Positions 1 through 57,335 of a stretch of 57,335 bases of DNA are shown here, piece by piece. The position numbers and the translations under genes are program-made. Below the pieces are notes generated by a model. The model ran no database searches. It saw only the letters and a list, made by a program, of their open reading frames with translations, and was not told the DNA's origin. The DNA is from Gammaproteobacteria bacterium (GTDB lineage: Bacteria; Pseudomonadota; Gammaproteobacteria; Steroidobacterales; Steroidobacteraceae). Position 1 is the stretch's first letter, and each line of letters begins with the position of its first letter. The stretch covers positions 1 to 57,335 of the forward strand of contig JAGWPE010000241.1 in assembly GCA_028870635.1 (NCBI GenBank), given 5' to 3'.

Positions 1-111
<111 letters not shown>

Positions 112-130
112 GCCTGACTCGGCGCTCGAG

Positions 131-135
131 ATTGC
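131..135. repeat. 5-bp target-site duplication ATTGC, glmS-proximal copy
   Basis: ATTGC directly before TGTGCGCCCG terminus; identical ATTGC directly after ...GCCCACA terminus at 12688-12692. Confidence 0.88.
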
Positions 136-220
136 TGTGCGCCCGAATTAAAGTCGTTACCTCCGAATTAAAGTCCTTACCAGGGAATTAAAGTCGTTAC
201 CCCGGAATTAGAGTCGCTTC
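136..220. repeat. Tn7-R-like end: four tandem TnsB-type binding sites, 20-bp period
   Basis: GAATTAAAGTCGTTAC at 145-160, 165-180 (1 mismatch), 185-200 (perfect), 205-220 (3 mismatches). Confidence 0.87.
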
Positions 221-437
221 CCGGGGATGCGACATAATTCGACCAGTGCGCAAAGCTGATGGGCTTGCCGCGATCCTGGAACAACGGCGGCAGCTTTGTC
301 CCTAATGAGGGCCGGGCCGCACTGCCGAACAAGACGCCTCTGCCGTCGATCGGGGGGAGGCGACGGCTGCCGCAAATTCCGCAATACTACAAAGCTGAGC
401 CGTATAAAAACTGCGTAACAGCAAGGACTTACCGCTC

Positions 438-1963
438 GTGACAGCCGATCTCGTTGCCGTGGAAGCCCAACTCTGGGCTGCTGCAGACCAGCTTTGGGCG
501 AACACGGGTCTGCGCCCGGCCGACTTTTCCGAGCCCGTCCTGGGGCTGATATTCCTTCGATACGCTGATAAGCGATTTTCCGAGGCGCACGCGGCGCTGC
601 TCGCCAAGGGCTTCGATGGCGATGACCTCGATCGCACCGACTACCAGGCGGAGGGGGTGGTATACCTGCGGAATCGGCCCGTTTCGCCCGCCTGCTGCGG
701 CTTACCGAGGGCGACAACGTCGGCAAGGCGTTGAACGAGGCGATGCTGGCGATTGAGGGGGGCAACACGGACCTCAAGGGGGTGCTTCCGCGCAGCTACA
801 ACCGGCTTCCGAATGCCACGCTCGTTGAACTGATGCGGCTGCTGTCCCCGCTCGATGTGGAAGGGGACGCCTTCGGCAAGGTGTACGAGTACTTTCTCGG
901 CAGCTTCGCACGAGCGGAGGGATCGAAGGGCGGGGTGTTCTATACCCCGACCAGCATCGTGCGGTTGATCGTGGAAGTCCTGCAACCCTTCCACGGCCGC
1001 ATCTTCGATCCGGCGTGCGGCTCCGGGGGCATGTTCGTGCAGTCGGCGGCCTTCGTCGCGCGCCACCACAAGAGCGCGACCCGGGAGCTGACCGTCTTCG
1101 GCACCGAGAAGGACGTCAAGACCGTCAAGCTCGCCCGGATGAATCTCGCCGTGCACGGCCTCTCCGGGGACATCCGCGAATCGAATACGTACTACGAGGA
1201 CCCGCACAAGGCGCTCGGGCGCTTCGATTTCGTGATGGCGAATCCGCCCTTAACGTCTCCGGCGTGGACAAGGACCGGCTGAAGGACGATCGGCGCTTCT
1301 CGCTCGGGTTGCCGAGCACCGACAACGCCAACTATCTCTGGATCCAGCTCTTCCATGCTGCGCTCAACGACACGGGGCGCGCGGGCTTCGTCATGGCCAA
1401 TTCCGCCGGCGATGCGCGCGGGAGCGAGCTCGAGATCCGCAAGAAGCTTATCCAGTCCGGCGCCGTCGATGTGATGGTAAGCGTGGGATCGAATCGTGAC
1501 GCTGCCCTGCACGCTGTGGTTCCTCGACAAGGGCAAGCGGAAGGGGAAGCGGCGGGACAAGGTGCTGTTCCTCGATGCCCGGCCCTACTTCAAGCAGGTC
1601 ACGCGGGCGATTCGGGAGTTCACGCCCGAGCAGATGGAGTTCCTCGCCAACATCGTGCGGCTGTATCGGGGAGAGAAGCCCGAGTTCGATGCTGACTCGA
1701 AGAAGATGCTCAAGGAGCGGTTCGCGAAGCTCGCATATGCGAACGTGGCGGGGCTGTGCAAGGTCGCGACGCTCGACGAAATCGAGGCGCAGGGGTGGAG
1801 CCTCAATCCCGGGCGCTATGTCGGTGTCGGCGAGCGGGCTGGGGACGGGTTCGACTTTGCGGAGAGACTGGAGGAGCTGAATGAAGAACTCGAAACCCTC
1901 TCTGACGAAGCAGTACAACTGCAAGAGAAGATCGCGGATTCTGTCAGGACCGTCCTTCGATGA
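438..1963 (+). pseudogene. hsdM: Type I restriction-modification methyltransferase subunit HsdM, broken by frameshifts
   Basis: Consecutive HsdM segments in changing frames: [69 protein letters not shown]...[73 protein letters not shown]. Frame changes near ~660, ~1250, ~1490. Confidence 0.88.
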
Positions 1964-2030
1964 AGTGGCCGCTTCGGAGAGTTGGAGACCTTGCCGACTT
2001 ATGTCTCGGCAAGATGCTGGATCAAAAGAT
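1960..2030 (+). pseudogene. hsdS: HsdS specificity subunit, N-terminal fragment only
   Basis: ATG overlaps hsdM stop (ATGA); [23 protein letters not shown] resembles the start of a type I S subunit, then similarity stops. Confidence 0.6.
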
Positions 2031-2095
2031 TACAGACACGCATGTCATCAGAGCCCTCTGCTACGAGATGCGACGTACCTCCGCATAAACGCTGG

Positions 2096-2910
2096 CTAAA
2101 TCGTCTCCAATATCCCTGCTTCTGAGTCCATCTCTTCCGACAACGCTGACTGTCCCTGAGAGGCATCATCGCTGTCGCTCTCATCGCCAGACTCGATCGC
2201 CGGAACCCCCGGTAGCCTGAGAATAGTTGCGGACTCGGCGGGATCCAGTTGCTCGACCGACCGCAATTTGCGTTCCATTGCTCGCGTGCGGGTGCCCGTC
2301 TCTTCGATCGTCTTGGTGGCCGTCTGTAGTTGGCGCTGCACCTTACCCAGCCAGGTGCCGAATTTGCCAAATTCCGCTTTCACGCCGCCCAGCACTCGCC
2401 GGACCTCAGCTGCCCGTTGCTCGACTGCCAGCGTTTGGAAGCCCATCCGGAGACTGCTGAGGATTGCGGACACCGTGGTGGGCCCGGCGATGACCACACG
2501 ATGCTTCTGCAGCAGTTCTTCAACGAAGGCGGGCTGCCGCAGGGCCTCTGCGTAGAGTCCCTCGGTCGCAAGGAACATGATGGCGAAATCTGTCGTGGCG
2601 GGCGGATTCACGTATTTATCATGAATATCCCGGGCTGCCGCGCGAAGGGCTCGCAAGAGCGCATCAGCCGCGCTCTGGGTAGCCCCGGGATCACCGGACT
2701 CTGCTGCACTCTGCAGCCTGGCGTAATCCTCGGTCGGGAACTTCGAATCGATCGGCAACCACATGCAGCGGCCGGGGTCATCCTTGGGTCCTGGAAGGCG
2801 GACCGCAAACTCCACTCTCTCGGCCGAGTCCTCCCGGACAGACACGTTCCGTGAGAACTGATCAGGGGTGAGCACTTGGTCGAGTATCGCGCCGAGCTGC
2901 ACCTCAGCCC
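2096..2910 (-). pseudogene. rmuC: RmuC family protein, 5'-truncated
   Basis: AEVQLGAIL...WLPIDSKFPTEDYARL...NPPATTDFAIMFLATEGLYAEAL...VIAGPTTVSAILSSLRMGFQTLAVEQRAAEVRRVLGGVKAEFGKF; N-terminal half absent, joined to a transposase fragment near 2905-2918. Confidence 0.85.
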
Positions 2911-2911
2911 G

Positions 2912-3992
2912 GCAAGCTGCTATGACCGGCTGCTCGACTTCTTCCATAGTCCGGCCGTCGACGTCGATGTCCTCACGCGCCGGTGGGTACAACGGGTGAT
3001 GGAGTCCTTACCCGTGCATCGTGTGGCCGGCCGCCCGGTGCTCCTCGGCGACGGTCTGAAGGTGGCCAAGGCGGGCCGGAAAATGCCGGCGGTGAAGCTC
3101 CTGCACCAACCGGGAGAGAGCAATACCAAGCCCACCTACATCATGGGGCATTCCGTGCAGGTGGTCTCCGCTCTGGTTGCTGCTGCCGACTCTCATTTCG
3201 CCGTCCCGCTCGCCGGACGCATCCACGAGGGGGTGAGGTTCACCAATCGCGATCACAGAACCCTGCCGAGCAAGTGCTGCGATCTGCTCGAGAGCCTGGG
3301 ACTCGATGAGCCCTTCTACTTCGTCGCCGACGCCTATTACGGCTGCAAAACCGTCGCCCAGCGCCTGCGGGGCAGCGGCAGCCATCTGATCTCGCGCGTG
3401 CGCCGCAGCGTTGTCGCCTATATACCGGCCCCTGCACCGACCGGCCGGCGCCAACGAGGCCGGCCGCGCCTTTATGGCCGCAGGATCAAGCTGTGGACGC
3501 TGTTCGATTCTGACCAACACTCCTGGCAAGAGGCCGAGAGTCCCGTCTACGGTGAGCGCGACGTGACCATCCGCTATCTCTACCGCGACCTGATCAGGCG
3601 CCCCGTGCGAACCCTCGTGCGCTTCGTGCTCGTCGATCACCCCACCCGGGGCCGCTCGATCTTCATCACCACAGATCTCGCGCTCCCGCCGATCGAGGTC
3701 ATCCGCCTCTACGGCCTGCGTTTCAAGATCGAGCTGTCCTTCAAACAGGCCCTGAGCGTGCTCGGGACTTACGCCTATCACTTCTGGCTGCGCGCCATGC
3801 CGAAGATCTCCCGCGGCTCAGGCACCCAGCACCTGCACCGCGCCTCAGAGCGCTACCGCCAAGCGGTACGCCGCAAGCTTTCCGCCTATCAACGCCACAT
3901 CCAGGTCGGCGCGATCGCCCAGGCATCTTTGCAGGCACTCGCCATCCAACACCCGCGCCTCGTCTGGTCCTCCTTCGGCTCCTGGCTGCGCG
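2912..3992 (+). pseudogene. DDE-type IS transposase, truncated at both ends
   Basis: CYDRLLDFFHSP...RPVLLGDGLKVAKAGRKMPAVKLLHQPGESNTKPTYIMGHS...YGLRFKIELSFKQALSVLGTYAYHFWLRAM...SSFGSWLRG; no start region, C-terminus runs into hipA sequence. Confidence 0.75.
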
Positions 3993-3998
3993 GCCGGC

Positions 3999-4312
3999 CG
4001 GCTGCACCGCGAATCGCAGTACGTCTTCAACTACGAGGCACGGATCGGGTCAGCGAAGTTTCGTTGACGATGCCCATCCGCGCGCAAAGCTACGCAAGTC
4101 ATCCGCTCATGCCGGTGTTCGTAATGAACCTGCCGGAAGGCTACCTCTTCAACATGATCGCGCGGCGACTGGCCAAGCATGAGCAGGTCGACGATATGCG
4201 ACTGCTGGCAATCACCGGACGACACCAGATCGGACGCCTGCAGTTCGTGGAACCCGGCGAACAGCAGGAGACGCCCCCTCGCATCGGTCTGTCGCAGCTG
4301 CTTACCCGGCGA
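3999..4312 (+). pseudogene. hipA: HipA-like toxin N-terminal fragment with frameshift
   Basis: LHRESQYVFNYEA (one frame), then TDRVSEVSLTMPIRAQSYASHPLMPVFVMNLPEGYLFNMIARRLAKHEQVDDMRLLAITGRHQIGRLQF (another frame). Confidence 0.68.
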
Positions 4313-4320
4313 GGTCACGT

Positions 4321-5739
4321 TTACTCTGTAACGGCAACTGTATGCTGGGCTGACTTGTGTAGATAGAACGGAACCCCCGCCAGGATCACCAGCATGCCAA
4401 GTGAGGAGCGCACCGGCTGCTCGATCCAGAGATTCGTCGTGAGCGCCACAGTGGCGGCGATGAACAAGAGCGGGGTCCATGGATAGCCCCATGCAAGGTA
4501 CGGACGCAGCAGGTCGGGCTCGGTCAGGCGCAAGCGGATGACCGTGAGAGCTCCGAGAGCCGCAAACATCCACATCACAAATACATAGAAGGAAAGGAGC
4601 TGCTCGAACGTGCCGGTGAGCGCGATGAGTGCCCCCAAGGTTCCCTGGAAGGTCAGGGCTCCTATCGGACTGCGGCGACGGGGCTGAACGCTGCCCACCC
4701 ACTCGAAGAAAAGCCCGGCGCGCGCCATGGCGTAGGGCACGCGGGCGTCTTCCATGACTACCCCGTGAAGCGAGGACAGAGCCGATATTCCCATGGCGAT
4801 GGTGAGCCAGATGGCGCCCCTCGGACCAATGAGGGACTTGACGACATCGGAAGCCACGTCGCCCGACCGTGCCACTTGCCCGAAGGTCAGCACATGGAAA
4901 TAGATGATATTGACCAGTACGTAAAGGACGCCCACGATGAGCATCCCGAAAAAGAGAGCACGAGGAATGTTCTTCGCGGGTTGTCGTATTTCGGCGCCGA
5001 GGTTTCCCAGATATTGAAAGCCATTGTAGGCCCACATCACCGGCACAATCGCGGACAGCGTCGCTGCGAATGCCCCGCCGCGTGGTGAGCTCAGCTCGTA
5101 GCTCACTGCGCCGCCCGTCGGCCTGGCCAACAGGAAGCCGGTCAGAATGATGATTACGATTGCCGCAACCTTGAGCGAACTCAGTACGAGTTGAATGCTG
5201 CCGCCAACATTGACGCTGAGACAGTTCAGCGCGGTCAGACTCAAAATGACCGCTGCGGCCAGCGGCTGGGCCGCGGTGAGCGTGAAGACATGGTGGCCGG
5301 CATGAAGTGTGAGCCAGGGGGCATTGAGTCCGGGAGAAAGGAAGCCGGCGAACTTCATGAAGCCGGCCGCCAAAGTCGCGAACGCGACCGGACCCATCAG
5401 CAGCGAATCCGCCCAGCCGAACAGGAATCCCCAGATCGGACCCAGGCCGCGGGTGAGATACGCAAACAGACCGCCCGTGTGGGGAAGCGCCGCGCCGAGC
5501 TCGGCGAAGCACAGCATTCCGCTGAGCGCAATGACGCTGCCAACCAGCCACGCGACGAGGACGAGGCCGGGAGAACCGGCCGCACGAGCCATGGGCGCGG
5601 CGACCAGAAAGACCCCTGTGCCGATGATCGTGCTGACCACTACGGCAGTGGTCTGCCAAGGCCCGAGGCCACGGACGAGGTCCGCGCTTTCCAAAGAGCG
5701 CGCGCCGCATTCGGGTACCGGTGCTTCCGTAAGATTCAT
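4321..5739 (-). CDS. APC superfamily amino acid permease
   Basis: 472 aa, ~12 hydrophobic segments; VVSTIIGTGVFLVAAPMARAAGSPGLVLVAWLVGSVIALSGMLCFAELGAALPHTGG. Confidence 0.9.
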   Translation of the reverse strand: MNLTEAPVPECGARSLESADLVRGLGPWQTTAVVVSTIIGTGVFLVAAPMARAAGSPGLVLVAWLVGSVIALSGMLCFAELGAALPHTGGLFAYLTRGLGPIWGFLFGWADSLLMGPVAFATLAAGFMKFAGFLSPGLNAPWLTLHAGHHVFTLTAAQPLAAAVILSLTALNCLSVNVGGSIQLVLSSLKVAAIVIIILTGFLLARPTGGAVSYELSSPRGGAFAATLSAIVPVMWAYNGFQYLGNLGAEIRQPAKNIPRALFFGMLIVGVLYVLVNIIYFHVLTFGQVARSGDVASDVVKSLIGPRGAIWLTIAMGISALSSLHGVVMEDARVPYAMARAGLFFEWVGSVQPRRRSPIGALTFQGTLGALIALTGTFEQLLSFYVFVMWMFAALGALTVIRLRLTEPDLLRPYLAWGYPWTPLLFIAATVALTTNLWIEQPVRSSLGMLVILAGVPFYLHKSAQHTVAVTE

Positions 5740-6038
5740 GGCGTGCCTTGCTCAGAGGATCGCATCGGTATACCTCCAGCCGTGAACAGTCCTTGTGGCA
5801 ATCGCGTTCCAGGCCGACCGCTTGGCCGGCATGTATTTCCGCTGGATGCGGAACGGTAACGGGCGTCTTACTTTGGTGTTCTCGTCAATCCGCGGGCCCA
5901 TGCGATCGAATGCTGCATTTTGCCTCCTGGCCGAGCAACTATAAACCTATTGGCTCGCCGCCATCCGCAGACGGACGTGTTCGTGGCGGTGCGGTTCTCA
6001 TTCTTCCGCGTGCAACTGGCCTGCTTCCTGACGCTCGA

Positions 6039-9277
<3,239 letters not shown>

Positions 9278-9281
<4 letters not shown>

Positions 9282-10663
9282 TGACGTGCCCGCATGAAGT
9301 CGGCGAGCCTCGCGGCGAACTCCGTCGGCACTTCGCCCGCATGCAGCTGCGCGAAGTGCAGCGCCTTGAATTTGTCGGGCACCAGCGCGCGCGCCGGATC
9401 GGTGTTGTCAATGGTGACCGGCAGGATGAACACCGCCCCATCGGCCATGTTGCGCGAGCGGTCGATCGCGTAGCTCCACTCGCGGCGGAAGTAGGCTTCG
9501 AGGCGCCGTTCGGTGGTCGCCGAGATCACCGGGATGAAATACGAGCAGCGGGCGACGTTGCGTTGGATCTTGCGATCGTAGTCATCGCCTCCCTCCAGCC
9601 GGTCGACGTCGAACCAAGTGGTAATCCCCGCCGCCTCGAGCCCGGCTTTGATGCGCTGCACGGCCGGAAGGTCCTCGCGGGCGTAGCTGAGGAACACCGC
9701 GCGGTCCGGCATCTCGCGCGCGGGCGGGGCGAAGCGCGCAGGGGCGGCCGGCGCTGCCGGCTTGGCGGACACTCGCCGTGCCGTCCAGCGCGCATGCAGC
9801 TCGTTGACGAAGCGCTCGGCGCCCATGTAGATGCGCGTGCGTACGCTCACCTGCTGCAGAAACGCGACCAGCCGCTCGTCCTCGGTCACATGATCGTCGG
9901 CGAGCACTTCACCGACGTCGCGCGGGTCCGACAGACGCTGGCGCTTGGCCATGCGCAGGAACAGCCGGGCGAGCCAGTTGGTGAAGTTGCTGCCGATGAA
10001 CAGCAGGTGATTGTGCTCGAGCTCGTGGAACAGTTTTTCGGGCGCGAGGTGCTCAGTTTGCAGCGCGCAGATGAACTCGAGCAGGTCTTCGTCCGAGATC
10101 ACGTAAGTGGGCGAAGCCGACAGCCGGCCGAACAGGTGATAGACCACCGGGCGGTTCAGGCCATCGCGCTCGCTCGGCAGGTCGACGACCCGGTTGGGCG
10201 CGTAAGCGATCACCTCGGTCGACGGTGCGCCGCCGAAGCGCTCGAGATTGATCGCGCTCTCCAGCAGCGAGTCGAAGGTCGTCGATACGAACAGGTCGAA
10301 GTCGCTGATCGCCGCGAGCCGGCGCAACGCCGGCGAGGGCTCGAACGGCGCATCCTTGAGAATGCCCCGAAGGCGAACGTAGGCCTCCTCGCGACGGCCG
10401 CGTGCCGCGAGGAACCAGCAGACCACGTCGTTCAGCGAGTACGGCTGCGGGAGCGATGCCGGATCGACTCCCAGGCGGCCGGCGAGCTTCTCAGCGAGCC
10501 AGTCGTAGAGCAGTCTCGGTCCGCGATCGGTCTCGACCTGCAGGAGCTCCGCACCGACGATCGGGATGACGCGCCGTTCTTCGATGAAACTCAGCAGGTC
10601 GTCCCAGGCGTCATCGTCCAGTGTGGTCGGCGCAAGGGTCTTCAGAGCGGCGGCGCTCGGCAT
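9278..10663 (-). CDS. SIR2-like domain + C-terminal TIR domain protein (putative NADase effector)
   Basis: N-terminal RRVIPIVGAELL...DFDLFVSTTFDSLLESA...RPVVYHLFGRLS (SIR2_2-like); C-terminal RAVFLSYAREDLPAVQRIKAGLEAAGITTWFDVDRLEGGDDYDRKIQRNVARCSYFIPVISATTE...YFRREWSYA (TIR). ORF extends to 10765; start at 10663 (MPSAAALK) preferred. Overlaps downstream gene by 4 nt. Confidence 0.85.
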
Positions 10664-10934
10664 CGTGGACTCGATTACTCGGCAGAGTCGTTGTTGTGAA
10701 TGGTTCGCGACCGCGCGGGACCGAGTATGCAGTACCTCGAGGCGCATCGGCAAGGCTGCCCCCACATGGCAGATTACGCCGCCGTCGGAGGCGGTCGCTC
10801 AGTCCAGCCGAGGGTGCCTGGTCCATCCGCCGCACGGAAGCCGGACGCCCCTTTCCGGCAGGCACGGATGCTCCGCCCGTGACGGGAGCCGCCAACGCCT
10901 CGAGCTCGTCGACGTCAGCCTCCCGGCCTGACCG

Positions 10935-11330
10935 GCCCATGAGATGAAGGCCATCAGAAATAGGGATTGCTCGAAGGGCTCTTCGATCTGCGCCGCTTTG
11001 GCCGCAAGTGTGGTCAGTTCCTCCGTGAGCTTCTGCGGTATCGAGAGCGGCACGTACGCGGATCCTCCGATGTCCACGGGTCGCTTGCGTACGTCGCCCA
11101 CTGCGGACGGCTCGACCAATCCGCGTGACAACAGAGCGTGGAGGGTGCGCAGCTCCCGCGGGGAGATCTCGAGTTCGGAGATGTTGTCGACCAGGTAGCG
11201 GATCGCCTCCTTGTGGTCATCACCGGCGGCGCTGCGGCAGGCGCTGCACCGTCAGCAGCGGCGCGGCCGCATCGCCCGGCTGGGCACGCGGCGCGGACCA
11301 ATAGGTGATCGTGCCGCTCATGTACGCGCA
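10935..11330 (-). pseudogene. Fic family protein remnant
   Basis: HKEAIRYLVDNISELEISPRELRTLHALLSRGLVEPSAVGDVRKRPVDIGGSAYVPLSIPQKLTEELTTLAAKAAQIEEPFEQSLFLMAFI, then frame lost. Confidence 0.65.
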
Positions 11331-11477
11331 GAGCGGTGCTCCTCCGCTTGAGAGCTGGTTGCATCGATTCCTCGGCTTCGCGCTCCACGTCTCCCGCATC
11401 CGATCGCGGGAGTCTCCACGAAGGTGAAACTAGCGTTGCGACGGATACCTCGCAGAGTCACCCGCAAGTTCGCCCGA

Positions 11478-11612
11478 TCGTTCGCTGCATAATGTCGAAG
11501 CGACCACATTCCTGGCAGGGGGCGCGACTCCACACCGGGGACGGATGATCGGTGGGAACTGAGGTAACGATTCGCCGAGCAATTCGCTCGCTCAGGAAAC
11601 GCCCTTCATTCT
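11478..11612. repeat. Degraded second copy of the Tn7-L-like end
   Basis: GTTCGCTGCATAATGTCGAAGCGACCACATT...GGTGGGAACTGAGGTAACGATT parallels GTTCGCTACATAATAGCGAAACGACTATATT...GGCGGAAACTCGGGTAGCGACT at the true end; site-like motifs at 11497 and 11564 (67 bp apart). Confidence 0.6.
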
Positions 11613-11616
11613 TAAT

Positions 11617-11735
11617 GGTTGCGGACTCGGCGGGATCCAGTTGCTCGACCGACCGCAATTTGCGCTCCATTGCTCGCGTGCGGGTGTCCGTCTACTCGAT
11701 CGCCTTGGTGACCGTCTGTAGTGGCGACTCCGCCA
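11617..11735 (-). repeat. Direct repeat of rmuC 3' region (second copy of ~2226-2340)
   Basis: TTGCGGACTCGGCGGGATCCAGTTGCTCGACCGACCGCAATTTGCG[C/T]TCCATTGCTCGCGTGCGGGTG... shared with only a few mismatches over ~110 bp, same orientation. Confidence 0.9.
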
Positions 11736-11887
11736 ACCCGTTGCTCACGGTACATTCTATACGGTGGGCTCTCCAGGCAGAAATACGGGAAAATTCAGTC
11801 AGGCTTCAGATTGGACTCGTAACATCCGCGGCGGTTGCCGCGGAGATTTCTCGAGGCGGCATTTTGACTCCAAGAGGTATGACGATC

Positions 11888-12433
11888 ATGACGAGAATTG
11901 CGAAAGCCGCGTGCGCAGCGCTCTTCGGAGCCTCGCTGGCGCTCGGAGCCCTGGCCCATGCGGCGCCCGAGGCGCACAAGAAGAACTGGGCGCCGCCCAC
12001 CGGCAAGATCTATGCCCAGAAGCTCGCCGACGACATCATGGCCCACCACCCGGAGCTGATCAGCGTGACGTTCCACGGCGTCCCCCCGGGCATGCACGAT
12101 GCCTATACGATGTTCGCCGGGTCCTTCCCCGACCGGATCGGCAACGCGGACGATCCCGATGACATCACCATCAGCAAGCTGGGTATCACGATCGTGGACC
12201 CCCGCTGGCACCGGACCAACGACACCGTGCGCAAGTTCGTCATGATGCTGCCATTGCGGGATGCCGCTGGCGCGAACCTCGGTGAGCTGGTGCTTTCCTA
12301 CAAAAACCCGCCCCACAGCGAGAAAACCAACAGCCGCTATGAGCGGCGCTTCTTCCTCGCGTCGGTGGCGCTGCGCGACTCGCTCGAGAAGAAGATCCCG
12401 AGCTACGCGGCACTGTTTGCGCCGGCCCGCTAG
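11888..12433 (+). CDS. Hypothetical exported protein
   Basis: Signal-peptide-like MTRIAKAACAALFGASLALGALAHA, then 150+ aa of unknown family. Confidence 0.7.
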   Translation: MTRIAKAACAALFGASLALGALAHAAPEAHKKNWAPPTGKIYAQKLADDIMAHHPELISVTFHGVPPGMHDAYTMFAGSFPDRIGNADDPDDITISKLGITIVDPRWHRTNDTVRKFVMMLPLRDAAGANLGELVLSYKNPPHSEKTNSRYERRFFLASVALRDSLEKKIPSYAALFAPAR

Positions 12434-12530
12434 ACTCATGACTGAGCGGAGCTGTGGCCCAAGCCGCAACGCAGGGCCGCAGCTCCGCATGGCAGCGACG
12501 GGCTCAGTCGGACCGTTCGCTACATAATAG

Positions 12531-12687
12531 CGAAACGACTATATTTGCGGTGAGGATGACGCCTCCGCCGGGAATGGGCGGTCGGCGGAAACTCGGGTAG
12601 CGACTTTGGAATGGCCGGCCGCCCGGAACAGCGAAATCTCACGAGCTATTTGTGCCTCGAGGAAACGACTCTAAATTCATGCCCACA
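12531..12687. repeat. Tn7-L-like end: three TnsB-type sites spaced 65 bp
   Basis: GAAACGACTATATTTG at 12532, GTAGCGACTTTGGAAT at 12597, GAAACGACTCTAAATT at 12662; terminus ...GCCCACA. Confidence 0.83.
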
Positions 12688-12692
12688 ATTGC
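12688..12692. repeat. 5-bp target-site duplication ATTGC, distal copy
   Basis: Identical to 131-135. Confidence 0.88.
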
Positions 12693-12718
12693 TGTGCGCC
12701 CGAATCAAAGTCGTTTCC
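12693..12718. mobile_element. Solo R-type end of an earlier Tn7-like element
   Basis: TGTGCGCCCGAATCAAAGTCGTTTCC matches 136-161 at 24 of 26 positions and directly abuts the TSD. Confidence 0.8.
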
Positions 12719-12730
12719 CGAGAATTCGGC

Positions 12731-13921
12731 ATGAGCCGCCCAAAAGGCAGTAGTGCTTCGCGGCGGGCTCTGCAACGAGGACCGTCAAGAGTACTTTCGG
12801 CAGGCCACCGCATCGTCCACAGCCTATCCTTGGCGCTCCCACAAGCGCCGGGCGCAGCGGGACCGCCGTGGCCGGCAGACTCTCCCGACTCGAGCCCGGC
12901 CCTGAGCTGGAGGGTCGGTCTTTGTATATATGCCGTGATCGTAGCGGGGCTGTGGCTGGCGGCGCATGCGTTCGGCATTCCGAGTGATCTGCGCGGGCAT
13001 TTCGGCGGTCCCTTCCTCGCCGTCGCGCTCATGTTCGGGGTGTTGTGGGCATTCGGCTGGGGAGCGGGTGAGCCGCTGACCCGTTGGATTTCGCCCGAGC
13101 CGCCGCTCGGCAGCGCTAGCCGCGCGGTACGCCCGCTCACCACAGTTTCGATCGCACGGGTGCTGGCGCCCGGCGCGTTCGCTGCGGGCATATACCTGCT
13201 GATCGCCGTGCCGCTCCATGAGCTGTCAGCGTGGTCCCTTCTGCTGTATTTCGGCTTTCCTTCGCTCCTTGCCGGCGCGCTCGAATACGTCCCGCCGGGA
13301 CCGAAGCTCGGCTGGCAGGACGTGATGGTGCTTGGCGCTCTGGGCTGCGCAGTCGAGTACGGATGGCTCGAGCCGGGACTTCGTCATCCCGGGCTGGGCA
13401 ATATTCCGAAGTTCCTGCTGGCCGATGTGGCGCTTTATCTCTACATCGTGCAGCGGCGCTTGCCGGGAATGGGCTTCGACCTGCGGCTGCGCCTGCGCGA
13501 TCTGCGTATCGGCGCACGGGAGTGGGCGCTCTTCGCGCCCATCGGTATCGCGCTGGGCCTCTTGCTCGGTTTCTTGCGCTTTCACGCCCGCCTCCCGGCG
13601 GCCGGTACCTTCGCCGGCACGGTCCTGGTGACGTTCATCTTCGTTGCGCTGCCGGAGGAGCTGTTCTTCCGCTGCCTGCTGCAGAACCTGTTGGAGACAC
13701 GCCTGCCGCGCCGGCTGGCACTGGCGCTCGCGGCCGCCATCTTTGGATTGTCTCACTACATCCATGGGGCAGTATTCAACTGGCGATACGTGATCCTCGC
13801 CGCGATCGCAGGCTGGTTCTACGGCCGCGCCTGGCGGAGTGAAAGACGCGTCGGCGCCTCGGCCGTCAGCCACACTATGGTCGATACCGTATGGGTCACA
13901 TGGTTTCTCGCCCAAGGGTGA
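12731..13921 (+). CDS. CPBP family intramembrane metalloprotease
   Basis: Multi-TM; PEELFFRCLLQNLLETR (EExxxR), FGLSHYIHG, SHTMVDT. Start codon uncertain. Confidence 0.8.
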   Translation: MSRPKGSSASRRALQRGPSRVLSAGHRIVHSLSLALPQAPGAAGPPWPADSPDSSPALSWRVGLCIYAVIVAGLWLAAHAFGIPSDLRGHFGGPFLAVALMFGVLWAFGWGAGEPLTRWISPEPPLGSASRAVRPLTTVSIARVLAPGAFAAGIYLLIAVPLHELSAWSLLLYFGFPSLLAGALEYVPPGPKLGWQDVMVLGALGCAVEYGWLEPGLRHPGLGNIPKFLLADVALYLYIVQRRLPGMGFDLRLRLRDLRIGAREWALFAPIGIALGLLLGFLRFHARLPAAGTFAGTVLVTFIFVALPEELFFRCLLQNLLETRLPRRLALALAAAIFGLSHYIHGAVFNWRYVILAAIAGWFYGRAWRSERRVGASAVSHTMVDTVWVTWFLAQG

Positions 13922-13933
13922 TTGCGGTGTCAC

Positions 13934-14593
13934 ATGAGCGTATTCGCGAGCGCTGAGCTCGACAGAGCCGATCGCCGGGCACAGTGGCGCCAGGTGCTGT
14001 TGGTGTATGCCTCGCTCGAAGGCGCTCTATGGACCGCGGGTGCGGTGCAAAGCCTCTTCATAGCTTTGACCGTGGCGCTGGCCGTCGCCTGGAGCTTCTC
14101 CGAGAGATACGCATGGCGGGATCTGGGGCTCGATCCAGCCTCCATCCGCCGCGGCTGGTGGATCGCTCCGGTCGGGGCTGCGGTCGCCGCACTCATCCTG
14201 CTTGCCGCCTGGCTATCGCACACGTTGCGGTGGCCGGCGAGCGGTATGGTGATTTGCCTGAACATCGCGCTCAGCCTGACCTGGGCCTTCGCGCAGCAGT
14301 TTCTGGCTCAGTCCTTCTTCTTCCTGCACTTCGAGTACCTGTTGCGCAGCGGACGGCGGGCGGTGATTGCGACCGCCCTGTTGTTCTCGAGCGCGCACAT
14401 ACCCAATCCGGTACTCATGCCGGTGACACTCGCCGGTGGATTGATCCTCAGCGAGCTATTCCGCCGCCATCGAACGCTCTATCTGCTTGCGGTTGCCCAT
14501 GCGCTCGTCGCGCTCGCCCTCGCCATCAGCGTGCCGGAGATCGTGCTGCACGACATGCGCGTCGGCATTGGCTACATCAGCTACCGACCTTGA
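13934..14593 (+). CDS. CPBP-like membrane protein with degenerate active site
   Basis: Multi-TM; WAFAQQFLAQSFFFLHFEYLLR at the EExxxR position, FSSAHIPNP at the His motif. Confidence 0.7.
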   Translation: MSVFASAELDRADRRAQWRQVLLVYASLEGALWTAGAVQSLFIALTVALAVAWSFSERYAWRDLGLDPASIRRGWWIAPVGAAVAALILLAAWLSHTLRWPASGMVICLNIALSLTWAFAQQFLAQSFFFLHFEYLLRSGRRAVIATALLFSSAHIPNPVLMPVTLAGGLILSELFRRHRTLYLLAVAHALVALALAISVPEIVLHDMRVGIGYISYRP

Positions 14594-14932
14594 TTGCCGC
14601 CGGTGGAAGTACTCGGGATCGTCACGGTGGAAAAAGACAGCCTCATCGTGCGTGTTGCCGATGAGGAGCGGCACGGCCGCCGCGAGCGCCGGCGCAGTCG
14701 CCGATCGAAAGACTGTGCCACGCTGATCGATGCTCCGGATGGTATCGCTACCAATGTAGCATGGACATTGCCCCTGCCGCATTCCGGAGTCTTCATGCGT
14801 GTCGTGATCAGCTTCGCCCGATCCAGGATCCGGCGCCGGGAGTTCCAGGCAGAACTGCCGTCACGGAGAACGGCGTAGAATCTGCAGGTGGCCCGCTTGC
14901 ACCCACGCGTCGCGGGGAGGCGAGTGTCCCCG

Positions 14933-15583
14933 ATGAAACAGACATCCTCCATACGGCACTGCCTGGCGGCGGCGCTCATCGCGGTACTGCTCCTGCCCGG
15001 GTCGCTGCGTACGGCTTCAGCCGCCGGCGCCACGGCTTCCGGATCGGCCCCCGCCGACAAGGCAGCCGCGAAGAGCTCCCTCACGTCGATCGTCCTTGTC
15101 GCTCAGAGCGTCGTATCCGATCCCAACTTCGGCGGCTCGATCGTGGTCGTCATGAACAACCTCGGCCCGGGCCCGGTAGGCATCATCGTAAACAGGCCGA
15201 TGCCGCTCACCGTCGCGCGCTTCTTTCCGAAGCTGAAGCGCGTCGCGCAAGTGCACGACAAGGTGTACTTCGGCGGTCCCGTGGAATTCGGCACCGTGTG
15301 GTTTCTGTTTCGCGCGAAAACGGCGCCTGCGAGTGCAACCCGGGTGTGCGACGGCGTCTACGTGAGCTCGGACGACAAACTCCTGCTCCATCTGCTCGGC
15401 CGCCGCAAGCCCATGGAGGGTCTGCGGATCTTCGTCGGCCACGCGGGCTGGGCGCCGGGGCAGCTGCAGGCCGAGATAGAAGGGGGCGCCTGGCTTCCAC
15501 GCCGCGCCGCCGCCGACGCGATCTTCAACGCGAAGCCGCAGCTCCCATGGCCGTCGCGGCGAGGTCCGAAGGCGGGGGCCTGA
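14933..15583 (+). CDS. YqgE/AlgH (UPF0301) family protein with N-terminal signal-like extension
   Basis: LVAQSVVSDPNFGGSIVVVMNNLGPGPVGIIVNRPMPLTV...VYFGGPVEFGTVWFL...IFVGHAGWAPGQLQAEI. Confidence 0.87.
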   Translation: MKQTSSIRHCLAAALIAVLLLPGSLRTASAAGATASGSAPADKAAAKSSLTSIVLVAQSVVSDPNFGGSIVVVMNNLGPGPVGIIVNRPMPLTVARFFPKLKRVAQVHDKVYFGGPVEFGTVWFLFRAKTAPASATRVCDGVYVSSDDKLLLHLLGRRKPMEGLRIFVGHAGWAPGQLQAEIEGGAWLPRRAAADAIFNAKPQLPWPSRRGPKAGA

Positions 15584-15638
15584 CGCTGATGCAAGCCGCC
15601 GTGACGCGAGAAGCGGTTCCGCGACTTGCCGCCGCTCG

Positions 15639-17234
15639 TCAGTGTCCGGCCGCCGTTCCGCCCGAGCTGGCGCGAATGAACTGCGCGATGTTGTCATGCA
15701 GCAGGGCCAGCGCCTGCGGCGCCACGTAGATCATGTGGCCGGTATCGTAGAAGCGGTACTCGATGTTCTTCTGCAGATTCGCGGCCATGGGCAGCTGCTG
15801 CATCTGATACACCGCAGCGTAGTACGGAGTCGCCAGATCGAAGTAGCCGGCGTTCACCATCACCTTGAGGTCCGGGTTGATGGTCATCGCGGCGGCGAGG
15901 TCCGGCAGGACATTGGGCGCCGTATACGCGGGAGTGCTCTGCCCGGGCGGCGTGTGCAGCATGCTCCACTGGCTGTTGATGTCGAGGGAGAGGAACTCAT
16001 AATGATGCTCGCCGCCGAAATGCAGCGTGCTGCGAACGTAACCGTTGAGCGCCGAGGTGTAGGCCGAACCGATCGCGGCGATCTCCGGGTCATACTCGAC
16101 GTACTCGGCCAGCGGATCCAGCGTCGGTCCCGAGAATCGCGCGTCCAGCCGCCCGGTGCTCTCATCGCGGGGCAGCAGCAGCTGCTGCTCGAATTGCGGC
16201 CCGGTGACGCGCAGATCCGCCTTCAAGATGTAGCTCTCCGGCAGGCCGGTGTACCGGGCCATCTGCGCGGCGATGCCTGCCTTCTGCGGCTGCGGCAGCG
16301 TGCTGCCCGCGTCGAGAGCCTGCAGGTAAGGACCCATGGCCCAGGTCTGCACTTCCTCCAGCCATGGGTGCAGTGCCGGCGGCGGCTGCGGCAGCACCTT
16401 GTGGTACCAGGCAACCGCCGCGTAAGTCGGCAGCGCCAGCGCATAAGGCAGATTCACCCCGGGGTTGAGATTCGCCTGGTCCACACTGGTATCGAAGTTG
16501 AGGATGCTCGAGAGCAGCACGATGCCGTTCAGGTCGATGCTGTCTTCCTGCTCCAGCACGTTGGCCACGGCGGCGGAGCGTGTCGTGCCGTAGCTCTCGC
16601 CGATCAGGTACTTCGGTGAGTTCCACCGCCCGTATTTCGACAGGAACTGGCTGATGAACCGCGCGAACGCCTTCGCATCCGGATCGACGCCATAGAACTC
16701 CTTCGGCGTTCCGACCCCGCCGTCATCCTTGCCGAGGATGCGGCTGAACCCGGTGCCCATCGCATCAACGAACACCAGATCACAAACGTCGAGCAGGCTG
16801 TACTGGTTGCTGACGAGCTGATAGGGCGCTGGAGGCGTATGCGTGTGACCTTTGGTGACGACGCGCACCGGTCCGAATGCGCCCATGTGCAGGGGAGAGG
16901 ATGAGCCGCCCGGCCCGCCGTTGTAAAGAAACGCGATGGGCCGCCGCGAGGCATCACCGCCGCTTTTGAAATAGGCCACGTAGAACATTTCGCCGGTCGG
17001 CTTGCCGTCCTTGTTGCGCAGAATAAGCGTGGCCGCGTCCGCGCTGTAACGGATGTGTTGACCGCCGGCCGTCACTTCACCCTGCGTGGTGACGCTATGC
17101 GGCGTCGCCCAGTAGTGCTCGGGATTGCCTGCCTTGGAGGCAGCCGTGTCGGCTGGCGCGGCCGCCGCCAGCGCCGCCAGCGGCATCGCCCCGATCGCGA
17201 GCAACAGAACGAACGGCCTTCGGAAAGCGGACAT
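15639..17234 (-). CDS. S10 family serine carboxypeptidase-like peptidase
   Basis: PIAFLYNGGPGGSSSPLHMGAFGPVRV, LIGESYGTTRSAAVANVL, NAGYFDLATPYYA, DTGHMIY; signal peptide MSAFRRPFVLLLAIGAMPLAALAAAAP. Confidence 0.88.
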   Translation of the reverse strand: MSAFRRPFVLLLAIGAMPLAALAAAAPADTAASKAGNPEHYWATPHSVTTQGEVTAGGQHIRYSADAATLILRNKDGKPTGEMFYVAYFKSGGDASRRPIAFLYNGGPGGSSSPLHMGAFGPVRVVTKGHTHTPPAPYQLVSNQYSLLDVCDLVFVDAMGTGFSRILGKDDGGVGTPKEFYGVDPDAKAFARFISQFLSKYGRWNSPKYLIGESYGTTRSAAVANVLEQEDSIDLNGIVLLSSILNFDTSVDQANLNPGVNLPYALALPTYAAVAWYHKVLPQPPPALHPWLEEVQTWAMGPYLQALDAGSTLPQPQKAGIAAQMARYTGLPESYILKADLRVTGPQFEQQLLLPRDESTGRLDARFSGPTLDPLAEYVEYDPEIAAIGSAYTSALNGYVRSTLHFGGEHHYEFLSLDINSQWSMLHTPPGQSTPAYTAPNVLPDLAAAMTINPDLKVMVNAGYFDLATPYYAAVYQMQQLPMAANLQKNIEYRFYDTGHMIYVAPQALALLHDNIAQFIRASSGGTAAGH

Positions 17235-17361
17235 GCGAACCCCATTGAGATGACGCGACGGCGCGAGGCGAGAGCTCGATCGTAGCATTTGGACGCTCCC
17301 TCCACCGCCCCGGTTTGAGGTCCGCGAGTCGCGAAGCGGCACGTAACCCGCTACTCCATCC

Positions 17362-17559
17362 GTCTTCGAAGGCGGCGCGCCGCTGCTTTTCGGCGCCCTG
17401 TCGGAATGGCTGGGCGGTGGTCAGGCCGGGGTGACGAGGACCTTCCTGATCAGGCTCATCCCGATGCTGGTTGCCAGCCTCCTCGGGGTATGGGCGCGCG
17501 AGACCTACCTGCGCGACGCCGCGACTGCCGCGGCCTCGAGCCGCGCATGCAAGTCGTAG
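17362..17559 (+). pseudogene. C-terminal remnant of an MFS-type transporter
   Basis: [59 protein letters not shown]; open upstream without a plausible start, overlaps rimO 3' end antisense. Confidence 0.45.
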
Positions 17560-18887
17560 GTGTCGCTGGAGGTGACCTCGACATCGGCCCAGTCACCGGG
17601 CCGAAGTCCGTCCGCGGCTGCGATCCGCACCACGCCGTCGATGTCCGGCGCGTCAGCCGCGCTGCGCGCGATCGCCTCACCGTCCGCAACCGAATCCACC
17701 AGCACCCGCATCCTGGCGCCGATACGCCGCGCCAGACGGCCGGCACTGATGGCCGCGGCGCGCTCCATGAAGCGGGCGTACCGCTCTTCCTGAACCTCGG
17801 CCGGTACGTGGCCTTCGAGCGCATTCGCGGTGGCGCCTGCGACCGGCGAATACTTGAAGCACCCCACGCGGTCGAGCTGAGCCTCCTGCAGCCACTGAAG
17901 CAACTCGTCGAACTCGCTCTCCGTCTCGCCGGGGAATCCGACGATGAACGTGCTGCGCAGCGTCAGGTCCGGGCACTGCTCCCGCCAGGCCGCGATGCGC
18001 CGCAGCACATCCTCGGAGTGGGCGGGGCGCCGCATGCGCTTCAGCACCGACGGGCTGCCGTGTTGGAAGGGAATGTCGAGGTACGGCAGGACGCGCCGCT
18101 GCGCCATCAGCGGGATGACTTCGTCGACGTGCGGATAAGGATAGACATAGTGGAGCCGGATCCAGATGCCCAGCGACCCGAGGCCGCGCGCGAGGTCGAT
18201 GAAGCGGGTGCGATATTCCTCATCGCGCCAGCTGGCGGGCTCGTAGCGGATGTCCGCTCCGTAGGCGCTGGTGTCCTGGGAGATGACCAGCAGCTCGCGC
18301 ACGCCCGCGGCGGCCAGCCGCTCCGCCTCGCGCAGCACCTCATCGATGCGCCGGCTCGCCAGTCTGCCGCGCAGCGCCGGGATGATGCAGAAGCTGCACT
18401 TGTTGTTGCAGCCCTCGGAGACCTTGAGGTACGCGTAGTGGCGCGGCGTCAGCCGCACTCCCTGCGGCGGTACGAGATCGAGGAAGGGGTCGTGCCGCGG
18501 CGGCAGATGCTCGTGAACGGCCGACATGACCTCACCGTAGGTCTGCGGCCCGGTGACCTTGAGCACGCGCGGATGCCGCTCGAGGATTCGCTCCGGCCGC
18601 GCGCCGAGACACCCCGTCACGATCACCTTGCCGTTGCGCTCCAGAGCCTCGCCGATGGTCTGCAGCGACTCGTCGATGGCCGCATCGATGAATCCGCACG
18701 TGTTGACGACGACGAGATCCGCCTCCTCATAGGTCGGGGATACCTCGTAGCCCTCAGCCCGCAGCGTCGTCAGAATGCGCTCGGAGTCGACCAGCGCCTT
18801 GGGACAGCCCAGGCTGACGAAGCCGATTCTCGGGATGCGCTCGCGCGGTTTCGCGCGGCGGCGCGCTGTTCGGGATGGGCTGGGCAT
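17505..18887 (-). CDS. rimO: Ribosomal protein S12 methylthiotransferase RimO
   Basis: [29 protein letters not shown]...NTCGFIDAA...[27 protein letters not shown]; 461 codons. Confidence 0.96.
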
Positions 18888-18949
18888 CGGGGGCGCGAAG
18901 CCTACCTGCCGGTCCTCCCGGCCGCAATAGCGGCACCGCTCATCGGCCC

Positions 18950-19582
18950 TTACCGGCCGTAGAGCCCCACGATTTGCGCCTGCGCGAGCGCGTTCGCCCG
19001 CGCCTTGGCGGCGACCTCCGCCGGTCCGGCGCTCGCGCCGAGCCCGAGCGTGGCAATGCGCAGGGCGTAGAGCATCAGCTGGTAATGATGCGGCGGGCCC
19101 GGCGGCGGGCAGGGGCCGCCGTAGCCCAACGGGCCGAAATCGTTGCGTGCCTGGATGGCGCCCGCGGGCAGCAGGTGCTTGGCCGGATCGCCGGCGCCTG
19201 CCTGCAGCGCGCTCACGCCCGCCGGGATGTCGAAGACAGCCCAATGCCACCAACCCCCGCCCGGAGCATCCGGATCGAACATCAGCACCGCAAAGCTGCG
19301 AGTGCCCGCGGGCGGATCGTTCCAGGAAAGCGCGGGGGAGATGTTGCCGCCGCGGCAGCCGGAGCCGTCGTAGACGTGCTCGAGAGCGATCGCTGCGCCC
19401 GGCGTGATGTCGGGGCTTCGAAGAGCGAAGCCGGACGCCGATGCCGGCGGCGGGCTCGCCAGGAGCGCCGCTGCGAGCGCGGGCAAGACCCCCCGGCCGT
19501 AGATCTTCCGCGCTCCTCGCCGCATGGCTCTGCACCTCTGGCAGCCTCGTGGATCGATGAAGTGTGCAGCGCAGGACGCCAT
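18950..19582 (-). CDS. YbhB/YbcL-type (PEBP) Raf kinase inhibitor-like protein
   Basis: [45 protein letters not shown]...[30 protein letters not shown]. Confidence 0.92.
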
Positions 19583-19599
19583 CCGGCAAACTGCATCCC

Positions 19600-20451
19600 A
19601 TGACGACCTCCGAGTCGCGGAAGATCGCGCTGATCACGGGCTCCACGGACGGCCTCGGCCGTGCGGTCGCGCGCGGGCTCGCGGCCTCCGGCTTCCTGGT
19701 CTTGATCCACGGCCGCGATGCGCAGCGGGGCGAGGCTCTGGTGCGCGAGATCTGCGCGCAGGGCGGCGCAGCTCGCTTCCACCGCGCCGATTTCGCATCC
19801 CTGGGTGAGGTGCGTGCTCTGGCCGACGCCGTCCGCCGCGATCACGATCACCTCCATCTCCTGATCAACAATGCCGGCATCGGCACCGGCGACGGCGGCC
19901 GTCCCGCGCCGCGCCAGACGAGCGCGGACGGATACGAGCTGAGGTTCGCGGTCAACTATCTCGCCGGCTACCTGCTGACCAGGCTGCTGTTGCCCATGCT
20001 CGTGCGCAGCGCGCCCGCGCGCATCGTCAACGTGGCCTCGGCGGGGCAGTACCCGCTCGATTTCGACAATCTGATGCTGACACGCGCCTACAGCGGCATG
20101 CGCGCGTACGCGCAAAGCAAGTTGGCGCAAGTCATGTTCACATTCGACCTCGCGGCGCAGCTGCGCGGCGGCGGCGTGACCGTGAACTGCCTGCACCCTG
20201 CGACCTACATGAATACGACGATGGTCCGCGCCGCCGGCGTCGAGCCCACGAGCTCGGTCGAGGAGGGTGCCGCGGCCGTGACGAATCTGGCCCTCTCACG
20301 GGAGCTCGAAGGCCATACGGGCGAGTACTTCGACGGCTTGCGCGCCGCTCGCGCAAATGCCCAGGCCTACGACGCGCAGGCCCGCCGGCGCCTCGCGGCA
20401 CTCAGCGCCCGGCTCACCGGCCTCGACCAGCATCCGGGTCCGGCAACATAG
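19600..20451 (+). CDS. SDR family oxidoreductase
   Basis: [37 protein letters not shown]. Confidence 0.92.
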
Positions 20452-20478
20452 GCACACCCGCCTGATAGAATCCCAGCC

Positions 20479-21081
20479 ATGGGAGTCGAGAAGCCCGCGG
20501 TTCCGTTCGACCGCGAGTACTACCGCCGCTACTACTACGACCCGCGCACGGCGGTGACGAATCGGCGGGAAATGCAGGCCCGAGCCCGTCTCATCGCGGC
20601 TTTCACCGAGCACGTCGGCCTGCCGGTCCGCAGGCTCCTCGACGCCGGCTGCGGCACCGGCCTGCTGCGCACCCCCCTCAAGCGCCTTCTGCCGAAGGCC
20701 GAGTATGTCTGTCTGGAGACGAGCGCCTATCTCTGCAGCCGCTACGGCTGGCAGCATGGCCGGATCGAGGACTACCGCAGCGGCCCGGCCTTCGATCTCG
20801 TGATCTGCTACGACGTGCTGCAGTACCTGGACTCGCGGGCCGCGGCGCGCGCGTTGAGCAACTTCGGGCGGCTGTGCCGCGGAGCGCTGTATTTCAGCGC
20901 CCTGACCCGGCGCGACTGGGACTGGAACTGCGACCCGGCGAGAACCGATTCCAACGTGCACCTGCGCGCCGCGCAGTGGTATCGGCTGCGCCTGCAGCGC
21001 AACTTTCGCGAGGTCGGCGCCGGCTTCTGGCTGCGCCGCGGCGCCCCGCTCACCGTCTGGGAGCTCGAGGCCCAGTTCTGA
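20479..21081 (+). CDS. Class I SAM-dependent methyltransferase
   Basis: VRRLLDAGCGTGLLRTPL, FDLVICYDVLQYL. Confidence 0.87.
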   Translation: MGVEKPAVPFDREYYRRYYYDPRTAVTNRREMQARARLIAAFTEHVGLPVRRLLDAGCGTGLLRTPLKRLLPKAEYVCLETSAYLCSRYGWQHGRIEDYRSGPAFDLVICYDVLQYLDSRAAARALSNFGRLCRGALYFSALTRRDWDWNCDPARTDSNVHLRAAQWYRLRLQRNFREVGAGFWLRRGAPLTVWELEAQF

Positions 21082-21506
21082 TGCAGGATCATCCCGTGAC
21101 CGACATCGACGCCGCGTCCTCGCCGTTGGCCGCCTTTCAGGGCCCGGTCGCCTGCCGCCGCACCGCCGATGCTCTGATTCTCACCGGCGCCGCCGCCGAT
21201 TGCGCCGATGATATCCTGATCCTGACCTTCATCGCGCCAGCGGTCGCCGGCCTGCCCGAACGGCTGGCCGGGGCGGCCGTGCGCGCCGCCGGCGGATGCC
21301 GTTACCGCATCGTTTCCGGATCTCGGGATTGGGCCGTCGAGGCGGCCTCGGTCCATGTCCACCGCGACATCGGGAAGGCGTTCTACCGCGCCGTGCCTCC
21401 GCGCCCCACGCCGCTCAAGAAGCGCCTCTTGTGGGGAGTGGTGTTGGCGCTCGCCGGTACCCGCGGGGGCAAGCGCCTCCTGTTGTCCCTTCGCCGCCCG
21501 GCCTAA
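21081..21506 (+). CDS. Hypothetical protein
   Basis: 141-aa ORF overlapping upstream methyltransferase stop by 1 nt (TGATG). Confidence 0.6.
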   Translation: MQDHPVTDIDAASSPLAAFQGPVACRRTADALILTGAAADCADDILILTFIAPAVAGLPERLAGAAVRAAGGCRYRIVSGSRDWAVEAASVHVHRDIGKAFYRAVPPRPTPLKKRLLWGVVLALAGTRGGKRLLLSLRRPA

Positions 21507-22714
21507 CTCGGCTCCGCGACTTCCCTGCCCGGCACCGCGACCCTCGCCCTGCCCAGGAGCGCCTTGTAAGCCGCCATCTGCCCTTGAAACGCCCGATTCC
21601 AGGTGAACTTCCGCAACACCCTCGCTCTGGCGTTGGCCCCCAGCGCCTCGATGTCCCGCTCGTAGAGGCCCGCGATCGCCTCCGCCATCCTGGCGCCGCT
21701 GCCCGGATCCGCGAGCATTCCCACTCCCTCGTCGACGAACTCCGGAATCGCCCCGGCGCGCGCCGCCACTACCGGCCGCCCGCAGGCCATGGCCTCCAGG
21801 ATGACCAATCCGAAGGTTTCCTTCGTGCCCGCATGCACCAGCGCGTCCGCGGATGCCAGCCACTCGGCGAGCTCTATGCTGTCCCGCCGGTAGGGCAGCG
21901 TAGTCACGTTCGCGGTCCGCTGCGCTTCCCGGCCGCCGCCGATGAGCAGCAAGTGGTACGGTGAGCCGAGCTTCGCGAAGGCCTGCAACAGCACCGGCAG
22001 GTTCTTCTCGCCCGCGAAGCGTCCCGCGTACACCAGCACGCGCGCCTGCGGCGGCAGCCTCAGGCGTTCCCGCAGCCAGTCCCCGCGCCGCTGCGGCTGG
22101 AACACCTCCGCGTCGACTCCGAGCGGCTGGTGTACGGCGTGCTGTACGCCCAGCCCGTTGAGCAGGTCGCACATCAGCAGGCTCGGCGCGAACACGACGT
22201 CGAAGCGCTCGTAGAGCCAGCTCACGTAGCGCCCGAGCGCCCGTTCCGTGAGACGCCCGCCCACGCGGCGGCTGATGATCTGGGGCAGATTGGAGTGATA
22301 AAACGCGGCGAGTGGAATCCCCCGCCGGCGGGCGAGGCGCCAGGCGGCCCACGCCGGATGGAAGGCGTCCCCGGCCTCGATCAGATCCGGCTCCAGCGCA
22401 TCGAGCAGCCGCAGCCAGCGGCGCGGATCGAGCGGCAGGCGATAGTTGAAAGTGCCGGGCACCGGATGGCCGGCGAGCGTGCATACACCGCCGCGCTCGG
22501 TCCGGTCCCGCTCCCCGGGCACGACCAGGGTGTGCTGCCAGCGGCTGTGCGCCGCCAGCCACCCGTGCTTCGCGGTCAGGTAACGTTTGACGCCGCCGCT
22601 CGTCGGCGAGTAGAAAAGGGTCGTATCGACGAGGTGCGGCCGGTCATTCACGCCGGAAGTTGTCCCAGCAAGCTGCTTGCCCGCATTGCACCTTTCCGGG
22701 GCGGGCGTTGTCAA
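21503..22714 (-). CDS. Glycosyltransferase (GT4-like)
   Basis: [62 protein letters not shown]. Confidence 0.92.
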
Positions 22715-22742
22715 GGCGCGCGTCGGCGCGCGCGGGGTGTCT

Positions 22743-24113
22743 TCAGGCCGCCGTCGGCTGTGCCTGGGGGATGGCGCGGCTGCGCAGCGCGGCCGCGGCC
22801 TCGATCACTTCATCGGCCGTGTTGAAGCGATCCTCGCGCCGCTTGGCGAGCAGCCGCGCCAGAAGCGGCGTATGGCGGGAAAGTGACAGCGGCAGCAGCG
22901 GCGGCGGCGCGTTCACGTGCTGTTGCAAAACCTCCATCGCCGAGCCGCCGGTGAACGGCTTCTTGCCGGTCAACATCTCGTGGTAGATGACGCCGAGACT
23001 GTAGAGATCGGAGCGCGCGTCCAGCTCTTCGCCGAGCGCCTGCTCGGGGCTCATGTAGTACGGTGAGCCGCGCAGCACGCCGGTGCGGGTGCTGTGCGAG
23101 CCATCGAGTGTGCGCGCCAGCCCGAAGTCGATCAGCACGACATCATCGCTCTCGCGCAGCATGACGTTGGGCGGCTTCAGGTCGCGATGCAGCACGCCGG
23201 CTCCGTGCACGACGCGCAGCGCAGCGGCGATCTGCTCCAGGTAGCGCAGCGTTTCCGCCTCCGTTACGCCGAAGTACATCCGCGCCTTGAGGTCCCCGCG
23301 CGGGAAGTATTCCATGGCGAGGTACTCCAGCCCCTTCTCGACGCCATAGTCATGGATCCTGACCACCGCCGGATGGCGGATGGCGAGAATGGCCTTGTAT
23401 TCGCGCTCGAGCACCTGGCGCTCCGCGTTCCCCTCGCGCATGGTCCTGCTGACTTTCAGCGCGACGTCCGTGCCGAGCGCCGCGCTCGCAGCCAGGTAGA
23501 CGACCGCCTTTTCCGACTCGCCGATCTTCTTGGCAATGGAGTATCCGGGGATCACCGGCGGGGTTTCGGCGTCGAGCTCGCGCGGTGCGGCGGCCGCATC
23601 GCCCGGTCTCTCCGGCAGCTGTTGCGCGGTCGCATCGAGCGTAACGGCCTGTGCCGTGTGGGCCAGGTCCGCGAGCCGGCGCGCGACGCGCTGCTCGATG
23701 CGGCGCAGCGCCACGCGCACCGAGGTCCTCAGCCGTTCCGGCGTGACCAGGCGCTTCGGCAGGTAGTCCGCGGCGCCGAGTTGCAGCGCCCGCACGGCCG
23801 TGAGCTCGTTGCCGTCCTCGGCCAGAGCGATCACCGCCGATGAGACATTGCGCGCCCTGAGCTTGCGCAGCAGGTCGAGGCCTTGGGCCTCGGGGTCCTC
23901 CGGGCTCGTGCCGAAGCTGGCCGCCAGCAGGAGCACGTCGCAGTCGCGGTCGGCCACCATCGAGGCCCAGGGCTCGAATTCCGCCAGGTCGATGGCGCCC
24001 ACGGTCGCTTCCGGGCACAAAATGCCCAGGTGCAGCCGCAGCCACTCGCGATACTTCGCATCGCGATCGACCACCAGCATGCGCGCGGGAGAGTCTGTCC
24101 GCCTCGTTTCCAC
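22743..24113 (-). CDS. Receiver-like domain fused to Ser/Thr protein kinase
   Basis: MLVVDRDAKYREWL...AADYLPKRL receiver fold; kinase motifs VLHRDLKPPNVML, VLIDFGLAR, GSPYYMSPEQ. Confidence 0.9.
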   Translation of the reverse strand: METRRTDSPARMLVVDRDAKYREWLRLHLGILCPEATVGAIDLAEFEPWASMVADRDCDVLLLAASFGTSPEDPEAQGLDLLRKLRARNVSSAVIALAEDGNELTAVRALQLGAADYLPKRLVTPERLRTSVRVALRRIEQRVARRLADLAHTAQAVTLDATAQQLPERPGDAAAAPRELDAETPPVIPGYSIAKKIGESEKAVVYLAASAALGTDVALKVSRTMREGNAERQVLEREYKAILAIRHPAVVRIHDYGVEKGLEYLAMEYFPRGDLKARMYFGVTEAETLRYLEQIAAALRVVHGAGVLHRDLKPPNVMLRESDDVVLIDFGLARTLDGSHSTRTGVLRGSPYYMSPEQALGEELDARSDLYSLGVIYHEMLTGKKPFTGGSAMEVLQQHVNAPPPLLPLSLSRHTPLLARLLAKRREDRFNTADEVIEAAAALRSRAIPQAQPTAA

Positions 24114-24245
24114 CTGCCACCCGAGAACGGCTGTTCTCTAAGCGGAAAACGATGGACCAGCCAGGGCGGAGTTGTCGCTAGGCGGCGGCCGATTCTGTGA
24201 AGCGCGTCATTTGCCCCGCCGGGACTGTGACCGGCGTCTAGGCCG

Positions 24246-25043
24246 TCAATTCCGCGGCAGCAGGAAGCGGGTGCCGCGGTAGCTGAGCACCACCCCATCG
24301 GAGCGGATGGCCTCCACCTGCACCCCGTTCGGCAGGGAGTCCCCTTCCCCGAGCCGGTGCATATTGATCATGACGAAGCGGTCCTGCGGCCGATCGGCGA
24401 ACACGTGCAGGTCCAGGTGAAGCGCCGGCAGGCCGTCGGTGGAAACGATCTGCTGGTAGAGCGGCAGGTCCCCGCCCGCGCCTGCCGCGTCCCCCGATGC
24501 CCCGGCGCCGGCAGCCGGCTGGACCGCGGGAGCGTAGTCGCTCGAGCTGGCGCCAGGTGGCTGGTCGGCATCGCGGCCGGCATCGCCGGCGAGGGCAGCT
24601 GCCGCCGGAGGCTGAGCCGGGCTCGCAGCGCGCTCTGCCGGCGGCGCCGCGGCAGCCGCGGATGAGGCTGTTCCGGCACTCATGGGTTGGACCGAAGCGG
24701 CCGTGCTGGGCGGTGCCGCGCCGGGAGCAGCCGCGCTGGGGTCCGCCGTGCTGGACGGTACCGAGCCGGATGGGGCCGGTGGCACGGCCTCTCCTCGGGA
24801 AGCCGTCACCGGCGGCGCCGCGGCCGGCGCATTGTCCGCTGCCGCCGGCTTTTGCGCCGCAGGATGCCGCAGCAACATCCACGAGATCACGACGACGTTG
24901 ATCAAAAGGAGTATCGCGATCGCCACGGCCCAGATCGGCAGCGTTCGCCGCGGCGGGGCGACCTTGACCTCGAAGAGCGACGGCCCGCTCTGCCGCTGCC
25001 GGTCGCTCTCCGATTTCTTCAACGCATCCAGGATGAACGACAT
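24246..25043 (-). CDS. gspB: General secretion pathway protein GspB-like
   Basis: MSFILDALKKSESDRQRQ..., TM, Pro/Ala-rich linker, C-terminal GEGDSLPNGVQVEAIRSDGVVLSYRGTRFLLPRN. Confidence 0.85.
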   Translation of the reverse strand: MSFILDALKKSESDRQRQSGPSLFEVKVAPPRRTLPIWAVAIAILLLINVVVISWMLLRHPAAQKPAAADNAPAAAPPVTASRGEAVPPAPSGSVPSSTADPSAAAPGAAPPSTAASVQPMSAGTASSAAAAAPPAERAASPAQPPAAAALAGDAGRDADQPPGASSSDYAPAVQPAAGAGASGDAAGAGGDLPLYQQIVSTDGLPALHLDLHVFADRPQDRFVMINMHRLGEGDSLPNGVQVEAIRSDGVVLSYRGTRFLLPRN

Positions 25044-25048
25044 GATGG

Positions 25049-26619
25049 CTACTCGTGCGCCGCGGTCAGGAGGGGAGATCCAGGGCGGGCCAGCGCACCG
25101 GCCAGCGCGACCTGTGTTCTGACACCCGCGATGCCGTCTACCGCGAGCCGGTGGTTGCGCTGGAACTGGCGCACCAGGCTCGTGAGGGCGGCATCGTATA
25201 CATCGCTCGCCGGGCCGGGATCGGATACGCCCGCGAGCTTCTCCAGGCTGCTCCGCAGCCAGCGCACGCCGGCCCCGCGCATGCCGGCGGACAGCGTCTG
25301 CACCGGCGCCGCCTCGGGCCGCCACAACATGACGTAATCGCCCATCCAGTAGGTCGACAGCTCGCCGTCGCCGACCTGATGCTCCGACTTGCCGAGATCG
25401 ATGCTGGCATGCTCGCCGTCGAGCCGCGTCAGCACCACTTCATGACTGCCGCCCGAGGCGTCGGTCAGCATCAGGATCGCCGGCCGGTTGTAAAGGCGCA
25501 GCTGGCCGAGGGAGCCGCGCTCGGTGAGGCAGGCGAGCCCGTGTTGGGTTGCCTGGGTACACGGATCGGTGCCATCCACGGCGTAATGGATACCCCAGAG
25601 GCCGAAGAGCGTAGTGAACGCCGCATCCGTGGTCGTGTCGCTCGAGTGCTCGGCCAGGAGCCCCGAAAGAGTCTCGGCCGCCTGCGCGCCTGCCGCCGCG
25701 GATACCGCGTCGGGCTTGGCGCCCGGCAGGGCGCCGGGCGCGGCGGCGGGCGGGCTCGTCGCTCGGGCCGAAGCCGGTGTCGAGGGCCCGGCATGCATCG
25801 ACGTCACCTTGGGCGCATGAGCCCATCGCCATGGCTGCAGCCGCCAGAGGCCGAAGCTTGCCAGAGCCAGGGCCACCGCCACCGCCGCCGTCCCCACCCA
25901 CGGCAGCCACGGCGGCGTGAATCGCTTCCCGAAGACTTCCGAGGCGGCATTGCGCACCAGAGGCCCGGTGATGCGGTGGCGATCCAGCGAGTAGCCGCCG
26001 AGCAGCGCCCGGTCGCAGATGACATTGATCACCCGCGGCACGCCGCCCGAGAGCCGGTAGATCTCCTCGAGTGCGAAGCGGTTGAAGATGTCGGCCGTCG
26101 CGCCCGCGACGCGCAGGCGGTGGCGCACGTAGGCCGTGGTCTCCTCCGCGCTCAGCGGGCTGAGGTGATACCGGCCGGTGATACGCTGCGCGAGCTGGCG
26201 CAGCTCGTTGCGCGCGAGCAGCTCACGCAGCTCCGGCTGGCCGATGAGGATGATCTGCAGCAGCTTCTGGGTGTTGGTTTCCAGGTTGGTGAGCAGCCGC
26301 ACCTGCTCGAGCACCTCGGGCGCGAGGTTCTGCGCCTCATCGACCACCACCACCACGCGCCGCCCGCCGGCGCGGTCATCCTCGGGTTGAGGATCAGAGC
26401 GATCTCGGCATTCTTCGGCGCCTGCGCGAGCAGCGAGCGCACGATCGTGGTCTTGCCCGTGCCCACCTCGCCGGTGAGCTGCACGAAGCCGCCGGCCTCG
26501 TTGATGCCGTACAGCAGGTGCGCCATCGCCTCCGCGTGCCGCTCGCTGAGGTACAGGTAGCGCGGGTCGGGGGTGATGGAGAACGGCTTTTCGTTGAGGC
26601 CGAAGAACGCTAGATACAT
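25049..26619 (-). pseudogene. exeA: ExeA/GspA-type AAA ATPase with peptidoglycan-binding domain; internal deletion with frameshift
   Basis: N-part MYLAFFGLNEKPFSITPDPRYLYLSERHAEAMAHLLYGI...GEVGTGKTTIVRSLL...IALILNPR; C-part (other frame) DDRAGGRRVVVVVDEAQNLAPEVLEQVRLL...; segment between Walker A and B shortened. Confidence 0.78.
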
Positions 26620-26631
26620 GGACGGATGAGA

Positions 26632-27810
26632 TTACTCGATCGTGTTGCCGCGCCGCAGCGCCTGGAGGCCGAACCGCGCGCGCACCTCATCCAGCGTGGA
26701 ATCGAGGCGCGGGTCGCGGCCGCCTTCACCGGCCGGGCGCGGCTCGCCGCCCACATCGAAAAGGCCGAGCTGCGAGGCCGGGCTCAAGTCGGTCAAGACC
26801 ACCCCCAGGAGCCGAAGTTTCGCACCGGAGTGCTCGCTGAGCCAGCGCGAGAGCAGCTCGCGGGCCACATTGCGCAGCGTACGCCCCTCGTGCGTGGGCG
26901 GCGCGATCGCCCGTTGCCGGGTGAACGTCGCAAAATCATGACGGCGGATCTTCACGCCCACTCGCCCCGCCATCAGCCTCCGGGCCCGCAGCCGCTCGCA
27001 GGCGAGGTCCGCGAGCCGGCAGAGCTGCGCATCGAGGCGGCGCGGATCGGCGACGTCCTGTGCGAAGGTATCCTCCGCGCTCAGCGATTTCTCCTCGAGG
27101 TCCGGCTGCACGGGCCGGTCATCGAGGCCCGCGGCGCGCTCGCGCATCCTGGGCGTATCGCGGCCGAAGAGCGGCCAGAGGACCGCATCCGTGGCGGCCC
27201 GCAGCTCGCCCAGCGTGCGCAGTCCCGCGGCCTCGACTCGTTCGCCAAGCTTGCGCCCGAGCCCGGGCAGACGCCGCACCGACAGCGGATCCAGGATCTC
27301 GACGATGCGCTCCTGCGGCACGACCGTCAGTCCGTCGGGCTTGTCCAGGTCCGAGGCGATCTTCGCCACCAGCTTGTTGGTGGCGACGCCGACCGAAGCG
27401 GTCAAACCGGTCCGCGCCCTGATGGCCTCCTTGATCCGCCGGGCGATCGCGGCGGGCTCCCCGAGCAGCGCCTGGCTCTCGGAGACATCGAGGTATGCCT
27501 CGTCGAGCGAGAGGCCTTGAACGAGAGGAGTGATCTCGTGAAAAACGCCGAATACCTTCCCCGAGACCTCACGGTAGCGCTGCATGCGCGGTGGGATGCA
27601 GATCGCGCGCGGGCAGAGCCGCAGCGCCGTGTGCATCGGCATCGCCGAGCGCACGCCGAACTTGCGGACTTCGTAGCTGGCCGCCGCGACCACTCCGCGG
27701 CCGCCCGGCCAACCCACTATGACCGGTTTTCCGACGAGCTCGGGGTTGTCGCGCTGCTCCACCGACGCATAGAACGCGTCCATGTCGACGTGGAGGATCG
27801 CCCGGCTCAT
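26632..27810 (-). CDS. dinB: DNA polymerase IV
   Basis: MSRAILHVDMDAFYASVEQRDNPELVGKPVIVG...SLDEAYLDVS...ASVGVATNKLVAKIASDLDKPDGL. Confidence 0.96.
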   Translation of the reverse strand: MSRAILHVDMDAFYASVEQRDNPELVGKPVIVGWPGGRGVVAAASYEVRKFGVRSAMPMHTALRLCPRAICIPPRMQRYREVSGKVFGVFHEITPLVQGLSLDEAYLDVSESQALLGEPAAIARRIKEAIRARTGLTASVGVATNKLVAKIASDLDKPDGLTVVPQERIVEILDPLSVRRLPGLGRKLGERVEAAGLRTLGELRAATDAVLWPLFGRDTPRMRERAAGLDDRPVQPDLEEKSLSAEDTFAQDVADPRRLDAQLCRLADLACERLRARRLMAGRVGVKIRRHDFATFTRQRAIAPPTHEGRTLRNVARELLSRWLSEHSGAKLRLLGVVLTDLSPASQLGLFDVGGEPRPAGEGGRDPRLDSTLDEVRARFGLQALRRGNTIE

Positions 27811-28871
27811 AACGTCAGGAAGCTGTAGGAGGCGGTCGCCGCTATCATCACCGCTCCGAGCACGAAATAAGCGGCCCCGAGCGCGGTCAGCTTGCCCAGC
27901 GTGAGCCATACGCCCTGCCCGTAAACCCGCCGCATCGCCAGATAGAAGTAGATCGGGACATAAACGGCGATGGCCGTGTCGATGGGATCGAGCACAACGC
28001 CTGACGAAGTGGTCATCCCGAGCAGCGTGCTCAACCCGAGCATCACGAACAGGAACGCGTGGCTATGCAGGAAAAACAGCAGATGCTCGACGTAGTGCCT
28101 CGGCGGCCGGAGATAGAGCGGTTTCATCATCAGCGCGAGCAGCGGCAGGAACAGGAACATCGCGCGCTCGAGGTTGTGCTCCACGATCTGGTTGAAACGC
28201 TCCACCCCGCCCTGCGCGAGGGCTGTCAGGCAACTCTGCGCCATGCGCGGTCCGAAACGTGCGAGCCAGCCCGCGTGCTGCTCGACGAAGGTTGCCGATT
28301 GCGCGCAGAGACGCTGTCGTGCCGCCGCAGTCGGGGCGATGGCTGTGATGTCGCTGCCGGATCCGCTCACGGTGCGCGCCGGCGAATGGGTAACGACTCC
28401 CGGTTTCGTGGCGTCGGGGGCCGGGACGACCTTGTAGTTGAACGACTTGCCGTTGTAGCTCACCACGACGTATGAGCGCACGGTCCGCGCGTCCAGGCCG
28501 ACGATGACGAAGAAGATCACGCTCACCACCAGATACAGCCGCAGCGGCGGCAGGTAGCGCACGCGGCGGCCCTCGAGGAACTCCCGCGTCAGGAACCCGG
28601 GCCGGAACAGCAGCGCGATCAGGGTCTGCCAGAGGCGCGAGTCGGCGTGAGTCAAATCCTCTATTGCTTCGCTGATGAAGTGCCAGAAGTGATGAACCGG
28701 CTGATCATGGTGGCGCTGGCCGCACTCGCTGCAGTATCTGCCGGCCAGCAGCGCGCCGCAGTTGGCGCACGGCGTTGCCCCGATGACGGACGGCTGAGCC
28801 GCGGCGGCTGGTGGGGCTGCGACGGCTGCGCCTGCGGGCGGGGCGGGCTCTGCCGTGGCGGGGCTGCTCAT
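27807..28871 (-). CDS. DUF3667-like membrane protein with zinc-ribbon
   Basis: CANCGALLAGRYCSECGQ zinc ribbon, HHFWHFISEAIEDLTHADSRLWQTLIALLFRPGFLTREFLEGRRVRYLPPLRLYLVVSVIFF. Confidence 0.8.
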   Translation of the reverse strand: MSSPATAEPAPPAGAAVAAPPAAAAQPSVIGATPCANCGALLAGRYCSECGQRHHDQPVHHFWHFISEAIEDLTHADSRLWQTLIALLFRPGFLTREFLEGRRVRYLPPLRLYLVVSVIFFVIVGLDARTVRSYVVVSYNGKSFNYKVVPAPDATKPGVVTHSPARTVSGSGSDITAIAPTAAARQRLCAQSATFVEQHAGWLARFGPRMAQSCLTALAQGGVERFNQIVEHNLERAMFLFLPLLALMMKPLYLRPPRHYVEHLLFFLHSHAFLFVMLGLSTLLGMTTSSGVVLDPIDTAIAVYVPIYFYLAMRRVYGQGVWLTLGKLTALGAAYFVLGAVMIAATASYSFLTL

Positions 28872-28878
28872 GCCGCGC

Positions 28879-31404
28879 TCACACAGCCCGGACGGCGGCC
28901 CTGGCGTCGGATTCCAGTTGCGTCTCCGCGTGTCCCGCGCTCTGGCGCTCCAGGTCCGCATGCGCGCGGGTTCCGAGCTCGTGCGGCGCGAAGTCGTCCA
29001 CGTGCACGAGGCTCATCACCTTGCGGTCGTAGTCCCGCAGCGCTGCGGCTTCCGTCTCCGAGACGATCCCCGCCGCCAGCGCTTGTGTGATCTGCCCAGG
29101 CAGATCGAGCGCCGTCACGCGTCCAGTCTTGACGCCTTCGACGCGGATGCGCTTCTCGATCGGCTCCAGCGTCTCCGCCAGCCTCAGGGCCTCCTCGAGG
29201 AGGCCCAGCGGATTGCCGGGCTCGAGCGTCCAGTAGACATGCTCGCAGAGCCGCTCGCGCGGATCGCCGGCGCGGGTAACGAGCTCCGCGACTCTGCGGC
29301 CCAGCCGGTCCGACGGTGCTGAATAGGCGCGTCCGCGTGGGAAGACGACGGTGCGCATCACGCCGGCGAGCAGCCGGTTGGGGAAGTTGCGCAGGAAGCC
29401 GTGCAGCTGCTCCTGGGCGTGATAGAGAAGGTTGCGGCACGCCCATTCGACGATCGGCAGATCCTCCGCCGGCCGCCCCTGGTTGTCGTGATGCTTGAGC
29501 ACCATCGAGGCGAGGTACATCGCCGACAGCACATCCCCGAGCCGCGCCGACAGGCTCTCCTTCTTCTTGAGATAGCCGCCCAGAGTCAACATCGCCACGT
29601 CCACGGTGAAGGCGAAAGATGCGCTGAACCGTACGATGTGTTGGTAATACCGGCCGATGGGGCCCGACACCGGCGCGCGGGTGAAGCGTGCGTGGGTGAG
29701 CGCCATGACGAGCGAGCGCACGGCATTCGAGATGGTGAAGCCGATGTGCGAGAAAAGCGCCCGGTCGAACTCATCGACGCCGCGGGCGCGATCCGGATCG
29801 CGCGCGGCGCTCATCTCCCGCAGCACGAACGGATGGCAGCGCACCGCGCCCTGGCCGAAGATGATCAGATTGCGCGTGAGGAGGTTCGCGCCCTCGACCG
29901 TGATGGCGATCGGCACCGACTCGTAGCCGCGGGCCAGGTAATTGTGGGGGCCCAGGCAGATGCCCTTCCCCCCATGCACGTCCATCGCATCGTTGGCGAC
30001 CTGACGGCCCATCTCCGTAACGTGATATTTGAGCATTGCCGATGGCACTGACGGCTTCTCGCCCCCATCGATGGCGCCCGCGGTAACGGAGCGGGCCGCG
30101 TCCATGGTGTACGTCAGCCCCACCATCCGGGCGATTACGGCCTCCACCCCCTCAAACCGCCCCACGGGCATGTTGAACTGCCGGCGGATCCGCGCATACG
30201 CCCCGGTCGCCCATACGGCCCCCTTGGCACCGCCGGTGGCGTTCGAGGGCAGGGAGATGCAGCGCCCGACCGACAGCTGCTCGACCAGCATGCGCCAGCC
30301 CGCGCCGGCCATGCGGGTGCCGCCGATGATGCAGTCGAGCGGCACGAAGACGTCGCGGCCCTCGATGGGCCCGTTCTGGAACGGGATATTGATCGGGTAA
30401 TGGCGCCGGCCGATGCTGATACCGGGCGTGTTGCGCGGAATGAGGGCGCAGGTGATGCCGATGTCCGCCCGCTCGCCGAGGAGCTTCTCCGGATCGAACA
30501 TCCGGAAGGCGAGGCCGATCACCGTCGCGATGGGCGCGAGCGTGATGTAGCGTTTGCTGAAATTGAGCCGAATGCCGACGATCTCGCGGCCCTGCCACAT
30601 CCCGCGGCAGACGACGCCGGTATCCGGAATGGAGGCGGCATCGGAGCCCGCGCGCGGGCCGGTGAGCGCGAAGCAGGGCACTTCCTCGCCGCGCGCGAGC
30701 CGCGGCAGATAGTGGTTTTTCTGCTCCTCGGTACCGTAGTGATTGAGCAGCTCGGCAGGACCGAGGGAATTGGGTACCGCGACGGTGGATGCACAGGTGG
30801 CGCTGCGGCTGGCAAGCTTGGCCAGCACGCAGGAGTGCGCGTAGGCGGAGAATTCGAGGCCGCCGTAACGCTTCGGGATGATCATCGCGAAGAAGCCGCG
30901 CGACTTGAGGAAGTCCCACACCTGCGGCGGCAGGTCACCCAGTTGATGAGTGATGGCCCAGTCGTCGAGCATCCGGCAGAGCTCCTCGCAGGGCCCTGCA
31001 AGGAATGCCTGTTCCTCCGCCGTGAGCTGCGGCGCGCGGGCCGAGAGGAGCTTCGACCAGTTCGGCGCGCCGGTGAACAGCTCCCCGTCCCACCAGACCG
31101 TCCCGGCCTCCAATGCCTCCCGCTCCGTCTGCGACATCGCCGGCAGGAGCTTCAGGTAGGCCTTCATGAAAGGCCGGGTGATGATCGCCTTGCGCAGCGG
31201 CCGCAGGTTGAGGAGCCACAGCCCAGCGAGCAGCAGCCACAGGAATCCCTTCCACGCCCCCGCCGGCGCCCCGGAGGCGCCGAGAAGGGTGTAGATGACG
31301 AGCAGCGCGGTGAAGGTCGCGGTGAACGCGAGCAGCGAGAGGCGGCGGTACGCGAGGAAGAGCACCGCCGCCACGAACACCAGAGTGATGAATCCTCCCA
31401 GCAT
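28879..31404 (-). CDS. fadE: Acyl-CoA dehydrogenase (FadE-type)
   Basis: 842 aa; two N-terminal TMs, GFFAMIIPKRYGGLEFSAYAHS, CFALTGPRAGSDAASIPDTGVV. Confidence 0.92.
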   Translation of the reverse strand: MLGGFITLVFVAAVLFLAYRRLSLLAFTATFTALLVIYTLLGASGAPAGAWKGFLWLLLAGLWLLNLRPLRKAIITRPFMKAYLKLLPAMSQTEREALEAGTVWWDGELFTGAPNWSKLLSARAPQLTAEEQAFLAGPCEELCRMLDDWAITHQLGDLPPQVWDFLKSRGFFAMIIPKRYGGLEFSAYAHSCVLAKLASRSATCASTVAVPNSLGPAELLNHYGTEEQKNHYLPRLARGEEVPCFALTGPRAGSDAASIPDTGVVCRGMWQGREIVGIRLNFSKRYITLAPIATVIGLAFRMFDPEKLLGERADIGITCALIPRNTPGISIGRRHYPINIPFQNGPIEGRDVFVPLDCIIGGTRMAGAGWRMLVEQLSVGRCISLPSNATGGAKGAVWATGAYARIRRQFNMPVGRFEGVEAVIARMVGLTYTMDAARSVTAGAIDGGEKPSVPSAMLKYHVTEMGRQVANDAMDVHGGKGICLGPHNYLARGYESVPIAITVEGANLLTRNLIIFGQGAVRCHPFVLREMSAARDPDRARGVDEFDRALFSHIGFTISNAVRSLVMALTHARFTRAPVSGPIGRYYQHIVRFSASFAFTVDVAMLTLGGYLKKKESLSARLGDVLSAMYLASMVLKHHDNQGRPAEDLPIVEWACRNLLYHAQEQLHGFLRNFPNRLLAGVMRTVVFPRGRAYSAPSDRLGRRVAELVTRAGDPRERLCEHVYWTLEPGNPLGLLEEALRLAETLEPIEKRIRVEGVKTGRVTALDLPGQITQALAAGIVSETEAAALRDYDRKVMSLVHVDDFAPHELGTRAHADLERQSAGHAETQLESDARAAVRAV

Positions 31405-31447
31405 CCTTGGGAGTTTACTCCAGCGCAATCGCGAAGCACGGACCATA

Positions 31448-31550
31448 GGCACAGGGACGTGCCCGCCGCCGTAGGCGGCGAGCGGCGGGCAAAGGCCGCG
31501 CCTTTTGCACGCCGCCGCGCTGGGCCGGGCTGGATGCCCGGATCCAGCGC
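31448..31550 (+). repeat. Structured palindromic repeat, copy 1 (short form, 103 bp)
   Basis: GGCACAGGGACGTGCC...GCGCTGGGCCGGGCTGGATGCCCGGATCCAGCGC; ends 1 bp from mdh stop. Confidence 0.8.
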
Positions 31551-31551
31551 T

Positions 31552-32529
31552 TCAGAGCAGGGACTTGACCCCTTCCCGCTCCTCCTTCAGCTCCGCCAGC
31601 GTGGCATCCATCCGCTTGCGGCTGAACTCGTCGATCGAGAGCCCCTGGACGATCTGGTATTCCCCATTCTTCGTGGTCACCGGGTAAGAGTAGATCACCC
31701 CTTCCGGGATGCCATAGCTGCCGTCCGAGGGGATAGCCATGCTCACCCAGTCGCCTTCCGCGGTCCCGTGCGCCCAGGTATGGACGTGATCGATGGCGGC
31801 GGACGCGGCCGATGCGGCCGAGGAGGCGCCCCGCGCCTTGATGATGGCGGCGCCGCGCTGCTGCACCACCGGGATGAAGCTCTGCTCCACCCAGGCGGCA
31901 TCGACGAGCGACCGCGCCGGCTTGCCCTTGACGAGGGTGTGGCTGATGTCCGGGTATTGCGTGGCGGAGTGGTTGCCCCACACCGTCATGCGGCGGATGT
32001 CGCTGACGTGAGTGCCCGTCTTCTCGGCAAGCTGGGACAAGGCGCGATTGTGATCCAGGCGCATCATCGCGGTGAAGTTGCGCGGGTTGAGGTCCTTGGC
32101 GTTGGAGCGGGCGATGAGCGCGTTGGTATTGGCGGGATTGCCGACCACCAGCACCTTGACGTTGCGATCGGCGGCCTCGTTGAGCGCCTTGCCTTGGGCG
32201 GAGAAGATCTGCGCGTTGGCGAGCAGCAGGTCCTTGCGCTCCATGCCCGGGCCGCGCGGCCGCGCGCCGACGAGCAGCGCCACGTGGCAATCGCGGAACG
32301 CGACTTTCGCATCGTCGGTGGCCACGATCCCGTTGAGCCGCGGGAAGGCACAGTCGGCCAGCTCCATGACAACGCCGTTCAGCGCCTGCAGCGCCGGGGT
32401 GATCTCGAGCAGATGCAGGTTGACCGGCTGGTCGGGCCCGAGGAGCTGTCCGGAGGCGACACGGAAGGCGAGGGCATAGCCGATCTGGCCGGCGGCGCCG
32501 GTGATCGCGACGTTCAAGGCTGGCTTCAT
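31552..32529 (-). CDS. mdh: Malate dehydrogenase
   Basis: [25 protein letters not shown]...[17 protein letters not shown]...[13 protein letters not shown]...[13 protein letters not shown]. Confidence 0.96.
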
Positions 32530-32634
32530 GGCGGGCTTTTCGGTTGGCGGGAGGGAAAAGGACCGCGATTCTACTCGCTGCCTCGCCGCCGGCAAATGAC
32601 CCACGGCCGCGCCTCAGCCCTTATCATTCGGAGT

Positions 32635-33795
32635 ATGGTCGTCGAAGTCATCAGGACCGAGGGGGGGCTCGCGCTGCAGCTGACGGGCGAGTGGCGGGCG
32701 CTCGCGTACCGGCAGATCGATACGGCCCTCGCGGCCGTGGACCTGTCCGGCGCGCACCGCATCGAGATCGCCACCGACCGGCTCGCCGCGCTCGACCTGA
32801 CAGGCGCCTGGCGCCTGCGGGAATTCGTGCGGCACGCGCGCGCGGCGGGCGCGGAGGTGGCTTTCGCCGGCACGCCGCCGGATCAGCTGCGCCTGGTGGA
32901 CGATACTTTGCGGCCGATCGAGGCGGAGGCTGAGGGGACAGCCCCGGGCGCCGTGAAAGGACTTCGCGAGGAGCTCACGGAGCTGCCCGCCGAGGCCGAG
33001 GTCGCAACGCTCACTTTCATCGGCCGCCGCGCGGTGACTCTCTGGCGCGATATGATCGGTGCGCTCGCCTTCCTCGGCAGGCTCAGCGCCACGGCGCTCG
33101 GTGCGCTGCCGCATCCGCGGGGCCTGCGCCCGACCTCGATCGCGCGGCACGTATACGACACCGGGATCACCGCCATCCCGATCGTGGCGCTGATCGCCTT
33201 CCTCATCAGCGTCATCATCGCCTACATGAGCGCGCAGCAGCTGCGCGGCTTCGGCGCGGAGATCTTCGTGGTCGACCTCGTCACCATCGGCGTGCTGCGC
33301 GAGCTCGGCGTACTGCTCACCGCCATCATCGTCGCGGGCCGCTCCGGCAGCGCCTACGCGGCCGAGATCGGCTCCATGAAGCTCAATGAGGAGGTCGATG
33401 CGCTGCAGGCGACCGGCGTCGACCCCTTCGAGGCGTTGGTGCTGCCCCGCGTGCTCGGGCTGGTCATCTCATTGCCCCTTCTCACCGTCGTCGCGGACCT
33501 GATCGGCCTGGTCGGCGGCGCAGTGCTGTGCGCATACCTGCTGCACATGCCGCTCGACCAGTACGTCACCCGGGTGAGTCAGGCCATCTCCGCCACTACT
33601 TTCTGGGTCGGCATCATCAAGGCTCCGGTCTTCGCCGTGCTCATCGCCATGGCCGGCACTCACAGGGGCATGCAGGTGCGCGGCTCCTCGCGGGAGCTCG
33701 GCCGGCTCACCACCGTCGCGGTGGTCCAGGCCATCTTCCTGGTGATCCTGGCCGATGCCCTCTTTGCCGTGCTCTTCATGGAGATCGGCGTTTGA
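32635..33795 (+). CDS. MlaE-family ABC transporter permease with N-terminal STAS-like region
   Basis: TGITAIPIVALIAFLISVIIAYMSAQQLRGFGAEIFVVDLVTIGVLRELGVLLTAIIVAGRSGSAYAAEIGSMKLNEEVDAL. Confidence 0.93.
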   Translation: MVVEVIRTEGGLALQLTGEWRALAYRQIDTALAAVDLSGAHRIEIATDRLAALDLTGAWRLREFVRHARAAGAEVAFAGTPPDQLRLVDDTLRPIEAEAEGTAPGAVKGLREELTELPAEAEVATLTFIGRRAVTLWRDMIGALAFLGRLSATALGALPHPRGLRPTSIARHVYDTGITAIPIVALIAFLISVIIAYMSAQQLRGFGAEIFVVDLVTIGVLRELGVLLTAIIVAGRSGSAYAAEIGSMKLNEEVDALQATGVDPFEALVLPRVLGLVISLPLLTVVADLIGLVGGAVLCAYLLHMPLDQYVTRVSQAISATTFWVGIIKAPVFAVLIAMAGTHRGMQVRGSSRELGRLTTVAVVQAIFLVILADALFAVLFMEIGV

Positions 33796-34565
33796 TCTAC
33801 CCCATCCTGGAGGTGTGCGGCCTGGTCAACCGCTTCGGCTCCCAGGTGGTCCACGACGGCCTCGACATGGAGGTCCGCGAGGACGAGGTGTTCGGCATCG
33901 TCGGCGGCTCCGGGACCGGCAAGTCGGTACTCCTCAGGAGCGTACTCGGCCTGCAGCGCCCACAGGCCGGCACGATCCGCATCGAGGGGCATGACATCAC
34001 GCAGCTCTCCGGCGGCGCGCTGCGCGCCGTGAAGGCGCGCTACGGGGTGACCTTCCAGCAGGGCGCGTTGTATTCCTCGCTCGACGTGCTGCAGAACGTG
34101 CAGCTGCCCATGCTCGAGTACATGCAGGACCTCTCCCCGTCGGCGCGCGACGAGCTGGCGATGCTGAAAATCCGCCTCGTGGGTCTTCCCGCGGACGCTG
34201 CGCGCAAATATCCTGCGGAGCTCTCCGGGGGCATGGTCAAGCGGGCCGCCCTGGCGCGGGCGCTGGCGCTCGACCCCCGGCTGCTGTTCCTGGACGAGCC
34301 GACCTCCGGACTCGATCCGATCGGCGCGGCGGAGTTCGACGAGCTGATGCTGTACCTGCAGAAGCAATTGCGCTTGACCGTGGTGATGATCACGCACGAC
34401 CTCGACTCCATCTTCCGCACCTGCAACCGCGTCGGTGTGATCGTGGACCGTCGCATGGAGACAGACACGTTGGACCGCATCGTCGAGCATCCACACCCCT
34501 GGATACAGGCTTACTTTCACGGCGATCGCGCCAGCATTCACCTCAAGGTGGCCCATGGAGCGTGA
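33792..34565 (+). CDS. MlaF-like ABC transporter ATP-binding protein (TTG start)
   Basis: GIVGGSGTGKSVLLRSVLGL, ELSGGMVKRAALARALALDPRLLFLDEPTSGLDPIGA. Confidence 0.92.
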   Translation: MIYPILEVCGLVNRFGSQVVHDGLDMEVREDEVFGIVGGSGTGKSVLLRSVLGLQRPQAGTIRIEGHDITQLSGGALRAVKARYGVTFQQGALYSSLDVLQNVQLPMLEYMQDLSPSARDELAMLKIRLVGLPADAARKYPAELSGGMVKRAALARALALDPRLLFLDEPTSGLDPIGAAEFDELMLYLQKQLRLTVVMITHDLDSIFRTCNRVGVIVDRRMETDTLDRIVEHPHPWIQAYFHGDRASIHLKVAHGA

Positions 34566-35484
34566 AGCAAACTATGCCGCGGTTGGCGCGTTCGTACTGT
34601 TGGTGGCGCTGGCGGCGGCGCTCTTCGTCTACTGGTATTCGGGCACCCGCGTGCACCGGACGTATGAGCGCTACGAGATCTATTTCAACGGCAGCGTCAG
34701 CGGCCTGGAGCAGGGCGCGGCGGTCAGATATCTCGGCGTGCGGGTCGGCCGCGTCGTGGAGATGCGCATCGATCCGCGCGATGCGGGCCGCGTGGAGGTG
34801 ATCGCCGCCATCGAGTCCACGGCGCCGATTTCCCCCCGCACCGTCGCGGAGCTCAACCTGCAGGGCGTGACCGGACTGCTCTACATCGATCTGCAGCAAT
34901 CGGCGCTGCCGGCGCCGCCGTCGGTGCCGAGCCTCGAATACCCGGTGATCCGCGCGGCGCCATCCCAGTTCGATGTGTTCATGGCGCAGCTTCCCCGCCT
35001 GTCAGCGGCCGCCGGGGGCGTGATCCAGCGTTTGAACCGGCTGTTGAGCGATCAGAACATAGACGACGTTTCGCGCAGTCTCGACAACCTTTCGCAGGCG
35101 AGCACCTCGCTGCCGCAGACGATTCGTAACGTCAACGCGCTGCTGACGCAGCTTCGCACTGCGACGGCGGAGCTCGCCTCCACCGCCGGCAGCGCCCGCA
35201 AGGTGATGGATACCGCCGGTCCGCAGGTCGTCACGACCATGCAGCGCCTGCAGACAGTGGCTGCCAACCTCTCGCAGGCTACCGACCAGCTCGACAAGAT
35301 GATCGCGGAGAATCGGGCCGACGTCCGCTCCTTCGCGCGCTCCAGCTTGCCGGAGCTCGAAAGCTTCGTACGCGAGGGCCGCGCGGCCGCCAAGGACATC
35401 CGCCAGCTCTCCGAGAGCCTGCGCCGCAATCCGTCGCAGCTCCTCTACCAACCGGCCCGCGCGGGCGTGGAGATTCCGCAATGA
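34555..35484 (+). CDS. MCE/MlaD family substrate-binding protein
   Basis: MEREANYAAVGAFVLLVALAAALFVYWYSG...YFNGSVSGLEQGAAVRYLGVRVGRVVEMRID. Confidence 0.92.
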   Translation: MEREANYAAVGAFVLLVALAAALFVYWYSGTRVHRTYERYEIYFNGSVSGLEQGAAVRYLGVRVGRVVEMRIDPRDAGRVEVIAAIESTAPISPRTVAELNLQGVTGLLYIDLQQSALPAPPSVPSLEYPVIRAAPSQFDVFMAQLPRLSAAAGGVIQRLNRLLSDQNIDDVSRSLDNLSQASTSLPQTIRNVNALLTQLRTATAELASTAGSARKVMDTAGPQVVTTMQRLQTVAANLSQATDQLDKMIAENRADVRSFARSSLPELESFVREGRAAAKDIRQLSESLRRNPSQLLYQPARAGVEIPQ

Positions 35485-36179
35485 CACCCTGGAAGCCGCT
35501 GCTGCGGATCGGGCCGGTTCTGCTCGCCCTGGCGCTCAGCGGATGCTCGAGCCTGCTGCACAGCGATGCCGCGCCCGTGCAGGTCTACACCCTCCGGGCG
35601 GGATCTGCCGCGGCCGGCGATGGCGCCGATCCGCCCGCGGCCCTCGCTGCCTCGCTGCGCGTGGCGCATCCGCTTGCCGGGCCCGGCCTCGGGACATCTC
35701 AGATCGTGCTGTTGCAGCCCGATCACCGCTTGAACGTCTATGCGGCCAGCGCTTGGGCGGCCGACACGCCCGCGCTCATCGAGTCGCTGGCTGTCGCGAC
35801 CCTGCGCGACTCCGGCCACTGGCGCTCGATCGAGGATGCGGAGAGCCCTTTCCCCTCCGATTATCTCCTGCAGATCTCCATCCGCCGTTTCGATGCCGAC
35901 TACTCCGGAGGTCAGGGCATCGCTCCCACAGTGCGAGTGACGCTCGATTGCACGCTGGGCAAGGAGGAAGGGCGCGACATCGTCGCAACCTTCGTGGCGA
36001 GCGGATCCGCTGTCGCGGGTGCCAACCGCCTGGGCGCCGTCGTCGCCGCTTTCCAACAGGCCACCAACGCCGCAATGGCGGCGCTCTCGCAAGAGACCTC
36101 AGCGGCAATCCGCCGGGGTGCGAGGAACGCACGGGCGGATGGCCGGTCCGCGGTCGTGCAGCCTGCCGGCAAGCCCTGA
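35481..36179 (+). CDS. ABC-type transport auxiliary lipoprotein (PqiC/DUF330-like)
   Basis: Lipobox LALSGCSS; follows MCE operon with 4-nt overlap. Confidence 0.8.
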   Translation: MTPWKPLLRIGPVLLALALSGCSSLLHSDAAPVQVYTLRAGSAAAGDGADPPAALAASLRVAHPLAGPGLGTSQIVLLQPDHRLNVYAASAWAADTPALIESLAVATLRDSGHWRSIEDAESPFPSDYLLQISIRRFDADYSGGQGIAPTVRVTLDCTLGKEEGRDIVATFVASGSAVAGANRLGAVVAAFQQATNAAMAALSQETSAAIRRGARNARADGRSAVVQPAGKP

Positions 36180-36180
36180 C

Positions 36181-37134
36181 TTGAAATACCGCCACGAGCA
36201 TCACGCCGGCAACTTCGCGGACGTCCACAAGCATGTGACGCTGCTGGCGCTGCTCGCCGCCTTGAAGCGCAAGGAGAAGGGCTTTCTCTACCTCGAGACC
36301 CACGCCGGCCGGGGCGCCTACGATTCGTCGGGGGCGGACGGCGAATCGGCCAGCGGTATCGGGCGGCTCGATGCGCAGCGTCTCTCGGAGGCAGCAGGGC
36401 CGTCCGCCGCCGAAGAGATTCGCCACTATCTGGCACGAGTGCAGCTGCTGCGCCGCGAGCGCCGGCAGCCGCGGCTCTATCCCGGCTCTCCGCTGCTCGC
36501 CGCCAGCGAGTTGCGCCCGCAGGACCGCGCGGTTCTGATCGAGCAGCAGCCCCCCGAGGCGCGCGCGCTCGAGAGGGCGTTGTCCGCTCAGGCGCAGGGA
36601 CGTGCCCGGCCGCCGCGGGTGGCCGGGTCTCGGGCAAAAACCACGCCTTTTGACCGAGACGGCGCTGGGCCGGGCAGGAGCCCGGATCCAGCGCCTCATA
36701 TCACGGTTGAGATCGGTGACGGCTTCGAGCGCCTGCGCGCCTGGCTGCCGCCGCCCGAGCGCCGCGGGTTGACCTTCATGGATCCGCCCTACGAGGAGAG
36801 CCGCCGGGACTTCGAGCGGACCCGGCATGCGGCCGCGGAGGCGCTGCGGCGCTTTCACACCGGCGTGGTGGCGATCTGGTATCCGATCAAGGACGAGCGC
36901 GACACATCGGCCTGGCATGTGGCACTCGCGGGCGAGCTCGATTGCGGCCTGCTCGCGGCGGAGCTGTCACTCTATCCGCGCGATTCCCGGGTGGCGCTCA
37001 ACGGCTCCGGCATGCTCATCCTCAATCCTCCCTACCAGCTCGCCGAGCGGATGGAAACGTGGCTGCCGCAGCTGCACGCCTGCCTCGACTCGGGGCACGG
37101 CGGCCGCACGAGCGTGCGAAATCTGAAGGCCTGA
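36181..37134 (+). CDS. rlmJ: 23S rRNA (adenine(2030)-N(6))-methyltransferase RlmJ (TTG start), carrying an in-frame repeat insertion
   Basis: LKYRHEHHAGNFADVHKHVTLLALLAALKRKEKGFLYLETHAGRGAY...LTFMDPPYE; insertion [32 protein letters not shown] within the ORF. Confidence 0.9.
   Translation: MKYRHEHHAGNFADVHKHVTLLALLAALKRKEKGFLYLETHAGRGAYDSSGADGESASGIGRLDAQRLSEAAGPSAAEEIRHYLARVQLLRRERRQPRLYPGSPLLAASELRPQDRAVLIEQQPPEARALERALSAQAQGRARPPRVAGSRAKTTPFDRDGAGPGRSPDPAPHITVEIGDGFERLRAWLPPPERRGLTFMDPPYEESRRDFERTRHAAAEALRRFHTGVVAIWYPIKDERDTSAWHVALAGELDCGLLAAELSLYPRDSRVALNGSGMLILNPPYQLAERMETWLPQLHACLDSGHGGRTSVRNLKA
36591..36694 (+). repeat. Structured palindromic repeat, copy 2, inside rlmJ (short form, 104 bp)
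   Basis: GGCGCAGGGACGTGCC...GTCTCGGGCAAAAACCACGCCTTTTGACCGAGAC...GCGCTGGGCCGGGCAGGAGCCCGGATCCAGCGC. Confidence 0.85.
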
Positions 37135-37195
37135 GCGCTCATCCGTGTCGGCCGGGACCGTGACGGCGGCGTGGCAAGGGAGCAGAATCCGCTCA

Positions 37196-38023
37196 ATGAG
37201 CGGCACGGTCGATCAGTACGGGGTCGTGGGTCACCCCGTGGCCCACAGCCTCTCACCCTTCATCCATGCCATGTTCGCGCGCCAGACCGGACAGGCCATG
37301 AGTTATCGCCTCTTCGACTTCGCACCGGAGGTGCTCGAGGAGCGCATCACCGCGTTCTTCACCCAAGGAGGGCGCGGTCTCAACATCACGCTGCCTTACA
37401 AGATGGCCGCCGTGGCGCGCGCCGACGAGCTGACCAGCCGGGCCCAGCACGCGGGCGCCGTCAACACGCTGGCCATGCGCAAGGACGGCACCATACTCGG
37501 CGACAACACCGATGGCGTCGGACTCACGCAGGACCTTTGCGTCAATCAGCGCGTCATCGTGACGCGCCGGCGCGTTCTGGTCATCGGCGCCGGCGGCGCC
37601 GTCCGCGGGGTGCTGGCGCCGCTCCTTGCGCTGGGGCCGGAGGTCATCGTGATCGCCAATCGCACGGCGGATCGCGCCAAGGCGCTTGCCGCGACTTTCG
37701 CGCAGATGGGCAACGTCGAGGGCGTCGGCTTCCGCTACATCGCGGGCGGCCCCTACGATCTCGTGATCAACGCCACGTCCGCCAGCCTCACCGGCGAGAT
37801 ACCCGACGTACCGGTCGCCGTCATCGGTTCGGACACGTTCTGCTATGACATGGCGTATGGAAAGGGTGACACGCCATTCGTTCGTTGGTGCGTGGAGCTC
37901 GGCTGCCGCGCGGCCGCATCCGGCTGGGGAATGCTGGTCGAGCAGGCGGCGGAGTCCTTCCGCCTGTGGCGCGGCGTCAGGCCCCTCACCGGGCCGGTGC
38001 TCGCGGCGCTCACCTCATCGTAA
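37196..38023 (+). CDS. aroE: Shikimate dehydrogenase
   Basis: [26 protein letters not shown]...GLNITLPYK...AGAVNTL...GDNTDGVGL. Confidence 0.95.
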
Positions 38024-39359
38024 CGAGCTCCTCGGCGCTGGTGGGGTGGATGGCCACGGTGTCGTCGAAGTCCTCCTTGGTGGCGCCCATCCTCATGGCT
38101 ACCGCAAAGCCCTGCATCATCTCGTCCGCGCCCGGGCCGACGACGTGCACGCCAACGACCCGCCGAGTGGGTCCCACGGTCACCAGCTTCATGTCACAGC
38201 GCGGCTTGGCCGTCGTGAGCGCGTGGTACATCGGGATGAAGCTCGATTTGAAGACGGTGACGGCCTCATCACCGTAGTCGTCGCGCGCGGCCTGCTCGGA
38301 CAGGCCGACGGTGCCGATCGGCGGATGCCCGAACACGACAGTCGGGATGTTGCGGTAGTCGAGGTGCCGGTCGCCCTTGCCCCCGAAGAGGCGATCGCTC
38401 AGGCGCCGGCCGGCGGCGATCGCCACCGGCGTGAGCGGCGCCCGGCCGGTTATATCGCCGATGGCGTACACGCCCGCGGCGCTCGTGCACTGATACTTGT
38501 CCGTGACGATGAACCCGTAGGCATCGAGCTCCACGGCCGCCCGATCCAGCCCCAACTCCTCCACCGCGGGCGCGCGCCCGATGGCCCAGAGCACGCAGTC
38601 GAACCGCTCGAGCCGTCTGCCGTCGCGCAGCGAGAGCGCCAGGCTTCCGCGGTTGTCGCAGTCGAGCGCCGACGGCCACGCCTGTGTAACGATGCTCACG
38701 CCGTCGTCGCGGAGGATCTTCAGCATCGACTCCCCGATCATGGAGTCGAAATGCTTCAGCATGGTCTCGCCGCGCAGGATGAGGGTCACGTCGGAGCCCA
38801 GCGACGCGAAGATGCCCGTCAGCTCGATGGCGATATAGCCGCTGCCGACGATAGCGACTCGCTCCGGCCTGCGGGGCAGCTCGAAGAAGCCGTCGGAGGT
38901 GATGCCGAGCTCCGCGCCTGGGATGGGCGGCAGCAACGGACGGCCGCCGGTAGCGATGATGATGTGCGGGGCGGAGAGTGAGGACCCCGCCGCCTCCACG
39001 GTCCGGCCGTCCACGAAATGCGCGCGGCCGCGGACGAGGCTCACTCCGCGCTTGGCGAGATTGGCCTCGTAGATGCCATTCAGGCGCAGCACATAGGCAT
39101 CACGCTTCTGCTTGAGCAAGGCCCAGTCGTGCTCCCCGGCCGAGAGCGCAAAGCCGTAATCCGGCGCATCGCGCAGGCCCTCGGCGAGACCGGCCGCGTT
39201 CCACATGACTTTTTTCGGCACGCAGCCGACGTTCACGCAGGTGCCGCCGAGGCGGTGCGACTCCACCAGGGCGACCCTGGCCCCGTATTCCGCCGCGCGC
39301 TGCGCCGCGGCCAGCCCACCGCTGCCGCCGCCGATGACAATCAGGTCGAACTCACTCAT
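38010..39359 (-). CDS. gor: Glutathione-disulfide reductase
   Basis: [50 protein letters not shown]; overlaps aroE end by 14 nt (convergent). Confidence 0.93.
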
Positions 39360-39378
39360 TATCGGATTGTAGTATGAA

Positions 39379-39520
39379 GCGCTGAATCCGGGCTCCTGCC
39401 CGGCCCGGCGCGCCTCGGGCAAAAAGCGTGGTTTTTGCCCGAGGCTCGCTCGGCGGGCGAAGCGGTGCTTCGCTGAAAGGCACCGCCTCGCCCTACGGCG
39501 GCGGGGCACATCCCTGTGCC
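39379..39520 (-). repeat. Structured palindromic repeat, copy 3 (long form, 142 bp, reverse orientation)
   Basis: GCCTCGGGCAAAAAGCGTGGTTTTTGCCCGAGGC perfect stem; GGGGCACATCCCTGTGCC terminus. Confidence 0.85.
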
Positions 39521-39573
39521 TTGCTTCCAGGTCGCGAGGTGCAATTGCAACCAGCTCGAATGATAGGTGTGTG

Positions 39574-41610
39574 ATGGACAATCCACTGCTCGCCGAGGAG
39601 CCGCTGCCGCCGTTTCCCCGCATCCGCCCGGAGCACATCGAGCCGGGAGTGCGCGAGGTGCTGTCCCGGGCGCGAGCGCGGATAGGGGAGATTGCCGCGC
39701 GGGATACCCCGACCTTCGCCGCCGTCGTCGAGCCGCTCGAGGAGCTGCACCATGGGGTCGCGCGCGCCTGGTCGCCCGTCAGCCATCTGAACGCCGTGCT
39801 CAACTCCGAGGCGCTGCGCACCGCCTACAACACCTGCCTGCCGCTTCTCTCGGCCTACCAGACGGATCTCGCGCAGAGCGAGCCGCTCTATCGGGCTTAC
39901 CGGGCGATCGAGGAGCGGGAAGGCGCCGCGCTCGATGCGGTGCAGCGCCGCGTGCTCGAGCACGCGCTGCGGGACTTCCGGCTCGCCGGCGTCGGACTCG
40001 GCGCCGCCGACAAGCAACGCTTCAAGGACGTGATGCTGGAGCTGACCGGTCTGCAGGCGAAGTTCGAGGAGAACGTGCTCGATGCGACCAACGGCTGGAG
40101 CTACCGTGTCACCGACGGTGCTCTGCTGCGCGGTCTCAACGAAATGCTCATCGACCAGGCGCGCCGTCGCGCCCACGATCAGCGGCTCGAAGGCTGGGTC
40201 CTGACACTCGATCAGCCGACCTACGTTGCCGTCGTGACCGACGCGGAGTCTGACGTCCTGCGCCGCGCCTTTTACGAGGCGTGGACCACGCGCGCCTCCG
40301 ATCAGGGCCCCAATGCGGGCAAATGGGACAACGCGGACGTCATGGAGCAGATCCTGCGCAAGCGCCACCAGGCCGCGGGCATCCTCGGCTTCGGCAACTA
40401 CGCGCAATACGCGCTCGCCACGCGCATGGCGCACAGCGTCCCGGAAGTCATGCAGTTTCTCGAGGAGCTGTCGCGATCGGCCCGGCCCGCGGCCGTGCAG
40501 GAGTTCGAGGAGCTCGAGGCTTTCGCCGGGCATCGGCTGGAAGCATGGGACGTCGGCTTCTACGCGGAGCGGCTGCAGCGCGAGCGCTACACCGTCTCGC
40601 AGGAGGAGATGCGCCCCTACTTCCCGCTGCCGCGGGTGCTTGCCGGGCTGTTCGAGGTCGCCGAGAAGCTCTTCGACGTGCGTATCCGGGAGCGTAGCGG
40701 CGCCCCGGTGTGGCACCCGGACGTGCGCTTCTTCGAGATCGAGAGCGCCGCGGGGCGGCCTGTCGGCAGCTTCTTTCTCGATGCTTACGCCCGGCCCAAC
40801 AAGCGCAGCGGCGCCTGGATGGACGAGTGCATCGGGCGCAAGCGCCTCGCCTCCGGCTCGGCGCTGCCGGTGGCCTACCTCGTCTGCAACGTATTGCCCC
40901 CGGGCGAGGGCCGGCCGGCCCTCCTCACTCACGACGACGTGCTGACACTCTTCCACGAGTTCGGGCACGGCCTGCACCATCTGCTCACCCGCGTCGACTA
41001 TCCGAGCATCGCCGGGATCAACGGCGTTGCCTGGGATGCCGTCGAGCTGCCGAGCCAGTTCATGGAGAATTACGCGTGGCACCCGGACGTGCTCAGCAGG
41101 ATTTCCAGTCATTTCCAGACAGGGGCGCCCCTGCCGGCGCAGACGCAGGAGCGGCTGCGCGCGACGCGCAGCTTTCATGCGGGACTGCAGATGATGCGCC
41201 AGCTCGAGTTCGCGCTCTTCGACTTCCGCTTGCATGCCGAGTACTCCCCGGAGCGGGGCGGCCGCGTGCGCGAGCTGCTGCGGGAGGTACGCCGGGAGGT
41301 CGCGGTCGTGCCCGCCCCGGAATGGAACCGGTTCGCCAACAGCTTTGGACACATCTTCGCCGGCGGCTATGCGGCCGGGTACTACAGCTACAAATGGGCC
41401 GAGGTCCTGGCCGCGGACGCCTTCTCGGCCTTCGAGGAGCGGGGCGTTTTCGATCGCGCCACCGCCGCGCGATTCCTGGATTCCATCCTCTCCCGGGGAG
41501 GCAGCCGGGACGCTCTGGACGCCTTCATCGAGTTCCGTGGGCGCCGCCCCGACATCCGCCCGCTGCTGGCTCAGCACGGGATAGCCGCCCCCGGCGAGAC
41601 AGCCGGCTGA
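39574..41610 (+). CDS. prlC: Oligopeptidase A (M3 metallopeptidase)
   Basis: [47 protein letters not shown] zinc motif. Confidence 0.95.
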
Positions 41611-41791
41611 CCTCTATCCGGCGCGCAGCGCCGCTATTCGTACGGGCTTGGCGCAGCCAGCCCCGTTGCGACCTGCGCGCCAGCGCATAAAACTGTGCGG
41701 TGCTTCGCAGTGGCGGGGAGGGGGCGGCTCCTAGACTGACCCGAATCTCGCTCCCGGGGAACGGCCGCAGGCCGTGCGACAGACCACCAGA

Positions 41792-42799
41792 ATGAGCAGC
41801 GCCCGGCGCAGTGACTTCGACGTAACCAATTCCGTCCAGGTGAGCTCCCCGGAGGCGGTGCTGCGCGCCGTCGAGGCGCTCTACCGGCCCACCTGGCCGG
41901 ACGCGCCCCTGGAGCCCTTGCGCCGGTCCTTCCGCCACTTCGGGGCGCTGTTCGCGGGCGAAGTCCCCGGCTTCCATGGCGTGGACACCGTCTACCACGA
42001 CCGACAGCACACGCTGGACATCACCCTGGCTCTGGCGCGGCTGCTCGTCGGCTATGAGCGCCAGGCGCCCGAGGCTCAGCGCCTGGGGGGTGAGCGGGCG
42101 GTGGCGGGCCTCATCACCGGCCTTTTCCATGACGTCGGGTATCTGCGCCGCGCCGACGATCAGGACTCGCGCAATGGCGCGGAATTCACCCGCATCCACG
42201 TCAGCCGCGGCTCCCGTTTTCTGGAGGAATTCCTGCCCGAGGTCGGGCTCGCTCCCTGGGCGCCGGTCGCGCGCGAGATCATCCACTTCACCGGCTACGA
42301 GCTGCCCTTCGCCGAGATCGAGGCGCGGGTGCCCGATCCTCGCGACATCATGGTGGGCCACCTCCTCGGCACCGCCGACATGATCGCCCAGATGGCCGAC
42401 CGCTGTTACCTCGAGAAGTGCCGCGACCGGCTGTACGCGGAATTCGTCCTCGGGGGAGTCGCCCTGCCGATCGCCGCCAATGGCGGCCGCCAGGTGAAGT
42501 ACGCCTCGGGCCTGGACCTGCTGCGCCAGACCCCGGACTTCGTGGCGGAAGTGCGCGAGAAGCGCCTGGACGGGGAGTTCGGCTCCGCCTATCGCTACCT
42601 CGAGATCCTCTATGGCGGCAGAAATCCCTACATGGAAGCCATCGACCGCAACGTCGATTATCTGCGCCAGGTGCTGCGCAGCGAGAACTGGCGGCTGCTG
42701 CGGCGCAAGCCGCCGATCTTTTCAGCGGTATCCGACCCCATGTCCACCATGCGCGGGCTGATGGTGGGCTACATAAAGAAAGTGTGGTCGGGGTATTAG
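41792..42799 (+). CDS. HD domain-containing phosphohydrolase-like protein
   Basis: YHDRQHTLDITLALARLL...AGLITGLFHDVGYLRRADD. Confidence 0.85.
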   Translation: MSSARRSDFDVTNSVQVSSPEAVLRAVEALYRPTWPDAPLEPLRRSFRHFGALFAGEVPGFHGVDTVYHDRQHTLDITLALARLLVGYERQAPEAQRLGGERAVAGLITGLFHDVGYLRRADDQDSRNGAEFTRIHVSRGSRFLEEFLPEVGLAPWAPVAREIIHFTGYELPFAEIEARVPDPRDIMVGHLLGTADMIAQMADRCYLEKCRDRLYAEFVLGGVALPIAANGGRQVKYASGLDLLRQTPDFVAEVREKRLDGEFGSAYRYLEILYGGRNPYMEAIDRNVDYLRQVLRSENWRLLRRKPPIFSAVSDPMSTMRGLMVGYIKKVWSGY

Positions 42800-42861
42800 T
42801 GATGGTTTAAGCCAGGGGCGGCGGTTAATATCAGGGGCTGATCAGAGCGATTAGCCCCCTT

Positions 42862-44934
42862 TTGACCGCTGCCAACCTCAAGCTGAAGTACGCGAGCGCC
42901 GCATTTGCGGTCGTGCTGCTTGCGACCGCGGCCGTCATCGGATTCTTCGTCTGGCGGCACCCGCCCGATACGCTCACCGTTCAGGGGGTCAGCGGGCTCG
43001 CGCTGCTCGGTAGTCTCGCCGCGGCGGTGATCGCGTGGCGGGCGGCGCGCGGCATCCAGTCCTCGACGGCGGCGCTCATCCGCAGCGCCGATCGCGTCGG
43101 GCAGGGCGATTACACCCGGCAGATCGAGGTGCGCCGCAGCGACATCATCGGCGAGCTGGAGCAGGCGCTCGAGCGCATGCGCTCGCGGCTGCGCCAGTCG
43201 ACCATCCACAAGAATTACCTGCACAATGTCCTCAACAGCATGACGGACGCCGTGTTCGTCACCTCTCCCGACGGCGTGGTGAAGGTGGCCAACTCCTCGG
43301 CCTGCAAGCTCCTCGGCTACGGCGAGGAGGAGATCCTGGGGCGAAGCATCATCGCGCTCCTGGATGAGCGCGAGCGCGAAGGCTTCGACCTGCTGGAGGC
43401 CGCGCAGGAGACGCGGGAGACCGTGGTGCGGACACGGGCCGGCCAGACGATCCCGGTGTCGCTCACCGGCTCGCGGATAGAAAGCGCCGACCCGCAATTC
43501 CAGGGCAACATCTTCGTCGCGCGCAACATCACCGACCGCAAGCGCGCGGAGCGGCGCATCCGCTATCTCGCCCGCTACGATGCGCTCACCAAGGTTCCCA
43601 ACCGCATGCAGTTCCATCACGTGCTGCAGCAGACCATCGCGCGCGGTCTGCGCAGCGGGCAGGCGGTGGCTCTCCTGTACCTCGACATCGACCGGTTCAA
43701 GGAGGTCAACGATACCTTCGGTCACGGGGCCGGCGATCGCGTGCTCGAGGTGCTGGCGGAGCGGCTGACCGGGGCGCTGCCGAAGGGCGCGCTGCTCGGA
43801 CGTCTCGCGGGCGACGAGTTCGCCTTGGTGCTCGACGGCCTCCCGGCGGAAGCCGACAACCGCGGTCCGATCGCGCACCTCGCGCGCGCTGTGCTCACGG
43901 AGGTGAGCCGTGCGTTCCAGTTGAATCAGCACGAAGTGTTTCTCACGGCGAGCATCGGCATCGCCTTCTGCCCGCGGGATGCGGAGAACGTCATCGACCT
44001 CATCCGCAACGCCGATGCGGCGATGTACTACTCGAAGCAGAACGGCGGCAATACCTTCGCCTTCTACTCCCCCGAAATGAACGCCGCGGCCGTCGAGCGG
44101 CTGATCCTGAAGAGCAAGCTGCGCCGCGCGCTCGAGCGCGACGAGCTCGTGATCCGCTACCAGCCCAAGGTGGATCTGGCCAACGGCCGCATCATCGGCG
44201 CCGAGGCGCTGCTGCGCTGGCGTCTGCCGGGACACGGCGACATCCCGCCGTCGCAGTTCATCCCGCTCGCGGAGGAAACCAACCTCATTCTCGACATCGG
44301 CGAGTGGGTGTTGAATCGCGTCTGCATGGATTACCGGCAGATGCAGGCCGAGATCGGCGATCCGGGCCGCATCTCGCTCAACCTCTCGCTGAAGCAGCTG
44401 CGCCAGGCGAGCTTCATCCTGCGCTGCCGCTCGGTGTTCCGCCGGCACGGCGTCTCGCCGACTGCCTTCGAGCTCGAGATCACCGAGACCACGCTGATGG
44501 CGGACGCCAAGCGGACATTGCGCCTGCTCGATGAGCTTTACGCGATGGGCCTGCACCTGTCGATCGATGACTTCGGCACGGGGTATTCCTCCCTCTCCGC
44601 CCTGCAGCAGTTTCCCATCGACACGCTCAAGATCGACCAGTCCTTCGTCCGCGACGTTGGCGACAACGCCGGCAACGCCACCCTGGTGCGCACGATCATC
44701 GAGATGGGGCGCAACCTGGAGATCGACGTCATCGCCGAGGGCGTCGAGTCGGTCAGCCAGCTCGAATTCCTGCGCCGCAACGGCTGTCATTTCGGGCAGG
44801 GAAGATTGTTCGGCGAGCCGCTGAAGGCCGAGGAGCTGCTCGGCCTGCTGCAGCGCCAGGCGTCCTCAGGCCCGGCTTTCAGGCGCTATGTGCAGGATTC
44901 CGCCGCGCTCGTCGTTGGCAAGCCCGGTGCCTGA
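42862..44934 (+). CDS. PAS/HAMP-like + GGDEF (AGDEF) + EAL protein
   Basis: LGRLAGDEFALVL, GAEALLRWRLP, SIDDFGTGYSSLSALQQFPIDTLKIDQSFV; PAS region YLHNVLNSMTDAVFVTSPDGVVKVAN. Start uncertain. Confidence 0.93.
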   Translation: MTAANLKLKYASAAFAVVLLATAAVIGFFVWRHPPDTLTVQGVSGLALLGSLAAAVIAWRAARGIQSSTAALIRSADRVGQGDYTRQIEVRRSDIIGELEQALERMRSRLRQSTIHKNYLHNVLNSMTDAVFVTSPDGVVKVANSSACKLLGYGEEEILGRSIIALLDEREREGFDLLEAAQETRETVVRTRAGQTIPVSLTGSRIESADPQFQGNIFVARNITDRKRAERRIRYLARYDALTKVPNRMQFHHVLQQTIARGLRSGQAVALLYLDIDRFKEVNDTFGHGAGDRVLEVLAERLTGALPKGALLGRLAGDEFALVLDGLPAEADNRGPIAHLARAVLTEVSRAFQLNQHEVFLTASIGIAFCPRDAENVIDLIRNADAAMYYSKQNGGNTFAFYSPEMNAAAVERLILKSKLRRALERDELVIRYQPKVDLANGRIIGAEALLRWRLPGHGDIPPSQFIPLAEETNLILDIGEWVLNRVCMDYRQMQAEIGDPGRISLNLSLKQLRQASFILRCRSVFRRHGVSPTAFELEITETTLMADAKRTLRLLDELYAMGLHLSIDDFGTGYSSLSALQQFPIDTLKIDQSFVRDVGDNAGNATLVRTIIEMGRNLEIDVIAEGVESVSQLEFLRRNGCHFGQGRLFGEPLKAEELLGLLQRQASSGPAFRRYVQDSAALVVGKPGA

Positions 44935-45006
44935 CGCACCCAGGCCCGGATGGCCCTGATGCGCGCCCGATGACGGCGGCTTCGCGCGCTCGCTGACGGC
45001 CGCTCC

Positions 45007-46941
45007 ATGCTCACGCTCTCTGACGTCCGCCTGCGGCGCGGACCGCAGATTCTCATCGACGCCGCGACCTGCAGCGTCTTTCGCGGCGAAAAAGCGGGCA
45101 TCGTCGGCCGCAACGGCTGCGGCAAGTCGACTCTGCTGGCGTTGATCCGCGGCGATCTCACACCCGATGCGGGGGAATACCGTGCGCCGCCCGGTCTCGC
45201 CATTGCGTCCGTCGCGCAGGAGCTGCCGGAGACCGATGCAACGCTCGGCGACTACATCCGCGGCGGGGATCTGGAGCTTGCGCAGCTCGAGCGGCGGATC
45301 GAGGAGATGCACGACGTCGCGGTGAGCGATGCGGCGGAGCGCACAGCCGACGGCGCGCGCGTGGCAATGCTGCACGCGGAGTACGACCGCTTGGGCGGCT
45401 ATGCCGCGCGCAGCCGCGCCGGCCAGCTTGCCGCGGGCCTCGGCTTCGCGCCGGATGATCTGCAGCGTCCCGTGCGCCGGTTCTCCGGCGGTTTGCAGAT
45501 GCGCGCCAACCTCGCCCGCGCGCTGATGCGCCGTTCCGACGTGCTGCTGCTCGATGAGCCTACGAACCACCTCGATCTCGACGCGGTGCTGTGGCTCGAG
45601 AGCTGGCTGCAGAGTTATCCCGGCACGCTGCTGCTCGTCTCTCATGACCGCGAATTCCTGGATGGCGTCGTCGGGCGCATCCTGCACATAGAGGGGGGCC
45701 AGCTGCGCGGCTACGCGGGGAACTACAGCGCGTTCGAGATGCAGCGCGCGGCGGAGGCCGAGCGTACGCAGGCGATGCTGGCGAGTCAGCAGCGCGAGCG
45801 CGCGCGAGTGGAGAGCTTCGTCACTCGCTTTCGCGCGCAGGCCAGCAAAGCGCGCCAGGTGCAGAGCCGCCTGAAATGGCTGGCTCGCCTGCCGCAGATT
45901 GCGCCTCTGCACCTCGAGGAGGGCTTCGGCTGGGAATTCGCGGCGCCGGTGAAGTTGCCCAGGCCTCTGCTGACGCTCGAGCACGTTGCGGCCGGATACG
46001 GTGACCGCCGCGTACTGCAGGACGTATCGGTGAGTGTCAGTCCCGGCGATCGCATAGGCATTCTCGGCCGCAACGGCGCCGGCAAATCGACGCTGATGCG
46101 GGTACTGGCCGCACAGCTGCAGCCGCTGGGCGGCGGAATGGAAACCGCGCCCGAGGTCGCGACGGGGTTCTTCGCGCAGCTCGAGCTCGAGCATCTCGAT
46201 GCGGACGGCACCGCACTAGCCGAGCTCGAGCGCCGCGGCGGCCCCGACCAGCAGCGCTGGAGCGAGCTCGACCGGCGCAATCACCTCGGCCGCTTCGGCT
46301 TCCGCGGCGAGCGCGTGTTCGAGCCGACACGCCAGTTCTCGGGCGGCGAGCGCGCGCGGCTCGCACTTGCCATACTCGTCGCGCGCAAGCCGAACCTGCT
46401 GCTGCTGGACGAGCCTACCAACCATCTGGATCTCGACATGCGCCACGCGCTGCTCATGGCGTTACAGGACTTCGCCGGCGCGGTGGTGATCGTGTCGCAT
46501 GATCGCGCGCTGTTGCGCGGCGCGTGCGACCGGTTTCTTCTGGTGGCCAATGGCGCCGTAGTGCCCTTCGACGGCGATCTCGAGGACTATGCCGCCTGGC
46601 TCGCGCGCGGCGCCGGCTCTCCTCGGGCGGCAGACTCCGAGAGCTCAGGGGCATCGGCAACCCCCTCTCGCCGCGAGCAGCGCCGCCTCGAGGCGCAGGT
46701 GCGCAACCGCCTCACCCCTCTGCGCGCCGAGCAGCGCGAGCTCGAGACTCAGCTCGAGCGGTTGCTGGCCGAGCGGCGGGAGATCGAGTCGGGTCTCGCC
46801 GATCCGGCGACCTACGCGGCCGCGACTGTCGAGGAGCAGCGGCGCCTGAGCGCCCGTCACGGCGAGCTGTCGCGGCAGATCTGCGCTCTCGAGGAGCGCT
46901 GGCTCGAAGTCGCCTCGAAGCTGGAAGCGGCTGGACAATAG
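45007..46941 (+). CDS. ABC-F family ATPase
   Basis: Two ABC cassettes: GIVGRNGCGKSTLL / LLLDEPTNHLDLDAVLWLE and GILGRNGAGKSTLM / LLLDEPTNHLDLDMRHALL. Confidence 0.94.
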   Translation: MLTLSDVRLRRGPQILIDAATCSVFRGEKAGIVGRNGCGKSTLLALIRGDLTPDAGEYRAPPGLAIASVAQELPETDATLGDYIRGGDLELAQLERRIEEMHDVAVSDAAERTADGARVAMLHAEYDRLGGYAARSRAGQLAAGLGFAPDDLQRPVRRFSGGLQMRANLARALMRRSDVLLLDEPTNHLDLDAVLWLESWLQSYPGTLLLVSHDREFLDGVVGRILHIEGGQLRGYAGNYSAFEMQRAAEAERTQAMLASQQRERARVESFVTRFRAQASKARQVQSRLKWLARLPQIAPLHLEEGFGWEFAAPVKLPRPLLTLEHVAAGYGDRRVLQDVSVSVSPGDRIGILGRNGAGKSTLMRVLAAQLQPLGGGMETAPEVATGFFAQLELEHLDADGTALAELERRGGPDQQRWSELDRRNHLGRFGFRGERVFEPTRQFSGGERARLALAILVARKPNLLLLDEPTNHLDLDMRHALLMALQDFAGAVVIVSHDRALLRGACDRFLLVANGAVVPFDGDLEDYAAWLARGAGSPRAADSESSGASATPSRREQRRLEAQVRNRLTPLRAEQRELETQLERLLAERREIESGLADPATYAAATVEEQRRLSARHGELSRQICALEERWLEVASKLEAAGQ

Positions 46942-47033
46942 GGCCGAGCCGCGCGGGTAACCGCCATTTCTATACGATTACCCCAGTTTCTCGGGGGACC
47001 GGACGCGAAGAGGCGCCGATAAGCTCCCGGCGC

Positions 47034-48152
47034 ATGAGCCTTGCGATGGTTGGCGCAAAGCTGGTGCGCAGTCCCGGACTCACCGGCGATCATGTTCGGA
47101 CTCTCCTGGCGGCGGCGGAGGGTGACCGGGAGAGGATCTGTCAGCCGGAAATCCTCGCTCGCGTGAATTTGCCGCCGGCGGCGCGCGAGTTCCTGCTGCG
47201 TCCCGATCGGGAGGCGCTTGCGGCCGATCTCGAATGGCTGCGCACGAGCGGTGCGCGGCTGCTCTTGTGGGGGGATGCCGACTATCCGCAGCCGTTGGCG
47301 GCGATAGCGGGCGCACCTGCGGCGATTTACGTGACCGGGAATGCCGCGGCACTGAGCATGCCGCAGCTTGCGATGGTCGGGGCCCGCAGGGCTTCGCCGT
47401 TGGGACGCGCGATCGCCCGGGAGCTCGCCGGCGCGTTGGCGCAGGCGGGCCTCACCATCACCAGCGGCCTGGCAGCCGGGATCGATGCGGCGAGCCACGA
47501 AGGGGCGCTGGGCGCGGGCGGGCATACCGTGGCGGTGCTTGGCGCCGGACTCGATCGCATCTATCCGGCCGAGAATGCCGGCTTGGCGGCGCGCATCCAG
47601 GCGGCAGGGGCGCTGGTCTCGGAGTTCCCCCCGGGGACGAGACCGCAACGGCGGCACTTTCCGCGCCGCAACCGCATCATCAGCGGCCTCGCGCTCGGAA
47701 CGCTCGTGGTCGAGGCCGCCCAGCGCAGCGGGTCCCTCATCACCGCCGACCGGGCGTTGGAGCAGGGGAGAGAGGTCTTCGCGGTGCCCGGCTCGATCCG
47801 CAGTCCGCTCTCCTGGGGATGCCACCGGCTGATCCGCGAAGGGGCGCACCTCGTCGAAGGCGCGCCGGATGTCCTGGCTGAAATCCAATTTAATTTTATA
47901 AATCAAAGACTTAGAAGTACGGGTCGGGGTGGCCGGGAAGGCCGCGGAGCGCCCCCCGCCGGCGGCGCCCCATTGGACAAGGAGTATGAAATGCTGTTAG
48001 ATGCGCTCGGTTTCGAACCCGCGACCATCGATGCGCTCATGGCCCGCTCAGGCTTGTCCGGCGAGTCGATCGCCTCGATGTTGCTGATTCTCGAGCTTGA
48101 AGGGCGCATCGCGCCGTATCCCGGCGGCCTTTACGGCCGACTATCCAAATGA
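47034..48152 (+). CDS. dprA: DNA-processing protein DprA
   Basis: MVGARRASPLGRAIARELAGALAQAGLTITSGLAAGIDAASHEGAL...FPRRNRIISGLALGTLVVEAAQRSGSLITA. Confidence 0.95.
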   Translation: MSLAMVGAKLVRSPGLTGDHVRTLLAAAEGDRERICQPEILARVNLPPAAREFLLRPDREALAADLEWLRTSGARLLLWGDADYPQPLAAIAGAPAAIYVTGNAAALSMPQLAMVGARRASPLGRAIARELAGALAQAGLTITSGLAAGIDAASHEGALGAGGHTVAVLGAGLDRIYPAENAGLAARIQAAGALVSEFPPGTRPQRRHFPRRNRIISGLALGTLVVEAAQRSGSLITADRALEQGREVFAVPGSIRSPLSWGCHRLIREGAHLVEGAPDVLAEIQFNFINQRLRSTGRGGREGRGAPPAGGAPLDKEYEMLLDALGFEPATIDALMARSGLSGESIASMLLILELEGRIAPYPGGLYGRLSK

Positions 48153-48637
48153 CCACCGGCAGTGTTCTGAAAGTGCTGATTTACGTTTACGACCACTACA
48201 TGCTGGCCGATCCGGCGGAAGTGCCGGAGCGGCACCACATGCTCGAGGACCTGCAGAAGCGAGGCTTCTCGGTGAGTGAGGTCGTGCACGCGATGGAATG
48301 GCTGTCGGCGCTGGTTGCTGACCAGCGGGCCTCGCCCGGACCGGCGGACATGGAGCCCGCTCCCGGGGCGTTGCGCCTCTTCGCCGATGGCGAGCTGTCG
48401 CGTCTGTCGGCCGACTGCCGCGCCTTCCTCATGCTGATGGACTGCCAGCACGTACTCACTGCCCGGCAGCGGGAGCTCGTCATCGAGCGCGCACTGGCTC
48501 TGGACGTCGATGAGATCGACGTCGAGCAGCTGAAGTGGGTCGTGCTCCTCGTCCTCTCCAGCCACCCCGGGCAGGAGCTGGCGTTCGCCCGCTTCGAGAG
48601 CGTCATGTCGGCGGACGCCGGCACCGTCCGGCACTGA
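48149..48637 (+). CDS. smg: Smg family protein (DUF494)
   Basis: VLKVLIYVYDHYM...; position between dprA and topA. Confidence 0.9.
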   Translation: MTTGSVLKVLIYVYDHYMLADPAEVPERHHMLEDLQKRGFSVSEVVHAMEWLSALVADQRASPGPADMEPAPGALRLFADGELSRLSADCRAFLMLMDCQHVLTARQRELVIERALALDVDEIDVEQLKWVVLLVLSSHPGQELAFARFESVMSADAGTVRH

Positions 48638-48661
48638 TCCAGCCGAAGGACTCGCTGCTAC

Positions 48662-51319
48662 ATGGCTGACAATCTGGTCGTGGTCGAGTCGCCCGCCAAG
48701 GCGAAGACGATCAAGAAGTACCTGGGCAAGGACTTCGAAGTCCTGGCCTCCTACGGCCACGTTCGCGACCTCGTGCCGAAGGAGGGCGCGGTCGATACCG
48801 AGCGCGGCTACGCGATGCGTTACCAGGTGCTCGAGAAGAACGAGCGTCACATCGAGAGCATCGCCCGCGGGCTCGCGAAGTCGAAGGCGCTCTACCTCGC
48901 CACGGACCCTGACCGCGAGGGTGAGGCGATCGCCTGGCACCTGAAGGAGATTCTCAAGTCGCGCGGCGAGCTCGACGGCAAGGCGGTGCACCGCGTGGTC
49001 TTCTACGAGATCACGCGCAACGCGATCCGTGAGGCGGTGGCGCAGCCCCGCGACCTGTCGCTCGACCTGGTCAACGCGCAGCAGGCGCGCCGGGCGCTCG
49101 ACTACCTGGTCGGCTTCAACCTCTCGCCGCTGTTGTGGAAAAAGGTGCGGCGCGGCCTCTCGGCGGGCCGGGTGCAGAGTCCGGCACTGCGCATGATCTG
49201 CGAGCGCGAGGCGGAGATCGCGGCGTTCGTCGCCCAGGAGTACTGGACTTTGGAAGGGTCGGGCACGCACGCCTCGCCGCCCTTCCCGCTGAAGCTCACC
49301 GAGTACACCGGGAAGAAAGTCGAGCAGTTCTCTTTCACCAACGAGACGCAAGCCCGCGAGGTCGAGCGCACCCTCCAGGAGGCGGCGCGTGCCGCCGCCG
49401 GCGGCCGAACCCCCGGCCAACTGCGCGTCGTCGCGGTGGAGCGCAAGCAGCGGCGGCGCACGCCGGCGCCTCCCTTCACCACCTCGACGCTGCAACAGGA
49501 GGCGGCTCGCAAGCTCGGGTACAACGCCCGGCGCACGATGCGCCTCGCGCAACAGCTGTACGAAGGCGTCGATCTTGGTGAGGGCAATGTCGGCCTCATC
49601 ACCTACATGCGCACGGATTCCGTCTCGCTCGCGGCGGAGGCGGTCCGGGAGATCCGCGAGGTGGCCGGGCGTCTCTATGGCAACGACGAGGTCGCCGAAG
49701 AGCCGCGTGTCTACAAGACGAAATCGAAGAACGCGCAGGAAGCCCACGAGGCGATCCGGCCGACGTCGGCTGCCATCACACCGGGCGATGTCGAGGGCAA
49801 GATCGACGGTGACCTCTACAAGCTCTACGCGCTCGTATGGAAGCGCGCCGTGGCCTCGCAGATGGCACAGGCGATCTTCGACACGGTAGCGGTCGATATG
49901 CTCGCAGGGCCGGACGGTCCCGAGCGCCACGTGCTGCGCGCGAACGGCTCCACGCTGGTCAAGCCGGGATTCATCGCCGTTTACCAGGAGGGGGCCGACG
50001 ACGTTAAGTCGGACGAAGATGACCACGTGCTGCCCCCGTTGCAGGAGGGCGATCTCATCGACCTCGTCACGCTGCATGCGGATCAGCACTTCACGGAGCC
50101 GCCGCCCCGCTACAGCGAGGCCTCTCTGGTGAAGGCGCTGGAGGAGCACGGCATTGGCCGTCCTTCGACGTATGCAACCATCATCTCGACACTCCAGGAC
50201 CGGGAGTACGTCGAGATGGACAACCGCCGCTTCGTGCCGACCGACATCGGCAAGATCGTGAACCGCTTTCTGACGGACCACTTCCATCGCTACGTGGAGT
50301 ACGGCTTCACCGCGGCGATGGAGGACGAGCTCGATGCGATATCCCGCGGCGAGGAGGAGTGGACCCAGCCGCTCGACAAGTTCTGGAAGCCCTTCATCCG
50401 CCAGGTCGAGCAGATCGAGAAGAACGTCTCGCGCGAGGAAGTCGCGCAGGCGCGGGAGCTCGGCAAGGATCCGGCGACCGGCAAGCCGGTCACCGTGCGG
50501 ATGGGGCGCTACGGCCCGTTCGTGCAGATCGGTACCAAGGACGATGTCGAGAAGCCGCGCTTCGCCGGGCTGCGGCCCGGGCAGAAGATGGACGCCATCA
50601 ACCTCGCCGATGCGATGGAGCTCTTCAAGCTGCCGCGCGCGCTCGGCCAGACCGCCGAAGGCGAGCCGGTCGTTGCCAACATCGGGCGCTTCGGCCCGTA
50701 CGTGAAGTACGGCAGCAAGTATGTATCGCTGAAGGACGATGATCCTTACACAGTGACGTTGGAGCGGGCGCTCGAGGTCATACGCCTGAAGCAGGAGGCG
50801 GACGCCAATCGCCTCATCGCCGACTTCGCCGTGGACAGCATCCAGGTGTTGAATGGCCGCTACGGCCCGTACATCACCGACGGCAAGAAAAACGCCAAGG
50901 TGCCGAAGGACCGGGAGCCGAAATCGCTGACGCTGGAGGAGTGCCGCACCCTTCTGGCGCAGGCGCCGGAACGGGGCAAAGGCAGGTTCGGGCGTGGCAG
51001 GCGAGGCGCGGCGGCGCGCGGCGCCGGCGCACCGGCCGCGCCCGCTCCGCAAGCAAGCTCTACTGCGGGCGCAGCGCGCACATCGGCTCGCGCGAGGCCG
51101 TCACGCGCTCGTCCACCGGCGCCCGCCGCCCGCCGCCCGGAAGCCGCTCACGCGGCGGCGCCACGCCGCGCCAGGCCCTCCGCCGCAAAAACCAACGGCT
51201 CCAACGGTGAGGCCGTCAGACGCCGCGCCGCTACCGCGAAGAAACCCACGAAGGGCAAGCCGGTCGCGCGCAAAGCGCCCCGCAACCCCCCCCCGGCCCG
51301 CACCCGCAGCGCGAAATAA
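48662..51319 (+). CDS. topA: DNA topoisomerase I with basic Ala/Pro-rich C-terminal tail
   Basis: LVVVESPAKAKTIKKYLG...LATDPDREGEAIAWHL...LITYMRTDSVSLAAEAV. Confidence 0.96.
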   Translation: MADNLVVVESPAKAKTIKKYLGKDFEVLASYGHVRDLVPKEGAVDTERGYAMRYQVLEKNERHIESIARGLAKSKALYLATDPDREGEAIAWHLKEILKSRGELDGKAVHRVVFYEITRNAIREAVAQPRDLSLDLVNAQQARRALDYLVGFNLSPLLWKKVRRGLSAGRVQSPALRMICEREAEIAAFVAQEYWTLEGSGTHASPPFPLKLTEYTGKKVEQFSFTNETQAREVERTLQEAARAAAGGRTPGQLRVVAVERKQRRRTPAPPFTTSTLQQEAARKLGYNARRTMRLAQQLYEGVDLGEGNVGLITYMRTDSVSLAAEAVREIREVAGRLYGNDEVAEEPRVYKTKSKNAQEAHEAIRPTSAAITPGDVEGKIDGDLYKLYALVWKRAVASQMAQAIFDTVAVDMLAGPDGPERHVLRANGSTLVKPGFIAVYQEGADDVKSDEDDHVLPPLQEGDLIDLVTLHADQHFTEPPPRYSEASLVKALEEHGIGRPSTYATIISTLQDREYVEMDNRRFVPTDIGKIVNRFLTDHFHRYVEYGFTAAMEDELDAISRGEEEWTQPLDKFWKPFIRQVEQIEKNVSREEVAQARELGKDPATGKPVTVRMGRYGPFVQIGTKDDVEKPRFAGLRPGQKMDAINLADAMELFKLPRALGQTAEGEPVVANIGRFGPYVKYGSKYVSLKDDDPYTVTLERALEVIRLKQEADANRLIADFAVDSIQVLNGRYGPYITDGKKNAKVPKDREPKSLTLEECRTLLAQAPERGKGRFGRGRRGAAARGAGAPAAPAPQASSTAGAARTSARARPSRARPPAPAARRPEAAHAAAPRRARPSAAKTNGSNGEAVRRRAATAKKPTKGKPVARKAPRNPPPARTRSAK

Positions 51320-51352
51320 CTCCGCTTCACGCTCAGGTCTTTTCTTTCTTCA

Positions 51353-51496
51353 GGCACAGGGAGGTACCCGGCCGCCGCAGGGCGAGGCGGTGTTTTCAGC
51401 GAAGCACTGCTTCGCTCCGCCGAGCGGCGTTGAGCAAAAAACCACGCTTTTTTGCTCAACGCGCCCTGGTCCGCGCAGGATGCGCGGATCCAGCGC
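51353..51496 (+). repeat. Structured palindromic repeat, copy 4 (long form, 144 bp)
   Basis: GCGTTGAGCAAAAAACCACGCTTTTTTGCTCAACGC perfect 15-bp stem; ends GGATCCAGCGC; between convergent topA and LysM genes. Confidence 0.87.
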
Positions 51497-51502
51497 CATC
51501 AA

Positions 51503-52750
51503 TCAAGGATTGTGGACGACGTCCCCGACCTTGATCGTGTCGGAAGAGCCCACGATCAGCCCGAAGCTGAGTTGCGGATAGGTCTTGAAGACGAGCACTG
51601 TGCCGGCCCGCTCATCGGGCAGCCGCACCCGCGGTGCGAGTGATGTACCCATGGAGCCGAGGTGCCGGAGTACCCCGCCATGGGGGCCGTAGGTGTCACG
51701 CACCACTTCACCGGCCTGATCCACTTCCAGCACGTTGCCGGGCTCGAGTCCGGCATCCGACCCGCGGTTGATCACCACGATGTCATATTGCCCGGCGAGA
51801 TCGCTGACCCCGGTGTCCCCCACGATCCAGGCGATCCTGCCGTTGACCTGGGTGGAGGGGGCGCGGGGCTCCAGGTTCAGAGGCAGCTGCTCGTTCGTCG
51901 ACAGCAGCTTGTCGCCCCGCAGCGTCTCGCGCGAAGTGTCGATGAGCTCGGCGCGCGCCGGGCGGGTGACCGGCTGGGTGATCAAAGCGGTTGCCGTATA
52001 GATTCCGAGGTAGCCCAGCACGTGCCCGTTATCCGGGTCGCGCAGCTGCTCGCTGACATGGATGACGCTGTAGCGCGCGTGCTGCTCGGGCCCGAGGCCG
52101 CGGATGTAGGCGATGTGCCCGGAGCCGGCGATCACGTGCTCGTTGCGGAATGCGACGATATGCGGCGCATCGCGCGCTTCCTGCTTGGTGAGCACCGTCG
52201 GCCGCTCGAGAAATGCGGCGATGGAGGCGTACGGGATCGTCGGGATCGCGGCCGTGATCGGCGTGCTGCGCAATCGGGGCTCGAGCCGCAGGGCGCTCGC
52301 CTCGACCAGCCGGACCTGCGGCCGGCCCTTGCCGTCATAGGCCAAGGCCAGCTTGTCGCCCGGATAGATCAGGTGAGGATTCCGGATGTTCGGATTGATG
52401 TACCAGACCTCAGGCCAATCCCAGGGGTCTCGCAGGTACATCGAGGCGATGCCCCAGAGCGTGTCGCCGCGCTTGACGGTGTACGTCAGCGGCGCGTTCG
52501 GATTCACCTGCGGAGCCGGTGCAGCCTGCGCCTGAGGCTGCTCGCCTGCTGCGGCGACCGCGACCGCGGCCGCGGTCGCGGTCTGGTTATCGTCCGCGGC
52601 TGCAGCCTGGCTGGCGGGCGGGGCCGTATTCTCCGGCACAGCCGGCGGCGTCGCACGGCGCGAGCCATGCAGGAGTGAACAGCCGGCCAGCGTGACCGAC
52701 AAGGCGATACCCGCGGCCAGGCGGGCCCTGAAAGCTTGATTCGAGACCAT
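51503..52750 (-). CDS. LysM peptidoglycan-binding domain protein
   Basis: LTYTVKRGDTLWGIASMYLRDPWDWPEVWYINPNIRNPHLIYPGDKL; lipobox-like LAGCSLL. Confidence 0.92.
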   Translation of the reverse strand: MVSNQAFRARLAAGIALSVTLAGCSLLHGSRRATPPAVPENTAPPASQAAAADDNQTATAAAVAVAAAGEQPQAQAAPAPQVNPNAPLTYTVKRGDTLWGIASMYLRDPWDWPEVWYINPNIRNPHLIYPGDKLALAYDGKGRPQVRLVEASALRLEPRLRSTPITAAIPTIPYASIAAFLERPTVLTKQEARDAPHIVAFRNEHVIAGSGHIAYIRGLGPEQHARYSVIHVSEQLRDPDNGHVLGYLGIYTATALITQPVTRPARAELIDTSRETLRGDKLLSTNEQLPLNLEPRAPSTQVNGRIAWIVGDTGVSDLAGQYDIVVINRGSDAGLEPGNVLEVDQAGEVVRDTYGPHGGVLRHLGSMGTSLAPRVRLPDERAGTVLVFKTYPQLSFGLIVGSSDTIKVGDVVHNP

Positions 52751-52956
52751 CCTCAACCCCTTGAGCTAAGCGAACGGGGCGCTCCGGCCGCTGCTACCGC
52801 CGGCTGCGACCAGCTTGAATGGGCGGGCTATAATCGCATGCCGGTACCGGGCGCAGGGTGGCTTAATGTCAAGTTGTGCGCTCGGTCACGGGCCGGCCCG
52901 GGCCGCTTCCCTTCCTCTGCCTTGAACCCGCACTTCCCGCCGCAATCGAACCCCCC

Positions 52957-53499
52957 ATGGCCATTAGAACCATTCTCGAATTCCCCGACCCCCGGCTGCG
53001 CACTCGGGCGCAGCCCGTCACTCGGTTCGATGCGGACCTGCACCGCGTGATCGATGACATGCTCGAGACCATGTATGCCGCGCCAGGCATCGGCCTCGCC
53101 GCCACGCAGGTCGACGTGCACCAGCGGCTGGTCGTAATCGACATCTCGGACGATCGCAACGACCCCCTGGTCCTCATCAATCCTGAGATCCTGTCCCGCG
53201 AGGGCGAGACTGCCACCGAGGAGGGATGCCTGTCCGTTCCCGGTTATTTCGATGAGGTGAAACGCGCGTCCAAAATTCGCGTGCGCGCACAGGACCGCGA
53301 CGGCAAAGTCTTTGAGCGCGACTGCGAGGAAATCCTCGCCGTCTGCGTCCAGCATGAGATGGATCACATCGACGGCAAGCTCTTCGTCGACTATCTCTCC
53401 AGCCTCAAGCGCGAGCGCGTTCGCAAAAAGCTCGAAAAGGAGCGTAAGGAACGCGCCGCCCGAGCGTCCGCGCCTGAGCGCCGCCGCAGCGCTCTTTAG
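52957..53499 (+). CDS. def: Peptide deformylase
   Basis: [16 protein letters not shown]...[21 protein letters not shown]...EEGCLSVPG...[19 protein letters not shown]. Confidence 0.96.
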
Positions 53500-53532
53500 C
53501 GCGCTGCGACACCCGTCTCAACGGCCGCCGCT

Positions 53533-54516
53533 ATGACGCGATTGCGTGTGGCATTCGCCGGCACGCCGGATTTCGCCGTGCCGACGCTGCTGGCGCTCAC
53601 GAGCTCGCCGCACGAGCTCGTCGGCGTACTGACTCAACCAGACCGGCCGCGCGGCCGGGGACAGCGTCTGAGTCCCTCACCCGTGAAGGCTGCCGTCAGC
53701 GGCGCCGTGCCGGTGGCGCAGCCGGCCACGCTCAGATCTCCTGACGACCGGGCACAGCTTGCCGCCTGGCGCCCGGATGTGTTGGTGGTGGTGGCCTATG
53801 GGCTGATCCTGCCCAAAGCGGTGCTCGAGATCCCGCGGCTCGGCTGTGTGAACGTCCATGCCTCGCTCCTGCCGCGCTGGCGGGGCGCTGCGCCGGTCGA
53901 GCGCGCTCTGCTCGCCGGTGACGAGACCACCGGGGTAACCATCATGCTGATGGACGCAGGGCTCGACACCGGGCCCATTCTGCTGCAGCAGCCGCTCGCG
54001 ATCGACCCGCACGACACCGGCGCCACCCTGCGGACGAGGCTCGCCGAGATGGGTGGCCGGCTGCTGCTTGCGGGACTCGAGGGACTTGCCGACGGCACTC
54101 TGAGCCCGCATGCGCAGCCCGCCGAAGGCGTCACCTACGCACGCAAGCTGGAGAAACGCGAAGCGCCCATCGACTGGAGGCGCCCCGCCGCCGAGATCGA
54201 GCGGCAGGTCCGGGCCCTCCAGCCCTGGCCGGTGGCGGAGACCCTCGTGTGCGATCCGCGCACGGGCGCAGCGGAGCGTCTTCTCGTCCATTCCGCCAGA
54301 GTCGCGCCGGACCTCGGCGCGGCTGCCGGCCCGCCCGGCTGTATCGTCGAAACCGACGGACGTCAGGACGGGGGGTACGTTCGCGTCCAGTGCGGTGATG
54401 GTCGCCTGGACCTCCTGACCCTGCAGCGTCCGGGCGGGCAGCGCATGCCGGCCTCGCTGTTCACCCGGGGGGCGCGAGCGCTCGAGCGCTCGATGGTGCT
54501 GGGCGAGCCGGCTTGA
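53533..54516 (+). CDS. fmt: Methionyl-tRNA formyltransferase
   Basis: LRVAFAGTPDFAVPTLLAL...VLTQPDRPRGRGQRLSPSPVK...NVHASLLPRWRGAAPVERALLAGDETTGVTIM. Confidence 0.96.
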   Translation: MTRLRVAFAGTPDFAVPTLLALTSSPHELVGVLTQPDRPRGRGQRLSPSPVKAAVSGAVPVAQPATLRSPDDRAQLAAWRPDVLVVVAYGLILPKAVLEIPRLGCVNVHASLLPRWRGAAPVERALLAGDETTGVTIMLMDAGLDTGPILLQQPLAIDPHDTGATLRTRLAEMGGRLLLAGLEGLADGTLSPHAQPAEGVTYARKLEKREAPIDWRRPAAEIERQVRALQPWPVAETLVCDPRTGAAERLLVHSARVAPDLGAAAGPPGCIVETDGRQDGGYVRVQCGDGRLDLLTLQRPGGQRMPASLFTRGARALERSMVLGEPA

Positions 54517-55868
54517 GCGGCCGCCCTCAGAAGCCGGGCGCGCAGGCCCTTGCCGAGGCTGCGCGCGCAGTCGCCGCCGTCGTTCGCGGGCGGTCGGCCG
54601 ACGAGGCGCTGGCCGCCTCGGACGCGAGCCCCCGGCGCCCCGCCGTTCGGGCTATCGCGCTGGGCACGATGCGCTGGTACCTGCGCCTGCGCCCGGCCAT
54701 GGAAGCGCTGCTCAGCCGGCCGGAGCAGCTGACCCGCGAAGTCCATGCGCTCCTCATCGCCGCCGCGTATCAGATCGAGTATTCGCGCGACGCTCCGGCG
54801 CTCGTCGTGAGTCTTGCTGTGGACGCAACCCGAGCGCTGGGCCAGCCGCGTGGCGCCGGGCTCGTCAATGCCGTACTGCGCCGATTCGTCCGCGAACGGC
54901 AGGCGCTCCTCGCGGGCGCGGATGCAGATCTGGCCGTCCGCACTGCGCACCCCCGCTGGCTGGTCCAGGCGCTTGCCGACGCCTGGCCTGGGAGCTACGA
55001 GCAGATCCTGCAGGCCAACAATGCGCATCCGCCCATGGTGCTGCGCCTGAATACCCGGCGGCGTCCCCCCGCGGATTACCTTGCCGATCTGGCGGCCGCC
55101 GCACTGGGCGGGTCGCTCGTGGACTGGACCGGCGGCGCCCAGGCCGGCTCGGTCGCCGTGGTGCTGGAGCGGCCGGTCGCGGTGGCCGCGCTACCCGGCT
55201 TCAAAGAGGGGTGGGTGTCCGTGCAGGACGGCGGCGCACAGCTCGCGCCCATGCTGCTCGATGTCTCGCCGGGCATGCGGGTTCTCGATGCATGCGCTGC
55301 TCCGGGGACGAAAACGAGTCATCTGCTCGAGAGCGCAGCCGGCCCGCTCGACCTCACCGCCGTGGACATCGATGCCGGCCGGCTCCGCCGGGTCGAGGAG
55401 AACCTGAGCCGGCTGGGGCTCAGGGCGCGCCTCGTCGCGGCGGATGTGCGTGACCCCGCGTCCTTTTGGGATGGCAGGCCCTTCGACCGCATTCTGGTCG
55501 ATGCGCCGTGCTCCGGCACGGGCGTGATCCGCCGCCACCCCGATATCAAGCTTCTGCGCCGCGCCGAGGACGTCGTGTCCTTCGCCGCGGCCCAGCTCGA
55601 GATCCTGCGTGCGGCGTTCGGAATGCTTGCGCCCGGGGGGCGCCTGGTCTACGCGACGTGCTCGGTCCTGCCGGCGGAGAACGAAGCCGTCGTCAGCCGT
55701 TTCCTGCAAGAGGAGCCGCGGGCGTGTCCGGCCGTCATGCCTCGCGGCGAGGAGCTCGCCCCCGGGGGGCTCGCGCGTCCCGTCGGCACCCAGCTTCTTT
55801 GCGGAGGAGCGGCGGGAAGCGACGGGTTCTATTATGCTTGTCTCGAAAAGACAACGCGCGGAACATGA
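54513..55868 (+). CDS. rsmB: 16S rRNA (cytosine(967)-C(5))-methyltransferase RsmB
   Basis: VLDACAAPGTKTSHLLE...ILVDAPCSGTGVIRRHPDIK...LVYATCSVLPAENEAVV; overlaps fmt by 4 nt. Confidence 0.95.
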   Translation: MSGRPQKPGAQALAEAARAVAAVVRGRSADEALAASDASPRRPAVRAIALGTMRWYLRLRPAMEALLSRPEQLTREVHALLIAAAYQIEYSRDAPALVVSLAVDATRALGQPRGAGLVNAVLRRFVRERQALLAGADADLAVRTAHPRWLVQALADAWPGSYEQILQANNAHPPMVLRLNTRRRPPADYLADLAAAALGGSLVDWTGGAQAGSVAVVLERPVAVAALPGFKEGWVSVQDGGAQLAPMLLDVSPGMRVLDACAAPGTKTSHLLESAAGPLDLTAVDIDAGRLRRVEENLSRLGLRARLVAADVRDPASFWDGRPFDRILVDAPCSGTGVIRRHPDIKLLRRAEDVVSFAAAQLEILRAAFGMLAPGGRLVYATCSVLPAENEAVVSRFLQEEPRACPAVMPRGEELAPGGLARPVGTQLLCGGAAGSDGFYYACLEKTTRGT

Positions 55869-55914
55869 GTGGCGCGTTAAAGTCCGGGACACTCAAGCAT
55901 CTACCGTTGCATTC

Positions 55915-56535
55915 ATGCCACGATGGTTCTCAGCACCGGGGCGCGCGCTCGCACAGCTGCGCAGGGGTCGCTGGCGGAGCCTGACCACTCTCGCCGGGGT
56001 CCTGCTGCTGGCGCTCTCGGCAACGCTGGCGCTGGCCAATGCCCTGGATGGGGTGCTGGAAGTCAGCTCTGCTTACGTCAATTTCGATCACGGGGTCATC
56101 CAGCTCTACGCGCGTGTCCAGTACCCGCTGAATCCGGCGATCCGCGAGGCGCTGCAGGATGGAGTCACGCTGACGTTCGATGTCGAGGCGAGAGTCGACC
56201 GCGCGCGGCATCTCTGGTTCGATGCGAACGTCGTCGACCTCACGCTGCGGCGGGAGCTTGCCTATCACGTGGTCACCGACCGCTTCGTCGTTCGCGACGT
56301 GCGCAGCGGCGATCAAAAGAGCTTCGACACGCTGAAGGAGGCGCTGGCCTACCTCGGCAAGGTCGATGGCTGGCCCATCCTCGTGGAGCCGCAGCTCGAC
56401 GGAGGGCGCTATATCATCAGCGTGCGCGCCGGTGTGCGGCGCGGCAAGCTGCCCGCATCCCTGCGGGCGCTGCTCTTCTGGACGGATGACTGGCAACGCG
56501 TGAGCAAGTGGTACTCATGGCCCCTGCCGGTGTAA
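55915..56535 (+). CDS. DUF4390 family protein
   Basis: LEVSSAYVNFDHGVIQLYARVQYPLNPAIREALQDGVTLTFDVEARVDR; located between rsmB and an NtrY-like kinase. Confidence 0.8.
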   Translation: MPRWFSAPGRALAQLRRGRWRSLTTLAGVLLLALSATLALANALDGVLEVSSAYVNFDHGVIQLYARVQYPLNPAIREALQDGVTLTFDVEARVDRARHLWFDANVVDLTLRRELAYHVVTDRFVVRDVRSGDQKSFDTLKEALAYLGKVDGWPILVEPQLDGGRYIISVRAGVRRGKLPASLRALLFWTDDWQRVSKWYSWPLPV

Positions 56536-57335
56536 GCGACGATCGCGACGCCGCGCACCGGCTGCGCGCACGCCGCCGCGGCGCGTGGTCCCTGGCGCTC
56601 TGGGGCGTCGTCGGCCTCGGCGCGTTGCTGCTCCTGCTCGCCAAGAGCGTGCAGAATTCCTCCGAGTTCGGCCGGCTGCAGCCGTGGATCCTGCTGCTCA
56701 ACATCGCCGGCGTGCTCACTCTCACGGTGCTGCTGGTGCGCAAGCTCTGGCAGCTGGTGCGCGACTACCGCAACCACGTGCCGGGCTCGCGCCTGACGGC
56801 GCGCACCGTGATCATCTTCGGCGCCCTCGTGGTGGCGCCGCTTCTCATCGTCTATCTGTCCTCGCTCGAGTTCCTGAACCGCGGCATCGATAGTTGGTTT
56901 CGGGTGGAGGTGCGCCAGGGGCTGAAGGACGCACTGGTTCTCTCCCGCGCCGCGCTCGACCTGCGGGTGGAGGAATGCTCGCGCCGCACGGAGCTGCTCG
57001 CCCGCTCGCTGACCTCGCGATCCGGCGTGGAGATTCAGACGCGCCTCGATGAGGAGCGGCGCGCAACCGCCGCCTCCGAGATCGTCCTGTTCGGGGGTGA
57101 CGAGCGCATTCTCGCGGCGAGTCTCGAAAACCCGCTGGCCAGCGTGCCGCTCGCGCCACCGGCGGAGCTGGTCCGCCGCGTGAGCGGGCATCGCCCGTAC
57201 GTCAGCCTGGAGCCGCAGTCGGACGGCCAGTACCTCATTCGCATCGGCGCGCCGCTCAGCGAATCGTCCGCCAGTCCGGAGGAACGCTATGTCATGGCGG
57301 TCTATCCGGTGCCGACCCAACTCGCGGCGCTTTCC
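56517..57335 (+). CDS. NtrY-like sensor histidine kinase, N-terminal part (runs off window)
   Basis: TM segments LALWGVVGLGALLLLLAKS and WILLLNIAGVLTLTVLLVRKLWQLVRDYRNHVPGSRLTARTVIIFGALVVAPLLIVYLSS; open to window end. Confidence 0.8.
   Translation, partial: MAPAGVSDDRDAAHRLRARRRGAWSLALWGVVGLGALLLLLAKSVQNSSEFGRLQPWILLLNIAGVLTLTVLLVRKLWQLVRDYRNHVPGSRLTARTVIIFGALVVAPLLIVYLSSLEFLNRGIDSWFRVEVRQGLKDALVLSRAALDLRVEECSRRTELLARSLTSRSGVEIQTRLDEERRATAASEIVLFGGDERILAASLENPLASVPLAPPAELVRRVSGHRPYVSLEPQSDGQYLIRIGAPLSESSASPEERYVMAVYPVPTQLAALS

Follow-up and report, generated by a model that had tools for sequence, protein, structure and literature searches.

Stacked Tn7-type ends beside glmS point to repeated insertion of elements without recognisable transposase genes

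The DNA analysed here (the window; 57,335 nucleotides, contig C122 of a gammaproteobacterial metagenome-assembled genome (MAG) of 3.55 Mb and 83% completeness) opens within glmS, of which the last 36 codons are present, and raises the question of why a transposon left (L) end (12517-12687) leads through an ATTGC (12688-12692) directly into a second right (R)-type Tn7-like end, from 12693. The sequence TGTGCGCCCGAATCAAAGTCGTTTCC (12693-12718) is identical to positions 136-161 at 24 of 26 positions, and the 21-base pattern TGTGCGCCCGAATYAAAGTCG, with up to three mismatches, was found at only two places, the ends at 136 and 12693 (0.00 expected from shuffled sequences). On these two counts the second R-type end next to the distal ATTGC, first noticed in a first-pass annotation, is real. 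The alignments also rule out a chance match, the DNA past its first site aligning with the subterminal DNA of R ends in relatives.

Anatomy of the glmS island

We distinguish three putative elements, E1 to E3, numbered in their presumed order of arrival. The features are as follows (coordinates, strand, description and basis).

1-111, plus: 3' end of glmS (...LAKSVTVE; TGA at 109-111), the attachment gene; translation and match to glmS of relatives
131-135, plus: ATTGC target-site duplication, copy 1, 20-24 bp past the glmS stop; sequence
136-221, plus: right end of E3 (R136), TGT tip and four repeats at 145, 165, 185 and 205; sequence repeats with a 20-bp period
438-10765, no single strand: E3 cargo, with a broken HsdM, RmuC, a DDE transposase, an amino acid permease, an nSTAND1 protein and a SIR2-TIR protein; Pfam
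11482-11610, minus: inner L-end relic with its outer tip lost, left limit of E3; L-end profile, E 7.6e-14
11614-11726, plus: rmuC fragment at the start of the E2 remnant, adjoining the L-end relic; 93% identical to 2222-2335, self-BLAST
12517-12687, minus: left end of E2 (L2), three spaced sites at 12661-12677, ~12595-12612 and 12531-12547; L-end profile and spaced sites
12688-12692, plus: ATTGC target-site duplication, copy 2; sequence
12693-12718, plus: R1, the tip of E1 with a single surviving, putatively fused repeat; pattern search and R-end alignment
12719-12782, plus: R1 subterminal DNA, homologous to R ends of the relatives G213, G114 and G337; blastn and alignment
12935-14593, plus: E1 cargo, two CAAX (Rce1-like) protease genes; Pfam and genus search
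14603-14807, minus: relic of a chromosomal carboxylesterase gene in two pieces, 14603-14695 and 14699-14807; 90% identity to G213 and 87% to G381
14888-18800, no single strand: resident chromosome with AlgH/DUF179, peptidase S10 and RimO; Pfam and synteny with relatives

The tip of R136, which opens E3 (136-11610), lies 25 bp past the glmS stop, and over 1.78 kb this end of the element shares 90% identity with G293:C419 (blastn). No tns gene was detected in the E3 cargo by Pfam or by tblastn with Tns proteins. The HsdM gene of this cargo is broken (438-1963), and the related element of G293 (locus L048) carries a long open HsdM-like frame together with an HsdR gene. Two overlapping genes on the minus strand (6039-10765) encode a protein combining SIR2-like and TIR domains and an nSTAND1 NTPase, which form a candidate anti-phage defence pair; PADLOC matches the TIR part only. 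At the other limit of E3, the relic at 11610-11482 has the same orientation as the L end at 12687 and aligns to the L-end profile with a 33-position internal gap; it was left out when this profile was built from nine sequences.

Only the left part of E2 is present (11611-12687), beginning with the rmuC fragment, a 114-bp duplicate of 2222-2335. L2 matches the profile with an E-value of ~3e-45, a score partly due to construction, L2 being among the nine profile sequences; independent support comes from its three spaced sites and from blastn matches to L ends of other genomes. We infer that E2 once had an R end of its own. The block formed by E3 and E2 is bracketed by the 5-bp ATTGC duplication (131-135 and 12688-12692). 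No duplication is visible for E1, the left side of which is deleted.

About 1.9 kb of E1 is preserved (12693-14602). The R1 region is 79% identical to G213 over 12699-12782 (blastn, E 5e-13), and weaker subterminal homology extends to ~12860 in the alignment. When about 20 R ends of relatives are aligned, the DNA past the lone R1 site corresponds to what lies after repeat 4 in G213, G114 and G337. The two mismatches between R1 and R136 (CAAAG and TTTCC) are both characteristic of the fourth R repeat in relatives, GAAACAAAGTCGTTTCC, and the same two differences, T to C and A to T, separate this repeat from repeat 1, GAATTAAAGTCGTTACC. Because both mismatches carry the repeat-4 signature, the simplest reading is that the R1 site is a putative fusion of repeats 1 and 4 by recombination, with loss of 60 bp and three repeats. 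The first-pass view that only the outermost site of E1 remains thus holds for the repeats, three of four being lost, and fails for the rest of the element, with subterminal DNA and ~1.9 kb surviving to 14602. Among relatives, we did not find the R1 sequence following ATTGC without a transposon.

Both CAAX genes are homologous to copies in G134 and G337, up to ~14578. The first, CAAX1, is matched in four of 58 genus genomes, its own included (two of the others strongly, one by a short and weak match), a rarity as expected for cargo. E1 meets the chromosome at 14602/14603, where the relic of the carboxylesterase gene begins; this gene precedes AlgH in G213 and G381, and AlgH, RimO and the next genes follow the order seen downstream of glmS in relatives. 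Since the carboxylesterase gene is reduced to two pieces, one or more deletions would have removed the left part of E1 together with most of this gene, and the L end of E1 was presumably lost in the same deletion(s). The L-end profile gave nothing convincing between 12693 and 57335 except R1 itself, and the third ATTGC next to a CACA terminus that had been anticipated further downstream was not found by this search. The best boundary candidate for the L end of E1, at 14605 on the minus strand, ranks 70th in the window and was rejected.

Insertions at glmS across the genus

We read 32 glmS loci of the genus, and 17 of them carry a site (at most 5 mismatches) at +32 to +35 bp from the glmS stop, compared with 0.17% of random 55-bp windows. 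Junctions between an L and an R end are present in two other genomes: G164 (R256...L3447-ATTTGT-R3454) and G114 (L10350-ATAA-R10355), with 6 and 4 bases between the tips, respectively, and not a clean 5. The suggestion that the glmS site is used repeatedly is well supported by this fixed distance and by these junctions. In G257, an R-type end with a single site is present at glmS, and in a locus from another gammaproteobacterium (L120), L-like sites lie beyond the tip of an R end.

G134 carries an element of 3.19 kb with an ATTAA duplication on both sides. The copy in G164 is 99.2% identical to it, yet the two adjoining glmS genes share only 78.5% identity over their last 228 bp. The element is nearly whole in only these two of the 58 genomes.

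Several other loci deserve mention. In G134, an L-end tip sequence, TTCATGCCCACA, follows the glmS stop, ahead of the duplication that precedes the R end (L043, 232-256), as though the tip of an earlier L end had stayed in place. In G293:C323, the end of glmS leads directly into an L-type end instead of an R end (L047, position 130), which suggests an element in reverse orientation. In G381, glmS is followed by GGACAATAAAGTCATGATTTCGACAAATAGTCTTTCC (L034, 232-290), similar to the DNA after the G134 element (L043 from 3449); this region looks like either the empty site of G134 or a very decayed older end. Finally, 5.7 kb of island cargo is 99.1% identical between G257 (L033, ~2964-8669) and G114 (L045, 1695-7400).

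Number and order of insertions

Our best explanation, to which we give a probability of about 0.8, is that the window holds at least three Tn7-type insertions at one glmS point, E1 being a truncated relic, and that the elements were probably moved in trans. Repeated insertion at a single glmS point, as originally proposed, is borne out by the anatomy of the island, by the differing subtypes of R1 and R136 and by the same layout in G164 and G114. The proposed order of two elements, ATTGC-[E2]-ATTGC-[E1], was right about the stacking and probably too low in its count: the inner L-end relic at 11482-11610 implies that the stack likely records at least three insertions. Counted against this explanation are the lack of a detectable L end in E1, the start of the contig in glmS, the 83% completeness of the MAG, the uneven spacing of the tips in G164 and G114, and the failure to find a transposase locus with these repeats in the genus genomes searched.

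The following scenario can be proposed. Each insertion would have occurred ~20-24 bp past the glmS stop with the right end facing glmS, presumably by TnsD-type targeting. E1 would have arrived first. At some point its R end would have recombined between repeats 1 and 4, which cost it three of the four repeats, and its left part would have been stripped by a deletion that ran into the carboxylesterase gene next to it. The site would have stayed usable because the glmS recognition sequence survives every insertion, so that E2, and then E3, could enter between glmS and E1, with ATTGC duplicated each time. A later deletion would have taken the E3/E2 junction, of which the L-end relic at 11610 would be the trace; this relic and the abutting rmuC fragment are the remains expected if two stacked elements lose their junction. 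The elements would probably have been moved in trans by a TnsABCD-type system outside the window. This scenario predicts a state before the later insertions in which E1 stood alone at the site, glmS-ATTGC-TGTGCGCCCGAATCAAAG.

A rather unlikely, though serious, alternative is that exactly two insertions took place, E2 being one complete 12.5-kb unit beside the relic E1 and the inner L end being internal cargo or a pre-existing sequence. Both ATTGC copies are indeed perfect, and R136 and L12687 look intact. However, the ATTGC copies are no proof that R136 and L12687 arrived in one event, because every insertion at this point would generate an identical duplication, and a stack of any size at one site should show equal copies. 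Moreover, the match of the inner relic to the L-end profile spans the length of the relic (E 7.6e-14), and the relic has the orientation of L2, has lost its tip and abuts the rmuC duplicate, as would be expected where a junction between stacked elements has decayed.

It is improbable that the stack was built by homologous recombination between the glmS regions of different strains instead of repeated transposition. Replacement of whole glmS segments with Tn7-family elements has been described in Acinetobacter baumannii (PMC8190619), and recombination could spread finished arrays. Nevertheless, ATTGC at both junctions fits transposition better, as does the near identity of the G164/G134 element beside divergent glmS ends.

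It is very improbable that R1 is a duplicated piece of its neighbour's R end, produced by unequal crossing-over or left from a decayed tandem dimer, and not an older insertion. The 24 matching positions and the shared orientation would agree with such a duplication, but R1 and R136 belong to different R-end subtypes past the repeats, each with its own relatives (G213, G114 and G337 for R1; G293 for R136). R1 is not a copy of R136, because the latter belongs to the G293:C419 subtype, and we rejected an origin of R1 by duplication of R136 on account of their differing subterminal DNA. An assembly artefact fusing the glmS islands of two unrelated strains, conceivable for a MAG contig that starts inside glmS, deserves the least credence, as the same type of junction is present in independent MAGs and the flanks agree with synteny.

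Repeated insertion as favoured here bears on target immunity. Tn7 hinders a second insertion near an existing copy, which matters because the TnsD recognition sequence persists after insertion (PMC11406308); stacking at glmS therefore needs an escape from immunity or its absence. The collapse of R1 to one site could have weakened immunity, had it preceded the later insertions. Stacking does not depend on a resident end that has lost sites, since in G164 the newer element adjoins a resident R end with four sites.

Transposase genes and relation to known Tn7-type systems

No tnsA, tnsB, tnsC or tnsD/TniQ gene was present among the ORFs scanned in the window, and the genome from which it comes (83% complete) gave no match to TnsA, TniQ or Mu-transpos_C, the named control genomes being silent too. 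The glmS islands checked contain no Tns-like sequence as detectable by Pfam on a subset of island ORFs and by tblastn with two Tns sets, a search that very divergent Tns proteins could escape. We looked for the repeats of the glmS elements, GAATTAAAGTCGTT, beside tns loci: they are absent near the 16 Mu-transpos_C loci of the genus, found in 13 genomes, and of the loci that we read in the 58 searched genomes of the genus, no tns locus had repeats of the glmS family. Plasmid and phage collections gave no match to the R end, and the exact end patterns were not found in viral contigs.

One candidate for the mobilising partner and one for an autonomous copy found no support. The tnsABCD loci of the genus (e.g., L106), considered as the partner, are located away from glmS and have no such repeats around them, and the L106 end that was observed, TGTGCGTTGACTCAAAAGGC, is unlike those of the glmS family. 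An element of G170, from another genus, considered as the autonomous copy, combines type III restriction-modification-like cargo with an L end and has no recognisable tns genes. The L106 locus itself (its positions 4121-11202; from G114:C83), like L107 and L110, contains a tnsA-B-C-D operon with its tnsD end beside a TSCPD gene, which adjoins an intein-bearing ribonucleotide reductase gene; it resembles a Tn7-like element that uses a different attachment gene.

The block in the window and the G134/G164 element both have matching ends, no transposase gene and signs of past movement. With no recognisable Tns transposase encoded in any of the elements, mobilisation in trans is probable, and movement by a separate system is the best explanation. 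The G164/G134 pair gives direct access to the questions of how such elements are mobilised in trans and of whether Tn7-type target immunity acts between related end types.

Stacked ends are a known kind of arrangement. A passage of one survey, citing Peters et al. 2014, names Tn7-like elements beside or inside existing ones as a possible cause of extra ends (PMC8649781). The window resembles these nested or adjacent elements in its multiple ends at one attachment site, and differs in its base-level resolution, its recurrence in the genus and its lack of recognisable transposase genes. That survey demands a TnsB homologue and would therefore miss these elements (PMC8649781). Our data suggest that cargo-only Tn7-type elements have been missed because surveys begin at the transposase gene. 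In the open-licence papers we found no description of such transposase-less elements, of their recurrence in a genus or of resolved steps of their decay.

Non-autonomous transposons moved in trans are familiar from MITE-like logic and from mini-Tn7. The elements described here share with them cargo between functional-looking ends and no transposase gene, but are natural, kilobase-sized elements with Tn7-type ends at glmS. We see an even chance that the genus, known here from MAGs, harbours natural transposase-less Tn7-type islands that are moved in trans, stack repeatedly at one glmS site despite resident ends and decay into composites. If this is true, surveys starting from TnsB are blind to such islands. 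The window provides a base-resolution view of how repeated insertion and local deletion build up a genomic island at an attachment site.

The closest known systems are Tn7 and Tn6171, with TGT...ACA tips, close R sites, spread L sites and a 5-bp duplication, and with insertion ~25 bp past the glmS stop, the R end nearest glmS, as in the Tn7 family (PMC11406308; PMC8190619). The ends in the window likewise have TGT/ACA tips, close R sites and spread L sites, the transposase sites being predicted from the repeats. Unlike Tn7 and Tn6171, the elements in the window lack recognisable tns genes, their R repeats have a 20-bp period with the core AAAGTCGTT, and the islands stack and decay in place.
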